DNA of 64,000 bases from Methanosarcina sp. MTP4 (lineage in GTDB: Archaea; Halobacteriota; Methanosarcinia; Methanosarcinales; Methanosarcinaceae), in NCBI RefSeq assembly GCF_000970045.1, contig NZ_CP009505.1:1674001-1738000 (forward strand), in the 5' to 3' direction. The translations under genes and the position numbers were made by a program. Of the stretch, positions 1 through 64,000 are shown piece after piece (within the stretch, counting starts at the first letter, position 1; every line of letters starts with the position of its first letter). The notes below the pieces were generated by a model, which made no database searches, was not told the origin of the DNA, and saw only the letters and a program-made list of their open reading frames with translations.

Positions 1-257
1 AATCTATTAAAGAGTGTGGAAAAAAACCTGAGGAAAAAAGATTGGAATGTTTGCAAAGTTCTTTGACATCTCCTACTGCCAAATTTTTAGATCATTACAA
101 GCATGTTAAAATGCAAGCATTAGATTATATGAAAAAACATCCTTCACAAATTTTATTAACCACTGCTAACTTTATTTTCGCATTCTCTTCTGCAAACATT
201 TTATCTTTAGGTGAGACTGCAACTATACTTTTAGATGTAATCAAAAAAATGAAGTAA
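1..257 (+). CDS. 3' end of an unidentified protein, truncated by window edge
   Basis: The reading frame is open from the first bases of the window (codon phase beginning at base 3) to the TAA at 255-257, so this is the C-terminal part of a gene that starts upstream. The visible 84 residues are Lys-rich at first and end in a hydrophobic stretch (about residues 52-80) that could be one membrane helix. A TTG at 42 could serve as a start but has no Shine-Dalgarno site and lies inside the open frame. Base composition is AT-rich compared with the following gene. No family is recognised. Confidence 0.45.
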   Translation, partial: SIKECGKKPEEKRLECLQSSLTSPTAKFLDHYKHVKMQALDYMKKHPSQILLTTANFIFAFSSANILSLGETATILLDVIKKMK

Positions 258-454
258 GTATAAAGTGAATAGATAGAAATTACTTTTTTACGTAAAATAA
301 GTCTCTACAGTGAAGTATCCAACATAAGGTGTCAACCTTTCACACTTTGTTTTATCTCTATAATCTCAGCTTGAAGGTACAAATCCACTCCCCCCTCTCA
401 ACGCATAAATAAAATCAAGTCCATATTATAATTACAAAGCACGGGGAAGGGAAT

Positions 455-2863
455 ATGCCGGAGACCAATTACATCCGCTGGTTCAGCGAAACCACGATAG
501 ACGACGTCCCGCTTGTGGGCGGGAAGAATGCATCGCTCGGGGAAATGTACAGGGAGCTTACCGGACAGGGGATTAAGATCCCGAACGGGTTTTCGATTAC
601 GGCTGAGGCTTACTGGAAGCTGCTGGAGGCAGGGGGGATCCTGGAGAAATTGAAGAAGGTTATGGAGGGGCTTGATACTTCGGACGTGGCTGAGCTTTCG
701 AAGAGGGGAAAGGCTGCAAGGGACCTGATCCTGGAGGCGGGAATTCCGGACGTGCTCTGGAAGGAGATTAAGGGGGCTTATGACGAGCTATGCGAGGAGT
801 ACGGGGAGGAGGCGGATGTGGCAGTGAGGAGTTCAGCCACGGCTGAGGACCTTCCCACGGCTTCTTTTGCGGGGCAGCAGGAGACTTACCTGAACATCCG
901 GGGCTACCCGGCGCTGAGGGACGCTTGCGTGCGCTGTTTTGCGTCGCTTTTTACGGATAGGGCTATCTCTTACCGTGTCACTCATGAGTTCGACCACTTC
1001 AAGGTGGCGCTTTCCATCGGGGTCATGAAGATGGTCAGGTCGGACCTGGCGGCGAGCGGGGTGATCTTTACGCTGGACACGGAGACCGGCTTCCCGGATG
1101 TTGTGTTTATCACGGGGGCTTACGGGCTTGGGGAAAACATTGTCCAGGGACAGGTCAACCCTGACGAGTTTTACGTTTTCAAGCCCACATTCCGGGAGGG
1201 GTACAGGCCCATTATCCGGAAGAAGGTCGGGAGCAAGGAAATCAAGATGATCTACGGGCGCGGGGATTCCAAGGTCCTGACGCGGAACGTGGACGTCCCT
1301 GAGGCTGAGAAGATGCGCTTTTGCCTGAGCGATGACGAGGTCCTGAAGCTAGCTGAGTATGCGATTGCCATCGAGGACCACTACTCAAAAAAATCCGGGC
1401 AAGCCCGGCCCATGGATATCGAGTGGGCAAAGGACGGGGGAACAGGCGAGCTCTTTATCGTGCAGGCAAGGCCCGAAACCGTTCAGTCCCAGCGCAGGAG
1501 AGACGTGCTTGAGACCTATGTCCTGGAAGAGAAGGCCGAAGTGCTTGTCAGGGGGAGCAGTGTCGGGGACAAGATCGCAGCCGGAAAAGCGCATGTGGTC
1601 CCTGACGTTTCCGTCCTGCCTTCCTTTAAGCCGGGAGAGGTCCTGATTGCGGACACCACGACCCCTGACTGGGAACCGGTCATGAAAACGGCGGCTGCCA
1701 TTGTCACGAACAAAGGTGGGCGGACCTGCCACGCTGCAATCGTGAGCCGGGAACTCGGGATTCCTGCGGTGGTCGGGGCAGGGGATGCAACCGAGCTTCT
1801 CAGCACTGGAAAGGAAATTACAGTTAGCTGTACGGGAGAAGAGGGGCTTGTCTATGCCGGTATCCTGCCTTTCCATGTGGATACCCTCAGTTTGAAAGAC
1901 CTGGAACGGCCGAAGACCGAGATCATGATGAACCTGGCAAACCCGGAAGAGGCTTTCAGCTTTTCCATGATCCCGAACGACGGGATAGGGCTTGCCAGGC
2001 TGGAGTTCATTATCAACAGCTACATCAAGATCCACCCCATGGCCCTTGTGCACCCGGAAAAGGTCGCGGACAAAAAAGTCCTGGAAGAAATTGAAGGGCT
2101 GACCCGGGGCTTTGCTAGCAAGGAAGCGTATTTTGTCGAAAAGCTTGCCGAAGGAGTCTCGACCATTGCTGCGGCTTTCTACCCGAAACCCGTGGTTGTC
2201 CGCATGAGCGACTTCAAGACCAACGAGTACGCAAACCTCCTCGGGGGAAGTTACTTCGAAATGGAGGAGAGCAACCCCATGATCGGCTTTCGGGGGGCTT
2301 CCCGCTACTTTGACGAGCGCTACAGGGAAGGTTTTGCCCTGGAGTGCAGGGCCATGAAAAAGGTCAGGGACGAGATGGGGCTGACGAACCTTATCCTCAT
2401 GATCCCCTTCTGCCGGACTCTGGAAGAAGGCAGGAAAGTGCTTGCCGAAATGGAGAAAAACGGGCTTGTGCGGGGAGAAAACGGGCTGCAGGTCTATGTC
2501 ATGTGCGAGATTCCAAATAACGTCCTCCTCATCGATGAGTTCAGCGAACTCTTTGACGGCTTTTCCATAGGCTCCAACGACCTTACTCAGCTCACCCTGG
2601 GCGTGGACCGGGACTCCGAACTGCTGGCTGCCGAGTTTGACGAGCGGGACCCCGGGGTCATGAAGATCGTGTCCATGGCCGTACAGGGGGCAAAGAGAAA
2701 CGGAAGGCACAGCGGGCTCTGCGGGCAGGCTCCCAGTGACTATCCGGAATTCGCGGAGTTCCTGGTAAAAGAGGGGATTGATTCCATATCCCTGAACCCC
2801 GATTCGGTCATGAAAATCACCCTGAAAGTCCTGGAGACCGAAAAGGAACCGGGACCGGGTTAA
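455..2863 (+). CDS. ppsA: Phosphoenolpyruvate synthase (pyruvate, water dikinase)
   Basis: Converts pyruvate, ATP and water to PEP, AMP and phosphate; in methanogens this feeds gluconeogenesis from acetyl-CoA-derived pyruvate. The 802 residues fit the usual length. Seen in order: the N-terminal ATP-grasp domain (GGKNASLGEM near residue 22, RSSATAEDLPTASFAGQQ near 130), the swivelling phosphohistidine domain with GGRTCHAAIVSRE (catalytic His 426), and the C-terminal PEP-binding barrel with GSNDLTQLTLGVDRD and GLCGQAPSD (catalytic Cys 756). The ATG at 455 follows a GGGAAGGGAA Shine-Dalgarno stretch. It stands alone; its stop codon is embedded in the first copy of a downstream tandem repeat. Confidence 0.96.
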   Translation: MPETNYIRWFSETTIDDVPLVGGKNASLGEMYRELTGQGIKIPNGFSITAEAYWKLLEAGGILEKLKKVMEGLDTSDVAELSKRGKAARDLILEAGIPDVLWKEIKGAYDELCEEYGEEADVAVRSSATAEDLPTASFAGQQETYLNIRGYPALRDACVRCFASLFTDRAISYRVTHEFDHFKVALSIGVMKMVRSDLAASGVIFTLDTETGFPDVVFITGAYGLGENIVQGQVNPDEFYVFKPTFREGYRPIIRKKVGSKEIKMIYGRGDSKVLTRNVDVPEAEKMRFCLSDDEVLKLAEYAIAIEDHYSKKSGQARPMDIEWAKDGGTGELFIVQARPETVQSQRRRDVLETYVLEEKAEVLVRGSSVGDKIAAGKAHVVPDVSVLPSFKPGEVLIADTTTPDWEPVMKTAAAIVTNKGGRTCHAAIVSRELGIPAVVGAGDATELLSTGKEITVSCTGEEGLVYAGILPFHVDTLSLKDLERPKTEIMMNLANPEEAFSFSMIPNDGIGLARLEFIINSYIKIHPMALVHPEKVADKKVLEEIEGLTRGFASKEAYFVEKLAEGVSTIAAAFYPKPVVVRMSDFKTNEYANLLGGSYFEMEESNPMIGFRGASRYFDERYREGFALECRAMKKVRDEMGLTNLILMIPFCRTLEEGRKVLAEMEKNGLVRGENGLQVYVMCEIPNNVLLIDEFSELFDGFSIGSNDLTQLTLGVDRDSELLAAEFDERDPGVMKIVSMAVQGAKRNGRHSGLCGQAPSDYPEFAEFLVKEGIDSISLNPDSVMKITLKVLETEKEPGPG

Positions 2864-2972
2864 AATCGGAACCGGGTTAAAATCAGAATCGGGTTAAAAT
2901 CAGAATCGGGTTAAAATCAGAATCGGGTTAATATCAGAATCGGGTTAAAATCAGAATCGGGTTAAAATCAGA
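2845..2972. repeat. 17-bp tandem repeat overlapping the ppsA stop codon
   Basis: About seven head-to-tail copies of a 17-bp unit reading TTAAAATCAGAATCGGG. The first, slightly diverged copies include the last codons and the TAA stop of ppsA, so the array appears to have grown out of the end of the gene. Every unit carries TTAA, giving stops in repeated positions. Confidence 0.9.
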
Positions 2973-3419
2973 AAGTTAATATCGTAATTTTTAGATTGAG
3001 GCGGTTAAAGTTAAGCAGTTATATGGGGCCTGTGAATTAATGGATTAAGCAAACATTTTAAATAATATCAAGTCGGAATTGGGTTGTTGTATTCCTATAA
3101 AATCCGCCGTAAGATAGGACTGTCAACAAGAGAGAATACAAATCTCATTTATAAATATTTAGTCAGTGTTAAATCTAAAAATTGTTTTAAAGGCGTTAAA
3201 ATGCTTAAAATACTCTTTAATTCCTCATAAATATATTTTATGTAATGAATATCTTGCAAAAGTATTTATGGGAATCCATCTATATAAATATCTGTAAATA
3301 TTCCGTAACTCTAAAAACGGTTCTTAAGGGGTTGAGTGGGAATATGTTTTTGTTCCAGTGTGTCTAACAGCCGGACATTGAGGGAATTTCCGGTAAGTCG
3401 TACAAAGGGAGGATTGGAA
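2973..3419. other. AT-rich intergenic region
   Basis: No supportable gene. The stretch is strongly AT-rich, with several TATA-like words (for example around 3220-3300), and presumably contains the promoter of the zinc-ribbon gene at 3420. An open frame starting at 3336 in phase with that gene lacks a ribosome binding site. Confidence 0.5.
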
Positions 3420-3560
3420 ATGGGTAGTCTGAAGTTTTGTCCTGAATGTTACTCCGAATTGAAAGAAGATCCCGGAACAGTTATCCAGTACTGCACTGTT
3501 TGCGGATACTGGACTAGAAAAGAAAGCGCAATGCTTGGGCCTATAATGATTTATGAATAA
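3420..3560 (+). CDS. 46-residue zinc-ribbon protein (paralogue 1)
   Basis: A very small protein with two CxxC knuckles, CPEC and CTVC, spaced as in a single zinc ribbon, then a conserved tail GYWTRK...LGPIMIYE. The ATG at 3420 is preceded by GGGAGG at 3409-3414, which decides this start over the open frame beginning at 3336. The product is nearly superimposable on the gene at 3910 (CPEC-SELK-D-QYC-VCGYWTRK-PIMI-E shared), showing tandem duplication. Small archaeal zinc-finger proteins of this size are known, but no role can be read from the sequence. Confidence 0.75.
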   Translation: MGSLKFCPECYSELKEDPGTVIQYCTVCGYWTRKESAMLGPIMIYE

Positions 3561-3909
3561 GGCAAAACACGCTGGCTCTTTGGCCTGTGTGTGGGGAAGG
3601 GCATGCCTCCAAAACACACTTTTTAAATTAATTTTTTTAACTCCGGGAAATGCCATTTTCAACTTTGCTTTCCATGCGGGTCTACAACCTGCAATCAGGG
3701 AAGCCCTGAATGTGGTGCCGGAAAGTGTGTGAGACATCTGCTTGAAATATGAGGCTCTATAGGTTTTCTATAGTCTATTGAGGTTATCTATATATATTTG
3801 GCAGTGGTTATGGGGTTTGAGCGCAATATACGTCTGATTCGAAATTAATATCTGAAAAATCCGTAAGAAAGCTGGAAAAAGCTGTAAAGAGGGGGGAAGA
3901 AACACGGGG
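3561..3909. other. Intergenic region between zinc-ribbon paralogues
   Basis: No supportable gene on either strand; the minus-strand open frames over it are mirror images of repetitive AT-rich sequence. A GGGGGG Shine-Dalgarno run at 3891-3896 precedes the next gene. Confidence 0.4.
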
Positions 3910-4044
3910 TTGTTGAAAAAATGTCCGGAGTGTAACTCCGAACTGAAGAACGATTGTTTCGGGGAATTCCAGTATTGCCATGTCTGTGGGTACTGGACAA
4001 GAAAGAAAACAGCAAGACTTGAACCGATAATGATCTTTGAATAA
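3910..4044 (+). CDS. 44-residue zinc-ribbon protein (paralogue 2)
   Basis: This short frame has CPEC and CHVC knuckles and the same GYWTRKK and PIMIFE ending as the product of 3420-3560. No ATG is available in frame; the likely start is TTG at 3910 (a second TTG follows at 3913), 13 nt after a GGGGGGAAG Shine-Dalgarno site. It is followed after 19 nt by another zinc-ribbon gene, so the two may be co-transcribed. Function unknown; the conservation of both knuckles and the tail between the two copies argues that both are translated. Confidence 0.65.
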   Translation: MLKKCPECNSELKNDCFGEFQYCHVCGYWTRKKTARLEPIMIFE

Positions 4045-4063
4045 TATAAGGGAGAGATACAAT

Positions 4064-4225
4064 ATGCTAGAGTTTCCCACAAATTGCAGCAGGTGTGGTA
4101 CCTTGCTAAAGAAGCAGGTACTCGGTTCGAATACATTCTATTATTGCAGGAAATGCGGCTGTACAACGTCCGTATCCGCATCTTCCACGCTCTCCACAGC
4201 AACTGTTGAGCAGGTAAAGGCCTGA
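4064..4225 (+). CDS. 53-residue zinc-ribbon protein
   Basis: A third small zinc-ribbon protein with CSRC and CRKC knuckles (residues about 8-11 and 28-31) followed by a Ser/Thr-rich tail. The ATG at 4064 follows a GGGAGA Shine-Dalgarno site at 4050-4055. It begins 19 nt after the previous zinc-ribbon gene and probably shares its transcript. It differs from the other two outside the cysteines, so it is not a recent duplicate. Function unknown. Confidence 0.65.
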   Translation: MLEFPTNCSRCGTLLKKQVLGSNTFYYCRKCGCTTSVSASSTLSTATVEQVKA

Positions 4226-4266
4226 TCTCAAAGGGTCCGAAGCGCTGAAGCAGGTAACAGCTAAAA

Positions 4267-4429
4267 CTATAGTCAAGGACCCAAATTCTTTAACCAATCT
4301 CAAGTGAGAGTTTAACCACAGAAAGCACGGAAAACACGGAATAAAGGAAATAGGGGCACAATTCTTTCGTGCTTTCCGTGTCTTCCTTGGTTATAATGTA
4401 AGTGTAAATATTTACGTTCGAGACTATAG
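4267..4429 (+). mobile_element. MITE-like element with CTATAGTC terminal repeats (copy 1)
   Basis: A 163-bp element that starts with CTATAGTC and ends with the inverse GACTATAG. Inside lies a long imperfect palindrome built from ACCACAGAAAGCACGG on one side and CCGTGTCTTCC-TTGGTT on the other, then TGTAAATATTTACGTTCG. A full second copy lies in reverse at 56732-56902 and partial copies at 19157, 21322 and, more diverged, 59150. It carries no open frame. Confidence 0.7.
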
Positions 4430-4876
4430 ATCGCTAAAACTAGATAGCTAATATGTCCGAATGCATACCTCCAAAAGGACATCATCTCCTGAAGTTCCAC
4501 GGCTGTTGACTGAGGTTTTTTATTTTTTTAAAAAGGAAATATTAATTCGTAAACTTACAAACAGTTGTTTGTTTCTGTTTTATTGGTTCAATCTGTTTTA
4601 ATTTTTATATGTTACTCAACAGATTTATATTAATAAAGTAAATAATGGTGCTTGCCGTATTATCATTATAAATCGTGATAATAATTTCGGCAATTTTTAT
4701 GAGATCAATGTTCATGAAAACGACATTCATGAAATCGAAACTCGTGAACACGATATTCGTGAAAACGACATTTGCGGGAACGATACTCATAAAATCCGTA
4801 TTCATTAGAATGCTAACTTCATGCGAAAGTCCTATCTGGCTTGCTGGGCGCCGGAAGGACTCCAGAGGAGAAAACG
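4430..4876 (+). promoter_or_regulatory. Upstream/leader region of cdhA with degenerate repeats
   Basis: A 450-bp gene-free stretch. From about 4685 to 4812 there are six or more degenerate repeats of the kind TTCATGAAAACGACA, ending about 65 nt before cdhA. An AT-rich TATA-like segment (TTTTTATATG near 4601-4610) is a candidate promoter, which would give a long untranslated leader; long leaders on cdh operons are known in Methanosarcina. The cdhA Shine-Dalgarno is AGAGGAG at 4864-4870. Confidence 0.4.
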
Positions 4877-7318
4877 ATGAGTAAACTTAAGACCGGTACT
4901 TTTTCCGTTGAAAATCTGGAATCTCTCCAGATTACGATCAACAGTATAGTGGGGGCGGCAGAGGACCTTTCGGGGATAACTGCCGAAAAGATGGGGCCAA
5001 CCCCGAAGCCCGGGATGGCCGACCTTCGGGAGTGGGGCTTCAACCTGCTTGAGCGCTACGAACCCGTGCTCACTCCCATGTGTGACCAGTGCTGCTACTG
5101 CACTTACGGCCCCTGTGACCTTTCGGGCAACAAAAGGGGGGCCTGCGGAATCGATATGAAAGGGCATACGGGCAGGGAATTTTTCCTGCGGGTGATAACG
5201 GGGACAGCCTGCCATGCAGCCCACGGGAGGCACCTCCTTGACCACCTGACCGAGACCATCGGGAGGGACTATCCGGTAGCTCCCGGGGCTTCGGATGTAA
5301 TGACCCCGAACATCGAAATGATCACAGGGCTTTCCCCGAAGACCCTCGGGGACCTGCAGCACGCAATGGAGTATGTGGAAGAACAGCTCACCCAGCTCCT
5401 TGCAACCGTGCATGCCGGGCAGGAGAGTGCGGAAATCGACTATGACGCAAAAGCCCTCTTTTCAGGGTTGCTTGACCACGTGGGCATGGAAGTTTCCGAT
5501 ATCGCCCAGGTCTCAGGCTATGAATTCCCAAAGTCCGACCCGGATGCCCCTCTGGTAGAAATCGGGCTTGGGAGCATTGACTCTTCGAAACCGGTGCTCC
5601 TTGCCATCGGGCATAACGTTGCCGGCGTTACCTATATGATGGACTACATGGAAACGTACGGGCTTACGGACAAAGTCGAGCTTGTGGGGCTCTGCTGTAC
5701 CGCCCTTGACATGACCAGGTACAAAGAAGCCGGAAGAAGGGAGCCCTACGCAAAAGTCGTTGGTTCCATGGCAAAGGAACTCAAGATCATCCGATCAGGG
5801 GTCCCGGACGTCATTGTTGTGGACGAGCAGTGCGTTAGAGGGGACATCGTAGCCGAAGCTTCAAAGCTCAAAATTCCGGTTATCGCTTCCAACGAAAAGA
5901 TCATGTACGGGCTTCCGAACCGCTCGAATGAGAGTGTGGATTCTGTTATAGAGGAACTAAAGAACGGAAAAGAAGCCGGAGCAGTCGTGCTTGACTACGA
6001 AAAGCTCGGGGAACTGGGGCCAAGGCTTGCCATGGAAATGGCTGCGGTCAGGAAAGCGGAGGGAATTTCCGGCCTGCCTGACGAAGAAGAGTTTGAAAAA
6101 GAACTTGCCCGCTGCACCCTCTGTGGGGAATGCCGGATTGCCTGCCCCGAGGAACTGGAAATCCCGGAAGCCATGGAACTTGCCCATGCCGGAGACCTTA
6201 CGGCTCTCGAAGCCCTCCACGACCAGTGCATTGGCTGTGCCCGCTGTGAACAGGTCTGCAGGAAGCGGATCCCTATCCTCAGCATGATCGAAGCGGCTTC
6301 GAAGAAGGTCATAAGTGAGGAAAAAAGCCTTGTAAGGGCCGGCAGGGGTCAGGTTACGGATGCGGAAATCCGGGCTGAGGGTGTGAACCTTGTTATGGGC
6401 ACTACCCCTGGCGTCGTTGCGATAATCGGCTGCCCGAACTATGGCGAGGGCAGCAAAGACGTCTATAACATCGCCGAGGAGTTCCTGAAAAGGAACTACA
6501 TCGTGCTTGCCAGCGGCTGTGCGGCAATGGACCTTGGCATGTTCAAGGATGAGGAAGGAAAGAGTCTTTACGAACGCTTCTCCGGCAGGTTCGAGAGAGG
6601 CGGCTGCCTGAACATGGGCTCCTGTGTCTCAAACTCCCACATCACGGGTACCGCCGAGAAAGTGGCTGCGATCTTTGCCAGGAGGGACCTTGGAGGCAAC
6701 CTCGAAGAGATCTCGGACTACATCCTGAACCGGGTTGGCGCAGTCGGCCTTGCCTGGGGAGCCTATTCCCAGAAAGCCGCTTCCATCGGGACCGGCTGCA
6801 ACATGCTCGGCATCCCGGCTGTGCTCGGCCCCCACGGTTCCAAGTACAGGAGAGCTCTTATCGCAAAGCCCTACGCCGAGGAGAAGTGGGAAGTCTACGA
6901 TGCCCGGAACGGGGAGAAAATGAAGATCCCCCCTGCCCCGGAATTCCTGCTCATCACCGCAGAGAGCTGGCAGGAAGCTGTCCCCATGCTTGCAAAAGCC
7001 TGCATCCGGCCTTCCGATAACAACATGGGAAGGATGATCAAGCTTACCCACTACATCGAGCTTTCCGAGAAGTACCTGGGAATTCTCCCCTATGACTGGT
7101 GGAAGTTCGTCCGGACCGAAAGCGACCTCCCCCTCTCCCGCCGCGAACAGTTCCTTAAGATCCTGGAATCCGAACACGGCTGGAAGATTGACTGGGACAA
7201 AAAGAAGATCCTCTCAGGCCCTGAAACGAAGTTCGACGTCTCGGCCCAGCCAACCAACCTGAAGCGGCTCTGCAAACAGCCGGAAGGAGCCGGACAGGCT
7301 TCAAAAGCTTCGGAATAA
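4877..7318 (+). CDS. cdhA: CO dehydrogenase/acetyl-CoA synthase complex, alpha subunit
   Basis: Catalyses CO/CO2 interconversion in the ACDS complex that cleaves or makes acetyl-CoA. The 813 residues match the family. Seen in order: the N-terminal cysteine cluster [12 protein letters not shown] with a further Cys at 90 (B and D clusters), two ferredoxin-type motifs ([12 protein letters not shown] and [11 protein letters not shown]), then C-cluster segments [20 protein letters not shown] and GTGCN. The ATG at 4877 follows AGAGGAG and gives the usual MSKL start; a longer frame from 4841 lacks a ribosome site. cdhB follows after 49 nt. Unlike the usual operon, the beta, delta and gamma genes do not follow. 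Confidence 0.96.
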
Positions 7319-7367
7319 GCAAGTAGGGAGCAGGAGAGAAAGTAGAAGAGAGTAGGAGAGCTGAAAA

Positions 7368-7895
7368 ATGGTCGACACGACAAAAAACACCAAAGTCTTC
7401 ACGAGCTACGGGGTAACGACTTCCAGGACCGTAACCCCGGCAGTGGCAGCGAAGATGATCGCAAAAGCAAAGCGTCCCCTCCTTGTGGTGGGGACAGCCG
7501 CAGCCGAACAGGGGCTTCTGGAACGCATCATTTCGATTTCCAGAACCTTAAATCTTCCTATTGCAGCCACCGGGAGTTCAATGCCCGCTTTTGTGGGAAA
7601 GGACGTGGATGCCCGCTACATCAACCTCCACGCCCTGGGCTTTTACCTGCCCGATCCCGAATGGCCCGGCCTGGACGGCAACGGCAGCTATGATACCCTC
7701 ATAGTGCTCGCCCACAAGAAATATTACATCAACCAGGTGCTGTCAGGGCTCAGGAACTTCAGTTCCATAAAGACGATAGCAATAGACCGCAACTACATCC
7801 AGAACGCCTCGGTCTCTTTCGGGAACCTGGGCAAAAAAGAGCATATCGAAGCCCTTGATGAACTTATAGGGCTTCTGGAAGCGGAAGCAAAGTAA
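7368..7895 (+). CDS. cdhB: CO dehydrogenase/acetyl-CoA synthase complex, epsilon subunit
   Basis: The 175-residue epsilon subunit binds the alpha subunit in the alpha2-epsilon2 CODH component. It has the family's Rossmann-like fold, with KAKRPLLVVGT near residue 35, a central YDTLIVLAHKKYY and the final QNASVSFGNL. It starts with ATG at 7368, 49 nt after cdhA and 13 nt after an AGGAG-containing purine stretch, and is surely co-transcribed with cdhA. A pyrimidine-rich tract follows and an unrelated gene comes next, so the pair stands apart from the rest of the cdh operon in this window. Confidence 0.93.
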   Translation: MVDTTKNTKVFTSYGVTTSRTVTPAVAAKMIAKAKRPLLVVGTAAAEQGLLERIISISRTLNLPIAATGSSMPAFVGKDVDARYINLHALGFYLPDPEWPGLDGNGSYDTLIVLAHKKYYINQVLSGLRNFSSIKTIAIDRNYIQNASVSFGNLGKKEHIEALDELIGLLEAEAK

Positions 7896-7929
7896 AGTAA
7901 AGGACATAGAATTTGGAATTAAGGGGAAT

Positions 7930-7987
7930 GAAAGCTTTTCCTTCCTCTTTCCTTCCTCTTTCCTTCTTCTTTTCTTTCTTTTTATAA
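7930..7987 (+). terminator. Pyrimidine/T-rich termination tract after cdhAB
   Basis: Just after cdhB lies a long run of C/T with repeated CTTTCC and several T tracts, ending CTTTCTTTTTATAAAT. Archaeal RNA polymerase stops at T-rich non-template tracts without needing a hairpin, so this is the likely end of the cdhAB transcript. Confidence 0.5.
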
Positions 7988-8143
7988 ATATCCCCCACTT
8001 CTCTAATTTTTTCTAGCATTTTCCAATTTCGGCTCAGAATAAATGAAATTTTTAAGTAATTTGAAAAGAAAAAACTATATGAATTTTAAATCTGCATTAA
8101 CCCTTCATTAATAATCCTAAAAACCCTCACACCACGATCACAC

Positions 8144-9388
8144 ATGGTAGAAAAAGAGATCGATTCCTTATGCAGCCAGTACGGGCTGAGACCTACAAAC
8201 TTATCGGAACTTACGCTTGAAATCAATTTGCCTGACCCTGCACTTGAGGATGGGTTCAGGGAACTGGAAAATACCCTCTATCTTCCCCTTTCCGACGGCG
8301 CAAACGCTGTTTCTTCCCTGTCTTTCCTCACAGAGGCGGAGCCCTCGGCTTACATCCAGCTGGTTCTCGATCCCGGAAAAGCGAGTGCAGAATACCTTGA
8401 AGACTTTTTAAACAACCCCCTGGGCCGGAAGATCCGGAAAGCCTGGGAAGCCAGGGGCTTCATCCGCAGGCCGGATTCCCTTTCAGAGGAAAAACTGCTG
8501 GAAGATACTGTTTTGGATGATACTGCCTGTGCGGAGGGCGCTTCATTTTCATCTACTAGCTCAGTTGCAGAGGTCTATGGAGAAGCCTACGGAGAAGCCT
8601 ATTCGGATGTTTTTGCAGGGGAGGGAGGCGGTTCGGGGGCAGTTGCGGTTGCAGGAGCTGGTGATTCCCTGGATGCGCTTCCTCCTACCGTTGACCTCAA
8701 TTCCCTATCCCACAGCAGGATCTACCTACCTGACCTGCAGACCCAGAAAGAGGTCCTTAAGGTCAAGGGACTGATAAAAGAGCTAATGGACCAGCTCAGC
8801 GTTTTCGAGTGCAGGCTATCCACCTATCCCAAGAACCTCGCCCACATCGAGGAGAAGATCGCCCATATCCGGGAAGCTGTCCAGCTTGCAAACGACTCCG
8901 ACTACGCCCTGGAACTCATCCGCAGGGGTGAGAGCAAGAAACTGGAGTTCAAGTCCACGCTCCGTATGAACCTCATGTCAGGCAAGCCGGACTGGAATAT
9001 CGAGCATGCTGTCCTCAAGACCCTCGTCGCTTACCTGAACACCGACGGTGGGACCCTCCTGGTAGGTGTTTCCAACGATGGGGAAGTCCTGGGAATCGAA
9101 AACGAAGGTTTCCCGAACGAGGACAAGTTCCTCCTCCACTTCAAGCAGCTCATCAAGCAGCATATAGGCCTCGCATATGCCCCCCTGATCGAATACGCCC
9201 TCGTCCCGGTAGGTGAAAAAAAGATCCTGGAAGTTGACTGCCGGAAAAGTGACGAAGCCGTCTTCATGACGCCAAACAAAAAAGACGAGGAGTTTTACAT
9301 CCGGATCGGGCCGTCCAGTGAGCGGCTTACCGGCAGCAAACTTCTCGAGTACGTGGGCCGGCGGTATAACGGGAACGGTCACCAGTAA
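8144..9388 (+). CDS. AlbA_2 (Schlafen-type) putative ATP-binding protein
   Basis: The C-terminal half (about residues 260-405) is an AlbA_2/divergent AAA-4 domain, with GESKKLEFKSTL, then YLNTDGGTLLVGVSNDGEV and the final EEFYIRIGPSSERL. This domain is common in predicted nucleic-acid-binding or transcription-related proteins. The N-terminal 130 residues are unrecognised, and a low-complexity Gly/Ala/Glu stretch (about 140-175) links the halves, followed by a predicted coiled coil (about 195-255). It starts at ATG 8144 with only a weak upstream ribosome site. It faces the convergent marC gene. Role unknown; adjacency to cdhAB could be chance. Confidence 0.75.
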   Translation: MVEKEIDSLCSQYGLRPTNLSELTLEINLPDPALEDGFRELENTLYLPLSDGANAVSSLSFLTEAEPSAYIQLVLDPGKASAEYLEDFLNNPLGRKIRKAWEARGFIRRPDSLSEEKLLEDTVLDDTACAEGASFSSTSSVAEVYGEAYGEAYSDVFAGEGGGSGAVAVAGAGDSLDALPPTVDLNSLSHSRIYLPDLQTQKEVLKVKGLIKELMDQLSVFECRLSTYPKNLAHIEEKIAHIREAVQLANDSDYALELIRRGESKKLEFKSTLRMNLMSGKPDWNIEHAVLKTLVAYLNTDGGTLLVGVSNDGEVLGIENEGFPNEDKFLLHFKQLIKQHIGLAYAPLIEYALVPVGEKKILEVDCRKSDEAVFMTPNKKDEEFYIRIGPSSERLTGSKLLEYVGRRYNGNGHQ

Positions 9389-9433
9389 AAAGTCCCCTGC
9401 GAAAAAGTCCCCCGTAAAAAAAGTAAGTTGAGG

Positions 9434-10063
9434 TCAGATGTTTCTTACGATATTCAGCGCCCCTGTGGAAACAAGGTCCACTGCAAGGGCTGCAAGAAAG
9501 AGCCCCATGAGCCTTGTGAAGACCAGCATTCCGTTGTAGCCGATAATCTTGTGAATCCTTCTGGAGAAGCGGAAGATTACAAGGCAGATTGCAAAAGTAA
9601 GGACAATTGCCAGGACTATAATCAATTTCTGGTCGACTCCTCCCGCACTGCCCATCAGCACGATTACTGCGCTGATCGTCCCTGGCCCGGACAGGAGTGG
9701 AAGAGCTATTGGAAAAACCCATATGTCTTCCCTTTCTTCAGACTGTTTGATCTCTTCTTCTGTTATCCTTTCTGATGAAATCTTGGCATTCATCATATCA
9801 AAGGCAATGCTGAAGAGCAGGATTCCCCCGGCAACCCTCAGGGAATCGACATTGATGCTGAAAAGTTCGAGGATTATGTTCCCTGTGAATGCAAAAAAGA
9901 GGGCTATAAGAAAGGCCAGAACGATGGCTTTATTTGCGATCTCATTCTTTTCATCAAAAGTCATTTTACTGGTCAGGGAGATGAAGGTCACGACTGCACT
10001 GAGGGGGCTTACGACTACAAAAAGTGACATGAAGGAATAAATGAAAAAACTGATACCGTCCAT
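9434..10063 (-). CDS. MarC family integral membrane protein
   Basis: A 209-residue protein with six predicted membrane helices and the family hallmarks: N-terminal SLFVVVSPLSAVVTFISLT, the AGGILLFSIAFDM segment and the central FPIALPLLSGPGTISAVIVL. MarC proteins were once linked to multiple antibiotic resistance, but their substrate is unknown. It is convergent with the AlbA_2 gene (46 bp apart) and transcribed alone. A more distant relative lies at 27597-28247. Confidence 0.9.
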   Translation of the reverse strand: MDGISFFIYSFMSLFVVVSPLSAVVTFISLTSKMTFDEKNEIANKAIVLAFLIALFFAFTGNIILELFSINVDSLRVAGGILLFSIAFDMMNAKISSERITEEEIKQSEEREDIWVFPIALPLLSGPGTISAVIVLMGSAGGVDQKLIIVLAIVLTFAICLVIFRFSRRIHKIIGYNGMLVFTRLMGLFLAALAVDLVSTGALNIVRNI

Positions 10064-10299
10064 CTCGCTAAACTACCCCTGAACTATAAGCCTTTTCTTA
10101 CCATTTCTCACAGTACTACTATATTTACTTATGGAATGCCGATTTTTTTAAATAGTTTGGTTCCCCTCGTATTCCGGCCAATGCGGATGAGCTTGAATTT
10201 TTCTTCTTATTCATTCGGTAAAATTTCGGTTAAATAGTTTCAAAAAAAGTAAAAATATATAAAAAGGATGGCTTAAAAATTAAGTTCATATGTATTTCT
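10064..10299. other. Divergent promoter region between marC and the MBL-fold gene
   Basis: AT-rich DNA with TATA-like words at about 10128 (TATATTTACTTATG on the plus strand) and 10251-10262, likely promoters for the two diverging genes. Confidence 0.35.
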
Positions 10300-10395
10300 A
10301 AACATTATTGCTAACCATTATCGCCGAACATTATTGCTAACCATTATCGTTGAACATTATTGCTAACCATTATCGTTGAACATTATCACTAAACA
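10300..10395. repeat. 26-bp tandem repeat ahead of the MBL-fold gene
   Basis: About three and a half copies of a 26-bp unit built from AACATTATTGCTAACC and ATTATCGTTG, ending 26 bp before the preferred start codon at 10421. It lies where the 5' untranslated leader should be. Confidence 0.85.
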
Positions 10396-10420
10396 GAATC
10401 ATATCCAGGAGTTCAAAACC

Positions 10421-11128
10421 ATGCCCCCGGAAAAATCCTATACCCTGAATGCCGTTCCAATGGGCAATTCCAACGCCTACCTCATCACAGCCGGAGCTTC
10501 CGCAGTCCTGGTCGATGCCGGCTGCGGCGGTAAAATTAAGAACCTTGAAGCAGCCCTCGAGCAAAAGAACCTGAAATTCCCCGACATCAATCTTATCATC
10601 CTCACCCACACCCACTACGACCATGTCGGCTGTCTGGCCGAAATCAGGGACCGCAGCGGGGCAAAGGTCCTGGTCCACGAAGCCGAAGCCGGGAACCTGG
10701 AAAGGGGCTACACCCCATTTCCTAAAGGCACCATGTGGTTTTCGAAAATTATATCAGGGCTGGCAAGCAGCCTTCTGTCCTCAAAAGCAAAATATCCTCC
10801 CGTAAAAGCGGACATCGTAGTCAAAGGCGAGTACGACCTGAAAAAATACCTTCCCGGAGTAAAGGCAAAAGTCATCCCGACGCCGGGCCATACCAAAGGT
10901 TCGATTTCCGTAATCCTGCAAAACGAAGATGCAGTTGTCGGGGACACGCTTTTCAACGTAATGCCCTGGACCGTTTTCCCTCCCTTTGCCAACAATGAAA
11001 AACAGCTTTTTAGAAGCTGGGAAAAGCTTGCCGAAACAAGCTGTGCGACCTTTTACCCAGGACACGGAAAGGAGTTCCCTATTGAAAAACTGGTGGACAA
11101 CTACAGGAAACTGAGTTCCAGAGTGTAA
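10421..11128 (+). CDS. Metallo-beta-lactamase fold hydrolase
   Basis: A 235-residue MBL-fold protein with the metal-binding motif THTHYDHVG (HxHxDH), a second ligand in PTPGHTKGS, the Asp in VVGDTLF and the terminal His in FYPGHGKEF. This set fits the glyoxalase II-like group; the exact substrate cannot be told. The ATG at 10421 has AGGAG nine nt upstream; a longer in-frame TTG start at 10376 lies inside the tandem repeat and is rejected. No signal peptide. It stands alone, with a gene-free stretch of 200 bp after it. Confidence 0.88.
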   Translation: MPPEKSYTLNAVPMGNSNAYLITAGASAVLVDAGCGGKIKNLEAALEQKNLKFPDINLIILTHTHYDHVGCLAEIRDRSGAKVLVHEAEAGNLERGYTPFPKGTMWFSKIISGLASSLLSSKAKYPPVKADIVVKGEYDLKKYLPGVKAKVIPTPGHTKGSISVILQNEDAVVGDTLFNVMPWTVFPPFANNEKQLFRSWEKLAETSCATFYPGHGKEFPIEKLVDNYRKLSSRV

Positions 11129-11330
11129 AAAGCAAGCTGAAAATTCAAGCTATGCACTCTTATTTTACACTCTTATTTTTGTACATTGGGTAATCCTTTT
11201 TGTATAATCAAGTAATTATAATAATTATAGCAATTGAAAGCCAATTCTATGCTACTTTATTGGGGGGTCTTTACTGGATAGTGAACAGCAAATATCTAAG
11301 CCGGTTTCTAAGACAACTTCCGGGACTTCA

Positions 11331-11747
11331 ATGGGTTTGAACGAAAACACTGAAGCCGTCCTGTCTTACACGCTCACCTGGTTAACAGGCCTGCTTTTCT
11401 TCGTTCTCGAAACTAAAAGTAAATTCGTCAGGTTCCATGCGCTACAATCCGTTATAGCATTCGTGGTCCTTTCCGTCATTCTCAGTATCCCGCAAGCTTT
11501 TTTCGGAGAGCTCGGTTTCCTGGCTTACTTCATACTTAACCTCAATCCGGCGTTGATTATCTACCTTTTAATTTCTGCGCCATCCGACATCTTCTCAAGC
11601 TTTTTCGGAGGTGTTTTTATGTTAAGCGGTATAGCCATTCTTCTCTGGCTTTTCCTGATGTACCAGGCCTTCAAGGGGAAAAAGTTCAGTCTGCCTTTGA
11701 TAGGGGATCTGGTGGATAAGGTGCTTGAAAGCATATATTCGGAGTAA
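11331..11747 (+). CDS. UPF0132/DUF4870-like membrane protein
   Basis: A 138-residue membrane protein with three to four predicted helices. It has the pattern of the UPF0132 family: AVLSYTLTWLTGLLFF, a charged turn KSKFVRFHALQS and a final helix before FKGKKFSLPLIGDL. Function of the family is unknown. ATG 11331 has no Shine-Dalgarno site; a GGGGGG run sits at 11262-11267 with an in-frame CTG at 11274, so a non-standard longer start is possible. It appears to be transcribed alone. Confidence 0.75.
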   Translation: MGLNENTEAVLSYTLTWLTGLLFFVLETKSKFVRFHALQSVIAFVVLSVILSIPQAFFGELGFLAYFILNLNPALIIYLLISAPSDIFSSFFGGVFMLSGIAILLWLFLMYQAFKGKKFSLPLIGDLVDKVLESIYSE

Positions 11748-12344
11748 AAGGGAAAGGTGGAGATCTGAGGGATGTGCAGGTTTGTGATTTTGGGATCAAA
11801 ACCGTGAAACCATCAAGTTGTTAATCTCAGCAGCAGCCACGCTCGCCTCAGGCGAGCGGCCTTTCCCTGATTATGGATATAAAATGAAATAAGGGAGAAC
11901 TTAAACGGATTTTTTTGAATTTTTTTGTTAGAATCAAGAAAGCTTGATATTCTTTTCATCAACCAGCTTTTGCAAAGAGAAATGCCAGCATTCATTACTA
12001 TTTTTGTTCTTTCTTCTAAAAAAATATTCAAGATCAATGGACATAATGCTATAAATTATTTTTGATTTTTATTAGGGCCAAAATACGTAAAAATTGGCTT
12101 AAAATTTTAAAATGCTAGGATATTAAAATATAAAACTAGTGTTTGATACTGAAAATTCTATTATAAATTGACATCTCTACATATGTATGAAAGTTAACTA
12201 TGAGTATGATGTGTATTATTTTTATAAATTTCAAGCAGATGAATGTATATAATATTATATAGTCCTCAAATCTAAAAATCCATTAGAATCTTCAAATCTA
12301 CCTGAGGTCCTACCCGGACTTAAGGTTCTAATGGGTGGTACAGA
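11748..12344. other. Intergenic region with one variable-stem hairpin
   Basis: No supportable gene in about 600 bp. It holds a hairpin of the family described elsewhere (11838-11866) and a long AT-rich stretch with TATA-like words (12030-12270) that must include the promoter of the PEF-CTERM gene. Confidence 0.5.
11838..11866 (-). repeat. Variable-stem hairpin repeat (copy A1)
   Basis: On the minus strand GGAAAGGC is followed by a perfect 8-bp stem CGCTCGCC/GGCGAGCG with a 3-nt loop. The entry flank GGAAAGGCC matches the other copies; the GGTGAG exit flank is lost here. Confidence 0.6.
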
Positions 12345-13349
12345 ATGAAATATTTGAAAGTTATAGTTATGTTATCTGTCAGCTTCTTGCTGCTTACGTT
12401 ATTATCATTGCCAGCTATGGCATACATTATCGATGGTAAGCTTGACGACTGGGGAGTTGATCTTCGGTCTGGCTTGGATGAAACCGACATCAATGCATGG
12501 ATACCAACAAGAAACACCGTTGACTGGATAGTTGAGGACAATATAGACCCTACTTACACCTCAGATGAAGCGTATCCAGACTGGACCGGATACACTGACA
12601 CCGGCGTACACATCAAAAAAAGTGGGGACACGTATATTGCTTATAGCGAGCCAACCCTTGCCTATAGCGACTGGTGGGCAAGAGCTCACGGCGATCATTA
12701 CTTGGAACCTGCGGGTGGAGAATACTACGATATTGAAGCCCTGTACTTTGATGATGATGCCCAATATGTTTACATCGCAATCGTAACCTCTATGCCACCA
12801 ACTGGCTACACAGATGAATACGGCAGATTCGTTGACGCAGGGGATATTGCCATAGACCTTGATACCGACGAAAACACTGGTGAATATGGATATGAATACG
12901 GTATCAAAACCCATGGTATCGGCATAGGTATGATACGATACAATCCTGACTGGTCACTACCACAAGCAACTGGAGGTTTCATCGTAAATGCACCCTCTGA
13001 ATTTGACAAAAATACTGGTGATTTTACAGGCACAGCCGAACTTGTATACGTTAACGCAAATAATGATGAAACGGTGGATTATGGGTCAGATGAGTACGAA
13101 CCAAATGGTGTACTTGTAGTACCCAACTACATTATCGAAGCAAAAATTCCAAAAAGTGCACTTGGAAATCCAACAGTTGGACAGACCAGCAACATTCACG
13201 TAAGCATCGGTTGCGGAAACGATGTAATCGAACTCGTACCCGTATCCTTTGAAGCTGAAATCCCGGAATTCCCGACCGTCGCATTACCGGTATTCGCGGT
13301 TCTGGGACTATGCTACATCTTTAACGGAAGACGCCGGGACGGAGAATAA
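12345..13349 (+). CDS. Secreted PEF-CTERM surface protein
   Basis: The 334-residue product has an N-terminal signal peptide (residues 1-26, ending LPAMA), a 270-residue acidic ectodomain beginning YIIDGKLDDWGVDL, and a C-terminal tripartite sorting signal: IPEFPTVALPV, one membrane helix, then GRRRDG. This is the PEF-CTERM signal, thought to be processed by an archaeosortase of the ArtC type and to lead to surface anchoring. The DDWG opening and repeated Asp/Tyr blocks resemble carbohydrate-binding beta-sandwich domains, but that is only a guess. The ATG at 12345 comes 11 nt after GGGTGG. It stands alone. Confidence 0.82.
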   Translation: MKYLKVIVMLSVSFLLLTLLSLPAMAYIIDGKLDDWGVDLRSGLDETDINAWIPTRNTVDWIVEDNIDPTYTSDEAYPDWTGYTDTGVHIKKSGDTYIAYSEPTLAYSDWWARAHGDHYLEPAGGEYYDIEALYFDDDAQYVYIAIVTSMPPTGYTDEYGRFVDAGDIAIDLDTDENTGEYGYEYGIKTHGIGIGMIRYNPDWSLPQATGGFIVNAPSEFDKNTGDFTGTAELVYVNANNDETVDYGSDEYEPNGVLVVPNYIIEAKIPKSALGNPTVGQTSNIHVSIGCGNDVIELVPVSFEAEIPEFPTVALPVFAVLGLCYIFNGRRRDGE

Positions 13350-13464
13350 TAAAAGTAAGTAGCAACCTGATAAATTCAAGGGCATCCTGATTGATGCTCC
13401 TGGATTTAATAGGCCAGACTCATAGATTTCTTTCTTGCTTCTATCTCTTTTTTAATGTTTTAAT

Positions 13465-13495
13465 GGAAAAAGCCACTTGCTTCGCAAGTGGGAAA
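13465..13495 (+). repeat. Variable-stem hairpin repeat (copy A2)
   Basis: GGAAAAAG followed by a perfect 8-bp stem CCACTTGC/GCAAGTGG with a 3-nt loop TTC. The entry flank matches the family and the exit flank is diverged. Confidence 0.5.
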
Positions 13496-13599
13496 GACAG
13501 GTTTGGGACACTATTAACGCTGCCCTGTTTCCTATATCCGAGCCGAAAGTCCTTACGCTTCTTTTTTATCTTCCTTCCGCGTATCTTTATGATGAAAAT

Positions 13600-13833
13600 A
13601 TGATTGTCATTAAGTGTGCCCGCTGCAAAACAAAGATTTTCAAGTACCTGAAAGTCGGGAAAGGAAAAGTCCTGCGCTGTTTTGAAGAGCGGATAGTTGA
13701 GGACTCCAGTTTGAGGGAAGAGGGACAGGTTAAGTGCCCGAAATGCGGAAACCTGATAGGGGTTGAAGAAGAAAAATGGGTGAAGATGAACCGAAGCGGG
13801 TTTACTTATTCGGGGAAAGTGATCAAAAAGTGA
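13600..13833 (+). CDS. 77-residue zinc-ribbon protein
   Basis: A small basic protein with two CxxC knuckles, CARC near residue 6 and CPKC near 46, which can form one zinc ribbon, separated by a charged segment. The ATG at 13600 gives a start directly before the first knuckle; no clear Shine-Dalgarno site is present, so the message may be leaderless. The frame is open upstream to 13477, but that part overlaps a hairpin repeat and is unlikely to be coding. Function unknown. Confidence 0.6.
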   Translation: MIVIKCARCKTKIFKYLKVGKGKVLRCFEERIVEDSSLREEGQVKCPKCGNLIGVEEEKWVKMNRSGFTYSGKVIKK

Positions 13834-13996
13834 GGTAATCAGTACGGTACGGTTAAAATATTCGATGGAAATAATAGTGCCCCTGATTATCTTTTTAAAT
13901 TCTTACGGGTGTGGTCTTTTGCCTGCTTGCCATACAGGATAATTTTTATGAAGGACTCATTATCATTTAGAGTAATCATTTAGAGTATCTTTTTGG

Positions 13997-14266
13997 ATGG
14001 TCCTTATGGCACATATCAAATCTATAAACAGCATGTCCCTTGGAAAAGTCCTCGGTCTTATGTACATGATTTTGTCGCTCGTCTTCTCGCCCTTCTTTTT
14101 CCTTATAGCGGCTCAAACAACATCGGTTTCAGGTGCAGCCGTAGTCTTATTTATTATTGTGTTTTATGGGATAATGGGAGTAATTGCAGGCTTGCTTATA
14201 GGAATCATCTACAACTTCATTGCGGGAAGGTTCGGAGGTATCGAGTTAGAGATTGAAACAAACTGA
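13997..14266 (+). CDS. Small two-to-three-helix membrane protein
   Basis: An 89-residue protein with a short polar N-terminus (SINSMSLGKVLG), two hydrophobic helices (about residues 17-40 and 45-75) and a final GGIELEIETN. The pattern resembles small archaeal transmembrane proteins of the DUF3566-like type. Starts at ATG 13997 or ATG 14006; neither has a Shine-Dalgarno site. Function unknown. Confidence 0.6.
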   Translation: MVLMAHIKSINSMSLGKVLGLMYMILSLVFSPFFFLIAAQTTSVSGAAVVLFIIVFYGIMGVIAGLLIGIIYNFIAGRFGGIELEIETN

Positions 14267-14458
14267 GTGTGGGATTCCTGGCTCGCTCCCGGTAAGAAAT
14301 GGGCAGGGAGCTTGTTTCTGGCGTAGTATCCAGTCACCAATTATTTATTAACTGACCTTTATTGTTTCCAGTCTTTTTTTAGTTTTTACCAAATGTCCCC
14401 AGTTGTTTTAACCGTTTTCAGGTTTGGGAGCCTGCTAACAGAAGCCCACAAACTTCAC

Positions 14459-14995
14459 TCAAAATCTAAAAAAAGTCGAGAGCATCGTTTGCTCAAGGTC
14501 TTCTTCCACCTCTCGCCTGTCCGAAAACCGGCTCCATAAACTGCTTTCGAACTTCGGGTCAGGGGCCTGTTCCAGCGAACTCCGGTAATGCTCAACCGTC
14601 TTTTCCTGCCAGTCCCCTTCCAGCAGCAGGAACTTTATCCCTCTTCTCTGCTCGTTCCACTCCCAGACTTCCGACTGGTAAAAAATAGCCCCTAGCTGGC
14701 TTGAAAGCTGGGCATAAGGGACCTCGGGCCTCATCCGGTAAAGGAACTTTCCGATCCCCTCTTTTTCCCTTCCCCTGTACAGGTTTACGGCATTGTTTGC
14801 CAGGTCCTTCCATTCCCTGTCCTGCATGAACTCATCGAGCCTGTTCAGGTGGTTGTAACTAACCTTGTCAATCCTGGGAAAGCGGTGGTTCCTGAACTTC
14901 CTTTTGATGAAAATGTTTCCCCTGCTGTCTATTCGCCATGAAAAGGCTCGCTGTCTTGCGCCCAGGGTATTGGATCGGGACCAGAAGGCATCCAT
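14459..14995 (-). CDS. Hypothetical protein
   Basis: A 178-residue soluble, charged protein. It begins MDAFWSRSNTLGARQRAF at ATG 14995; the frame continues upstream to 15154 but that part is AT-rich and unlike protein. Features include many Arg and Trp residues, a central stretch DREWKDLANNAVNLYRGRE and a C-terminal segment rich in Glu. No family is recognised. It lies next to a toxin-antitoxin pair and an AT-rich accessory patch. Confidence 0.55.
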   Translation of the reverse strand: MDAFWSRSNTLGARQRAFSWRIDSRGNIFIKRKFRNHRFPRIDKVSYNHLNRLDEFMQDREWKDLANNAVNLYRGREKEGIGKFLYRMRPEVPYAQLSSQLGAIFYQSEVWEWNEQRRGIKFLLLEGDWQEKTVEHYRSSLEQAPDPKFESSLWSRFSDRREVEEDLEQTMLSTFFRF

Positions 14996-15137
14996 TGGTG
15001 TAGATTTGGTTTTGAGATATAAAAAATTACTTGTGGGAGTGGAGGGATTTCGTGTGCTTAAGCAGAAAAGAGGCAAGAAATCAGTTTGATTTGGGTAAAT
15101 CGCTTCAATGATCAGTTTTTTGATAGCAAAAATAAGA

Positions 15138-15404
15138 TTATTTGTAAATATCATCGTGATGAGCGATGTCCCAGAATATCACTTTATTTTCGGCTTCAAC
15201 TATTTCAAAAACAAGAACAAATGACTTGTCGATGTGGACTCGCCTCAAACCTTTCATATCATGTCTTAAAGGTTTGAAATGATAGGGGTTGTCGAGTATC
15301 TCCCCCATTTTGCTCAGCAGAGCTTCAAAACGCCTTTTGTTTTTCTTTTGAAGTTTTTCCATTTCTTTTTCAAGACTCTTGCTGACTTCAAAAGAATGTC
15401 TCAA
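15138..15404 (-). CDS. RelE/ParE-superfamily toxin
   Basis: An 88-residue protein of the RelE/YafQ mRNA-interferase fold: N-terminal helices SKSLEKEMEKLQKKNKRRFEAL, NPYHFKPLRHDMKGLRRVHI in the beta-sheet core, then SFVLVFEI and the final DIAHHDDIYK. Its start overlaps the stop of the upstream gene by 4 nt (ATGA), the usual layout of a co-translated antitoxin-toxin pair. Likely acts on mRNA at the ribosome when not bound by the antitoxin. Confidence 0.82.
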   Translation of the reverse strand: MRHSFEVSKSLEKEMEKLQKKNKRRFEALLSKMGEILDNPYHFKPLRHDMKGLRRVHIDKSFVLVFEIVEAENKVIFWDIAHHDDIYK

Positions 15405-15607
15405 AGCTTTACCCCGAATTTCTTTTCAAACTCGTTGCCAGAAACAGTACCTTCCTTTTTTATTTCATCCAACCTTTCAAGGTACTCCTCTTTAACTGGA
15501 TGCAGTTCGCTATCTATTGCCTCAAGACTTTCTTCTATTTCAAGGACCTTTTTCTTGAGGAAATCCAGGTCATCGGATATTTTCCTGAGAAGCTCTGTTT
15601 CAGTCAT
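15401..15607 (-). CDS. Antitoxin of the RelE-like pair
   Basis: A 68-residue acidic protein, mostly coiled-coil (residues about 4-48, LLRKISDDLDFLKKK onward), ending in a segment that likely wraps the toxin. ATG 15607 gives MTETELLRK; an upstream in-frame extension to 15724 is AT-rich and lacks a ribosome site. It precedes the toxin with a 4-nt overlap. No DNA-binding motif is obvious, so autoregulation would need the complex. Confidence 0.72.
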   Translation of the reverse strand: MTETELLRKISDDLDFLKKKVLEIEESLEAIDSELHPVKEEYLERLDEIKKEGTVSGNEFEKKFGVKL

Positions 15608-15720
15608 ATTTTCACATAGATATTTTGTGCTTTGATAATATTTATACGTCGCTGTGGAAGAAAAATAAGCTGAGAGACAAATAAATGGCAGCACAGTTTT
15701 TGAAGTTGAATCCGAGATTT

Positions 15721-15966
15721 TCATGCAACTGCTTCATAAACGCTCTGATTATCCCCGGCGTATGAGTCGTAAATGTGCTGGAAAACAGCGTTGCATTTTT
15801 CTTCATAAATATCCGTATCGTATGAGTCGGGGAGTCCTCTATCCAGTTCGTCTTCAATTTCTTTTTTAACTGCTGCCATAGCCTACTGTTTTTTTCTCCA
15901 ATCGAGCACCAGTTTTTCAGTTTTTATAGTGGAAAGCAGCTCTTTTGAGATCTTTTTTCTTTTCAT
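15721..15966 (-). pseudogene. Remnant of an HsdR C-terminus with an in-frame amber stop
   Basis: Reading the minus strand from ATG 15966 gives one continuous frame to the TGA at 15721-15723, broken only by TAG at 15883-15885 (codon 28). The translation runs KTEKLVLDWRKKQ, stop, then a segment with LPDSYDTDIYEEKCNAVFQHIYDSY, which is the typical tail of one type I restriction R-subunit family. In such tails a Gln is usual at the TAG position, so a single C-to-T change (CAG to TAG) explains it. Only about 80 codons remain, so this is a decayed fragment. The ATG overlaps the stop of the upstream small gene. Confidence 0.7.
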
Positions 15967-16190
15967 TTTGCTCTAAACTTACATGCTGCTGTTGGTGGTG
16001 AAAAGATTCTTACGCCTGATTGATATTCTTTCCATTCTTCTTCATTAAGGCATATTAGGGCGGGATTTATACAGCCTGCCTTTCCGCATACTAATGCAGT
16101 GTCTGGATATCCTACAGGTTTTACCATCTTCACATAGACCGCAGTCCTTCCTTCGGGAAGACCACATTTTTTGCATCTAGCCAGTGCCAT
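15963..16190 (-). CDS. 75-residue Cys-rich protein
   Basis: A small protein with CKKCGLP near residue 6, VCGKAGCINPALIC near 34 and NEEEWKEYQSGVRIF, which suggests a zinc-binding fold. It starts at ATG 16190 and its TGA overlaps the ATG of the HsdR-tail remnant, as if both once belonged to one operon. It may therefore be a leftover accessory gene of a lost restriction locus. Function unknown. Confidence 0.6.
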   Translation of the reverse strand: MALARCKKCGLPEGRTAVYVKMVKPVGYPDTALVCGKAGCINPALICLNEEEWKEYQSGVRIFSPPTAACKFRAK

Positions 16191-16307
16191 GCTATCACCT
16201 TCATTCTTATGAATTTGTATATGTTTTTATATTTTGTGGAGATAAACTTGATAAATATCTCATCTGTGTCTAAGAGTAAAAATGTGTCACTTTTTGGAAG
16301 TGGTAGA

Positions 16308-17060
16308 ATGGTAAATGAGAAAGCAATCGAAAAAATTGTTGGGTACGGTGATACGTACATAGAGCAACATCTTGAAAATGGGTATGAAAAAAGTAGGCTG
16401 ACGACTGATTGGTGGGAAGGGTTGAAATTTCTGTTTGATCACGTTTTTTATCAGGGTCGCAGTGATAAAGTTTCGGAAAGGGTAGAAAATGAAGTAATTA
16501 CTGTTTTAGAGAAGTATATTAATGGAAACAAAGAAAATCCAGAAATTATTTTGAATAAAAATAATCATGAAAAAATAACGTGTGATCTTGAAGAAGTTAT
16601 AGGAAAAGGTAAGGTCGGAAGGCACAGAGATATTGAAATGGTCATTTCAATTTTTAAATTTATTCCCAGAATAGAGGATAAAAATATTCTAAAATATTCA
16701 GTGTCAAAAATAAAAAATGGATATGTAAGGGATCATTATGAAGAACTGCAAAGTATTCGTTCTATTGGTCCCAAAGTTAGTTCTTTTTACCTTCGGGATC
16801 TGATCTACATGTATTCATTAGATAGCTATATTTCAAAAGAGGATTTGATATTTTTACAGCCTATAGACACATGGGTTAGAAAGGTTGCATTAAAAGTTGA
16901 AATTATAGATAATATTGATGAGGATGACACGATAGTTAGGGAAAAAATTGTTGAATCTTGTTTGAATTTAAACTTGTCTACCACAAAATTCAATCAAGGT
17001 TCTTGGTATTTAGGATACAATTCCTTTGACATCCTTATAGATAACTTGGATAAAATTTGA
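16308..17060 (+). CDS. HhH-GPD-like protein (DNA glycosylase-related, tentative)
   Basis: A 250-residue protein with strongly AT-rich codons compared with its neighbours, hinting at transfer. A helix-hairpin-helix-like segment LQSIRSIGPKVSSFYLRD lies at residues 147-164 and is followed by LQPIDTWVRKVALK (183-196), where endonuclease III-type glycosylases have their catalytic Asp region (pattern G-GPK-AS, then P-D-V-R). The first 120 residues match nothing recognised. ATG 16308 is preceded by GGAAG; the longer frame from 16209 is AT-rich and not protein-like. The glycosylase call is inference from these two segments. Confidence 0.55.
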   Translation: MVNEKAIEKIVGYGDTYIEQHLENGYEKSRLTTDWWEGLKFLFDHVFYQGRSDKVSERVENEVITVLEKYINGNKENPEIILNKNNHEKITCDLEEVIGKGKVGRHRDIEMVISIFKFIPRIEDKNILKYSVSKIKNGYVRDHYEELQSIRSIGPKVSSFYLRDLIYMYSLDSYISKEDLIFLQPIDTWVRKVALKVEIIDNIDEDDTIVREKIVESCLNLNLSTTKFNQGSWYLGYNSFDILIDNLDKI

Positions 17061-17136
17061 ATTCCATGAAAAAAGTTATACTTGGATTACTTAAACATCT
17101 CTCTCTTTTTCTTCACTCTTTCTCTCCCTCTTCCCC

Positions 17137-18219
17137 TTACCGGACATCTCTGGAATTATTATTAATATGGAGCTGCCAGTAGCGGTCGTAGAGGGTGACG
17201 ATCAGGGTCAGGAGCAGGATGAAGAAGAGCGTGTTCCCTAGGTCGATTGAGCCTTCGTACCTGGGGCTGAAGAAGTCCAGGAGGAGGACGATGCCGGTGT
17301 TTACCAGGGACATCACGATAAATTCCCTGACGATGGAACTCCAGTGCCTTCCGTGCCGGGCAAGCCAGTGACTCAGGGCTGTGTTTATTATGATGATTAT
17401 GGCCACGGCAATGGATAGCTGGATGTTGTTTGCCCGCACGCCCGGAAGGATCTGGGCGAAGATGATGGTCAGGAGGGAGATCAGCGCGATCTTCTCGAGG
17501 ACCTGTTTGTTAATAAGGCGTTCCCGCTCGTTCTTGATGGCCTCCGGGAGAGGGGCGACTACCGGGGCGGCTGCAACGGGGAGGGCGGCAAATTCCAGGC
17601 CTTTTCGGGCAGGGGGCAGGTCCCGGAGCAGCCACCAGGCTATGGCGAGCAGGAACGCAGCATAGGCAACAAGGATAAGGGCGTTGGAGGGGTTGGCTCT
17701 TATCCAGTCTGTGGTGTCCATCTGGGCGACGTGGATCCAGTACTCCTGGGGTATTTTGACGAAAACCCAGATAAGAGCTGCCGCGGCGATTAATTTGCTT
17801 TTTGTCAGGACCTTCGGATCCCATTTCAGGCGGACGGCTTCGTAGAAGATGAAGAAGTACTCGAAGGTGTTTGGGAAAATAAGCAGCAGGTAGCGCAGGT
17901 GTACGATTTCGAAAATAGCAACTCCCACAAGCCGGTAGTAGAAAAGGAAGCGGTCCAGCTTGAAGGCGTAGAGGTTCGACCAGTTTCGCAGGGTCGAGAG
18001 GTAGGTTATACTCAGGTAGTAAATGTCAAGGGCCTTGTCATATCCCTGGTAACCTTCCAGAGGCAGGTCCGTGAAAAGCTGGAAGATCGTCTGGTCTACC
18101 ATGTCGAGGATCAGGGAAGCCAGCACACCCGGCAGGGGATAGCGTGGAATGGTGAGCGGGATCAGGAAACGGGCCATGACCACAGCCCAGAAAATCAATA
18201 AGTCTGTTGTTTCTGTCAA
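17137..18219 (-). CDS. Multi-pass membrane protein of unknown function
   Basis: A 360-residue protein with about nine to ten predicted membrane helices, spread over both halves and joined by a cytosolic loop near residues 205-245 (VAAAPVVAPLPEAIKNERER). Start: TTG 18219 sits 8 nt after a GAGGGG Shine-Dalgarno site; a TTG six codons earlier overlaps that site. The N-terminal half has many aromatic residues (YLSTLRNWSNLYAFKLDRFLFYYR). No family is recognised. It stands alone, and its promoter region contains a short tandem repeat. Confidence 0.7.
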   Translation of the reverse strand: MTETTDLLIFWAVVMARFLIPLTIPRYPLPGVLASLILDMVDQTIFQLFTDLPLEGYQGYDKALDIYYLSITYLSTLRNWSNLYAFKLDRFLFYYRLVGVAIFEIVHLRYLLLIFPNTFEYFFIFYEAVRLKWDPKVLTKSKLIAAAALIWVFVKIPQEYWIHVAQMDTTDWIRANPSNALILVAYAAFLLAIAWWLLRDLPPARKGLEFAALPVAAAPVVAPLPEAIKNERERLINKQVLEKIALISLLTIIFAQILPGVRANNIQLSIAVAIIIIINTALSHWLARHGRHWSSIVREFIVMSLVNTGIVLLLDFFSPRYEGSIDLGNTLFFILLLTLIVTLYDRYWQLHINNNSRDVR

Positions 18220-18232
18220 AATCTGATTCCCC

Positions 18233-18272
18233 CTCAATCAGTAGCTCAATCAGTAGCTCAATCAGTAGCCAG
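18233..18272. repeat. 12-bp tandem repeat at the 5' end of the membrane-protein gene
   Basis: Three copies of CTCAATCAGTAG in a row, overlapping the translation start region of the minus-strand gene; the last copy feeds directly into its Shine-Dalgarno site. Confidence 0.85.
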
Positions 18273-18711
18273 CCTGCCATTCCCCCCCGGAGGCAGGCCG
18301 GATTTTCATCATGATTTCCATTGTGATTCCAATGGCAATTCCCATCGCGATTCTCATCGCATTGTTACTTGTTAGTATAAATAGAGTCATTTCTATAAAA
18401 ATTGTTTCATATTAAAATACTTATTTTAATCCCTTATGCTTGTCTCCAAACATCTTTTCTTGAGAACGGGGTATTTATATCTCTTTTTTCGCTTTAAATG
18501 TCCGTAAAAATGCATTTCTTAAAAATCAACGGTATTTTAGAATAGTAATAATGATCCAGAACAGTATTCTGATTATAATAATTTCTGTTAAGAAAGTGAG
18601 ATTTCCAGCAAGAAAATTTGCCCTATCGAATGCTTTAAATAATTCCGGAAAAAACAACTATCATTAGGTAATAAACCAGGGGAATTTAATCTTTTTAAGG
18701 GGGTAACACTT
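18273..18711. other. Divergent intergenic region
   Basis: Gene-free. It has degenerate repeats of the type GATTCCAATGGCAATTCCCATCGC at 18305-18362, AT-rich promoter-like sequence, and the Shine-Dalgarno AAGGGGG at 18697-18703 of the NUDIX gene. Confidence 0.4.
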
Positions 18712-19089
18712 ATTTCCAGTGCATATGACAACCGGAGAGGTTCTGTAGTAGTTGAAACTGACAGGGGAGTCCTGCTTGTGAGCAGTTCGGGAGGTTACTA
18801 CCGGCTGCCCGGAGGAAAACCGAAGAAAGGGGAAGCAAGCATCCAGACGGCAATCCGGGAGCTTCGGGAAGAGACCGGGCTTCGGGCATACTATGTGAAT
18901 TATCTATTCAAGTTTCATGCTTCCAAGATCTTCAAGATCCGGGCGAAAGGAAAACCGACTCCGAGTAACGAGATACACCATCTTGCGTATTACAGGCCGG
19001 GAAAGGAAATGGACGTGAAAGTTTCCTACAATACACGCAAAATATTGAATAAGCATTATGGGTTGGAAGAAGCTGAGGACGAGAGCTAA
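18712..19089 (+). CDS. NUDIX hydrolase, apparent ATT start codon
   Basis: A NUDIX-box protein that hydrolyses nucleoside diphosphates linked to another moiety; the true substrate is unknown. The box is perfect: GKPKKGE, seven residues, REL-REETGL. The first in-frame ATG/GTG/TTG is GTG 18778, but protein-like sequence with a typical N-terminal strand (SSAYDNRRGSVVVETDRGVLLV) runs upstream to an AAGGGGG ribosome site at 18697-18703. The only sensible start there is ATT at 18712, 8 nt after that site, giving 125 residues. It stands alone. Confidence 0.78.
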   Translation: MSSAYDNRRGSVVVETDRGVLLVSSSGGYYRLPGGKPKKGEASIQTAIRELREETGLRAYYVNYLFKFHASKIFKIRAKGKPTPSNEIHHLAYYRPGKEMDVKVSYNTRKILNKHYGLEEAEDES

Positions 19090-19156
19090 GAGGTAAGGGC
19101 TAAGAGGTGCACGGATCCCAAACGGAAGAATTAGGCCATAAGTTTCAGGTCGTAAG

Positions 19157-19237
19157 AATAGGGGCAGGATTTTTCCGTGCTTTCCGTGTCTTCCGTGGTT
19201 TATAGTGTAAGTGTAAATATTTACGTTTGGAACTATA
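19157..19237 (+). repeat. Partial copy of the CTATAGTC-bounded element
   Basis: The 3' half only, from AATAGGGGCA through CCGTGTCTTCCGTGG to TTTACGTTTGGAACTATA. It matches the right half of 4267-4429. Confidence 0.65.
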
Positions 19238-19409
19238 ATTCCGGTTTTACAGGCTTGAATTCAGGCTTTCGAGCCAATAATTGTTTTCTTTTTTCAAAAA
19301 ATTATATTTATTCTGGGAATACTTTTCAGGTGGCTATTTATGCCTTATTTTTAATATCTAGCTAGATATGGATACCGACCTGAACAAAATAACTACGAAT
19401 TGATCTCCC

Positions 19410-21017
19410 ATGCACCCTAAAACCCGACAAATCCTCGAAACTTTTGAAGAAATCAATAAAATCCCGCGCTGCTCGAAGTACGAAAAAAAGATTGCCCTCT
19501 GGCTTGAGGACTGGGCCAGGTCCCGGGGTTTTGAGGTAAAAACCGATCTCGTTAACAATTTGCTGATAAAGGTCCCGGCGACCCCGGGGTATGAAAATTC
19601 TCCTACCCTTGTTTTGCAGGGGCACATGGACATGGTCTGTGAGAAGAGCAAGGGCTCGGCCCATGACTTTTCCAGAGACCCGGTTGAGTGTGTGTATGAC
19701 GGGGACTGGCTAAAGGGAAACGGTACTTCCATCGGGGCGGACAACGGGATTGCGCTTGCAATTGCCATGGTCCTGGCGCAAACCGGAAAGGCGGGAGAGA
19801 TCGAGCACCCGTCGCTTGAGCTGCTCTTTACGGTGGACGAGGAAACCGGGCTTACCGGGGCGATGGCGCTTGAGCCGGGTTTCTTTGCAGGAAGGGTTCT
19901 GATGAACCTGGACTCCGAGGACGAAGGGGTCTTTACCGTCGGGTGTGCGGGGGGGCTGAATACACGGATTACGCTGCCTTTAGAGTACGAGCCTTTCGAT
20001 TACGCGAACGGGTTCGGGTTCTTCAAGCTCTCCGTTGAGGGCCTCAAAGGTGGGCATTCAGGAGTCGAGATCCATAGGCAGCGGGCAAATGCCGTCCAGC
20101 TGCTCGCCCGGGCCCTGGCGGGAGTCCGGGATAAATCCGGGGAGACAGGTCCGGGGATCCTCAGGCTCGTTTCCCTGAACGGGGGAAGTACCCACAATTC
20201 GATCCCCAATTTTGCGGAGGTTTTTTTTGCGCTTAAAAGGAGCGAGTTCGACCGGGTAAAGGGGCTTGTTTACAGGTTCGGGAAAACTTTCCGGGCCGAG
20301 TATGCCAGGAGCGACCCGGATATCCGTCTGGACCTCGAGGAAGTCGAAATGGGCGTGATTTACGAAATTACCGAGACCGAAATCCACGAAAAGGAAGTTC
20401 CCCTTGACCGGGTGCTTACGGAAAACAGTGACTCAGGGCTGCTCAAGCTGCTGCTTGCTCTTCCCCACGGGGTCTACCGGATGTCGGACAGGATTCAGGG
20501 CCTGGTGGAGACCTCGAACAACCTGGCCATGGTGAGGACAGGAGACGATGAAGTGGAAGTCCTGTCTAGCCAGCGCAGTTCAGTCATGTCAAGGCTGGAC
20601 GAAATTACCGGGAGGATCGAAGCCGTGGCAGAACTTGTAGGAGCCGAAGTCCGGCATGAGAACGGCTATCCCGCCTGGGAACCTGACCTTGAATCGGACC
20701 TGCTTTCCAGGTGCAAAGCGGCATATACGTCCGTTTTCGAAGAAGACCCCTCCATAGAAGTCGTGCACGCCGGACTCGAATGCGGAGTTATCGGCTCGAA
20801 ATGTGGACTCCGGGGCGGAAAAGGGAACCCCGGCGATAGTGGCGGAGAGAACGGTGATGGAAAGTACAGCATCGGAGAAGACGATGAAGGAGGCATGGAG
20901 ATGATTTCCATAGGCCCTACTATCAAGTATCCCCACTCTCCGGATGAGAAAATCTATATTCCTTCCATCGAAAAGATCTGGGCCTTCCTGGAAAAGCTGC
21001 TGAAGAGTTACCGCTGA
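19410..21017 (+). CDS. pepD: Aminoacyl-histidine dipeptidase (M20C family)
   Basis: A cytosolic metallopeptidase that cleaves Xaa-His and related dipeptides. The 535 residues fit the M20C family. Metal and catalytic residues are seen in LQGHMDMVCEK (His, Asp), GADNGIALA (bridging Asp), DEETGLTG (catalytic Glu pair), MNLDSEDEG and the late KYPHSPDEK (His). An insertion of about 25 Gly/Asp/Glu-rich residues (RGGKGNPGDSGGENGDG onward) lies near residue 475, between conserved segments GVIGSK and MEMISIGP, and is unusual. Starts at ATG 19410; no strong ribosome site. Confidence 0.93.
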   Translation: MHPKTRQILETFEEINKIPRCSKYEKKIALWLEDWARSRGFEVKTDLVNNLLIKVPATPGYENSPTLVLQGHMDMVCEKSKGSAHDFSRDPVECVYDGDWLKGNGTSIGADNGIALAIAMVLAQTGKAGEIEHPSLELLFTVDEETGLTGAMALEPGFFAGRVLMNLDSEDEGVFTVGCAGGLNTRITLPLEYEPFDYANGFGFFKLSVEGLKGGHSGVEIHRQRANAVQLLARALAGVRDKSGETGPGILRLVSLNGGSTHNSIPNFAEVFFALKRSEFDRVKGLVYRFGKTFRAEYARSDPDIRLDLEEVEMGVIYEITETEIHEKEVPLDRVLTENSDSGLLKLLLALPHGVYRMSDRIQGLVETSNNLAMVRTGDDEVEVLSSQRSSVMSRLDEITGRIEAVAELVGAEVRHENGYPAWEPDLESDLLSRCKAAYTSVFEEDPSIEVVHAGLECGVIGSKCGLRGGKGNPGDSGGENGDGKYSIGEDDEGGMEMISIGPTIKYPHSPDEKIYIPSIEKIWAFLEKLLKSYR

Positions 21018-21059
21018 TAAAACAGCCTTTAAAAATTAAGGTTAAAAGGCTCTGCAGAA

Positions 21060-21200
21060 ATGCTGTAATACTGCTTGAAATGGCCCCGGTTTTTGTGACA
21101 GGGTTTAATGCTGATTCCGGTTCCGGGAATTTCCTTCACGGTATCGACAACAGGGGCCCTCACCGCCCGCATTGGCGGGCGGCCTTTCCGAATTTTTTGA
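21060..21200 (-). repeat. Extended variable-stem hairpin repeat (copy A3)
   Basis: On the minus strand: TTCGGAAAGG, an 8-bp stem CCGCCCGC/GCGGGCGG with loop CAAT, then GGTGAGGGCCCC-type exit and about 90 bp more that match the copy at 39462-39590 almost base for base (ATTCCCGGAAC-GGAATCA, GGGCCATTTCAAGC). Only the stem is different between the two copies, and it changes on both sides together. Confidence 0.85.
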
Positions 21201-21321
21201 GAAAAAGTGTTTTCAAAATAAATTGATTGTGGATGATGACTGTGTTCTGATTTTCAACCCTGATTTCTTCGTCCTGTTCCCAACGTTCTGCTTTTCCCAC
21301 CCTGTTCTCAACATTCTGCTA

Positions 21322-21460
21322 TACACGGAATAAAGGAAACAGGGGAACAATCTTTCCGTGTTTTCCGTGTCTTCCGTGGTTACAAAGTAATTGTAAATGT
21401 AAATTTGAGTATAAATTTGAGCATTAATTTAAATCTAAATATTTACGTTCAGGACTATGG
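21322..21460 (+). repeat. Partial copy of the CTATAGTC-bounded element, with an insertion
   Basis: Starts inside the palindrome (ACACGGAATAAAGG), contains CCGTGTCTTCCGTGGTTA and ends ATTTACGTTCAGGACTATG. Relative to copy 1 it has about 50 extra AT-rich bases before the last block. Confidence 0.65.
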
Positions 21461-21543
21461 TAGTTTTAATAACTTTTTAAGTCATTTTGCTGTACTATAC
21501 TTCGCCATTTTAGTACTATTTTTTGTCTTCTAAATTATTATAT

Positions 21544-21585
21544 GGAAAAGCCGGTCGTCTTCGACGACCGGTGAGAGCGCCGGTA
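21544..21585 (+). repeat. Variable-stem hairpin repeat (copy A4)
   Basis: GGAAAAG, a 9-bp stem CCGGTCGTC/GACGACCGG with a 3-nt loop, then GTGAGAGCGCCGG. Sequence further 3' also resembles copy A7 (39150-39260, reversed). Confidence 0.75.
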
Positions 21586-21782
21586 TCTGGAAAGCAGATT
21601 AAAAAAGGCTTTTGGGGTTAGCTCATATAAAGGGAAATTACAGTTAACCTGCCTGGATTTTTATTTTGACTGGAAATTGTTTTCCTTTTTTTCGATTTTT
21701 TCTTCTTCAGTGGAATAACCTGAAATTCCGGCTTTATCTCCCTTTTCGTACAATAGCCGTTTTGCTCCACTGGTTTTAGAAT

Positions 21783-22286
21783 TCATTTCGCTTCTTGTCG
21801 GTGTTTTTCTTTCTCGCTGTCCGTTGTCTTCGAGCGAACCTTTATGAAGTAAGCCAGGGCTGCAATGGGCAGGGCGTAGCCTATCCCGTATAAAGCAAGG
21901 TTTTCATCCTGCTGTTCAAGGACCACGCTCAGGAAGTTGACTGCAAGCACGACTGCAGTGAGCCCCACCAGGTTCATCTCCAGTTCTTCGATGTCGTTTA
22001 TCTCCAGCCAGGCCGGTAAGGGAAGCGGTTGGATAAACAGCTGGTAGAGGCCGAATGAGGTTATGAAAAGCACCGTCCCGACCAGGAACAGATGGACTAT
22101 TTCCACAAGTTCGATAATAATGAAACTGTTTGTGTCCGTCTCCCCCATTCCGGGAAGCATTTCCCAGAGGAAGTCAAGAAGGTCGATGCCGCCCCTGATA
22201 AACAAAATGCCAGCCGTGATTGCAAGCCCTATAACCGGAATCAGGACGAAGTATCTCATTTCGGCAATGAATCTCACGACTTTCAT
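21783..22286 (-). CDS. YqhA/UPF0114 family membrane protein
   Basis: A 167-residue protein with four predicted helices: an N-terminal RYFVLIPVIGLAI, a loop with NSFIIIELVEIVHLFLVGT, then PLPLPAWLEINDIEELE and the last two helices, all in UPF0114 order. Function of the family is unknown. ATG 22286 follows CAGGAGGAATC. It is the downstream end of the 33-kb minus-strand block and lies 102 bp after the aquaporin gene, so the two may share a transcript. Confidence 0.88.
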   Translation of the reverse strand: MKVVRFIAEMRYFVLIPVIGLAITAGILFIRGGIDLLDFLWEMLPGMGETDTNSFIIIELVEIVHLFLVGTVLFITSFGLYQLFIQPLPLPAWLEINDIEELEMNLVGLTAVVLAVNFLSVVLEQQDENLALYGIGYALPIAALAYFIKVRSKTTDSEKEKHRQEAK

Positions 22287-22388
22287 AAGCAGATTCCTCC
22301 TGTTACCTGACTGTGTGATTTCTCGGTCTCCTTTCTGCGTCCCTCATGAGAGCCGGGACTGCTGAGAACCGGGACTTTCTTCCGAATC

Positions 22389-23105
22389 TTATTCTTCTGT
22401 ATCTGATCCAGCGTCACCTCCGACCGTACGATATGCAATGCCAGCTAGAGCCCCTCCGACTATCGGTGCCAGCCAGAACAGCCACAGCTGCTGAATTGCC
22501 CAGCCGCCAACGAATAGTGCCTGTGATGTGCTGCGGGCCGGGTTCACTGAGGTGTTTGTCACCGGAATGCTGATCAGGTGGATCAGGGTCAGCCCGAGCC
22601 CGATGGCGATCGGAGCAAAACCGGGTGGGGCGCGGATGTCGGTTGAGCCGAGAATGATGAAGAGAAACATGAAAGTCATCACGAGCTCACAGACCAGCGC
22701 TGCGAGCAACGAGTACCCTCCGGGTGAGTGTGCCCCATAACCGTTAGCCGCAAAACCACTTTCGACCAGATCGAAACCGGGCTGGCCGCCGGCGATCAGC
22801 GCGAGCACAATAGCGGCGGAGATAGCTCCTGCCAGCTGTGCAATGATGTACGGGACGATGTCCTTTGCAGGAAAGCGGCCGCCTATGAACAGGCCGACCG
22901 TGACAGCCGGGTTGAGGTGGCAGCCCGAGATGTGCCCGATCGCAAAAGCCATCGTCAGGACGGTCAGTCCGAAAGCCAGGGCGACACCGGCAAAGCCGAT
23001 GCCAAGCTCCGGGAAGCCGGCCGCCAGAACTGCGCTTCCGCAGCCCCCGAGGACCAGCCAGAAAGTACCTATAAGCTCTGCTGAGAATCGATGTATTAAG
23101 TTCAT
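22389..23105 (-). CDS. aqpZ: Aquaporin (MIP family)
   Basis: A 238-residue water channel with six helices and both half-helix motifs, [10 protein letters not shown] and TSVNPARS. The start [28 protein letters not shown] is very similar to bacterial AqpZ, so a water pore rather than a glycerol pore is likely. ATG 23105 follows an AAGGGGGG ribosome site. The product looks bacterial, suggesting past transfer. A 14-bp minisatellite lies directly upstream, in the leader or promoter. Confidence 0.93.
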
Positions 23106-23136
23106 GAGAACCCCCCTTTCTTTGATTCTGAGTACT

Positions 23137-23225
23137 GATCACTGTCTGCTGATAACTGTTTGCTGATCACTGTCTGCTGATCACTGTCTGCTGATCACTG
23201 TCTGCTGATCACTGCCTGCTGATGC
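23137..23225. repeat. 14-bp tandem repeat upstream of the aquaporin gene
   Basis: Six copies of TGATCACTGTCTGC, some with one change, starting about 30 bp upstream of the aquaporin start codon. Each unit carries the palindrome TGATCA. Confidence 0.9.
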
Positions 23226-23328
23226 TATTTGGTTGTGTATTTTCCGGCCAACTGGTTTTCGGGCGCATCTGGTAAATCCGCATCATGGGGCGGAACTTAC
23301 CCTCATAATCGCAATCTTCGGCCGACAG

Positions 23329-24801
23329 TTATTGAAGATGCTGCAATAGAAACGCTTTTAGCTCAGCAAAAGCGTGATCCGACTCAGGTGAGCCCAGCAC
23401 GCCTACGTAATCCGCATGGGCAGTGCCGTCATATACGAGGATATCGGCTACTACGCCCGCTTGATGGAGTTTGATATGGGTGCGAGCAGTGGCGCTCAAG
23501 AGCAAGTCTCGAGTCCCCGTAATTAGGAGTGTGGGCGGGAAACCATGAAAGTCGCCATACAGAGGAGAGACCAGCGTATCTTTCAAATCACGACCGTTCG
23601 CATAGAGTCGGATACAAGCCGCGACGAATCCATCATAGGTGACCAGGTTCCGGTCGATACCGTCATTGATGTACCAGGAGTCACCTGTCTTGCTCATGTC
23701 AGCGCCAGGCGTACCCAGGAAGAGCGCGCCGGGTACGTCAATACCCAGCTCGATCAAGTGCTGCACCAGCCCCATGGTGAGATTGGCGCCACCCGAAGAG
23801 CCACCCATAGCCACTGAGCGTGCTGGTCGCGTTTTTAGGAGGTGTTGATAGACGCTCAACACATCGTTCCTCGCGGTCGGTGCGGGATGCAGAGGCGGCA
23901 TGCGGTAGTCAATGGACAGTACTCTAACCTTGGCCAGATGGGCAATCACTATGGCTTCGAGGGTGCATACTTCACCCCCGTTCAAAACAAAGGCGCCCCC
24001 ATGAGTGTGGACAAATAATTTATCCTCCAACCTGGGATCTATCTCTGAAGGTGTCACATGATAAACGTTGACTCCCTCGATCATATCGTGTTCAACGGAT
24101 ACCGAAAACTGTTTGCTGATTTCTCGCGCCATGTCGAGCTTACCTTCGTCCAATTGCGCGATAACCGCAAGCCATTCAGCTTCGCTCTGGGGTTCGATCT
24201 GCACCTTCGCCGGATCAGGTTGTGGGGTGATGGCGATGGCATCTCGCATGAAATCACTGGCGCCATCAGGCGGCGGCAATGTGCGGGGGCCGATCTGCCA
24301 TGCAGTTTTCTGCTCGCCAAAGGCTTCACGCAGTTTGGCTTCCTGCACGTTGGTCAGATTAGACTCAATCAGGCTCCCCATTTTGCCTTTGAGTTCATCT
24401 TGCAGCTTATCTGCGGCAGCACTACCGGTAACGGTAAGCAAGAATAGGGCCGAGGTTCCTTCAGTTACCTTAGCACGCACTGATTTGATAAAGTTGTCAT
24501 CAATGCCGTAGTCGCTATAACGGCCCGCGAAAGCACCCAGGACCGCGCCTACAGCCATGCCAAAGAAGGGCATAAAAAAGAGCAGGCCAAAGAGCATGCC
24601 CCAAAATGCGCCGCCGAGTGCCCCGGGCCCGGTCAGGCTCACCGCTTGCCGGGTTTTGGGTTCCTTTTCGCCAGGTTGCCATTCAACAACAGCCGCATCT
24701 TGAATTTCAATCAGTTGTTGTTTTTGTAAGCTCTCCAGCTTGTCCAGTGCTTCGCCTGCACTGGTAGGATTATCGAATTTCCAAACAGTTAATGTTGCCA
24801 T
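23329..24801 (-). CDS. DUF1269 domain fused to HSL-type alpha/beta hydrolase
   Basis: A 490-residue fusion. Residues 1-165 are a DUF1269 domain: MATLTVWKFDNP, a Gly-rich hydrophobic hairpin (GALGGAFWGMLFGLLFFMPF near 60-80), then GIDDNFIKSVRAKVTEGTSA. Residues about 240-490 are an alpha/beta hydrolase of the hormone-sensitive-lipase group with the oxyanion motif HTHGGAF, nucleophile elbow GGSSGGAN, acid TGTRDLLLS and the His in DGTAHADY, so an esterase is likely. ATG 24801 follows TAGGAGAAAA. It lies 145 bp after sulfatase 1, likely in the same transcript. Its DUF1269 part resembles the stand-alone gene at 36176-36694. Confidence 0.88.
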   Translation of the reverse strand: MATLTVWKFDNPTSAGEALDKLESLQKQQLIEIQDAAVVEWQPGEKEPKTRQAVSLTGPGALGGAFWGMLFGLLFFMPFFGMAVGAVLGAFAGRYSDYGIDDNFIKSVRAKVTEGTSALFLLTVTGSAAADKLQDELKGKMGSLIESNLTNVQEAKLREAFGEQKTAWQIGPRTLPPPDGASDFMRDAIAITPQPDPAKVQIEPQSEAEWLAVIAQLDEGKLDMAREISKQFSVSVEHDMIEGVNVYHVTPSEIDPRLEDKLFVHTHGGAFVLNGGEVCTLEAIVIAHLAKVRVLSIDYRMPPLHPAPTARNDVLSVYQHLLKTRPARSVAMGGSSGGANLTMGLVQHLIELGIDVPGALFLGTPGADMSKTGDSWYINDGIDRNLVTYDGFVAACIRLYANGRDLKDTLVSPLYGDFHGFPPTLLITGTRDLLLSATARTHIKLHQAGVVADILVYDGTAHADYVGVLGSPESDHAFAELKAFLLQHLQ

Positions 24802-24946
24802 TAGATTTTCTCCTATCTGTTACCAGGCAGTTTTGTATTTACCTGAAGATTTCAAAAACTGGCCATAGTGGATCTTTCAGCAGTCCGAATTTTTTGTCAA
24901 ACTATGCTTTTTCCGGGCCTTGGACACGGAAAATCAAAACACAAAC

Positions 24947-27313
24947 TTACTGCTCGGTCATCATCCGTTTCAGGTCAGCTTCATCGTCTTTGATCAGTTC
25001 CCCCGATACGTCAAGTTCAACCTGCCTGATCCTGCCTGTGAAAGTGAATGGTGCCCTGTATTCTTCAGGGTGGACACTGTCGGCTGCGTCGTAACCGCAG
25101 CTCAGCCCGATGATGCCAAAGAGGTTGGGTACGGTGTAAGGCAGGTCCTTGCTGGCTACAAGCTCGCCGTTGACGTAGAGCTGGCTCCGCCCCGCAGACC
25201 CTTTCCCTTCCCCAAAATCGGGTTCGCCGGTCTTTTCAAACTCATAGCGCAGGGTGACTTCCCCTTTCGGGATAGGGTCGGGCGAGCTTATCCTGAACTT
25301 TTCGAGCCCTGAGTAGTTGTGGACGTGATGCAGGCGTCCGTCCTTGACGTAGAAACTGTATCCCCCATGGCGGTTTCCGTGTGCGAGCAGGACCCCCTCG
25401 GCTCCTCCTTCGGGGATGAGCACGCGGGCTGTGATGCTCCAGGGCCTGTTGTAGACCCTTGGGGCAGCAGAGAACTGGACCGGGGCTCCGCCTCCATAAT
25501 AGACGTATTTCGTGCGCGGGCGTGCAATGGTCGGCCTTGGCACGTTCATGCGCTCCAGGGCTGCTGTTGCCAGGGGGAGCACCCCGTACTTGCCGGCCTC
25601 GGTGTACCAGCGCTGGACCATTTCCTGCAGTTTCTCAGGCTTTTCTGCTGCCAGGTTTTTCATCTCAGCCGGGTCTTCTGCCAGATCATAGAGTTCCCAG
25701 CCCTCGGAATCAAGCACCTTTAACACCCTGGTATTCAGGGGCATCCCGAAGAACCAGCCCTCCCTCAGGGGCTCGGCAAAGCTTGAGCCCGGGAAGGGGC
25801 AGACCGCCCTCCAGCCGTCGTGGTATATGGAGCGGTGTCCGAACATCTCGAAGTACTGGGTAATGTGCTTTGTAGGGGCATCGGGGTCGTCAAAGGTGTG
25901 GGCGAAACTGACACCCTGTATGGGAGACTGGGGTACCCCGCGGATGGTTTTGGGAGCTTCCGTATCCAGGGCTTCGAGCACTGTGGGTACGAGGTCAATC
26001 GCATGGGCGTACTGGCTGCGGTTTTCCCCCCTTGCACGGATGCCCTCCGGCCAGGAGACAATGCAGGCGTCGCTTATCCCCCCGCGGTAGGTCTCGCGCT
26101 TCCAGCGGCGGAATGGGGTATCTCCAGCCCAGGTCCAGCCCCAGGAATAGTGGTTGAAGGTCTCGGGGCTGCCCCATTTATCGATGCGCTTCAGGTTGTC
26201 CTCCAGGGTCTCTTCCACGTTGTTGAAAAAGAGCATCTCGTTGAAAGTCCCGTGCACCCCTCCCTCGGCGCTGGCTCCGTTATCCGAGAGCACGATGACC
26301 AGGGTATTGTCCAGTTCTTCGATCTCTTCAAGGAAGTCAAGAATGCGGCCGAAATGGTAATCGGTCTGCTCAATGAAGGCTGCAAAGACTTCCATCTGGC
26401 GGGCATAGACTTTCTTTTCGGTATCCGAAAGGGAGTCCCAGGCAGGCACGTCGGGGTCGCGCTTTGAGAGCAGCGCATCGGGGGGGACAATTCCCAGCCC
26501 CTTCTGGCGTTTGAAGACCATCTCCCGGTATTTGTCCCAGCCCATATCGAACTTGCCTTTGTATTTATCTATCCACTCTTTTTCGACATGGTGCGGGGCG
26601 TGCCCTGCTCCGGTGGCATAGTATAAGAAGAAGGGTTTTCCCGGGGCATTGTGCTGGGCGTCTTTGATAAATTCGATAGCTTTGTCCCCAAGGTCGATGT
26701 TCAGGTGGTAGCCCTCTTCGGGAGTTTTGGGGACCGGCACCGGGTGGTTGTCATAGGTCAGGTCGGGATGCCACTGGTCGGTATCTCCTCCCAAAAAACC
26801 GTAGTAACGCTCAAAACCTCTCCCCAGGGGCCAGCGGTGGAACGGACCTGCCGTGGTCGTCTCTTCCGGCGGGGTCAGGTGCCATTTGCCCACGGCAAAG
26901 GTGTTGTAACCCTGTTCCAGCAGGATTTCCGAGAGAAAACCGTGCTCAAAGCCCATATACCCGTTGTGTGCGGGGTAGCCCATGGACAGTTCGGTGATGG
27001 CGGAGAGCCCCAGGGTATGGTGGTTCCTGCCCGTCAGCGCACAGCCCCGGGTAGGAGAGCAGAGTGCCGTGGTCTGCATATTGGTATAGCGCAGGCCCCT
27101 TTTCGCCAGCCGTTCCAGGTTGGGTGTTTCGCAGAGCCCCCCGAAAACTGACATCTGCCCGTAGCCCACGTCATCCAGGATAAAAAATATCACATTCGGT
27201 GCACCATCTCCGGCCCGTGTCGGTCTGGGCCAGGCAGGTGAGGATTCTTCAAGTGTCCTTCCGATAATACCCGGAAAATGTGTTCCGGGCTCGTATTCGA
27301 TCAATTCAGGTAT
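24947..27313 (-). CDS. Arylsulfatase 1 (Cys-type, long form), apparent ATA start
   Basis: Hydrolyses sulfate esters; substrate unknown. The active-site motif ALCSPTRGC (Cys 85, to become formylglycine) follows metal-binding LDDVGYG, and the later blocks GKWHLTP, GHAPHHV and SDNGASAEGG are all present. The last 170 residues form a beta-sandwich (LamG-like). About 788 residues. The nearest standard start, TTG 27304, is 15 nt from the GGGGGG run, whereas ATA 27313 is 6 nt away and gives MPELIEYEPG, which aligns with MPLKEYRSDT of sulfatase 3. No signal peptide. Downstream comes the DUF1269-hydrolase fusion. Confidence 0.93.
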   Translation of the reverse strand: MPELIEYEPGTHFPGIIGRTLEESSPAWPRPTRAGDGAPNVIFFILDDVGYGQMSVFGGLCETPNLERLAKRGLRYTNMQTTALCSPTRGCALTGRNHHTLGLSAITELSMGYPAHNGYMGFEHGFLSEILLEQGYNTFAVGKWHLTPPEETTTAGPFHRWPLGRGFERYYGFLGGDTDQWHPDLTYDNHPVPVPKTPEEGYHLNIDLGDKAIEFIKDAQHNAPGKPFFLYYATGAGHAPHHVEKEWIDKYKGKFDMGWDKYREMVFKRQKGLGIVPPDALLSKRDPDVPAWDSLSDTEKKVYARQMEVFAAFIEQTDYHFGRILDFLEEIEELDNTLVIVLSDNGASAEGGVHGTFNEMLFFNNVEETLEDNLKRIDKWGSPETFNHYSWGWTWAGDTPFRRWKRETYRGGISDACIVSWPEGIRARGENRSQYAHAIDLVPTVLEALDTEAPKTIRGVPQSPIQGVSFAHTFDDPDAPTKHITQYFEMFGHRSIYHDGWRAVCPFPGSSFAEPLREGWFFGMPLNTRVLKVLDSEGWELYDLAEDPAEMKNLAAEKPEKLQEMVQRWYTEAGKYGVLPLATAALERMNVPRPTIARPRTKYVYYGGGAPVQFSAAPRVYNRPWSITARVLIPEGGAEGVLLAHGNRHGGYSFYVKDGRLHHVHNYSGLEKFRISSPDPIPKGEVTLRYEFEKTGEPDFGEGKGSAGRSQLYVNGELVASKDLPYTVPNLFGIIGLSCGYDAADSVHPEEYRAPFTFTGRIRQVELDVSGELIKDDEADLKRMMTEQ

Positions 27314-27319
27314 TATTAT

Positions 27320-27592
27320 CCCCCCATTCTTTCGGAACCTGCAAGACCACTCCCTGGCTTGCGGTTCAATGCTCCGATCCTTGCTTCGATCTCTGCTTCG
27401 ATCTCTGCTTCGACCTTCACTTCGACCTTCACTTCGACCTTCACTTCGACCTTCACTTCGACCTTCACTTCGATCCTTGCTTCGACCTTCGCTTCGATCT
27501 TTAATTCATTTACTTACCTGTAAATATAAATTCACTTTTATGTATATCTTTTTATACATGTCCATTTATTTCTCCCGGTGTTGAAATAAAAT
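27320..27592 (-). promoter_or_regulatory. Promoter and hairpin leader of sulfatase 1, with 12-bp repeats
   Basis: Reading the minus strand: a promoter-like block (CATGTATAAAAAGATATACA, about 27535-27575), then a purine/pyrimidine tandem array of 12-bp units (27376-27505, plus-strand TTCACTTCGACC and variants), then a hairpin AACCGCAAG...CTTGCAGGTT (27334-27368), then GGGGGG at 27320-27325 and the ATA start. The promoter block and hairpin recur at 37043-37160 without the array. Confidence 0.6.
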
Positions 27593-27596
27593 GCTT

Positions 27597-28247
27597 TTAA
27601 TGTCCCGGAAGCCCGGAAATGATGCCTAACGTTTCCAGACCGTCCAGTACCAGCTGCACCGCCAGTGCCGCCAGCAGGACGCCAAAAACAGCCTCCGTAA
27701 CCATCAAACGGGAAGGGTCCAGTTGCTTTGCCAGTTTGTCCATGTTTTTGAAAACCGCCATGTCGATCACACCCATAAGGAGGACAAGCCCTGCCACAAG
27801 AGCAAACATAAGCAGCGAGTCGAGCTGGTCGGAAACGGTGACAAGCACGGCAATTCCCGCCGGGTTTAGCAGGTAGGGTACTGCAAGAGGATAGAGAGCC
27901 ATCTGCATCGGGTCCCGGGAAGCCGCTTTTTCTTTGTGTTCCTCCGATCCTCCGGCCCCTATCAGCATGTGAAGGGCAAGCAGCATCAGGATGAGGCCCC
28001 CGGCGATAGATACCGCTCCCGGGCTAAAGTGCAGGAGCCTCATCAGCAGCGAGCCCAGAAAGACCAGGACCAGGGCAACGCCAACAGCCGTTTTTACCAT
28101 CTGTCCCGCCACTTTCTTTTGCATCTCCTTTTCCATGCCTGCGGTCAGGTCCAGAAAGGGCACAAGTGCGATTTTCGGGCCCATGCCGATCAGGAGCAAA
28201 ATAAACAGGTCAAAAACAACATAAAAATCAAGGCTCTCAAGATCCAT
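27597..28247 (-). CDS. MarC-like integral membrane protein
   Basis: A 216-residue protein with six predicted helices and MarC-type segments: LLIGMGPKIALVPFLDLT, AGGLILMLLALHML and the central ALYPLAVPYLLNPAGIAVLVT. Compared with the classic family (gene at 9434) the Pro-rich central motif is changed (LLNPAGI for LLSGPGTI), so it is a divergent member. ATG 28247 follows AGGAGAGAAG. It is upstream of sulfatase 1, separated by 280 bp with its own promoter. Substrate unknown. Confidence 0.8.
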   Translation of the reverse strand: MDLESLDFYVVFDLFILLLIGMGPKIALVPFLDLTAGMEKEMQKKVAGQMVKTAVGVALVLVFLGSLLMRLLHFSPGAVSIAGGLILMLLALHMLIGAGGSEEHKEKAASRDPMQMALYPLAVPYLLNPAGIAVLVTVSDQLDSLLMFALVAGLVLLMGVIDMAVFKNMDKLAKQLDPSRLMVTEAVFGVLLAALAVQLVLDGLETLGIISGLPGH

Positions 28248-28321
28248 TTCAGCTTCTCTCCTAAATATGAAAATTAATCAAAAATTAATTTCAGAAAGCT
28301 TCAAAACCGGAAGCTTACGAC

Positions 28322-29074
28322 TTATTCGCTTAATTTCTCCTCCTCCTGCAAACCGCCTTTGCCGTGCCAATAATCCCGTAATAACCAGAGGCCGTAAATG
28401 AACAGTACCAGGGCAAAGGGAAAGACCAGCATTCCTCCGAGGAAACCTGTGAGAAAGAGCAGGCAGTCCCACAGCCAGTGAATTATGATTACCGGGATGA
28501 TCGTGTCAAGGCGAACCCGCAAAGCCACTGTCCAGACCCCGAACATGCCTGCGAAAAAAGCCTGGCCTGCCGCGGCTGTGAAATTTCCGGTTATAAAGCC
28601 ATTTAACGCATGGACCAGCCCGAAAAGGACTGCCGTAATCCACACTGTACGCCAGATCCCGAATGACGACGAAGCCCCATGGAACAATATTCCCCGGTAC
28701 ATCAATTCCTCGCTGATGCCGACAAGCAGGGTATTGATGATCACGAGCATAAGCACCTGAGTTGGAGGAAGGCCTGTAAACAATAAAATCAGCAGCAGGA
28801 GAAAAAGCACAAGGGCCGGAAGCCAGAGCAAGCGCAAATCCCGTAAATTTTCCGGGCCTTTCCCTGCTACCTGGGGCCACCATTTCAAATAGCTAATAAC
28901 CCCAATCAAAAAGACAGCTGCAGCCAGCACCCCGAAGATTATCTGGTTTTTTGCCAGTTCATCAAGCTGCGTGGGCTTTCCCCCGACCTGCAGCAGTTCT
29001 CCACCAAATACGATGATAACCCAGATTGCAAATATTACCAGTGAAGTAGGCCACGGTTTTCCTGATGAATTCAT
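28322..29074 (-). CDS. CPBP family intramembrane metalloprotease
   Basis: A 250-residue protein with about eight predicted helices and the CAAX/bacteriocin-processing (ABI) protease motifs: SEELMYRG (EExxxR), LFGLVHALNG (His) and a late HWLWD. Archaeal members are of unknown substrate. Start: ATG 29074 has GGGGAAG nine nt upstream; a longer TTG start at 29089 overlaps that ribosome site and is rejected. It lies between sulfatase 2 and the MarC-like gene, 216 bp after sulfatase 2. Confidence 0.88.
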   Translation of the reverse strand: MNSSGKPWPTSLVIFAIWVIIVFGGELLQVGGKPTQLDELAKNQIIFGVLAAAVFLIGVISYLKWWPQVAGKGPENLRDLRLLWLPALVLFLLLLILLFTGLPPTQVLMLVIINTLLVGISEELMYRGILFHGASSSFGIWRTVWITAVLFGLVHALNGFITGNFTAAAGQAFFAGMFGVWTVALRVRLDTIIPVIIIHWLWDCLLFLTGFLGGMLVFPFALVLFIYGLWLLRDYWHGKGGLQEEEKLSE

Positions 29075-29089
29075 ATTTTGCTTCCCCAA

Positions 29090-29289
29090 TCCGATTCGAT
29101 ACAGCCGTTGGGCTCAGGCCAGATGGATGACTGCCGGGATTAGCGGGCCGGGTGCAATCCGGGTGTGACCTGGGTGCGTGGGTGTAATCCGGTGTAATCC
29201 GGTTGCTAATTGCCTGTTTCTTGCCCCCGCTGTCAGCTATTAAATATCAGCCTTAAAGTTCCTGTCCGGTACCCTTTCCAACTCCACGT
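29090..29289. other. Short intergenic region with GTGTAATCCG repeats
   Basis: Holds imperfect repeats of GGTGTAATCCG (29149-29200) and the tail end of the sulfatase 2 transcript; no gene. Confidence 0.4.
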
Positions 29290-30780
29290 TCATGTGCTTC
29301 CGATTCCCTTCAAAAGCTTCTCCATTGCCTGGTCTACAGTAAAACTGGCTGCTTTCTGGCGTGGAGGAAACTCTTTGAACGTTGCCAGAAAATCGCCTAC
29401 AACACCCTGTGCAGGCACAAGCAGGAAGGCATGATCGAGGAGCCAGTCGTAATAGATGTTCGAGGTCTGGTCTGCCCTCTCATAAGGGTCGGTGCGCAGG
29501 TTGAACATCTTCGGGACGCGCAGGGGGACAAAAGGTTCAGCCCAGACCTGCAACGTGCCGATGACGCGCTGCTCCATAAAGACAAGTTTCCAGTTATCGT
29601 ACCTCAGAGCTACCAGGTCACCGTCATCGGAGAAGTAGAAGAACTCGATGCGTGGGGACTTTTCCTCCTTCCCGGTAAGGCAGGGAAGCAGGTTATAGCC
29701 GTCAAGGTACACTTTGAAAGTTTTGTCCCCTTCTTTGTAGCCTTTTTTGAGCTTTTCCTTGACATCCGGCTCGCCTGCTGCTGCAAGGAAGGTTGGCAGC
29801 CAGTCAAGGTGGCTTACGATCTCGTTGGAAACCGTTCCTTCGGGGATCGTTCCCGGCCATCTCACCACCTGGGGTACCCGGAAAGCCCCCTCCCAGCAGG
29901 AGTTTTTCTCGTTTCTGAATGGGGTCATGGCTGAGTCGGGCCAGGTGTTCATGTGAGGGCCGTTGTCCGTGCTGTAGACGACTATGGTGTCTTTTGCAAT
30001 GCCCAGTCCGTCCAGCAGGTCAAGCAGCACTCCCACCTGCCGGTCGTGTTCGATCATGCCGTCATGGTATTCCGACTGCCAGCGCCCGGACTGGCCCCGT
30101 ATCCTCTCCGGGACATGGACCCTGAAGTGCATCCAGGTGGTGTTGAACCAGACAAAGAACGGCTTTTCCGCCTTGTGCTGGCGTTTGATAAAATCAACTG
30201 TTGCGTCCAGGAACTCCTCGTCCGCGGTTTCCATTCGCTTGCGGGTCAGAGGTCCGGTGTCCTCTATCCTGCCGTCGGCATAGCTCTGGATCACTCCCCT
30301 CGGGGCGTAGTTCTTACGGAAATCAGGAAAGTCCTCCTCAGGCGGATAGTCAGGGTGTTCAGGTTCTTCTTCGGCATTCAGGTGGTAGAGGTTGCCGTAG
30401 AATTCGTCAAAACCGTGGTTAGTAGGCAGGTGCTCGTCCCTGTCTCCAAGGTGGTTCTTTCCAAACTGCCCCGTAGCATAACCCTGAGCTTTTAAGAGCT
30501 CGGCGACGGTCGGGTCCTCGGACTGAATTCCAAGTTTGGCTCCGGGCATCCCCACTTTGCTCAGCCCCGTACGAAAAGCGCTCTGCCCGGTGATAAACGA
30601 AGCTCGCCCTGCCGTGCAGCTCTGTTCCCCATAAGAGTCGGTGAACCTCATGCCCTCATTTGCGATGCGGTCGATGTTTGGCGTCCTGTAGCCCATCAGG
30701 CCGTCGCTGTAGCAGCTGAGGTTGCTGATTCCTATATCATCTCCCCATATGACCAGAATGTTCGGTTTCTTTTCTGCCAT
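29290..30780 (-). CDS. Arylsulfatase 2 (Cys-type, short form, CTAGR motif)
   Basis: A 496-residue sulfatase. The N-terminal metal site GDDIGISN and the formylglycine motif QSCTAGRASF (Cys 55; C-x-A-x-R version) are present, followed by FGKNHLGD, TTWMHFR and STDNGPHMNTWPD. It lacks the C-terminal beta-sandwich of the other three sulfatases and is of a different subtype. ATG 30780 is preceded by GGGAAGA; the earlier in-frame ATG at 30795 overlaps that site. No signal peptide, so cytosolic. It follows the maturase gene after 117 bp, at the end of the sulfatase-maturase operon. Confidence 0.93.
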   Translation of the reverse strand: MAEKKPNILVIWGDDIGISNLSCYSDGLMGYRTPNIDRIANEGMRFTDSYGEQSCTAGRASFITGQSAFRTGLSKVGMPGAKLGIQSEDPTVAELLKAQGYATGQFGKNHLGDRDEHLPTNHGFDEFYGNLYHLNAEEEPEHPDYPPEEDFPDFRKNYAPRGVIQSYADGRIEDTGPLTRKRMETADEEFLDATVDFIKRQHKAEKPFFVWFNTTWMHFRVHVPERIRGQSGRWQSEYHDGMIEHDRQVGVLLDLLDGLGIAKDTIVVYSTDNGPHMNTWPDSAMTPFRNEKNSCWEGAFRVPQVVRWPGTIPEGTVSNEIVSHLDWLPTFLAAAGEPDVKEKLKKGYKEGDKTFKVYLDGYNLLPCLTGKEEKSPRIEFFYFSDDGDLVALRYDNWKLVFMEQRVIGTLQVWAEPFVPLRVPKMFNLRTDPYERADQTSNIYYDWLLDHAFLLVPAQGVVGDFLATFKEFPPRQKAASFTVDQAMEKLLKGIGST

Positions 30781-30897
30781 TCTTAATCTTCCCATTGATA
30801 GATTGGTTGATATATCGGGTCAGCGCTTTTAAGCAGCCTTCCGATGTTGGATAAAGCAAAATATGAATTTTTTTCTCTACTCTCCACTTTGTTCCTT

Positions 30898-32259
30898 TCA
30901 GAATCGTATAACAGGTCCAGACTGCTGCTGGGTCCTGTGTTTTACCTGCTTCCGGTCATTCCTTTCGGGTCCGTTTTTCTTGCGCCCGTGGCAGTGTTTG
31001 AACTTGAGCCCGCTTCCGCAGGGGCAGGGGTCGTTTCGTCCGGCTCTGGCAAAAGCATCTTCCATAGCCAGCACCCGCATCAGTTCCGGTGCCGGATAGC
31101 CCCGCTGCATCAGCCAGCCAAGGATTTTCAGGGGGTGGTCGATGTGCCGGAAGAAGGTTTTCCAGCCTTCGCAGAGGTAGTTCAAACCCGGTTCTCCGTC
31201 CGGGGTTGTAAGGAAGCGGTTTTTGGGACATTCCCCCCTGCAGGCAAAGAGAAAATCGCATTCCTTGCATGCCCTCGGCAGAGAGTCTCGTTTTTTCTGC
31301 CCGAACTTTTGCTGTTTTTCCGAAAAGGCAAGTTCCGCGAGTTCCTTTTCCAGGATGTTTCCCAGCTTGCAGGCAGGTTCCACAAAGTGGTCACAGGAGT
31401 AGAGGTCGCCGTTGTGCTCCAGGGCAAGCCCAAGGCCGCAGGTCTCTTCAAAGACGCACATCCCTGAAGGCATGTCCAGCCAGCGGCGGGCTGCGGCTTC
31501 AAAGGTCTGCACAAAGACATTACCCACGTCGTTTCGCGCCCATTCGTCGAAAATACGGATAAGGAAATTTCCGAACTGTTCAGGCAGTACCGAAAGGTCC
31601 GATACCGTGTTTCCCTCCTGGTAGAGGGTGCCCCCGTCCTCGTTGATTCGCTCCACAATGGGGATGAACTGGACCCAGTCTGTCTTTGCCTCGTCCCGGA
31701 AGAAGCGGTAGACTTCCAGCGGATAATCGGCGTTCCTGCGGTTGACCGTGGCAAGGACGTTGTATTCAACCCCATGTTTTTGGAGCAGGCGAAGCCCCCG
31801 CATGACCCTGTCGAAGGACCCTTTTCCTCCCCTGTCCACCCGGCAGGCGTCGTGAAGTTCGCGCGGGCCGTCGATGCTGATCCCTATGAGAAAGTTGTTT
31901 TCCTTGAAGAAACGGCACCATTCGTCGTCCAGCAGCGTGCCGTTGGTCTGCATCGTATTTTCGAATGTCATTCCCGGTTTTCTGTACTTTTCCTGCAGCT
32001 CGATTGCACGCCGGTAAAAGTCGATTCCCATCAGGGTGGGTTCCCCTCCCTGCCAGGCAACGGTCACCTGCGGGCTGCTGTGGGCTGCAATCAGCTGCCG
32101 GATGTAGTTTTCCAGCACCTCGTCTGACATGCGGAAGCTGCTTCCGGGATAGAGCAGTTCTTTAGGCAGGTAGAAGCAGTAGGAGCAGGCCAGGTTGCAG
32201 ATTGCTCCGGTCGGCTTGGCAAGCACATGGACGCGGGGAGGCAGGAAGTTTTGTGCCAT
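30898..32259 (-). CDS. Anaerobic sulfatase-maturating enzyme (radical SAM, SPASM) with SEC-C tail
   Basis: Oxidises the active-site Cys (or Ser) of sulfatases to formylglycine without oxygen. The radical SAM motif CNLACSYC has Cys at 21, 25 and 28. The SPASM region gives further Fe-S cysteines ([19 protein letters not shown] and [16 protein letters not shown]). A SEC-C zinc motif, [16 protein letters not shown], follows at about 408-423, then a basic tail. ATG 32259 follows GGGAGGAACT. The gene is placed between sulfatases 3 and 2, its obvious clients, with an abutting 53-codon ORF just ahead. Confidence 0.95.
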
Positions 32260-32421
32260 TTAACAGTTCCTCCCTGCGCCGTGATTTCCCTGTTCGACTT
32301 TGATCTCCATGCTTCGGCCCGTGATTCTGATCATGATCTGGACCATGCTTAGAACCGTACTTCGGCCCATACCCTGGCTAATGCTTCGGATTTCATAAGG
32401 TCTGCCTGTATTTTCTGTCAT
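32260..32421 (-). CDS. 53-residue small ORF abutting the sulfatase maturase
   Basis: ATG 32421 is preceded by AAGGAGAA at a good distance, and the TAA abuts the maturase ATG with no gap, so translation coupling is possible. The product begins MTENTGRPYEIRSISQ and is rich in Arg, Ser and Met, with loosely repeated GRSM blocks that reflect a degenerate repeat in the DNA. No family is recognised. It may be a leader peptide or merely a repeat that happens to be open. Confidence 0.4.
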   Translation of the reverse strand: MTENTGRPYEIRSISQGMGRSTVLSMVQIMIRITGRSMEIKVEQGNHGAGRNC

Positions 32422-32457
32422 CTGAAATTCTCCTTCTGTCCTGTGCATCCGGCTTTT

Positions 32458-33603
32458 TTACTCCTCCGCGAAAACCCCTTCCTCGCGTAAGCGGCGCACC
32501 GTCTGTATCACGACTGCAGTCAGCGGCACTGCCAGTATCATGGCCAGGAATCCGCCGACAACGCCGGATGCGATCGTTACCAGGAACACGAGCAGTGGGT
32601 GCACTTTGAGAGTTGTCCCCAGAGCCCAGGTATTTATGACATTCTGCAGCGCCCCGTTGGATATGGTAACCGCCACTGCGACAATCAGCGCCGTTTCTGC
32701 TCCCCCGGAACCAAAAGCGATAATCACGGCAAAAGCGCCGCCAATAAAGGCGCCTATGTAAGGGATGAATGAAGTAAAAAAGTAGAGAATGAGAATCGAG
32801 CCCACCAGGGGCACCTTTAGGACAATCAGGGGGATGGCCACCACGATTGACGTAATCGTCGCAGTGAGCGCAGTTCCCCGGAAATAAAGCCGTATTGAAC
32901 GGCTGATGTTGGCAACGATAGCCGTACCTGTTCCGGGTTTTAACTTGAACTGCCGGGCCAGCCAGACCTCGATTTCAGGCCCGTCCCGCAGGATGAAAAA
33001 AAGAATGAACACACTGAAGTATACCCCTATCAGGAGCGCTGCAGCACTCGAAAACGTGCTGCTGAGGATTCCGATAATTCCCTGGCCCAGTGCAGGCAGG
33101 CCGTTTGCAACTGCGGCTCTGATGGATTCAAGGGTCTCTTCCTCGATCTGGAACTGCAGAAGCCAGGCTTCCAGGCTTGCCCATCCGGCTTCGAGCTGGC
33201 GTACGATCTCGGCCCCCTGGTCAATGAACCCCCTTACCAGAATTAGGAGCAGGGCGGCGGCACCCAGAAATATCAGCAACATCGTAAGCACCGTGCCGAT
33301 ACTGCGGGGAACCCGCCGTCGCTCCAGCCTGTCTACCAGCGGCCGAAAGACAATTCCTATCACCACCGCAACGAGCAGCGGGACAGTGATACTGCTCACG
33401 GTCGCAATGAAGCTAAGGACGGTACCGGCGGCGAGCACGATGCCCAGAAAGAGCCAGCTAACCATACCTGCGCGGCGCAGCCAGTAAGGTGCGCTTCTGG
33501 AAAAGTCGCTTCGAAGTTGTTTGTCCGTAATGATTCTCCCCCCAGGGTAGGACTGGCAGTTCCCGGTCTGCCTGTTCACCGGATTACCTGCCAGTCCCCC
33601 CAT
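32458..33603 (-). CDS. AI-2E family transporter (permease) 1
   Basis: A membrane protein of up to 381 residues of the AI-2E/PerM family, with eight predicted helices: paired helices at the N-terminus, a long extramembrane domain (about 120-175), and the C-terminal group with FFTSFIPYIGAFIGG and a PLLVFLVTIASGVVGGFLAMILAVPLTA end. Some members export small molecules or act as Na+/H+ antiporters; the substrate here is unknown. The start is uncertain: ATG 33603 gives an odd Gly/Asn-rich leader, whereas ATT 33531 lies just after GGGGGGAG and gives a normal N-terminus. It begins 24 bp after sulfatase 3, clearly in its operon. Confidence 0.9.
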   Translation of the reverse strand: MGGLAGNPVNRQTGNCQSYPGGRIITDKQLRSDFSRSAPYWLRRAGMVSWLFLGIVLAAGTVLSFIATVSSITVPLLVAVVIGIVFRPLVDRLERRRVPRSIGTVLTMLLIFLGAAALLLILVRGFIDQGAEIVRQLEAGWASLEAWLLQFQIEEETLESIRAAVANGLPALGQGIIGILSSTFSSAAALLIGVYFSVFILFFILRDGPEIEVWLARQFKLKPGTGTAIVANISRSIRLYFRGTALTATITSIVVAIPLIVLKVPLVGSILILYFFTSFIPYIGAFIGGAFAVIIAFGSGGAETALIVAVAVTISNGALQNVINTWALGTTLKVHPLLVFLVTIASGVVGGFLAMILAVPLTAVVIQTVRRLREEGVFAEE

Positions 33604-33627
33604 CCAATCCTGTCTTCTTTCCTATCT

Positions 33628-35982
33628 TCACTGCCTCGCCATGACCATGCGGGTCTCGGCTTCCTTGTCCTCGATAAGCTTCCCGCTCACATCAACGGTT
33701 ACGCTGTAGATCTTGCCGGTGAACTCAAAGGGAGGCTGGTAGTCGGGTGTGACCGGAGCCCCGGGAGCTGAGCCACAGGTGACCCCGCTGGTCAGCCCGA
33801 GTGCAAGTGGAGTCGTTACCGGGACCTCAGTTTGGCCGACTAACTTTCCGTCTATATAGAGCTGAGCTCTGCCTGGTACCCCCTTGCCCCTTGCCACGTC
33901 CGGCTCGCCGGTTACTTCGAACTCGAAGCGGAGCTTATGCCGCCCCTCGGGAACGTTTTCTACGGACTCGACATGATATAGGGTCCTGGATACGTAGTTG
34001 TGCACCCAGTGAAGCTTTCCGCCTTTCATGTAGAACGAATAGCCGGAATCGATTCCCCCATGGGCAAGCAGGACTCCTTCGGCATCCCCCGGAGGGATCT
34101 CGACATCTGCGGTGATACTGTGCGGGCGGTTGAGGACCCTGACCGCTGCATTTGAGGGCACCCCCTGGGTTCCGGGATAATAGGTGTAGTGTGTCCGGTC
34201 GACGGCAATCTGCGGCCGTTCATCGGCAAGGCGCAGCACTCCGCGGGCATCGATAGGCAGCACGTTATATTTTCCGGCCTCTACATACCAGGTGGCAATC
34301 ATCTCGATTAACTTCGGCCGGTTTTCCGCAGCTACATCATGGTTCTCGGTCCAGTCCTTTTCCACATGGTAAAGCTCCCAGCCTTTTGCATCCAGCTCGG
34401 TCAGCTTCCCTGCCGGGATCGGTTCGCCGAAGGATTTTCCTGCTTCGGCGAACGAGGGACCGGGCCACGGACATACCGCCCGCCAGCCGTTATGGTAAAT
34501 GGAGCGGTGCCCCATCATCTCGAAGTACTGGGTGTGGTGCTTTGAAGGCGCACCGGTATCGTCGAAAGTAGGTGCAAAACTGAAGCCTTCGATGGGTGCC
34601 TGGGTCACACCTTTGATAACCGTCGGGGGCTCAATTCCCAGGCATTCCAGGACTGTGGGCAGCATGTCGATAGCGTGGGCGTACTGGGTGCGGACCTCTC
34701 CCCCGACTTTTATTCCCCGGGGCCAGTGGACGATAAAGGGGTCGCTGATGCCGCCCCGGTATGTTTCCCGCTTCCAGCGGCGGAAGGGCGTATCTCCCGC
34801 CCAGGTCCAGCCCCAGGCGTAGTGGTTGAAAGTCTCAGGGCCACCCAGCTTATGCAGGGCTGCGAGGTTCTCTTCCAGCGATTCGGGCACATTGTTGAAG
34901 AACAGATTCTCGTTGACTGAGCCCGTCGGCCCCCCTTCTGAACTGGCCCCGTTATCGGAAATTACCATGATTAAAGTATTATCAAACTCACCGATATCTT
35001 TGAGGAACTGTAGCAGCCTGCCGATGTGGTAATCGGTATGTTCCAGAAAGCCGGCAAAGACTTCCATCATGCGGGCGTAGAGCTTCTTTTCCTCAGGCGA
35101 GCATTTTTCCCAGGGCTTGACATCCGGGTCATGGCGGGATAGTTCGGCGTCTTTCGGGACTATGCCAAGTTCCTTCTGCCGGGCGAAAGTCTTTTCCCGG
35201 TAAGCCTCCCAGCCGTCGTCAAACTTGCCTTTGTATTTGTCCGTCCATTCTTTTGGGACGTGGTGAGGGGCATGCATGGCTCCGGTGCAGAAGTACATGA
35301 AAAAGGGCTTGTTGGGTGCGACCTGTTTGGCGTCGGCAATGAACTGGATAGCTTTGTCCGCAAGGTCCTCATTCAGGGTATAACCTTCTTCCGGAGGCTT
35401 TGGAGGGGTTGCGGGGTGGTTGTCGTAGACCAGTTCAGGGTAATACTGGTGCGTTTCGCCTCCCAAAAAACCGTAGAAGCGCTCGAAACCCCGGCCGAGA
35501 GGCCAGCGGTCATAGGGTCCGGCTGCCGAGATCTGGTCTGCAGGTGTCAGGTGCCATTTGCCGACGGCATAGGTGTTGTAGCCGTGCTGCTGGAGCATCT
35601 CCGACAAAAACCCGTTTTCAAAAGGTATGTAACCGTCGTAGCCCGGATAGCCGGTTGAGCCCTCGGTGATGCAGGCCATATTGTTTGAATGGTGGTTCCT
35701 GCCGGTCAGGATACAGGTTCGTGTGGGAGAGCACAGCGCCGTAGTATGCATATTGCTGTAAGCAAGCCCTCCCTCTGCAAGGCTGTCCAGATTTGGTGTA
35801 TTTATGGGCGAGCCGTAGCAACCTAGTTGTCCAAAACCGGTGTCATCCAGCACGATAAATAGTACGTTCGGAGCCCCTTCTTTAGCCCGCCGGGGTTCCG
35901 GCCAGGCGGGTTCTGACTGGTCTGCAGTGCGCCCGATAACTCCGGGAAAGGCGGTGTCGGACCTGTATTCTTTTAATGGCAT
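33628..35982 (-). CDS. Arylsulfatase 3 (Cys-type, long form)
   Basis: A 784-residue sulfatase close to sulfatase 1 over its whole length. Seen: VLDDTGFGQ, formylglycine motif ALCSPTRTC (Cys 84), VGKWHLTP, AMHAPHHV, SDNGASSEGG, the conserved YAWGWTWAGDTPFRRWKRE block, and a C-terminal beta-sandwich from about residue 620. ATG 35982 follows AGGAGGATAA, an excellent ribosome site. No signal peptide. It is first in the run sulfatase 3 - AI-2E permease - small ORF - maturase - sulfatase 2, and follows a DUF1269 gene by 193 bp. Confidence 0.95.
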   Translation of the reverse strand: MPLKEYRSDTAFPGVIGRTADQSEPAWPEPRRAKEGAPNVLFIVLDDTGFGQLGCYGSPINTPNLDSLAEGGLAYSNMHTTALCSPTRTCILTGRNHHSNNMACITEGSTGYPGYDGYIPFENGFLSEMLQQHGYNTYAVGKWHLTPADQISAAGPYDRWPLGRGFERFYGFLGGETHQYYPELVYDNHPATPPKPPEEGYTLNEDLADKAIQFIADAKQVAPNKPFFMYFCTGAMHAPHHVPKEWTDKYKGKFDDGWEAYREKTFARQKELGIVPKDAELSRHDPDVKPWEKCSPEEKKLYARMMEVFAGFLEHTDYHIGRLLQFLKDIGEFDNTLIMVISDNGASSEGGPTGSVNENLFFNNVPESLEENLAALHKLGGPETFNHYAWGWTWAGDTPFRRWKRETYRGGISDPFIVHWPRGIKVGGEVRTQYAHAIDMLPTVLECLGIEPPTVIKGVTQAPIEGFSFAPTFDDTGAPSKHHTQYFEMMGHRSIYHNGWRAVCPWPGPSFAEAGKSFGEPIPAGKLTELDAKGWELYHVEKDWTENHDVAAENRPKLIEMIATWYVEAGKYNVLPIDARGVLRLADERPQIAVDRTHYTYYPGTQGVPSNAAVRVLNRPHSITADVEIPPGDAEGVLLAHGGIDSGYSFYMKGGKLHWVHNYVSRTLYHVESVENVPEGRHKLRFEFEVTGEPDVARGKGVPGRAQLYIDGKLVGQTEVPVTTPLALGLTSGVTCGSAPGAPVTPDYQPPFEFTGKIYSVTVDVSGKLIEDKEAETRMVMARQ

Positions 35983-36175
35983 TTATCCTCCTATCTACTG
36001 TTTAGGATTTTCCGTAAAAAGCCTGAAAATAAATATGGAAATAATAAAAAAGGGGAAAGGAACTGACTTTTCGCTCCTTCCCCCTTATTCATTTTATTCA
36101 GGAATCGTTGTTCTTGCCCTAAATCCGATTTTCGGGGATGCAGGCATTCCCAATTAGGTGGTTTTCAGATCGGAT

Positions 36176-36694
36176 TTAAGCTGCCGGAGCCACTTCTGCT
36201 TCTTCCTCTTCTTCGACAAACATTTCGCGCAGCTTGTCCTCTTCTTCTTTGGACAGGTTGGAAGCGATAAGTTCAAACTCGATGCTTTTCAGGGCCTCCT
36301 GGACCTTATCCTGCACTGCGTCGCTTGTCAGCAGGAAGAGGGCAGAGGTGCCTTCGGTCACTTTGCTGCGAACCGACTTGATGAAGTCATCACTGATACC
36401 CACGTCGGCAAAAGAGCCTGCAAGCGCACCGAAAGCGGCCCCGACAACCATCCCGAAGATCGGAACCAGGAAAATCAGGCCGAAGAGCATGCCCCAGAAT
36501 GCTCCGCTAAGTGCGCCTACCCCGGACATGCTGGTTAACTGCTGTGTTTTCGGTTTCTTTTTACCCATTGGCCAGGAGACAACTGCTGCATCCTGCAGGG
36601 TAATCAACTGTCTCTTGCTCAAATCCTCAATCACTTCAAGTGTATGTTGTGCACCGCCAGGGGTGTCGAATTTTAGAACTGTTAGTGTTGCTAT
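36176..36694 (-). CDS. DUF1269 protein, apparent ATA start codon
   Basis: A 172-residue DUF1269 protein: strand TLTVLKFDTP, then KRQLITLQDAAVVSW, a Gly-rich hydrophobic hairpin (GALSGAFWGMLFGLIFLVPIF), VGISDDFIKSVRSKVTEGTSA and an acidic tail of Glu residues. It parallels the first 165 residues of the fusion at 23329-24801. The first standard start (GTG 36634) would remove the first strand; protein-like sequence begins at ATA 36694, 6 nt after a perfect AGGAGGT, exactly where the fusion has ATG (MATLTVWKFD against (M)ATLTVLKFD). Role unknown; it precedes sulfatase 3. Confidence 0.88.
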   Translation of the reverse strand: MATLTVLKFDTPGGAQHTLEVIEDLSKRQLITLQDAAVVSWPMGKKKPKTQQLTSMSGVGALSGAFWGMLFGLIFLVPIFGMVVGAAFGALAGSFADVGISDDFIKSVRSKVTEGTSALFLLTSDAVQDKVQEALKSIEFELIASNLSKEEEDKLREMFVEEEEEAEVAPAA

Positions 36695-37042
36695 ATTCTA
36701 ACCTCCTTTTATGTCTGGAATTTTTTCTGCATAAATATTTTCATCGCTGCTTTTTATTATGCAATTTCGCCAATTGAAGTGAAACTGTCATCTTCGCCGT
36801 TTTGTAGCAGTTTATCACCGGGAGAAAATCTTGCGAAGGTCAGTGAGCCCTTTTGCACCGGATTTGAGGAATAGTAAATTTATGACCGGGACTTCGGCTG
36901 TGTGATGTTTTCCATCTACCGCCACAGGGATCTCCTGAACCCTACATCCGGAAGTAAGCGACGTTGTCAGGTGTAATTTTTAGGTGTAAGAATGATAACG
37001 CCGGGAAATAAAGTGCCAGCTCTGTCCCCTGTCTATTTTTAT

Positions 37043-37160
37043 ATTGTACCCCCAATTCACGGAACCTGCAAGACTTCCCCCCTGGCTTGCGGTTCAATAA
37101 TTAACTTTTATATAATTCGATTTTTATGTATATTTCTTTATGCATGTTGATTTATTTTAC
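37043..37160 (-). promoter_or_regulatory. Second copy of the promoter and hairpin leader
   Basis: On the minus strand: a promoter-like block (CATGCATAAAGAAATATACA), then ATTGAACCGCAAGCCAGG, a loop, CTTGCAGGTTCCG and a GGGGG run at 37049-37053. This is nearly identical to the sulfatase 1 leader except for a few loop bases and the lack of the 12-bp array. An ATA again lies 6 nt after the G run, but opens only a 20-codon frame. The next gene downstream is DUF1269, about 350 bp away. Confidence 0.65.
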
Positions 37161-37479
37161 CGGGTCTGCTGATTGGGATTTCTCCGGAACATTTAAGATT
37201 TCCCTTTTCTTTCGAAAGAAAAAATGAACTATTAAAGAAAATATATATGAGAAGGCTTTGTAGAAAAATTAACTAAACCAGCTTCATGTGGCTGAAAAAT
37301 ACAGATGTAAAAGTACTGATCAGACCGTCAGTTTTAGACCACCCGGTTCAAATTAATGGAATTTCTATTTTAGAGATTTTAGAGAACTTCTGAAGGACCA
37401 GAAATTCAGCTGAATATTAATATGAAATCACAATCCGAATGAAACGAATTGAACTCTAACAATCCGGAGAGGCCGACTT

Positions 37480-37575
37480 TAATTTCTCTGTTCAGCTATC
37501 CAAAAACCTTTTTTCGATTTGCTTCTCAGTACCGAAACTCTCACTGGCCGACGAAGGAGGCCGGCCTTTTCCTCA
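37480..37575 (-). repeat. Variable-stem hairpin repeat (copy A5, imperfect)
   Basis: On the minus strand GGAAAAGGCCGG, an imperfect stem, then CAGTGAGAGTTTCGGTACTG and about 50 bp matching the flank of copy A7 (AAAACCTTTTTTCGA, CTGTTCAGCT). Confidence 0.65.
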
Positions 37576-37627
37576 AAATACATTGCAGAAATAAAACTAT
37601 AGTTGGGTGACCAAAAAGTATCGTAAG

Positions 37628-37834
37628 GTATCTAAAAAGGTTATTGTAGTGACTGAATAAATATGGCAGGACATCTAAAAAAGGTCATTATAATAACTGG
37701 GTAGATATAGCAAGACATCTAAAAAGGTCATTATAATAACTGAGTAGATATAGCAAGACGTCTAAAAAGGTCATTATAATGACTGGGTGCATATGGCAAG
37801 ACATCTAAAAAGGTCATTATGATGACTGAATAGT
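37628..37834. repeat. 43-bp minisatellite
   Basis: About five adjacent copies of a 43-bp unit that contains ACATCTAAAAAGGTCATTAT and GGGTAGATATAGCAAG. Copies differ by single bases and one A insertion. There are no unique spacers, so it is not a CRISPR array. Confidence 0.9.
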
Positions 37835-38005
37835 AAGGTGTAGAATGCAGAATGTCGAGAGCAAGATGATGAAAACATTATGTTGAAAACAGGGTCCTAA
37901 AGTAAGATGTAGAAAGCAGAAGACCAGAAAGAAGGATGGAAAAATTAGAGTGAAGAGCTTCTTCTTTACCGGTTTATTTTGCGAGCAATTTTTCTCAGTG
38001 AATTC

Positions 38006-38045
38006 GGAAAAGGCCGCTCGCTGAAGCGAGCGGTGAGAACCCCGG
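38006..38045 (+). repeat. Variable-stem hairpin repeat (copy A6)
   Basis: GGAAAAGG, an 8-bp stem CCGCTCGC/GCGAGCGG with loop TGAA, then TGAGAACCCCGG. Entry and exit flanks are canonical. Confidence 0.75.
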
Positions 38046-38213
38046 AAACGATTCAAAGCTCACGACCGGCCTTTCCCAGGATCAGGAATCGGTCACATTC
38101 CGGGCTTTTCCGGCGATAAGGCAGCATTTCTACGGAGCCAAAAATAAATTATTGAATTCGCACAAAGGATTCCAAGCTCGGGATTTTATGCTGGATACCA
38201 TTTATGAATTTTA

Positions 38214-38771
38214 TCACGCTGTTGCTGCTGCAGGTTCCTGCTCCTTCTTGTCCGCGGCTTCAACTGCTTCTGCCAGTTCTGCTCCTACCAGGGCGAGCAG
38301 TTCGGGCGTGATCATACCCTGGGTGACCAGTACCCCTCCGGCATCGCCAATCGCCTGCTTGAGCTTCTTTGCCCAGAGGTGCTCGATTATAAGGAGGCCG
38401 GCAGCGCTATTTTCCGGGATGGCTTCGGTTATCTCCATGATGTCTTCATCGGTGATCCCGTAGTTTTCCCGGGCAGCTGCCAGGGCTCCTGCTTCCATAC
38501 CTTCAAGTGCTCCTGCTTCACCGCCGGCTCCGAACCCCATGATTCCACCCACAACGGCGCCGAAACGCATCCTCTCCTCCTCGTCCAGCTGCGTGGCTTC
38601 CAGAGAAGCGACGTTTCCATCCACGTCTTTCCACAGGAATACCAGGTCAATTAGCCGAATAAGCCCTTTTTCCATTACTGATTCGAGTTCACGGCGGATC
38701 TGCCCGTGGAAGTCCGGGTCATCGAATACGATTACTAAAAGCTGCATCGGTCCATACATTACTTCAGCCAT
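38214..38771 (-). CDS. DUF6325-like protein
   Basis: A 185-residue protein: an N-terminal strand GPMQLLVIVFDDPDFHGQI, a helix, LIDLVFLWKDVDGNV, a Gly/Ala-rich hydrophobic centre (FGAVVGGIMGFGAGGEAGALEG), then a helical domain with IIEHLWAKKLKQAIGDAGG and an Ala/Glu-rich end. The layout (strand, Gly-rich hairpin, helix) echoes DUF1269, and DUF6325 is the closest family that comes to mind, with moderate certainty. ATG 38771 follows TGGGGGAATAAATA. It sits between the DUF1269/sulfatase block and the S-layer gene. Confidence 0.65.
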   Translation of the reverse strand: MAEVMYGPMQLLVIVFDDPDFHGQIRRELESVMEKGLIRLIDLVFLWKDVDGNVASLEATQLDEEERMRFGAVVGGIMGFGAGGEAGALEGMEAGALAAARENYGITDEDIMEITEAIPENSAAGLLIIEHLWAKKLKQAIGDAGGVLVTQGMITPELLALVGAELAEAVEAADKKEQEPAAATA

Positions 38772-39149
38772 TTATTTATTCCCCCAATGGAATTCTTCTT
38801 CGTTTTCTCTTCTTTCCTTTTTCTTCTCTTCTTTCCTTTTTCTTCTTCTCTTTCCTTTATTTTCTTCTCTTTCCTTCTGCTGCCCCGCTCTCCGTTTGTT
38901 TTCTCAGTTTCCCTGTCCCTTATCAGAGGGGCAAGGGCTGGCTGGATAAACCACGGGATCTTTTCATATTTCAAGAGGCTATCTTCACTTTTCCCCTCAT
39001 CCGGAACTCGGCACCCGAAAAACAGTTTCAGCAGAATTAGCAATGCTACATATAAAATCCCGTTTATATAAAATTGAGCACATATAAAAATACACGTAAG
39101 ATCGGCTTTTGTAAAAAACCTTGCTCAATTAACCCGTATAGGGTAGCTG

Positions 39150-39260
39150 TAATTCCCCTGTTCAGCTTTTCCTAAAACCTTTTTTCGACTTGCTTTATAG
39201 GTACCGGCATTCTCACCGGTCGTCTTTGACGACCGGCTTTTCCAGAAAGTACATTAAAAT
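39150..39260 (-). repeat. Variable-stem hairpin repeat (copy A7)
   Basis: On the minus strand GGAAAAG, a 9-bp stem CCGGTCGTC/GACGACCGG with loop AAA, then GTGAGAATGCCGGTACC and a flank shared with copy A5. The stem equals that of A4 but the loop differs. Confidence 0.75.
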
Positions 39261-39461
39261 AACTAAAAATAGTATGGAAGTCCCAAAAAAATATGGCTGG
39301 ATAACTAAAAAAATCAGAATATGACGCGAAGTGAGTTGAATAAAAATAAAAGCCAATAATTGCAGTTTATTTTGTAACTGCTTTTGGCATGAAAGTCGAC
39401 GTGTACTTTCATTTCTTTGTGCCTGTTATTCAGAGAATTTCATGTGCTTTTTTTCAGATAT

Positions 39462-39590
39462 TTCGGGAAGGGCCGCTTGCTTACGCAAGCGGTGAGGGCC
39501 CTTGTTACCGATATTAATAAAGAAAATTCCCGGAACTGGAATCATTAGTAAACCCGGTAATAAAAACCAGGGCCATTTCAAGCTATAGTC
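39462..39590 (+). repeat. Extended variable-stem hairpin repeat (copy A8)
   Basis: TTTCGGGAAGGG, an 8-bp stem CCGCTTGC/GCAAGCGG with loop TTAC, GTGAGGGCCC, and a 90-bp flank matching copy A3 (21060-21200, reversed) almost throughout. Confidence 0.85.
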
Positions 39591-39668
39591 ACGAGCGTAA
39601 TTAATGCGACAAAAAACGATGTGTAATAAAGCAATTTATGTCGCATCAAATGCAGGCGTGACTATATA
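39583..39668. mobile_element. 86-bp palindromic element with TATAGTCACG ends
   Basis: Left arm CTATAGTCACG...ATGCGACA and right arm its inverse, TGTCGCAT...CGTGACTATA, around a short AT-rich centre. It abuts hairpin copy A8. The outer CTATAGTC matches the end of the 163-bp elements, hinting at mobilisation by a common transposase; no target duplication was established. Confidence 0.55.
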
Positions 39669-39788
39669 TACGGGATTTCTACACAGCCATGATATCAAAA
39701 AGTGCTGGAAATAGGCATAAAGAAGAGCAGGCCAAATAAAAATAATTTGAAAGAGCGAAGGGTAAGGAAAACCCTTCACTCAAAGAAT

Positions 39789-41852
39789 TTAGCTCTTCCT
39801 CCTGAAGAGGTAGCCGACTGCAAGGAGTCCGACAAGGCAAGGGACAATTCCGAATCCGGGAGTTCCTTCTCCTTCTTCTCCACCAGTGGTGTTGTTGCCT
39901 GCAGTTTCTTCCTCAGTTTCTTCCTCAGCTCCTTCCTCAGTTTCTTCCCCAGACGGTTCCTCAGTTCCGTTCTCGCCTGGAGTTTCGGTTACGTTCTCTT
40001 CAGGTCGGGTTTCGTTCTCTCCCATTTCGGTTTCATTCATTTCAGGAAGCCCTGTGGTTTCGTTTATTTCCCCGAGAATCCTCACAACGAATGGGAAGTA
40101 CCTGAGTTCCTCTACAGGGGTGTCCCCGATTTTGAAGAACATGCCTTCAGTGATTTCTTCTTCGGAGTCCAGGGACAGGGTGAAGGTGTTTTCATTGCTG
40201 ATGCTAAGGGTATCGCCCTGGATTGAAACATCGTCGAGCTTCCCGAATTCGTCATCAGACTCTATGGTCATTGCGTTTGCATAGTCAATGAGCCAGATAC
40301 CTTCGATCTGGGCAATGCTGTCGACAGCACCCTGGAAGACCTGGTTGACGTGTACTCTGAGGACAACTACATCGTCTTCTTCCTCGATATCATCGAGTTC
40401 GACGTCCCAGGTTCTACCGGTAGTGTTACCCCCTGCGACTGAAATGATTTCGTCATCTACGAATTCGCCGTCCCTTGTGAATTCGAGCCAGACTTTCTCC
40501 CCTTCAACATCGACCTGCTTTGCTTCGATAGAATAGTTTTCGCCAAGCTCGAGGATTTCGCCGGTTCTCAGGGTGTACTTTTCATCGCTGTCAAGGACAA
40601 GCTTCGAGAGTTTGTCAGCTTTGTTTTCCTTTAGCGGGACATATTCTTGTGCAAAGAAGCCGATAACGGGGTACCGGTCCCAGCCTTCATCCGTGTTGAA
40701 GTACTCATAGTCAACTTTCTCAATGCGAGTCTCGTAAACCAGGTTTCCTTCAGGAATCACGTTTCCGTCAATGTTGGAGACACTGAGGGATTCGGTTTCG
40801 ACATTGTCGTCGAGGTCATAAAAGAAGCCTGCAAAGCTGGATGCATCCCAGGTGAAGTTACCCGGGCCGAAGGAGGCTGCTCCCGCTATCACATGGATAC
40901 CCGGCTCTCTGATTTCTTTCATGAGATGGAACCTGAGCACATCGGATCCTGTGTCAGCTGTCCTGAAGGACACGTTTTCAAGAATTTTGTCTGTGCCGTC
41001 CCTGGTAAGGGTTATACTGTCCTCGTTGGTGAGCCTGAGGGCTGGTCCCAGGATGGCAACATCATCCAGTTCGCCGAATTCGTCATCAGACTCAATGGTC
41101 CTTGAATTTGCGTAGTCTATGAGCCAGAGCCCTTCGATCTGGGCAATGCTGTCGACAGCACCCTGGAAGACCTGGTTGACGTGTACCCTGAGGACAACTA
41201 CATCGTCTTCTTCCTCGATATCATCGAGCTCGACATCCCAGGTTCTACCGGTAGTGTTGCCCTCTGAGACCGAGATGATTTCGTCATCTACGTATTCTCC
41301 GTCCCTGTTGAACTGGAGCCAGACTTTCTCACCGTTAACATCAACCTGCTTTGCTTCAAGCGTGTATCCCTGTCCAAGCTCAAGAGTTTCCCCTGTTCTG
41401 AGGGTGTACTTGTCGTCACTGTCAAGGACGAGCCTGGAAAGTTTGTCAGCCCTGTCAGGTTTGAGTGGGACGGCTATCTGTGCGCCGAAACCGATAATGC
41501 TGTAGTTGTCCCAGCCAGCAGCCGGGTTTTCGTATTCGTATCCGATCGGCTGAATCGTTGTTATGTAAACTAGGCCGTTTTCTCCAATGATGTTGTTTTC
41601 AGTGCCCGGAACATCGACAATGAGAACAATCTCTGTTGACACGTTGTCGTCAATGTCATAGTAGAATATCGGAAATCGAGAACCATCGATTGGAAGGATG
41701 GTACCGTTGCCGTATGTATCAATAATGTCGTCGATATCAGTGCCGTTGAACACTGAACTGCGGACCTCAATTACATCCTGTGCACCTGCAGCGGGTGCAA
41801 ATACAGTAAGAAGCATGAGAACAGCCAGTGATACCGCTGCAAATCTCTTCAT
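39789..41852 (-). CDS. S-layer protein with tandem DUF1608 domains and PGF-CTERM
   Basis: The 687-residue product has a signal peptide (residues 1-25, to AAGAQ), two repeated S-layer domains of about 285 residues (roughly 27-300 and 312-595), an acidic Glu/Thr-rich stalk (about 596-660) and a C-terminal GTPGFGIVPC, one helix and RRKS, the PGF-CTERM sorting signal used by archaeosortase A. It resembles the main sheath protein family of Methanosarcina. A 55-residue block (NTTGRTWDVELDDIEEE onward) is almost identical in both domains. ATG 41852 follows GGGGGAAAG; an in-frame GTG five codons earlier lacks a site. Confidence 0.93.
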   Translation of the reverse strand: MKRFAAVSLAVLMLLTVFAPAAGAQDVIEVRSSVFNGTDIDDIIDTYGNGTILPIDGSRFPIFYYDIDDNVSTEIVLIVDVPGTENNIIGENGLVYITTIQPIGYEYENPAAGWDNYSIIGFGAQIAVPLKPDRADKLSRLVLDSDDKYTLRTGETLELGQGYTLEAKQVDVNGEKVWLQFNRDGEYVDDEIISVSEGNTTGRTWDVELDDIEEEDDVVVLRVHVNQVFQGAVDSIAQIEGLWLIDYANSRTIESDDEFGELDDVAILGPALRLTNEDSITLTRDGTDKILENVSFRTADTGSDVLRFHLMKEIREPGIHVIAGAASFGPGNFTWDASSFAGFFYDLDDNVETESLSVSNIDGNVIPEGNLVYETRIEKVDYEYFNTDEGWDRYPVIGFFAQEYVPLKENKADKLSKLVLDSDEKYTLRTGEILELGENYSIEAKQVDVEGEKVWLEFTRDGEFVDDEIISVAGGNTTGRTWDVELDDIEEEDDVVVLRVHVNQVFQGAVDSIAQIEGIWLIDYANAMTIESDDEFGKLDDVSIQGDTLSISNENTFTLSLDSEEEITEGMFFKIGDTPVEELRYFPFVVRILGEINETTGLPEMNETEMGENETRPEENVTETPGENGTEEPSGEETEEGAEEETEEETAGNNTTGGEEGEGTPGFGIVPCLVGLLAVGYLFRRKS

Positions 41853-42123
41853 TTTACTTTCCCCCACGTTTGTTAAGATATATCGTATGTAAAAAGAAGT
41901 GTCAGGACCAAACCCTTAAAGGATTTCAGCATCACTGCTTTTTGCAAATCGGTCCATACTGGTCCATGCTGGTCCATTCTGATCGATGCTTTGCGTCAGC
42001 AGTTTTACTTCTTTAAATGCTGGCGGCCCATCATGAGGAAGCTGTATCAGGACGGTTTTGCTCTTTGCTCTCTGCTCCCACACTTCCCGTGCTGGCCACC
42101 ATTCCTGCTTCACATTTCACATC

Positions 42124-44481
42124 TTACTGCCGCGCCATTATCCGCTGGTATTTTGTCTCTTCCGGCTCGAGATGGCTGACGTTGTCCTCCTCCAGGTCAA
42201 CCCGCACCCAGTTGACTTTACCCTGGAACCTGTTCGCTACGCCTTCGGGATAGTCGTCGGTCACCGGCAGGGCCAGGTCGCTGCCGATGTCCATGGTCTC
42301 ATCGGCGGAGAAGACAAAGGGCACGGTCTTTTCGATGCGTCCCTCGCCGACCTTCTTATCGTTGACGTAGATCGTCCCCGTGCCGCCGCCTCCGGGCTTG
42401 TCGCCGTCGAAGTCGAAGTGATAGCGGATGTTGACCGTACCTGCAGGCAGCTTCTCGGACGCTTCCACGTAGGAGTACTCAAAGTCGAAGAAGTTGTGGA
42501 CATACCTGGCCGCGCTGTCCTTGACGTAGAAGGCCCAGCCTGCAAAACGCCCGCCCTGTGCCACGATCACGCCGTCCGTCTTGCCTTCGGCGACCTCCAC
42601 CTCGGCGGTGACGGTGTGCGAGCGGTTCTTGACGTTGAGCACCGTGTTTTCCATCAGGTGTGTCATGCCAGGGTAAAAAGTCATAGTCGTGCGGTCTCCG
42701 GGCAGGTCCGGGCGGCCGGCAACGGCTGGGTTAAAGCGCTCGTAGCGCCGGTCGTCGAGGGGGAAGACGTTGTACTTTGAAGCCTCGATCATGAACAGGT
42801 ACTGCAGCTCACGCAGCTTGTCGGGCATCTCCTTTGAGAGGTCATGGGCCTGGCTCCAGTCTTTGCTGGTGTCGTAGAGCTCCCAGTCGTCCGCATCGAA
42901 CGAAGGCCACTCCCGGGTGAGCCAGGGTGTACTGTGATGGGTAACTGCCGTCCACCCCTCGTGATAGATGCCGCGGTTGCCGAAGATCTCGAAGTACTGG
43001 GTCATGTGCCGGCTCTCAGCATCCGGGTTTTCGAAGGTGTAGGCCATGCTGACGCCTTCCAGGGGCTTCTGGGCGATGCCGTTGACCATGTAGGGTTCGG
43101 GCAGCCCGGCTGCTTCCAGGACAGTAGGCAGGATGTCGATGACGTGGTGGAACTGCTGGCGGATCTCCCCCCTGGCTTTGATGCCCCTGGGCCAGCTAAC
43201 GGCCATGGCGTTGCGGGTGCCGCCGAAGTGTGAAGCGACCTGCTTGGTGTACTGGTAGGGGCAGTTCATGGCGTGAGCCCAGCCGACAGGGTAGTGGTTG
43301 AAGGCTTTCGGTCCCCCAATTTCGTCCAGCCTGGGAAGCACGTCTTCCAGCACCTGGGGAATGCCGTTCAAGGCCATCAGTTCGTTGAAGGTACCGTCCA
43401 GGCCGCCCTCGGCGCTGGCACCGTTGTCCCCGGCGATGTAGATGAAGAGGGTGTCCTCATAGACGCCCATGTCTTCGAGCGTCTCGATCAGGCGCATCAC
43501 CTGGGCGTCGGTGTGCTCCGCAAACCCGGCATAAGCCTCCATCAGGCGGGCATAGACCTTCTTCTGTGTCTCGTTCAGGTCGTCCCAGGCTTCAACTCCC
43601 TCGGGCCTGCCGGTCAGTTCGGTGTCAAGAGGCACGATTCCCTTTGCCTTCATGTTTGCCAGGGTCTCTTCCCGCACGGCGTCCCAGCCTTTGTCGAACC
43701 TGTCCATGTATTTGTCCATCCACTCCCGAGGAACGTGATGCGGCGCGTGGGTGGCCCCGAACGAGACGTAGAGGAAGAAGGGCTTGTCCGGGGTCATGAC
43801 CTGCAGGCCGCGCACCCAGGAGATGGCTTTGTCGACGATGTCCTCTGAAAAGTGGTATCCCTCCTCTGCCGTCCCCCAGGGCTCGACCGGGATGTTGTTC
43901 ATGTACAGGGTGGGCGACCACTGGTTTGTCTCCCCGCCCACAAAGCCGTAGAACTTCTCGAAGCCTTCTCCCGTGGGCCAGCGGTCAAAGGGACCCGACA
44001 TGCTGACTTCCCAGGTCGGGGTCTGGTGCGCCTTTCCCACACAGCCTGTGCTGTAGCCGTTTAGCCGCAACATCTCGGCAATGGTGGCAACACTGTTAGG
44101 ACGTACACTGTCGTTGCCCGGTATGCCGGTGGCGACCTCACAAACCGAACCTATTCCTGCAGAGTGGTGGTTGCGCCCGGTCAGTAGCGCCGCTCGTGTG
44201 GGTGAACAGAGCGCTGTTGTGTGGAAGCGGTTGTAGAGCAGGCCGTTTCCGGCTACCTGTTCCATTGCAGGCATGTGGCAGGGACCGCCGGTCAAACTCG
44301 GCGCACCAAAGCCCATGTCGTCGATCAGGACTATGACCACATTGGGAGCTCCCTTTGGAGGGCGAAGCGGCTCTATTGCCGGAAATTCGGCATCTCGTGC
44401 GTCCAGTGCCATTTTTCCTTTGGATGCGATGTCAGGGACCGGGAGAATCTCCCGTCCGGTTAATTCTGGTTTCTGTACCAT
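42124..44481 (-). CDS. Arylsulfatase 4 (Cys-type, long form)
   Basis: A 785-residue sulfatase, more diverged than numbers 1 and 3 and with a 45-residue N-terminal extension. Seen: LIDDMGFGAPS, formylglycine motif ALCSPTRAA (Cys 92), TGRNHHSAGIG, then GKAHQTPTW where the others have GKWHLTP, GATHAPHHV, GDNGASAEGG, and a C-terminal beta-sandwich. The GKAHQ change removes the usual Trp but keeps the Lys and His. ATG 44481 follows AAGGAGATTGAG. No signal peptide. It stands alone, flanked by 800 bp of gene-free DNA upstream. Higher GC than its neighbours suggests separate acquisition. Confidence 0.94.
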   Translation of the reverse strand: MVQKPELTGREILPVPDIASKGKMALDARDAEFPAIEPLRPPKGAPNVVIVLIDDMGFGAPSLTGGPCHMPAMEQVAGNGLLYNRFHTTALCSPTRAALLTGRNHHSAGIGSVCEVATGIPGNDSVRPNSVATIAEMLRLNGYSTGCVGKAHQTPTWEVSMSGPFDRWPTGEGFEKFYGFVGGETNQWSPTLYMNNIPVEPWGTAEEGYHFSEDIVDKAISWVRGLQVMTPDKPFFLYVSFGATHAPHHVPREWMDKYMDRFDKGWDAVREETLANMKAKGIVPLDTELTGRPEGVEAWDDLNETQKKVYARLMEAYAGFAEHTDAQVMRLIETLEDMGVYEDTLFIYIAGDNGASAEGGLDGTFNELMALNGIPQVLEDVLPRLDEIGGPKAFNHYPVGWAHAMNCPYQYTKQVASHFGGTRNAMAVSWPRGIKARGEIRQQFHHVIDILPTVLEAAGLPEPYMVNGIAQKPLEGVSMAYTFENPDAESRHMTQYFEIFGNRGIYHEGWTAVTHHSTPWLTREWPSFDADDWELYDTSKDWSQAHDLSKEMPDKLRELQYLFMIEASKYNVFPLDDRRYERFNPAVAGRPDLPGDRTTMTFYPGMTHLMENTVLNVKNRSHTVTAEVEVAEGKTDGVIVAQGGRFAGWAFYVKDSAARYVHNFFDFEYSYVEASEKLPAGTVNIRYHFDFDGDKPGGGGTGTIYVNDKKVGEGRIEKTVPFVFSADETMDIGSDLALPVTDDYPEGVANRFQGKVNWVRVDLEEDNVSHLEPEETKYQRIMARQ

Positions 44482-45303
44482 TTTCTCAATCTCCTTTCTA
44501 TTGTCTTGTTTCGACTACTCTCCCTCTGAGTTAGTTTCAGGTATTTTTCGAGGGCATTTGCAGCGCTCTTTTATCTGCGGCTCTTGCTCTCCCTACCCCT
44601 GTCCGCTGAATCTTTCCGGATCTACAGGGTCAGCTAGCCGTCAGGATTCTTTTTCAGGCCCGGTAGAATAGGTCAGTTGACAGTGTAGCGGCATTCCCCC
44701 GGTTTGCCGTCACTGAATTACGATTTAGGGAAACGTATACCGTTGTTTCCAGAAGTTCAGGTTTTGGAGCTGCTACTTTTTACCCCTATAATCAAAGAGC
44801 AGGTCAGCTCCGAAAGTCACATTCAGGTCGTACTTCTTTCCGGAGTGAACATGGTATCCATGCTTTCAAAGGCTGTTTATGCTCGGGAAAGCAGCCGGGT
44901 CACTGCGCAGGAGCCTCTTTGGTTTCGGCTTTTTTCTATCCGTCGAAGCAAAGCGCCATAATGCTATAGAATTCTGGAGTATCCGTGCCTTCTTTTCCCA
45001 CTATATTATTCCCTACCCCTTTAGAGGTCTGAATATGTAGCCCAGGCTGGCTATTTAGATAATTTATTTTATAAAAAAGGTTTTATAATATATATGCATA
45101 CCTATGCTTTTACCCTCGATGCATATCGTTTTTACTTTGAAAGTCAGGTTCTCTTTTGAACGAAAAGGAGGTTTTTAGGGGGAATGTATACAGTGGAAAC
45201 CAGAACCTCTATGAAAAATATAGAATCCGGCAGTCGCCGGTTTCCGGGGCATGGGTCCGGAACAGCAGCAATGAATACGGTTAAGGGCTTCAGGACCTCA
45301 GGA
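44482..45303. other. 820-bp intergenic region upstream of sulfatase 4
   Basis: No supportable gene. An AT-rich segment with TTTTATAATATATATGCATA (45079-45098) is a possible promoter. An 85-codon open frame at 44704-44961 has no ribosome site and no protein-like features. Confidence 0.45.
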
Positions 45304-46368
45304 TTAATTTTCGCCTTCGTTTTCCTCAGCCTTTTCCTCTTCCTGATCTCTATCCCCGCTTGATTCCATCATTTTAGCCATCACGCGTGTCTCCTCGGAA
45401 CTTTCCAGGACCATCTTTACAACCATTGTGAGGGGGACGGCAATCAGTGCACCTGCAGCTCCCAGTATGAAGGACCAGTAAAACAGGGAAAGAAATACAA
45501 TCGTCGGAGACAATTTAAGGCCTTTTCCTGCAAGAGACGGGAAAAGAACATTTTCCACGAGCATATTGATAATGCTGATTCCGGCAAGGACAGCTACTGC
45601 CCCTATAGGCCCATACTTGAACAGGGCAAGGAGCATAGGTGGAACAGCGGCAAGATAAAAGCCCAGGTAAGGGATATAACCGAATATGAATGTCAGGAGT
45701 CCCCAGAGAATAGCAAAATCTATGCCTCCTATAAGGAGCAGTATGGCAGTTCCGATTCCCCCAAGCAGGTTGGTCTCAGTCCTCAGGACCATGTAATTTA
45801 CGACGCTGCTGCTTAATTGGGTAAACTTCGAAAGCTGTACCGGTTCACCTTCAACTTCTTTTTGCACCTTTTTTGGCGCACTTGCAGAATCCAGGAGTAA
45901 AAATGTTGTCGTGACAAAAATGAGCACAATTGTTGATCCGGCATTTAAGGCTCCTGAAATAATTTCCCCTGACACGCTGAAAGCAAATGTTGCAACATTG
46001 CGCAGGATCGATTCCAAGGAAACTCCAACTGTAGGCAAATATGCTGAAATACTGTCCAGAGTGCTATCAAACTGATTTTCATAGTCTGGAATCTGGTCAC
46101 TAAGCTGGACTAAAGAGCTTAAGAAAAGAATCACGGTTCCAACAAAAACAATTATGAAAAAAAGGATTACCAGAAGAACGCTAACTTTTCCCGAAACCCC
46201 TTTCTTAATGAGCCAGTGAACCAGAGGGGAAAAGATTAGAAAGGCAAAAATAGCAAAAAAAATCGGTACAAGTATATTTGAAATCGCTTCCATACCTAGT
46301 GTAAGGAGAACTGCAGCAGTGCTGTAAATTAGAACTTTGGCTGGCGTTGAACTAGTAGTTGCATTCAT
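45304..46368 (-). CDS. AI-2E family transporter (permease) 2
   Basis: A 354-residue permease of the same family as that at 32458, but not a close copy. It has paired N-terminal helices, a soluble segment (about 75-110), a central domain, the FIFGYIPYLGFYLAAVPPM motif and a C-terminal helix ending LIAVPLTMVVKMVLE before an acidic Glu-rich tail. ATG 46368 follows TGGGGGATATAA. It lies upstream of the sulfatase 4 region and downstream of a Na+/H+ antiporter gene. Substrate unknown. Confidence 0.9.
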   Translation of the reverse strand: MNATTSSTPAKVLIYSTAAVLLTLGMEAISNILVPIFFAIFAFLIFSPLVHWLIKKGVSGKVSVLLVILFFIIVFVGTVILFLSSLVQLSDQIPDYENQFDSTLDSISAYLPTVGVSLESILRNVATFAFSVSGEIISGALNAGSTIVLIFVTTTFLLLDSASAPKKVQKEVEGEPVQLSKFTQLSSSVVNYMVLRTETNLLGGIGTAILLLIGGIDFAILWGLLTFIFGYIPYLGFYLAAVPPMLLALFKYGPIGAVAVLAGISIINMLVENVLFPSLAGKGLKLSPTIVFLSLFYWSFILGAAGALIAVPLTMVVKMVLESSEETRVMAKMMESSGDRDQEEEKAEENEGEN

Positions 46369-46803
46369 ATTTATATCCCCCAATCTTTCTTACCCCAAAT
46401 TTTTCTTTTACTGCCGACTCTTGTTTTTCAAATTATTATAGATCACTTCCCTGTCTTGCTCCCTAATTTCCATGGATTTCCAATGCATTTCAGTCAAGAA
46501 AATTAAATATCAGTAGCATTACATCCTGGCTTTTCAGCTGCCGTTTAACTAAAGAAAGAGTGTAAAGACCCCAATCTCCCCTCTTTTTTAATTAAGGTAT
46601 CAGGTTACTGAATTGATACAATATATGTATAAATCCCAGAATATATATAAATTAACATATATAATTTTGGAATATTCCCTCTTTTTCCTGATCTTCTTTT
46701 TTCTGATCCTCTTCTTCCTGATTTTCTTCTTCCTGATTTTCTTCTTCCTGATTTTCTTCTTCCTGATTTTCTTTTCCCACTTTCCTTTTTCCCTATTTTC
46801 TCT
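46369..46803. other. Intergenic region with a 15-bp pyrimidine repeat
   Basis: From about 46685 to 46780 there are four to five copies of CTTCTTCCTGATTTT. On the minus strand this is the 3' end of the antiporter message; on the plus strand its T-runs could serve as a terminator. No gene. Confidence 0.6.
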
Positions 46804-48117
46804 TTACTGCGTTTTCTCCCGGGAGTTTCCCTGTGGATTTTCGGGAGCATTAAACTCCGGACGTGCGGGCAGTTCCTTCACCTCACCCAGTTCCGGCGCG
46901 TCTTCCGGCAGTGCAGCTACTCTTCTTGAATACCATTCGCTTGCAGGGTTTGCAGAAATCCCGTGGGCAAAGACACTTAAAAGGACAGTGGTGGTCACGA
47001 CCAGGCTTATCGTTTCAAGCCCCTGAATCCCTTCTGCCTCCTCTATGGCGATGAGCAGCAGGACGACTGATGCCAGGCCTCTCGGGCCGAACCAGCCCAG
47101 GAAGAGGACAGTTTCACGGTGCAGTTTCGTACCTATCAGGGAGATTGCCACCGGGACCATGCGGATGGCAGTGAGGCTCAGCACTGCATAAACGATTTCA
47201 GAAAAGCCGATGGCCGAAAGCCTTGTTGCGGTAACGACCCCGAATATGAAGAAAACCGCAAGGCTCAGGATGCTCCCTTCGGCTTCCGTAAAGATGATTT
47301 CCTCCTCTTCGACCCTTCTGCCCATGGCTCCGCTGGCCATACCCGCTAAAAAAGCCGCCACGAATCCGCTTCCTCCTATCCCATCAGCCACAAGCCAGGA
47401 GGTGATAGCCAGGGCCAGAAACTCTATCCTGTGATAAAGCTCTGAGGTCCATCCTGCCCTGGAAGCCCTTCCGGAAAGCCATCCCCCAAGGAGACCCAGG
47501 GCGATTCCCACAAATGCTCCAAACCCTATCTGTTCAAGTGCCAGGGAGAGAAGGGTACCTATTGGCTGGTTAAGTTCCTCTCCGCTAGCCAGCACAAGGA
47601 AGAAGATGAAGAACGGGATTGCCCCCCCGTCATTTAGTCCGCTTTCGATGTTCAGGCCCTGTCGGGCCCGGATAGGCAGTTTCGGGTTGTTTACGATCGT
47701 CTGGCCCAGCCCGGCATCGGTCGGGGCAAGGATGGCTCCAAGAAGCGCAGCTTCGGGAAGGGTCAGGTCCGTAAAAATAACCGCAGCAGATGCAGTTCCG
47801 GTAAAGATTACAAGCGGCAGTCCCAGGAAAAGGAGGCGGTTTTGCAGTCCCCCCTTCTGGCCAAGCGCCCTCAGTTCGATCCTGGAAGCATCGGCAAACA
47901 GCGTGAGTACCAGTGCCACTTCAGCCACAAGGAGGACGAAACTGCTGCCTGCCGAAAGTTCGACCAGGTCGAGCCCTTCCGGGCTGAGCAGCAGTCCGGC
48001 CGCCACAAATATCATCGGGGCAGTGACCACGGTACCCGAGATTTTTCGGGAGACAAGGCTGAAGACAAAGAGTAGCGTTGCAAAGGCAATGACAAAACTT
48101 GTGGCTTCTGATGTCAT
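46804..48117 (-). CDS. Na+/H+ antiporter, CPA1 (NhaP-like) type
   Basis: A 437-residue membrane protein with about twelve helices. CPA1-type motifs: AILAPTDAGLGQTIV and the ion-binding LNIESGLNDGGAIPFF (Asn-Asp pair), and a late FLGWFGPRGLASVVLLL. Exchanges Na+ or K+ for protons across the cell membrane, useful for the sodium-based energetics of methanogens. ATG 48117 is preceded by GAGGA; longer in-frame starts up to 48195 run into a degenerate repeat. The gene lies downstream of the bile-acid-type symporter gene. Confidence 0.9.
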   Translation of the reverse strand: MTSEATSFVIAFATLLFVFSLVSRKISGTVVTAPMIFVAAGLLLSPEGLDLVELSAGSSFVLLVAEVALVLTLFADASRIELRALGQKGGLQNRLLFLGLPLVIFTGTASAAVIFTDLTLPEAALLGAILAPTDAGLGQTIVNNPKLPIRARQGLNIESGLNDGGAIPFFIFFLVLASGEELNQPIGTLLSLALEQIGFGAFVGIALGLLGGWLSGRASRAGWTSELYHRIEFLALAITSWLVADGIGGSGFVAAFLAGMASGAMGRRVEEEEIIFTEAEGSILSLAVFFIFGVVTATRLSAIGFSEIVYAVLSLTAIRMVPVAISLIGTKLHRETVLFLGWFGPRGLASVVLLLIAIEEAEGIQGLETISLVVTTTVLLSVFAHGISANPASEWYSRRVAALPEDAPELGEVKELPARPEFNAPENPQGNSREKTQ

Positions 48118-48164
48118 GGAAATCCTCATGCATTCGGTGACGCCTGTCACTTTTACTTCATCGC

Positions 48165-48330
48165 GTTTTTGAGTCACCAGCTGCCTTTTGTGCAATCGTC
48201 TGTTTTTTACTTCATTAGCTGCTTTTTTGCCATTGGCTGCTTTTTGGGTAATCAGTTGCTTTTTGTGTCATCAACTGTTTTTTTATGCCATTGGCTGCGT
48301 TTTACTTCATTAGCTGCTTTTTTGCTTCTC
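48165..48330. repeat. Degenerate 17-20-bp repeats upstream of the antiporter
   Basis: Eight or so loosely related units of the kind TCATTAGCTGCTTTTTTG fill the space between the symporter and antiporter genes. Confidence 0.65.
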
Positions 48331-48333
48331 TCT

Positions 48334-49245
48334 TCACCTTTCAGGTTCCGTGGGAGTTTTTCCCTGCTCCGGGGAGGTTCCTGCCGCCGCTTCAGCACGT
48401 TTTCCAAGTTCTCCTCCTATAAACATCAGCAGTATGAGGCCTGCCAGGGACACCACCAGAATCATGACCATTACGTCCGGGTCCGTGAAATTAAGCGCGG
48501 CAATTGCCAGGGCTGCCGATAGGTTGCGCTGCGCGGTCCCGAGGCCAAGCACGCTCCTGATAGGCCGGGCTGCTCCTCCCAGGAAATAGCCGATGATAAA
48601 CGAAACAAGCAGAAAGAGCACCGCCGCAATAACCGCAGTGGTCCCGATAACGCCGAGGAGGTCGGAGATGTAGACCACAAAGAAAGCCACGAAAAGGACA
48701 AGCAGGGAAAGGCTGGTAGCCTGGTTCATCAGGGGCAGGAGCCCGTTTGCCACTTCCTCGTACCTGGCCCGGATAAACAGGGCAATCGCAAGCGGAATGA
48801 GCATCAGCAGGATAAGGGATCTCGCTATTTCCCACGGATTGATGGTAACCCCCGTGATCAGGAGCGGCAGGACTATGGGCACGTAAATAATCGTCACCAC
48901 CATCAGGAGCACCATCAGCCCTACTGAAAACGCAGTGTCCCCCTTTGCCACCTGTGCGAGCTTCGGAAGGAAAGGAGCTCCTGCGGCAGTGCCGACAAGG
49001 AAAAGGCCGATTGAAAGCCCTTCGGAGAGCGGGAAGATAAACAGTATCCCGAGAGCAAGCAGCGGGACAAGTATGAAATTGGCTGCCAGCGAAAGGAGTA
49101 CAAGCTTAGTGTTGCGCAGAGGGGCGACTATCTGCGGTACTGTAAGGGAGAACCCCATACCAAGCATGCTGGTAAGCACGAAGATCAGTGTGGCAAGGAC
49201 ACCTATAGTCTCAAGGAAACTCGAAAAAGAGGCGGTTTCAACCAT
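48334..49245 (-). CDS. Bile acid:sodium symporter (BASS/SBF) family protein
   Basis: A 303-residue membrane protein with about nine to ten helices of the SBF fold: LGMGFSLTVPQIVAPL, NFILVPLLAL, GTAAGAPFLPKLAQVAKGD and the signature GLGTAQRNLSAALAIAALNF before the last helix and a hydrophilic tail. Family members bring organic anions into the cell with Na+. Organic sulfate esters would be a possible cargo, but this is inference from the neighbourhood only. ATG 49245, after GGGGGAAGG. The downstream antiporter gene may share its transcript. Confidence 0.85.
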   Translation of the reverse strand: MVETASFSSFLETIGVLATLIFVLTSMLGMGFSLTVPQIVAPLRNTKLVLLSLAANFILVPLLALGILFIFPLSEGLSIGLFLVGTAAGAPFLPKLAQVAKGDTAFSVGLMVLLMVVTIIYVPIVLPLLITGVTINPWEIARSLILLMLIPLAIALFIRARYEEVANGLLPLMNQATSLSLLVLFVAFFVVYISDLLGVIGTTAVIAAVLFLLVSFIIGYFLGGAARPIRSVLGLGTAQRNLSAALAIAALNFTDPDVMVMILVVSLAGLILLMFIGGELGKRAEAAAGTSPEQGKTPTEPER

Positions 49246-49254
49246 CCTTCCCCC

Positions 49255-49445
49255 AATTCTTTCCCGCCATCTATCCTATCATCTATCTCCCCACCATTTC
49301 TCCCTTTTTTCTCCAATCTATCCTATCATCTATCTCCCCACCATTTCTCCCTTTTTTCTCCAATCTATCCTATCATCTATCATCTATCTCCCCATCTTTC
49401 CTCCCATCTTTCCTCCCATCTTTCCTCCCATCTTTCCTCTTATTC
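49255..49445. repeat. 47-bp and 12-bp pyrimidine-rich tandem repeats
   Basis: Two and a half copies of a 47-bp unit with CTATCCTATCATCTATCTCC and CCACCATTTCTCCC, followed by four copies of CATCTTTCCTCC. They separate the symporter gene from the LURP-one-related gene. Confidence 0.85.
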
Positions 49446-49461
49446 TTTTAAAACTCTCAGT

Positions 49462-49989
49462 TCATCCGTGAGCCATCTGGTCGACTGCAACCGTAATGGC
49501 CAGGACCAGGGCGTCATCCTGTCCGGGAGAAACCTCCACTCCATAGGTATCCCGTACCCGGAACCACTTTTTTGAGACTTCTGCAACTTTTTCTCTCCCT
49601 GCATCAATTTTGTACTCGTGGTTCAGGATGTTGCCATGAATTTTCATTTCAGACCCATTCGCCAAATCCACTTTCCAGCGGTCGCGAAGGGGCGTGATCA
49701 GGGCTTTTTTGACTGTCGCTACCGTTCCGCCTCCTGCGTCCTGGATGCTCATCGTATCCCTGACCCGGAGCAGCTTCTCCTTGAGTTTGTACTTCTCGTT
49801 TCCCTGCACATCCTTGATGATCAGGGTGTCACGGACGCGGATAGCTTTGCCGTCAACATAGAATGCCTTCTCCCCGTGTTCGTTTTCGATCCAGTAGTCA
49901 TCCCCGATGGAAATGAGTTTTTCGCGCATTTTGTAGCGCTGTGTGCTTTCTGCTCCGCGGCCCCGGAGGCCGCCCATCATTCTTCGCAT
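49462..49989 (-). CDS. LURP-one-related (Tubby-like barrel) protein
   Basis: A 175-residue protein of the LURP-one-related/DUF567 family, formed by repeated short strands: YKMREKLISIGDDYWIENE, then KAFYVDGKAIRVRDTLIIKD, KLLRVRDTMSIQDAGG, and the ending KKWFRVRDTYGVEV. The fold is a closed beta barrel around one helix; function in archaea is unknown. ATG 49989 follows GGGAGTGAT. Its leader (50061-50181) can fold into a two-helix structure. Confidence 0.88.
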   Translation of the reverse strand: MRRMMGGLRGRGAESTQRYKMREKLISIGDDYWIENEHGEKAFYVDGKAIRVRDTLIIKDVQGNEKYKLKEKLLRVRDTMSIQDAGGGTVATVKKALITPLRDRWKVDLANGSEMKIHGNILNHEYKIDAGREKVAEVSKKWFRVRDTYGVEVSPGQDDALVLAITVAVDQMAHG

Positions 49990-50060
49990 TAAGAATCACT
50001 CCCTATGTTTATTGCATTCCAGGTCCCTTCCCTTGAGGGTTGCCTGATCCTGATATAGAA

Positions 50061-50181
50061 TAAGGGGGGATAATCCCTGTTAGCTTACCAGCCCTGAAAA
50101 ACGCAGTAACACTCAAACATTCTTCCCATTATGGTCTGGACTGATGAGTCCTCGAAGTTTTCCAGACCTGTTCCCCCCTTA
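50061..50181 (-). promoter_or_regulatory. Structured leader upstream of the LURP-one-related gene
   Basis: A perfect 10-bp outer inverted repeat (TAAGGGGGGA at 50061-50070 with TCCCCCCTTA at 50172-50181) encloses an 8-bp inner hairpin (GGTCTGGA 50133-50140 with TCCAGACC 50161-50168). A TATA-like TAAATATATA on the minus strand (50202-50211) would start transcription near 50180, placing the structure at the very 5' end of the message, about 70 nt before the start codon. Could be a regulatory leader or a small palindromic insertion. Confidence 0.5.
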
Positions 50182-50483
50182 TGAGTGTATAAATATGTAT
50201 GATATATATTTAAATTGATTTATAATTTTAGTCTTCATACGTGAACTTTTTTCCGTTCATATGGCTTTCCCGTAAATTAAAATTAGATCTTTTTTGAGAG
50301 CACTCCGGAACCCGGTAAGCCAAAGACATAAACTAGGCTGTTTTTAAGAAGTTTGTCTCAAAACTCGCCCACCCATATGATTGGATAACTGGAACCTTGT
50401 CTGGTTCGAGTTGAGGAAGGCACGTTAAAAGAAAAGTGTTTTTAATATATGTGCAATATTATAAAACAGGGAGGAGGATTTTT
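50182..50483. other. Divergent AT-rich intergenic region
   Basis: Contains TATA-like sequences for the minus-strand LURP gene (near 50205) and for the plus-strand small membrane protein (TTTTTAATATATG, 50439-50451). No other feature seen. Confidence 0.4.
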
Positions 50484-50666
50484 GTGGCTGACATGCGCCC
50501 CGCTGGTAAATTCGTTAGGTTAGTCTCAGGAATACTGATAGGAATATTGTTCGCCGCATTTATAATCTGGATTGTGGGCAAATCAGGAATTGGGGGTTAC
50601 GGCCTTGGCGCTGCCATTGCGGTGATCTTTTTTGCAGTACTGAGTTTGTTACGGCGGCTATTTTAA
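50484..50666 (+). CDS. 60-residue small membrane protein
   Basis: Begins with GTG at 50484, six nt after a strong GGGAGGAGG ribosome site, which decides the start over the longer frame at 50436. The product has a basic N-terminus (ADMRPAGKFVRLV), two hydrophobic helices split by KSGIGGYGLG, and a basic end LLRRLF. Family unknown. Confidence 0.6.
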   Translation: MADMRPAGKFVRLVSGILIGILFAAFIIWIVGKSGIGGYGLGAAIAVIFFAVLSLLRRLF

Positions 50667-51021
50667 CGTCTGCGGACAGTTACGTAAAAGGTCTCAGGGT
50701 GAAAGGCTTTTCTGCTGCCCTAATTACTTTGATAGCAATCGCATTAGTGGCCTGGTTGGTCGTCCGGGTAATCGGGCTGGTGGTTCGTTCGGACACATTT
50801 ATATGTAGATGTGGGATTTATCCCGTGTCCAAACATTTAAAACTAAATACGAACGATGTTTGGAAAAACTTAACCAGAGGAAAAGCTTAACCTGTTTTCC
50901 TTATTTTGCATCTTTCTCCTTTATCTTGAAAACCATTTTTTGCCTAATTTTACAAATCGGAATAACCATAGATATATATCATGTTTATTCAAAATAGCCA
51001 TTTGTGACCTATGGAAATATT
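50667..51021. other. Intergenic region
   Basis: AT-rich, no supportable gene. A 63-codon frame at 50699-50890 opens with a hydrophobic stretch but lacks a ribosome site and ends in non-protein-like sequence. Confidence 0.35.
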
Positions 51022-51291
51022 ATGCGTGCGGAAATCTATGTTTCAGGAAGGGTTCAGCATGTGGGTTTTCGCTGGTTTGCGAGAAATTCTGCAGAACGCC
51101 TGGGTGTAAAGTGCAATCCCATGAACCTCAGGGATGGAAGGGTTTTCGTAATTGCCGAGGGGCATCGTGCAGCCATTGAGCTCCTGATAAAAGATTTGTG
51201 GGAGGGGCCCACGTTCGCCCGTGTAGATAATGTTTATCATACTTTTATGGAGCCCACAGGCAATATGGACGAGTCTTCGTTTCAGCCTTGA
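51022..51291 (+). CDS. acyP: Acylphosphatase
   Basis: An 89-residue enzyme that hydrolyses acyl phosphates such as acetyl phosphate or carbamoyl phosphate. The signature VSGRVQHVGFRWFAR contains the phosphate-binding loop and catalytic Arg, and the catalytic Asn lies in NPMNLRDGRVFV. ATG 51022 places the start one residue before the first strand, as in the family; an ATG six codons earlier adds MTYGNI. No strong Shine-Dalgarno site. The final LEGP-like WEGPTFARVDNV is typical. Confidence 0.92.
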   Translation: MRAEIYVSGRVQHVGFRWFARNSAERLGVKCNPMNLRDGRVFVIAEGHRAAIELLIKDLWEGPTFARVDNVYHTFMEPTGNMDESSFQP

Positions 51292-51370
51292 GTTATGATC
51301 AACCGGATCCGTGAATTACTTCATACGGTACCGGAAACCGTTTTTAGATCCGGGTGTTATATGAGTGCCC

Positions 51371-51389
51371 CCGCCAGCTTGCCTGGCGG
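51371..51389. repeat. Short hairpin, possible member of the variable-stem family
   Basis: A 7-bp stem CCGCCAG/CTGGCGG with loop CTTGC, flanked by GAGTGCC and GCGCCTCCCC. The flanks match the family only loosely. It could equally be a terminator between the convergent acyP and CDF genes. Confidence 0.4.
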
Positions 51390-51530
51390 CGCCTCCCCAA
51401 AATGAATAAAAAAGAGATCTTGAAAAGAGTATTTTGCAGGCTTTATTAGTTTCTTTTTGCGTCCAATCTTGCCGTTTTTTGGTCCACTTTGGATATCCTG
51501 TTTTTGCTGAATTCCATATGTATATTTTCG

Positions 51531-52532
51531 TTACCTGTTTTCATCCGGGTTCCTTTCTTCTGACCCCCACTCTTCAGGCCTGGTTTCCGCTTCTTTTCTC
51601 AGGCATACGCCGGTTTTTCCGGGGTGGATGGGAGGCTCGGGGATATCGGGTTCGGCTTTTACAAGGACGTAGGTGTAGGGACCAAAGGTTTTTTTCAGGG
51701 AGTGTTCGACGTGGAGGGCAATCCTGTCCGCTTCGCCGACGTTCAGGCCGCTGTCCACCTTTATGTGGACGTCCACGGCAATGTTGCTCCCTATCTTCCG
51801 GGTTTTCATGTTCGAAAGAGCCCGGACACCTTCGGTGTTCAGGATGATTTCCCGGACCTCCGCGTTTGTCTTTTCGTCAAGGGAGGCTTCGATAAGTTCG
51901 TTTACGCTGCTGCAGGAAATCTTCAGGGCAACTTTGAAAATGAAGAGGCTCAGGAAAACCGCCATCAAAGGGTCGAGGACCGTCCACCTGCCGCCAAGGA
52001 AAATAGCGGCTCCGACTCCTATCATGGTACAGACCGAAGAGAGGGCGTCCGAGCGGTGGTGCCAGGCGTTTGCGGTCAGGGCCATACTGTTGATTTTCCT
52101 TGCATGGCGGATTGTGTAATGGTACATCAGTTCTTTGGAGAGGATGGAAAGAATAGCGGCATACAGTGCTATCAGGGCTGGCTGCTGGAGGGTCTCCCCA
52201 TTTATGACAAGCAGGCTTTTCCGGAGCCCGTAGAGAAAAGTTTGCCCTGCGACTACGAAAAGCATTAGCCCGACGAGGCTTGCAGAGAGGGTCTCGACCT
52301 TCCCGTGCCCGTAGTTATGGGTCCTGTCCACAGGCTTCCTGGCAATCTCGAAGCCCAGGATCACCACCAGGTCGGTCAGGAAATCGGAAAGGGAATGGAC
52401 ACCGTCCGCAAGCATCGCCGCGCTGTTTCCCAGGACTCCTGCAAACAGCTTAAAAATAGTTAGCCCCAGGTTCACGAATAGCCCTGCGCCCGTTACCCGT
52501 ACTGCCTGTTCGAAACGCTCATCCTGGTCCAT
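51531..52532 (-). CDS. Cation diffusion facilitator (CDF) metal exporter
   Basis: A 333-residue protein that exports divalent metals (Zn, Fe, Mn or Cd) against protons. Six helices carry the two metal-site motifs, ADGVHSLSDFLTD in helix 2 and HHRSDALSS in helix 5, followed by a cytosolic domain with NTEGVRALSNMKTRKIGSN and DVHIKVDSGL. A hydrophilic tail of 35 residues follows. ATG 52532 gives MDQDERFEQA; a GTG six codons upstream is an alternative. The gene is convergent with acyP. Confidence 0.92.
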   Translation of the reverse strand: MDQDERFEQAVRVTGAGLFVNLGLTIFKLFAGVLGNSAAMLADGVHSLSDFLTDLVVILGFEIARKPVDRTHNYGHGKVETLSASLVGLMLFVVAGQTFLYGLRKSLLVINGETLQQPALIALYAAILSILSKELMYHYTIRHARKINSMALTANAWHHRSDALSSVCTMIGVGAAIFLGGRWTVLDPLMAVFLSLFIFKVALKISCSSVNELIEASLDEKTNAEVREIILNTEGVRALSNMKTRKIGSNIAVDVHIKVDSGLNVGEADRIALHVEHSLKKTFGPYTYVLVKAEPDIPEPPIHPGKTGVCLRKEAETRPEEWGSEERNPDENR

Positions 52533-53079
52533 ATTCCGGATCACTTCCACTGCAGTGGTCCCCCGGAAAGTTTCCTCTCCGTTTCTGGTCCGGTCCCATC
52601 TCGCCCTTAATCACGCAAAATTGGGGGTTCCGGCTTCTCCCGGGGGTTTGCGGCCTAAAGTCAGCTCAATATACAAACATTAAATATGTTGTTATATATA
52701 TTAAAATAGTACCTCTTGATTTTTTATTATTAGTCTGGGGAGTTGAAACCCCTATTTCATTCAAATTTTATAAGACATTATTTAAATGGATTTTAATATT
52801 GTCCAGGCCCACAGGGGTTTTTTTAAGGTTTTTAAGGTTTTTAAGGTTTTTAAGGTTTTTAAGGTTTTTAAGGTTTTTAAGGTTTTTAAGGTTTTTAAGG
52901 TTTTTTTCAGGGCCATTCCAGCTTTTCAGGTCCTCCCAACCCTTCCAAATCTCTCAGCCCTTTCAGCCTTTCCGGCCTCCTGAGGTCTATCCTGACTTTT
53001 AACCTTCATTCAGATCTCAGGGCTTTTATCAGTATTATTCAGATCTTGCAGGGTTTTTTTCAGCCTTCATTCAGATCTT
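52533..53079. other. Intergenic region with promoter and minisatellite
   Basis: Contains the AT-rich promoter of the CDF gene (TTATATATATTAAAATAG, about 52692-52709) and the 9-bp repeat array listed next. Open frames over the array (VFKVFK-type) are artefacts. Confidence 0.5.
52818..52906. repeat. 9-bp tandem repeat TTTTTAAGG
   Basis: About ten perfect copies of TTTTTAAGG, a microsatellite-like array that keeps the reading phase, followed by T-rich tracts and further TTCAG-rich repeats to about 53095. It lies downstream of the minus-strand phosphatase-superfamily gene. Confidence 0.92.
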
Positions 53080-54609
53080 TCAGGTTTTTTTCAGAATTTT
53101 TCCAATAACTACCAGCCCGGTCAGATTTATTATCCCTATCAGGAAATAGCCTATAAGTTGCCTGAAATCTATTCCAAATATTCCATTGTTTCCCGTGCCT
53201 GAACAACTCCCAATCCGGGCTTCACTGGCGGTGGCGCTCTCAATTCCGGAACCATCGTCGGCTCCGGGTTTCAGCTCAAGGTTCCTGAATTCGATAACAG
53301 AGTCGGTTTCCAGAAATAGTTCTTCTTCTTTTTCTTCCTGGCCGTTTTCGCCTTCAAAGGTAGCTCTTACCGTGTAGGTGAAGTCCGGTTCAAGGCCCAG
53401 GAAAAGAAACTCGTCATCATTCCTAGGGGAAGCTACAGGTTTCCCGGCTTTCAGGAGTTCTACGGAGCCTTCCCCGGGCAGTTTTACCTCCAGGTTCACG
53501 TAGCTTTTGAGCACAATCTGCTCCCCGTCGGCAAAGCGGGGCTTTCCGGGGACGTTGAGGACTCCCAGCAGGGTCGGAGCTACATCTTCCTGCCCGAATT
53601 CCCCTTTTATCACTCCTCTTTCCACATCCGGGGCCCGGATTATCAGGGGGACCAGCTGGGCTTCATCGGATACGGAGTATTTTTCGCCCTGGTGCCCTCC
53701 CCTGGAATCTTCTGTTGGAAAAGCCATCCCGTGGTCGGCGGTCAGGATGAATGCGATATCATTTCTCTTGCAGAGTTCGTAGAGGGGCATAAGGTCAGCG
53801 TCCAGGTTTTCGATGCAGTCCAGGTATCCGTAGTTGCCGCGGTAGTGCCCACTCATGTCCACGGCTCCCACGTTGACCGTGAGCAGGTATTTCTGTCCGG
53901 GATATTCCTCGGCTATGTATTCCACAAGGGCATAGGCCGTATCGATGCCCCACCTGTTGTACCCGCTGTACCTTTCCCCTGCCTCTTTCGAGCTCACATA
54001 GCCGGGAGCCCCGGCTGCCTTTTCTTCCATAAGTACAAGCAGCCCTGGCGGGACTTTCGAAGGCCCAGGGTTGTGTTCGTAGCTCTCAAGGGTGGGCGCC
54101 AGTTTACTAATTGAGTTTTTTTCGTCTCTCAGGATGGCGTCATGCTCGGCGCAGATTGACCAGGAATCCCCCTTTTCCATCACCCCTATGCAAAGGTAGC
54201 CCTGCTCATGCAAAACATCAAAAAGAGTGGCGTCCCTGAAGCTAACCATTTCACTGTCCGCCCCGGGGTTCCCCGTAACCAGGACCGAATGTCCACCTCC
54301 CGTGAAGGTCTGTGGGACTCGGAGTTCCAGGACTTTTGCGCTCTCTTTGCTGATTTCGGGAATCGCTTCAAGCCTGGCTCTTTCAAGGGGACTGCCGTCC
54401 AGGGCGTAAGGGGTCAGTTCGGGATATACGAAAGGAGCACTCATGCCGTCTGCGATAAAGAGTACGGCTCCGTTAGGGGTCTGCACCGGGCTTATTTCCA
54501 CTTCGGTAAGGGCGAAGGCCGGGCAGGAAAATATTGCGAAAAAAACAGAGGCAGCTGCAAAAAGGATTGCCGCTGAAAAGAGGCGGTGTTTCGGGATTCC
54601 TGGTTTCAT
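53080..54609 (-). CDS. Membrane-anchored alkaline-phosphatase-superfamily enzyme
   Basis: A 509-residue extracytoplasmic metalloenzyme. It has a signal peptide or anchor (residues about 10-33, ending SCPAFA), a catalytic domain with metal-site segments NGAVLFIADGMS (near 46), GGGHSVLVTGNPG (Ser/Thr nucleophile region), VNVGAVDMSGHYRG and TADHGMAFPTEDSRGGHQGE, then a beta domain and a C-terminal helix (LIGYFLIGIINLTGLVVIG). The motifs fit the family of phosphoglycerate-mutase-like and sulfatase-like hydrolases; no Cys-x-Pro-x-Arg motif, so it is not an anSME client. It faces no operon partner. Confidence 0.82.
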   Translation of the reverse strand: MKPGIPKHRLFSAAILFAAASVFFAIFSCPAFALTEVEISPVQTPNGAVLFIADGMSAPFVYPELTPYALDGSPLERARLEAIPEISKESAKVLELRVPQTFTGGGHSVLVTGNPGADSEMVSFRDATLFDVLHEQGYLCIGVMEKGDSWSICAEHDAILRDEKNSISKLAPTLESYEHNPGPSKVPPGLLVLMEEKAAGAPGYVSSKEAGERYSGYNRWGIDTAYALVEYIAEEYPGQKYLLTVNVGAVDMSGHYRGNYGYLDCIENLDADLMPLYELCKRNDIAFILTADHGMAFPTEDSRGGHQGEKYSVSDEAQLVPLIIRAPDVERGVIKGEFGQEDVAPTLLGVLNVPGKPRFADGEQIVLKSYVNLEVKLPGEGSVELLKAGKPVASPRNDDEFLFLGLEPDFTYTVRATFEGENGQEEKEEELFLETDSVIEFRNLELKPGADDGSGIESATASEARIGSCSGTGNNGIFGIDFRQLIGYFLIGIINLTGLVVIGKILKKT

Positions 54610-54850
54610 TATAAATTAATTTAGATATCAGATATAAAGAATTTGCTTTTGCACCTTTTTTATTCATCCGGGATAAATAATTTGTCCCGGTTAGAATAAT
54701 GGGTTTTGCCACATATTCTCCCTGATTTGGGTATCTTTTTAAAGGTTTAACTTTCTTTAGTTTGCGTAGCTTCATATTACATTTCTAACAAATATACATA
54801 AACATCCCGGAAAAATCTATCATTTTACTCAAAAAACAGGTAATGTTCCC

Positions 54851-55732
54851 ATGAAAATGAGCCCACGATGTACTTACTGTATGCTTTCCAGAGTGCACTT
54901 CCAGTCCAAGCTGTCCACGGACGACGAAGACCTGATAAACAAAACAATTCGTGAGTGTCTCTGCGTTCTGAATGATAACTATAGCCCTGATGCCGTTTCT
55001 TCCGTTGTTGCCACCAAAGTCCACAGGAAATGCTATGAAGTCCTGGGGGACAACGACCCTTATGCCGTTACCAAGAAACTGATCAACCAGGCTGCGGAAA
55101 AAGTCCTGCCCTTCGCAAGGGAGAAAATTTACGAAGGAAACCCCGATGACGCGGAAGTTTTCAAGCGGGCCGTGCTTGCCTCCGTTATTGCGAACTACTT
55201 TGACTTCGGGATCATGGGCTTTGATGCCAGCGAGGACAAGTTTGAGGCTGCCTTCCAGAAATACTTCGAGCAAGGGCTCGATGTGGACGAGACCCGGAAG
55301 ATGCTCGGGCTAATGGAAGACGTTGTCTATATTGCCGACAACTGCGGGGAGATCCTCTTTGACATCTTTGTCTTTGAAATCATCAAAAAGCTCGGCGGAA
55401 AAATCACCCTCGTGGTCCGTGGTGGTCCAATTCTTACCGACGTGACCATGGAAGATGTCCGGAAATACGAGATCGATAAAAAGGTCGACAGGGTCCTTAC
55501 CACCGGTTCCAACGCTATAGGTGTCCTTGTTGAGGAAGCTCCCAATGAGTTGCTGGAGGCCATGAAAAACGCAACCCTCATCATCAGCAAGGGCATGGCA
55601 AACTACGAGACCCTCTCCGAACACAACTTCGGGCCCATTGCCTACCTCCTCCTTACAAAATGCGAATGTGTTGCGGACTCCCTGGACGTGGAAGAAGGCC
55701 TGTCCGTTGCAAAACTGATGAACTGCCCGTGA
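54851..55732 (+). CDS. DUF89 damage-control phosphatase
   Basis: A 293-residue metal-dependent phosphatase of the DUF89/ARMT1-like family, thought to remove damaged or excess phosphometabolites. Motifs: CTYCMLSRV near the start, the metal-binding IADNCGEILFD (near 162), RGGPILTDVT (near 190) and ISKGMANYETL near the end. The start codon ATG 54851 follows TAATGTTCCC without a good ribosome site; ATG 54857 two codons later is an alternative. It stands alone and is divergent from the phosphatase-superfamily gene. Confidence 0.9.
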   Translation: MKMSPRCTYCMLSRVHFQSKLSTDDEDLINKTIRECLCVLNDNYSPDAVSSVVATKVHRKCYEVLGDNDPYAVTKKLINQAAEKVLPFAREKIYEGNPDDAEVFKRAVLASVIANYFDFGIMGFDASEDKFEAAFQKYFEQGLDVDETRKMLGLMEDVVYIADNCGEILFDIFVFEIIKKLGGKITLVVRGGPILTDVTMEDVRKYEIDKKVDRVLTTGSNAIGVLVEEAPNELLEAMKNATLIISKGMANYETLSEHNFGPIAYLLLTKCECVADSLDVEEGLSVAKLMNCP

Positions 55733-56177
55733 CCTTCGGGACGCGGCTTTAAATTCCCTGCTGCAGCGTGGCCTGCAGCAACCATAGTTTTTCGCTGGCA
55801 AACCGACAGTTCATATTCTGCAAATCATCCTCCCGCTTATCCTGCCAATCCTTCCGCTTATCCTGCCGACCATCCTGCCAATTATCCTGCTGACCATCCT
55901 GTCAATCATCCTGCTGACCATCCTGTCAATCATCCTGCCAATTATCCTGTCGGTCATCCTGTCAATCATCCTGCCAATTATCCTGCCAATTATCCTGTCG
56001 GTCATCCTGTTGATTTTTTTCCGGCACCTTTTTATTGTTCCGGGTTTCTAAATATATACAGTTAATATAATGTAACAATGAAATTGCAACTTAAACAAAA
56101 CGCAACTTAAACAAAACGTAAATAGAAAAGCGCAAATAAAAAAACGTAAATAAATGAAGTAAAGGGAGAACTGTAAA
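55733..56177. other. Intergenic region with a 12-bp minisatellite
   Basis: The repeat array (55835-56012) is followed by an AT-rich promoter stretch with ATATATACAGTTAATATAATG (56050-56070) and short AACGCAACTTAAACAAA repeats, leading to the cooT ribosome site. Confidence 0.55.
55835..56012. repeat. 12-bp tandem repeat of ATCCTGNNNATN type
   Basis: About fifteen adjacent units such as ATCCTGCCAATT, ATCCTGCTGACC and ATCCTGTCAATC, in higher-order pairs, just upstream of the cooT promoter. Confidence 0.9.
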
Positions 56178-56366
56178 ATGTGTGAGCTGAACGTCATTAT
56201 GCTTCGTGGAGAAGAACGCGAACAGGTTATGGAATCCGTAGCAAAAATAGTGGTTGAAGGCGACTCGATTGAGCTTACCGGGATTCTCGGGGAGAGGATG
56301 ACGGTTACGGGTTCAATCAAAGAAATTAACTTTTCAAGCGGAGAAGCCCTGCTTCTGGCAAAGTGA
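56178..56366 (+). CDS. cooT: CooT family nickel-binding protein
   Basis: A 62-residue protein that begins MCELNVIML, the conserved Met-Cys start that binds nickel in CooT, and continues with EQVMESVAKIVVEGDSIELTGILGE and SIKEINFSSGEALLL, the small barrel pattern of the family. CooT helps insert nickel into CO dehydrogenase, so it probably serves CdhA, encoded 50 kb away in the same window. ATG 56178 follows GGGAGAACTG. It is transcribed alone. Confidence 0.85.
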   Translation: MCELNVIMLRGEEREQVMESVAKIVVEGDSIELTGILGERMTVTGSIKEINFSSGEALLLAK

Positions 56367-56388
56367 AACCGTATTCCCTGAAGGAAAA

Positions 56389-56524
56389 CGAAGTTTTTGA
56401 GCTGAATTCCAGAGTCCCGGAATTCTCATTTCCTGTTTTTTTAACGGGCTTAAATGAAACGAAGTTTTTGAGCTGAATTCCAGAGCCCCGGAATTCTCAT
56501 TTCCTGTTTTTTACGGGCTTAAAA
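56389..56524. repeat. Tandem duplication of about 68 bp
   Basis: Two copies of a segment that starts ACGAAGTTTTTGAGCTGAAT, contains two GAATTC sites around CAGAG-CCCG and ends in T-tract plus ACGGGCTT. The copies differ by a few bases. The hairpin GAATTCCAGAG-CCCGGAATTC plus T-tract could terminate cooT transcription. Confidence 0.8.
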
Positions 56525-56672
56525 GAAAGTATCGTCAGAAGCAAAAGGAAAAAACAGACAAAGGAATTTGAGCGATGCAGGCCGATCTATGGGGAAGAGA
56601 ACGCCGTAACAATCGACCGTACCACGAAATGGGGCAGCCCTTTGCAATAGGCAAGGACGGGACCGGGGAAGA
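56523..56672 (+). pseudogene. Truncated duplicate of the DUF4326 gene
   Basis: About 150 bp that match the first part of the gene at 59526-59915 closely (for example GGGGAAGA-AACGCCGT, CAATCGACCGTAC, ACGAAATGGGGCAGCCC). A one-base deletion in the T-run after GGCAGCCC shifts the frame and the match ends near GGGACCGGGGAAGA. The start codon is lost. A dead partial copy. Confidence 0.85.
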
Positions 56673-56731
56673 TTCGAGTATATGTAAACGTTATCAAAGG
56701 TTTTCAGAATCAATTGTTCATTGAAACATAT

Positions 56732-56902
56732 TTATAGTTCCGAACGTAAATATTTACAATTACTTTATAACCACGAAAGATACAGAAAGCATGGAAGGAC
56801 TGTGCACCTATTTCCTTATTTCTGTGTTTTCCGTGCTTTTTGTGCTTTCTGTGGCTAAACTATCACTTGAGATTGGGGGGGAATTTGGGTCATTGACTAT
56901 AA
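56732..56902 (-). mobile_element. MITE-like element with CTATAGTC-like terminal repeats (copy 2)
   Basis: The complete reverse-orientation partner of 4267-4429, with the same outer sequences (TATAGTCAATGACCCAAATT at one end, TTTACGTTCGGAACTATA at the other) and the central CACAGAAAGCAC palindrome. The two copies differ at about one base in eight. Confidence 0.7.
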
Positions 56903-57021
56903 TTGGCAGCTCATTTGCAAATGCCTTAAATGTAAAGTATTTTCTAAGCTCACTTTATTCGAAAATAATGTAACTTTTCAGAAAAAACAATCTCAAAGTA
57001 AATAATATCAGGAGATCTGTT

Positions 57022-58263
57022 ATGCGATTTCCCAATAGAGTTTCCGGGATTAAATTTGCAGGATTATTAGCCATTATTATTTTAGTTGTTTCGACTCCGG
57101 GGTGTATGAGTTCAGGTTCGGATAAGAACAATTCAAGCTCCAGTCCAAATGTAGAGGTGATACCTCCAGCACCTGAATCGGATAAGAGCAATTCAAGCTC
57201 CAGTCCGGATGCAGAGGTGATAGCTCCAGCACCCGAAGCAAGTATTACGTTTGTTACTACCGGTTCATCATTTTCACCAATTATCACAGTTACGGGTAAT
57301 CCTGAAATTAAATGGGTATTTGGGGACGGTTCAACATCCGATTCTCCGGCTCCTACTGTAAATTTTGCTTCAAAGGGGACAAGATCAAACACTCTGGTAG
57401 TAACACCATGGAGTGCAGTAACTAAGATCAATATAGGTTATGATGGTTCGGATGGGGGAGTAACTCCAGGTCCCGGTACAATCGAAAATCTGGAACAACA
57501 GAATGTAATAGCTGTTACCGGTTTGGAAAATGTTGCACCGTACCTCCAGGTATGGGCTTCGAGTTATAATCCGATAGCTGAGCTGGATTTCAGTAACTTC
57601 ACGGAACTGCATACGATTGAGTGTTTTTATTGTATATCATTGACCAGCATCAGGCTCAGTAACGTTCCATCCCTGACCAGGCTTTGCCTCGAAAGATGCA
57701 AGATTTCTTATCTTGACCTATCAGAGGCTCCTGCCCTGGCTGACCTTCGCGGAGCATCCCAGAGAAGTTCAACATATACAATAAATTGGGGCACTACAGG
57801 GGCTAATATGTGGCATGTATGTATTGGGGCTAACCCACGTATGACCGGCGCATTACCATCCGGCCAGTTCCCGGTCCTGGAAGATTATTTTGTTTGGAAC
57901 GGGAATCAAAGCGGGACTCTATGCCTGGATTCCAAATATTTATACAAAGTTCGGGCATACGATAACCATTATAGTGCCGCTGATTTATCCGGGTGTTTCC
58001 CTGCTGGTAGAAGAGCTGTTGTGCAAATTTATAATAATGAACTCACAAGTCTGGATATTTCCGATGACCCCGGTTTAATTCATTTAAATGCCAGCCGTAA
58101 TTCACTGGACCAAACAGCAGTAGACGGGGTACTCCAAACACTGGATTCTTATAATACTCATCATGGGTATCTGGATCTAAGCGGAAATGCCGCCCCATCA
58201 ACTACAGGAATAGCCCATGCAAATAACTTAACTGCCAGGGGATGGGAGGTCCAGAGCTCATAA
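57022..58263 (+). CDS. Leucine-rich-repeat surface lipoprotein
   Basis: A 413-residue secreted protein. N-terminal helix LLAIIILVVSTPGC fits a lipobox with Cys 28 as lipid anchor. It is followed by a Ser/Pro-rich stalk in which a 20-residue unit (SDKSNSSSSPDAEVIAPAP) occurs twice, a short beta region and, from about residue 175, irregular leucine-rich repeats (LDFSNFTELHTIEC, LTSIRLSNVPSLTRLCLERC, LTSLDISDDPGLIHLNASRN). Such proteins usually bind partners at the cell surface. ATG 57022 follows CAGGAGATCTG. Low GC; stands alone. Confidence 0.82.
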   Translation: MRFPNRVSGIKFAGLLAIIILVVSTPGCMSSGSDKNNSSSSPNVEVIPPAPESDKSNSSSSPDAEVIAPAPEASITFVTTGSSFSPIITVTGNPEIKWVFGDGSTSDSPAPTVNFASKGTRSNTLVVTPWSAVTKINIGYDGSDGGVTPGPGTIENLEQQNVIAVTGLENVAPYLQVWASSYNPIAELDFSNFTELHTIECFYCISLTSIRLSNVPSLTRLCLERCKISYLDLSEAPALADLRGASQRSSTYTINWGTTGANMWHVCIGANPRMTGALPSGQFPVLEDYFVWNGNQSGTLCLDSKYLYKVRAYDNHYSAADLSGCFPAGRRAVVQIYNNELTSLDISDDPGLIHLNASRNSLDQTAVDGVLQTLDSYNTHHGYLDLSGNAAPSTTGIAHANNLTARGWEVQSS

Positions 58264-58347
58264 AAAATCCCCCACCTGCAAATTTATCCACTTAAAATTT
58301 TAAAACCAGGGTTATAAGTTTATTATTGGGTTCATGATGGGGTAGAA

Positions 58348-58660
58348 ATGAGTGTCAGCCATGGTAAATTAAAGTATTTTCTTAAAGAAGACGCTTTCAT
58401 TGTTTCAAACCATGCTCGAAGCCGCATGTTTCAAAGGAACATCTCCACTTAAAGCATAAAAGAGGTTATACTTCAGGGGCAGATTATTGAGGAATACCCT
58501 GAAGACGAGCCATGTCCATCAGCTTTTTTTTGCGTATTCTGAAGGTAGACCCTGCCATGTTGTGGTAGCAGAATGTGAAGGCCATATAAGAATAATCACG
58601 GTGTACATCCCGGAAAACAATAAACGGATAGACCACGTATTAAGGAGAGATCAAAAATGA
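58348..58660 (+). pseudogene. Broken DUF4258-like protein (toxin-like), stop and frameshift
   Basis: From ATG 58348 the frame gives MSVSHGKLKYFLKEDAFIVS then NHARSRMFQRNIS, typical of DUF4258, a stop TAA at 58450-58452, then SIKEVILQGQIIEEYPED in the same frame. After CPSA a frameshift in a run of eight T (about 58521-58530) is needed to continue with FFAYSEGRPCHVVVAECEG and IRIITVYIP. The last codons overlap the ATG of the YgiT-type gene (ATGA). With both lesions repaired it would be a normal 100-residue protein. Confidence 0.82.
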
Positions 58661-58911
58661 AACCTGACAGGTGCAGTTTTTGTAAAGGTAAACTCGTCGA
58701 AGGTAAAACCGAGTTTGTGGCAAAAGTTGGAGAGCAGTTCATTGCCATTAAAGATGTTTCCGCCTATGTCTGTGAAAACTGCGGAGAAGCCTACTATACT
58801 CCGGAAGTTTCAAGAAAAATAGACGTGGTCATGAAAAAGTTCCACGAGTCCAAACTACTCTTGCATCCCGTAGCCGCCGGAGAACTGAGCTTTGACGAGA
58901 TTGTTGCATAA
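58657..58911 (+). CDS. YgiT-type (MqsA-like) zinc-finger protein
   Basis: An 84-residue protein with CSFCKGKLVEGKTEFVAK and CENCGEAYYTPEV, the N-terminal zinc domain of YgiT/MqsA-type antitoxins; no helix-turn-helix domain follows. The start overlaps the final codon of the broken DUF4258 gene, the usual co-transcribed pair. Its frame is intact while the partner is broken. ATG 58657 follows AAGGAGAGATC. Confidence 0.85.
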   Translation: MKPDRCSFCKGKLVEGKTEFVAKVGEQFIAIKDVSAYVCENCGEAYYTPEVSRKIDVVMKKFHESKLLLHPVAAGELSFDEIVA

Positions 58912-59525
58912 TTTTTATACCCAATCGTCATTCCTTTTTAGCCGATCGCTTTTTCTTTTCCCCGCTCGCTTCGCTCCCTCAAGAGGATTACTATAACTTT
59001 TTTTATATATTTCTCGGGCGGCTCCTCCTACCCTCCCTCCCGGCTCTTCATTTTCCGCTGATCACTTTCTAGTACTGCGATTCCAAATTATATTCATAAA
59101 TAACGAGGTAGCAAAAAATTCTCTAAATAATCTCAAATTAAGATTAAAACCACGGAAGACACGGAAACACACGGAAAAAAGAACGGCCTGAAGACGGCAA
59201 TTAAGGTTTCTATGGCATTTTTCAATCTGTTTGAGTGTAGCAGAATTCGGGTTTTGAAATAGTCATTTCAGTTACCCGGTAATCCACTGTCCGACGGGCC
59301 GGTTTCCGTGTCCTTCCGTACTTTTCCGTGGTTTATTCTCAAATTATGTAATCGATGTACTAGTTCCGCCGCCCTTCCCTGCCTTATTTTTCACAACAAT
59401 CAGTCTTGACTCAGCTTTCGACCCCGCTTTCAAAATAAAGTTATTTTTGAGACAACTGAATAAATGTGAGTATCAAAACTACAGTTTATATTTTATAGAA
59501 ACCGTAATCTTTACCCGTAGATAAC
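58912..59525. other. Intergenic region with long inverted repeat
   Basis: No gene. Contains a short CCGCTCGCTTCGCTCCCTC stretch and an inverted repeat at 59150-59335, AACCACGGAAGACACGGAA...CCGTGTCCTTCCGTACTTTTCC, related to the CTATAGTC elements but with a different 130-bp centre and without recognisable ends. The region also includes the promoter of the DUF4326 gene. Confidence 0.5.
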
Positions 59526-59915
59526 ATGGCTGAAGTCAAAGAAACCCTCGTCCGAAGCAAAAGGAAAAACCAGACAAAGGAACTTGAGCGCTGCAAGTCG
59601 ATCTATGGGGAAGAAAACGCCGTCACAATCGACCGTACAACGAAATGGGGCAGCCCTTTTGCAATCGGCAAGGACGGGACCAGGGAAGAAGTGCTGCAAA
59701 AGCACCAGGCCTACCTGAGAAAAAAGCCGGACCTCCTGAGAGCAATCCCCGGGGAATTGTCAGGCAAGGTTCTCGTCTGCTGGTGCTGGCCTGATCCATG
59801 CCATGGGGACATCCTGGCATACCTGGCTAACAACCCGGACAAGATCGAAGAATTCAAGCAGGGGAAAAACCCGATGAAGGGGAAGGTTCAGACTACTTTT
59901 GGGAATTTTGAGTGA
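59526..59915 (+). CDS. DUF4326 protein
   Basis: A 129-residue protein with the DUF4326 core: VTIDRTTKWGSPFAIGKDGTR, HQAYLRKKPDLL, and the ending GKVLVCWCWPDPCHGDILAY, where Cys and His residues suggest a metal or catalytic site. The family occurs in phages and mobile elements; its function is unknown. ATG 59526 follows TAGATAAC without a strong ribosome site. A truncated duplicate lies 3 kb upstream (56523-56672). Confidence 0.88.
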   Translation: MAEVKETLVRSKRKNQTKELERCKSIYGEENAVTIDRTTKWGSPFAIGKDGTREEVLQKHQAYLRKKPDLLRAIPGELSGKVLVCWCWPDPCHGDILAYLANNPDKIEEFKQGKNPMKGKVQTTFGNFE

Positions 59916-59943
59916 TTAACCGTTGTTACAACCTCAATACTCC

Positions 59944-62900
59944 TCAATTTGTCCATGAGTTTGAAAGGGCTTCAGCTTGTTTCAGTACTAATTCAATGGC
60001 TTCCTGTGCCTTATCCGGCGGGTACTTGTAGCGTTGTAATGTACGGCGGACAAGAATGCGTAATTTAGCCCTTACACTATCGCGCACCTGCCAATCCACG
60101 GTTGTGGATTTGCGCAGTTTTTCGGTAATTTCTATGGCAATCTTTTTGAGAGTTGCATCACCCAACTCACGCACTGCACTTTCATTATTCGCCAGAGCGT
60201 CATAAAATGCCACCTCGTCCGGGTTCAGACCAAGCTCAGCATCGCGCTTCAATACCTCTTGAAACTCCTTGGCCATCTGAATAAGTTCTTCAATCACCTG
60301 GGCAGTTTCAATAGAACGGTTGTTGTACTTCCGTAAGGTTTCTTTTAAACGGTCACTGTATTTCTTTTCCTGCACCACGTTATTGCGGGTTTTTGAATAT
60401 ATTTCGTCTTTCAACAGTTTTTCCAGTAGCTCTACTGCCAGGTTGTGATACTTCATCTGCCGAACATCTTCCAAAAACTCATCCGACAGCAGACCAATAT
60501 TAGGTTTCTCTAACCCCGCCAGATCGAACACGTCCGCTACACCTTCGGCAACCACGGCATTATCCAGAATCTGCTTGAGAACCGAATTTTTCTCTTCCTG
60601 AGTGAGCTTTTTATCGACAGAGGTGAATTTACTAATAGCGGCTTTAATGGCTGAAAAAAAGGCTATCTCAGCACGTAATTCTTTGGCTTCATCCAGAGTG
60701 CCACACAATGAATAGGCTTTGTTAATCGCCAGTACCGCATCTAAAAAGCGTTTTTTACCATCTTTAAGCTCTAAAATATGGTTTGCTGCTGGTACCAGTA
60801 GTTGGTAGGCCTGGGATTCAAAGCCGCTGTAATCAAAACCATGGAAGAGCCCACGTACCACATCCATTTTTTCCAGCAAAACCGAAAAAGCCTCTTCGGC
60901 GTATAGCGTGGGCGCGCCTCTCCCCTTGGCGTCTGTATAGGATTTCAATGCTTGCTTTAAATCATTGGCAATGCCAATGTAATCCACCACCAGACCACCG
61001 GGTTTATTCTTAAATACCCGATTTACCCGCGCAATTGCCTGCATCAGGTTGTGACCTTTCATCGGTTTGTCGATATACATAGTATGACAACAGGGCACAT
61101 CAAAACCGGTGAGCCACATATCCCGCACAATCACTAGCTTGAGAGGATCATTAATATCTTTAAAACGTTTTTCCAATTTTTTCTTAGTTTTCTTATTGTA
61201 GATGTGCGGCTGTAACAATTTTCGGTCAGACGCCGAGCCGGTCATCACGATTTTAATCGTACCTTTGTCGGGGTCGGGATCATGCCAATCCGGGCGCAAT
61301 TCCACTATGGCATCGTATAAATGCACGCAAATATCGCGGCTCATGGCTACAATCATGGCTTTGCCATCCATCGAGTCCGTGCGTGCTTCAAAGTGTTCCA
61401 CCAGATCAGCAGCTACTTGCTGAATGCGCGGCTCAGACCCCACCAGTTTTTCTAAGCGGCTCCATTCACCTTTTGTTTTCTCGCGGTTAGACACATCTTC
61501 TTCGTCTTCCACCACTTCTTCAACTTGATCAGACAACTTTTCAATTTCGGCATGGTTTAAATCGAGCTTTGCCAAACGTGACTCGTAATAAATAGGTACT
61601 GTTGCGCCATCATCTACAGAGTCTTGAATGTCGTAAATTGAAACATAACCCCCAAATACTGATTGAGTGTCTTTGTCTTCAAGGGCAATTGGCGTACCCG
61701 TAAAACCAATAAACGAGGCATTGGGCAAGGAATCACGCATGTACTGGGAAAAACCGAATACCAGCTTTTTACCTATAACATTTTTGTCTTTATCTTTCAC
61801 ATTTATATAGCGGCCTTTATGACCATACTGGCTGCGGTGTGCCTCATCGGAGATAACCACAATATTGTGGCGGTCGTTTAAGATGGGATGGCCATCTTCG
61901 CCCTCCAAAGGTGAAAACTTTTGTACCGTGGTAAAAATAATGCCGCCAGATTCCCGCACAGAAAGCAGCTGACGCAACTCCTCCCGGTCGTTGACTTGCA
62001 CCGGCGTTTGCTTAAATAGTTCCTGGGCGTTCGAGAATGTTTGGAACAGCTGACCATCCAGGTCATTGCGATCTGTTACCACTACTATGGTAGGGTTATT
62101 CATCTCCGGTTGCTGCAACAACTTACCGACATAACAACACATGGAAATGCTCTTACCCGAGCCCTGGGTATGCCAGACCACCCCGGCCTTTTTGCTGCCA
62201 GGCACCACCTCATCGCCAAAGCTTGCCCGCTTTTCTGCCACCCCCAGCGACTCCTGTGCAGCAATTATCGTGACTCTTACAGCTTCTCGAACCGCATGGA
62301 ACTGGTGGTAACCGGCAATTTTTTTGATGATTGCTCCACCATCATTTTCAAAAAGCACAAAAAAGCGGATGTAGTCAAGCAACATCTCACGGTCGAAAAA
62401 ACCCCGCACCAGGGTTTCCAGCTGCCATTCTAACAGTGGCTTATCGTCTTCGTTCTTAACAGCACGCCAGGGTGAAAAGCGTTCCTGGTTTGCCGTCAAC
62501 GCGCCAACACGGGCGTTATAGCCATCACTTATAACCAGTGCTTCATTAAACACAAAAAGGTCGCTGATTTCATCTTTATAAGTTTGTAACTGATTAAACG
62601 CATCCCAGATATCGACGTTTTCATCTTTGGGACTTTTAAGTTCCAATACCGCAATAGGCAATCCATTTATAAAACAGACTATATCAGGGCGACGTGGCTG
62701 TTTTGTTCCTTGAATGGTGAACTGGTTGACCGCCAAAAACCTATTATTGGTCAGATTTTCAAAGTCAATTAAAAAAGCACGGTCATAAATTGTCTTTTCA
62801 TCTTTGCGATGTTCGATAGGTACACCTTCCAATAACAGGCGGTGAAATGCGTGGTTATTGGTTTTTAAATCCAGGCTATCGGACTTTAAAACAAGAGCTA

Positions 62901-63102
62901 CGGCCTGCTCAATGGAACTTTTGGGCAGGTGTGGGTTAATGCGCTCAAGGGCTTCTTGCAGATAACGATTTAGCACCACCTTGTGGTAATCACTGCGTTC
63001 GGGTTTGTCTGAATCGGGAGCAATGTCAGGGCCATATAAAACATCCCAGCTGTTCTCGTGGAACCAGTCGAGGCAGAGTTGTTCTAGTTGGTCTTCGTTC
63101 AT
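59944..63102 (-). CDS. hsdR: Type I restriction enzyme R subunit (HsdR)
   Basis: The translocating and cleaving subunit of a type I restriction system. In order: the PD-(D/E)xK nuclease (RRPDIVCF with Asp 140, LELKS with Glu 154 and Lys 156, QLQTY near 171), superfamily 2 helicase Walker A HTQGSGKS (311-318), DEAH box (419-422), GFTGTP, and [10 protein letters not shown]; then a helical C-terminus ending [17 protein letters not shown]. 1052 residues from ATG 63102, which follows AGAGGGGAGAATA. Codon use is more AT-rich and bacterial in flavour than the 20-50 kb block. A SIR2-like gene ends 1 bp upstream; hsdM and hsdS are presumably beyond the window. Confidence 0.95.
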
Positions 63103-63103
63103 T

Positions 63104-64000
63104 TTATATTCTCCCCTCTCCCAATTTATATAACAGGGCTTCGATGCATTCGTCATGACCCTCATCAGCATGATACCAAATCGGGAAAATATTGGCTTTT
63201 ACTAACTCATCCCGCCGTCTTAGTCGATCTTCTTCTTCGCTAATGCTGAGAAAAGCATAATGTCGAGGTATGATATCATGTCCTCTATCCTCTACCAGTT
63301 GGGTTAAAGTCTGAATTGTACGGTCAACGCCCAAACTGCATCCTAAAAAAAGAAGTGTTGTTTTAGTGCTAATTGCCTCGATTACATTTTGAATACGCGG
63401 TGGAGTTCCATAGTGTTTCTCATACTCTAAATAGGTTAGTACCCGATGACGGCCAGAATTGGCTTTACCATGTAATTTAACCAGCACTTTATTTCCTTTC
63501 CCAAGGTATCTTGGTAGCTCACAAGCATCTGTTCCCAACAAAATTTCTAAAAAATATGAATCTGTGGCTTCATAGCAACGTTTTATAACATCATCAAAAT
63601 TAGTGGTAATAACACTGGTATCAAAAATATAAGGCAATAGTTGTATCGGACCTTCTAAATCTTTATCATCACCAAAAGCGTTCTCTATGGCTTCATCGAA
63701 ACTTCCTGCGGGCATGTCGTCAGCCAGGGTTTGTGCAGCTTCCTCGTATTTCCCCTCAGATAGTAAAGTGCTTAAACACTCTTCAGAAACTCGCGTTTCA
63801 TTACGAAGGTTATTTAGAAATTTCGTCCACCCCGAATAACCACATGGTACCGACATTCCAGCACCAATAAAAGGAATGACAGCCCCCCGCCGATAGGATT
63901 CTCTCAGTCGATTAAAACGTGGCCGGTTGTCATGTAATTCAAGAATCTCGTCAGCTTTTGCTAAACACATTTCTTTTCTTTGCTCAAGCCAGTCAGAAAA
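63104..64000 (-). CDS. SIR2-like domain protein, 5' end beyond window
   Basis: The visible protein has a SIR2-like NAD-binding fold: [19 protein letters not shown] (dinucleotide loop), [13 protein letters not shown], the KLHGKAN histidine and [14 protein letters not shown]. Such proteins often act as NAD-depleting effectors in antiphage systems. A methionine occurs at 63970, but the frame stays open and protein-like ([16 protein letters not shown]) to the window end, so the true start is probably outside. It ends 1 bp before hsdR and clearly shares its operon. Confidence 0.88.

Follow-up and report, generated by a model that had tools for sequence, protein, structure and literature searches.

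The closest described systems are bacterial. The infC gene starts at AUU (ATC in Streptomyces) and is subject to autoregulation by IF3, as given in the background of a study on Streptomyces (PMC5472188). That study describes sigR, which encodes a stress sigma factor and starts with GTC in 32 of 34 cases and with GTT in two; the start follows a conserved AGGAGGTG ribosome-binding site, is under experimentally demonstrated IF3 repression, is canonical in other genera, and is misannotated by software (PMC5472188). The archaeal starts listed in the texts of PMC7531240 and the M. mazei Ribo-seq study PMC11456600 are AUG, GUG, and UUG, plus CUG for small ORFs; AUA is absent from the text of the former and ATA from the text of the latter. 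Among 61,358 ancestral AUG starts in 36 genome groups, 363 had changed to GUG, 113 to UUG, two to CUG, and one to AUU, with no change to AUA reported (PMC5622118). A literature search covering few subscription journals found no archaeal AUA start described. AUA is not among the starts permitted by gene finders, which therefore mis-start or miss genes of this kind.

The putative start of a DUF1269 gene (Pfam PF06897 match at E 1.2e-38 and 131.9 bits vs. a curated cut-off of 26.9), whose product is a membrane protein, was investigated in Methanosarcina sp. MTP4. The window, meaning the whole stretch of 64,000 nucleotides analysed, belongs to a genome of 4.21 Mb in a single contig that groups with Methanosarcina and is closest to several Methanosarcina species and one Methanosarcinaceae archaeon. 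On the minus strand, the surroundings of the start read AAAAGGAGGTTAGAAT-ATA-GCA ACA CTA ACA GTT CTA AAA TTC GAC, and the codons after ATA translate as ATLTVLKFD (Table 1). The AGGAGGT that a sequence-only reading had placed 6 nt upstream of ATA 36694 is read directly on this strand, with TAGAAT (36700-36695) as the spacer. In frame, ATA is preceded by a single AAT and, before that, by the stop TAG, which rules out a start further upstream; the first in-frame ATG, GTG, or TTG downstream is the GTG at codon 21. The same reading had matched ATLTVLKFD to a fusion protein encoded elsewhere in the window, and rightly so, as the fusion gene at 24801 opens with ATG GCA ACA TTA ACT GTT TGG, its ATG aligned with the ATA. 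This gene (23329-24801, minus strand) joins DUF1269 to an alpha/beta hydrolase (Abhydrolase_3), and the DUF1269 portion clusters with sequences from Chloroflexota, apart from the Methanosarcina genes. A fold search with the DUF1269 model gave no match at E <= 0.001.

Table 1. Features at the start of the DUF1269 gene and in its upstream region (positions in the window).
Feature	Position	Strand	Remarks
ATA start codon of the DUF1269 gene (proposed)	36692..36694	-	shared by 15 genes in 13 genomes
Perfect Shine-Dalgarno AGGAGGT, 6 nt 5' of ATA	36701..36707	-	exact in 13/15 ATA genes
T directly before the start codon (-1)	36695..36695	-	T/C in 15/15 ATA genes
In-frame stop TAG, two codons 5' of ATA	36698..36700	-	excludes starts further upstream
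DUF1269 coding sequence, 172 codons counted from ATA	36176..36694	-	Pfam PF06897
GTG at codon 21, the first canonical codon in frame; rejected as start	36632..36634	-	ATA in L083, GTA in L137; within helix 1 of the model
5' leader, probably long, its extent deduced from the TATA-like box	36695..37104	-	partly conserved in relatives
TATA-box-like TTATATAAAAG	37105..37115	-	conserved in L083, L085; similar in L138, L135, L141
Hairpin AACCGCAAG...CTTGCAGGTT near the inferred DUF1269 transcript start	37063..37094	-	one other genome copy

Comparison with orthologues, which had been proposed as a check, was carried out and strongly supports ATA as the start. Among 80 homologues, the homologous codon is ATG in 71, GTG in 3, and ATA in 6, all six of the Methanosarcina type. 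A wider search for ATA through 112 family genomes found it at the exact start position in 15 genes of 13 Methanosarcina-type genomes, the window included, and these genes fall in two genus-level groups. ATG occupies the start in 14 other Methanosarcina genes, and homologues outside the Methanosarcina group have ATG or, in three cases, GTG. The start codon of the 15 genes is always ATA and never ATT or ATC, yet ATA makes up only 33 of the 139 Ile codons within them. L141 (4301-5466) holds two adjacent DUF1269 genes, an ATA gene followed by an ATG gene, which form a natural test pair.

The two kinds of gene also differ in the bases preceding the start. The exact AGGAGGT is present in 13 of 15 ATA genes vs. 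3 of 14 ATG genes (Fisher p 7e-4, relatedness ignored). The -1 base is T or C in every ATA gene and A in all 14 ATG genes, and A stands at -1 in just 42 of 103 ATG starts of the source genome. Start codon and -1 base switched together in 4/4 independent pairs on the DNA tree and 3/3 on supported branches of the protein tree; the 3-4 independent contrasts behind the Shine-Dalgarno (SD) and -1 tests are too few for significance after tree correction. The -1 pattern was spotted after inspection of the data and not predicted beforehand, so the coupling is a hypothesis to test rather than a fulfilled prediction. Since some genomes have tandem DUF1269 copies, gene conversion between paralogues could be an alternative cause of joint switching. 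A single origin of ATA was rejected (AU test, p 4.8e-8 on DNA and 0.0027 on protein), and well-supported branches force at least three start-codon changes.

Why ATA is kept is a question separate from whether it is used. There is close to an even chance that ATA reflects a slightly deleterious ATG-to-ATA change that drifted and carries no regulatory meaning, with the perfect SD and little need of the protein making it tolerable. Consistent with drift, a bad codon can be carried by a strong SD, strong SDs accompany non-AUG starts in PMC5622118, and the tree fit places the ATA-to-ATG rate at about twice the ATG-to-ATA rate, a difference that is not significant. However, ATA has been retained throughout one 10-gene clade, all of it ATA, as well as elsewhere, and each switch comes with a concerted -1 change.

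As to whether ATA is used at all, the true start in the closest clade might be an NTG two codons upstream (ATG, TTG, or CTG followed by AAT ATA), ATA being a plain Ile codon and the window's TTG-to-TAG change having broken or weakened the gene. We consider this improbable. Six of the seven closest genes do carry such a codon at -2 (TTG in three, CTG in one, and ATG in two), and it could serve as a start in the closest relatives that have TTG or ATG there. However, it abuts AGGAGGT at 0-1 nt, the TTG and ATG genes accounting for five of the 15 ATA genes, whereas strong-SD starts in a 464-kb sample of the genome peak at a spacing of 6-8 nt, with only 2 of 58 at 0-1 nt. The spacing from SD to ATA is 6-7 nt in the ATA genes. 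The TTG also derives from GGAGGTTTGA, which in ATA and ATG relatives either lies in another frame or yields a TGA in frame; eight more ATA genes beyond the closest clade have no NTG at codon -2, and an ordinary Ile codon ought to vary to ATT or ATC. The gene starts of L137 and L138 read GGAGGTCATGAATATA, with an ATG one base from the SD and in frame just 5' of ATA, possibly a decoy or an alternative start. Coupling to an in-frame uORF was rejected, as the upstream frame shows no coding constraint.

That initiation occurs at a canonical codon inside the frame, for instance GTG 36634, with ATA and the preceding sequence untranslated, is very improbable. GTG is found at codon 21 in 13 of 15 genes and is the choice that automatic annotation would make, but the codon is ATA in L083 and GTA in L137, and a start there would leave a perfect SD idle. 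It would also cost beta strand 1, as the sequence-only reading had foreseen, together with half of helix 1: the AlphaFold model has strand 1 at residues 2-9 (pLDDT 85-93) and codon 21 within the helix. Codons 2-20 are under purifying selection (pN/pS 0.32 vs. 0.98 for the same frame just upstream), a coding-type constraint that is present in ATA genes lacking any upstream start. Nine of the 15, the window included, have no ATG, GTG, or TTG 5' of ATA back to the preceding stop or, failing that, to the end of the inspected stretch; in a tenth, the sole upstream candidate is a GTG lying before the SD. A sequencing or assembly error, which the earlier reading had thought less likely on account of a second ATA start nearby, is excluded on other grounds, because ATA is common to 15 genes in 13 genomes and identical in 13 separate assemblies, several of them complete.

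That second start, assigned to a sulfatase gene (27313-27311), lacks proof, given a conserved TTG three codons downstream. At 27302-27313 on the minus strand, three consecutive ATA codons are followed by CCT GAA and this TTG, and 63%-identical relatives have ATG CCG/TCA nearby. GGG ATA ATA ATA CCT GAA TTG is kept in L153, and L154 keeps ATA ATA CCT GAA TTG, TTG included. No GGAGG lies upstream of the sulfatase ATA and its -1 base is A; given these features and the conserved TTG, the proposal of weak initiation shared across the locus is not supported. Initiation at the DUF1269 ATA may itself be weak. The DUF1269 case stands independently of the sulfatase ATA, which gives it no support.

The hairpin AACCGCAAG...CTTGCAGGTT, with similar flanks, occurs in exactly two copies in the genome, the second (~27340-27370, minus strand) just before the sulfatase at 27304, and it is also kept in L003, L004, and L153. 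No Rfam match to a known RNA element was obtained up to E=1 within 22-46 kb, a region that includes the hairpin. Tandem repeats of the GATCGAAG / GTCGAAGTGAAG type (27370-27500, minus strand) separate the sulfatase copy of the hairpin from a TATA-like box; L153 has far fewer of them.

Judged by its sites, the source genome uses ATA as a gene-specific start, since no other perfect-SD ATA site resembles a gene start. AGGAGGT-N5-7-ATA occurs 23 times in the 4.21-Mb genome vs. 26 times in the reversed control, and the DUF1269 site alone combines a long open frame, a stop shortly before it, and the lack of a canonical start close by. Genome-wide use of ATA starts was rejected, as the 23 sites do not exceed that control. 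Weaker-SD ATA sites showed no clear excess in the 464-kb genome sample, and a brief scan of ATT start sites gave no clear case. A further candidate is a 249-codon frame on the minus strand of L209 that reads GGAGGTGTGAAGATA and then SWLGHSGFLLEG; a GTG start would touch the SD there, and an ATA start would be well spaced.

We read the DUF1269 ATA best as a real, long-lived start carried by a perfect SD, in an archaeon but comparable to bacterial infC (AUU) and sigR (GTC). The sequence evidence comprises position, SD, spacing, conservation, a coding N-terminus, absence of alternatives, and gene-specificity. Translation of DUF1269 very probably begins at this AUA. The perfect AGGAGGU would position the archaeal 30S subunit and, at the spacing of 6-7 nt, bring AUA to the P site, where the initiator Met-tRNA (anticodon CAU) would pair with the A and U of the codon and tolerate the C34.A3 mismatch, presumably inserting methionine. 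The U usual at -1 may assist through a base pair with initiator tRNA A37, an extended codon-anticodon interaction reported for chloroplasts (EMBO J 2003, as cited in PMC4587860). A strong SD together with a -1 pyrimidine would seem to compensate for the weak codon, and DUF1269 may thereby be held at a low level, tolerated or selected.

Archaea lack IF3 and use aIF1 instead. The rate of initiation at AUA is expected to be below that at AUG and sensitive to this fidelity factor. In Sulfolobus, aIF1 favours discrimination against non-canonical starts (as cited in PMC6237735), so output from AUA should drop as aIF1 rises. Switch-like control of the start is a possibility; regulation is without direct support, since the search for a conserved structure masking the SD was negative: the SD is paired in local folds, yet to no greater extent than in synonymous shuffles, and the alignment yields no consensus fold. 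It is conceivable, though rather unlikely, that AUA is a selected, rate-setting start to which AUG has switched repeatedly in company with a -1 pyrimidine (usually U, which could pair with A37) and a perfect SD, making output dependent on aIF1 stringency. A selected AUA start, if true, would be an archaeal counterpart of infC and sigR control. ATA conserved in 13 archaeal genomes, together with the natural ATG/ATA pairs, offers direct tests of how archaea select starts, how aIF1 proofreads, and what the -1 base contributes, in a genus (Methanosarcina) for which genetic tools exist.

Three hallmarks of the infC and sigR kind are found at the DUF1269 gene: a start other than ATG, GTG, or TTG at a conserved position across a group (15 genes, 13 genomes), a strong SD at the correct spacing, and no canonical start suitably placed for use. 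Compared with the usual archaeal starts, the proposed mechanism is likewise SD-led, with Met-tRNAi and aIF1/aIF2, whereas AUA is unlisted in the texts cited above. The stronger SDs at non-AUG starts and the coupled changes at -1 to -3 in PMC5622118 resemble what is seen at DUF1269. Like infC, the gene has a conserved start with a third-base mismatch to the initiator anticodon; in contrast, the infC product is itself a fidelity factor and its codon is AUU/AUC rather than AUA. With sigR it shares a non-canonical start conserved within one genus, a conserved ribosome-binding site, canonical starts in other genera, and misannotation by software, whereas sigR is bacterial, starts with GTC, and is experimentally IF3-repressed, and the DUF1269 case is archaeal with a proposed AUA start.
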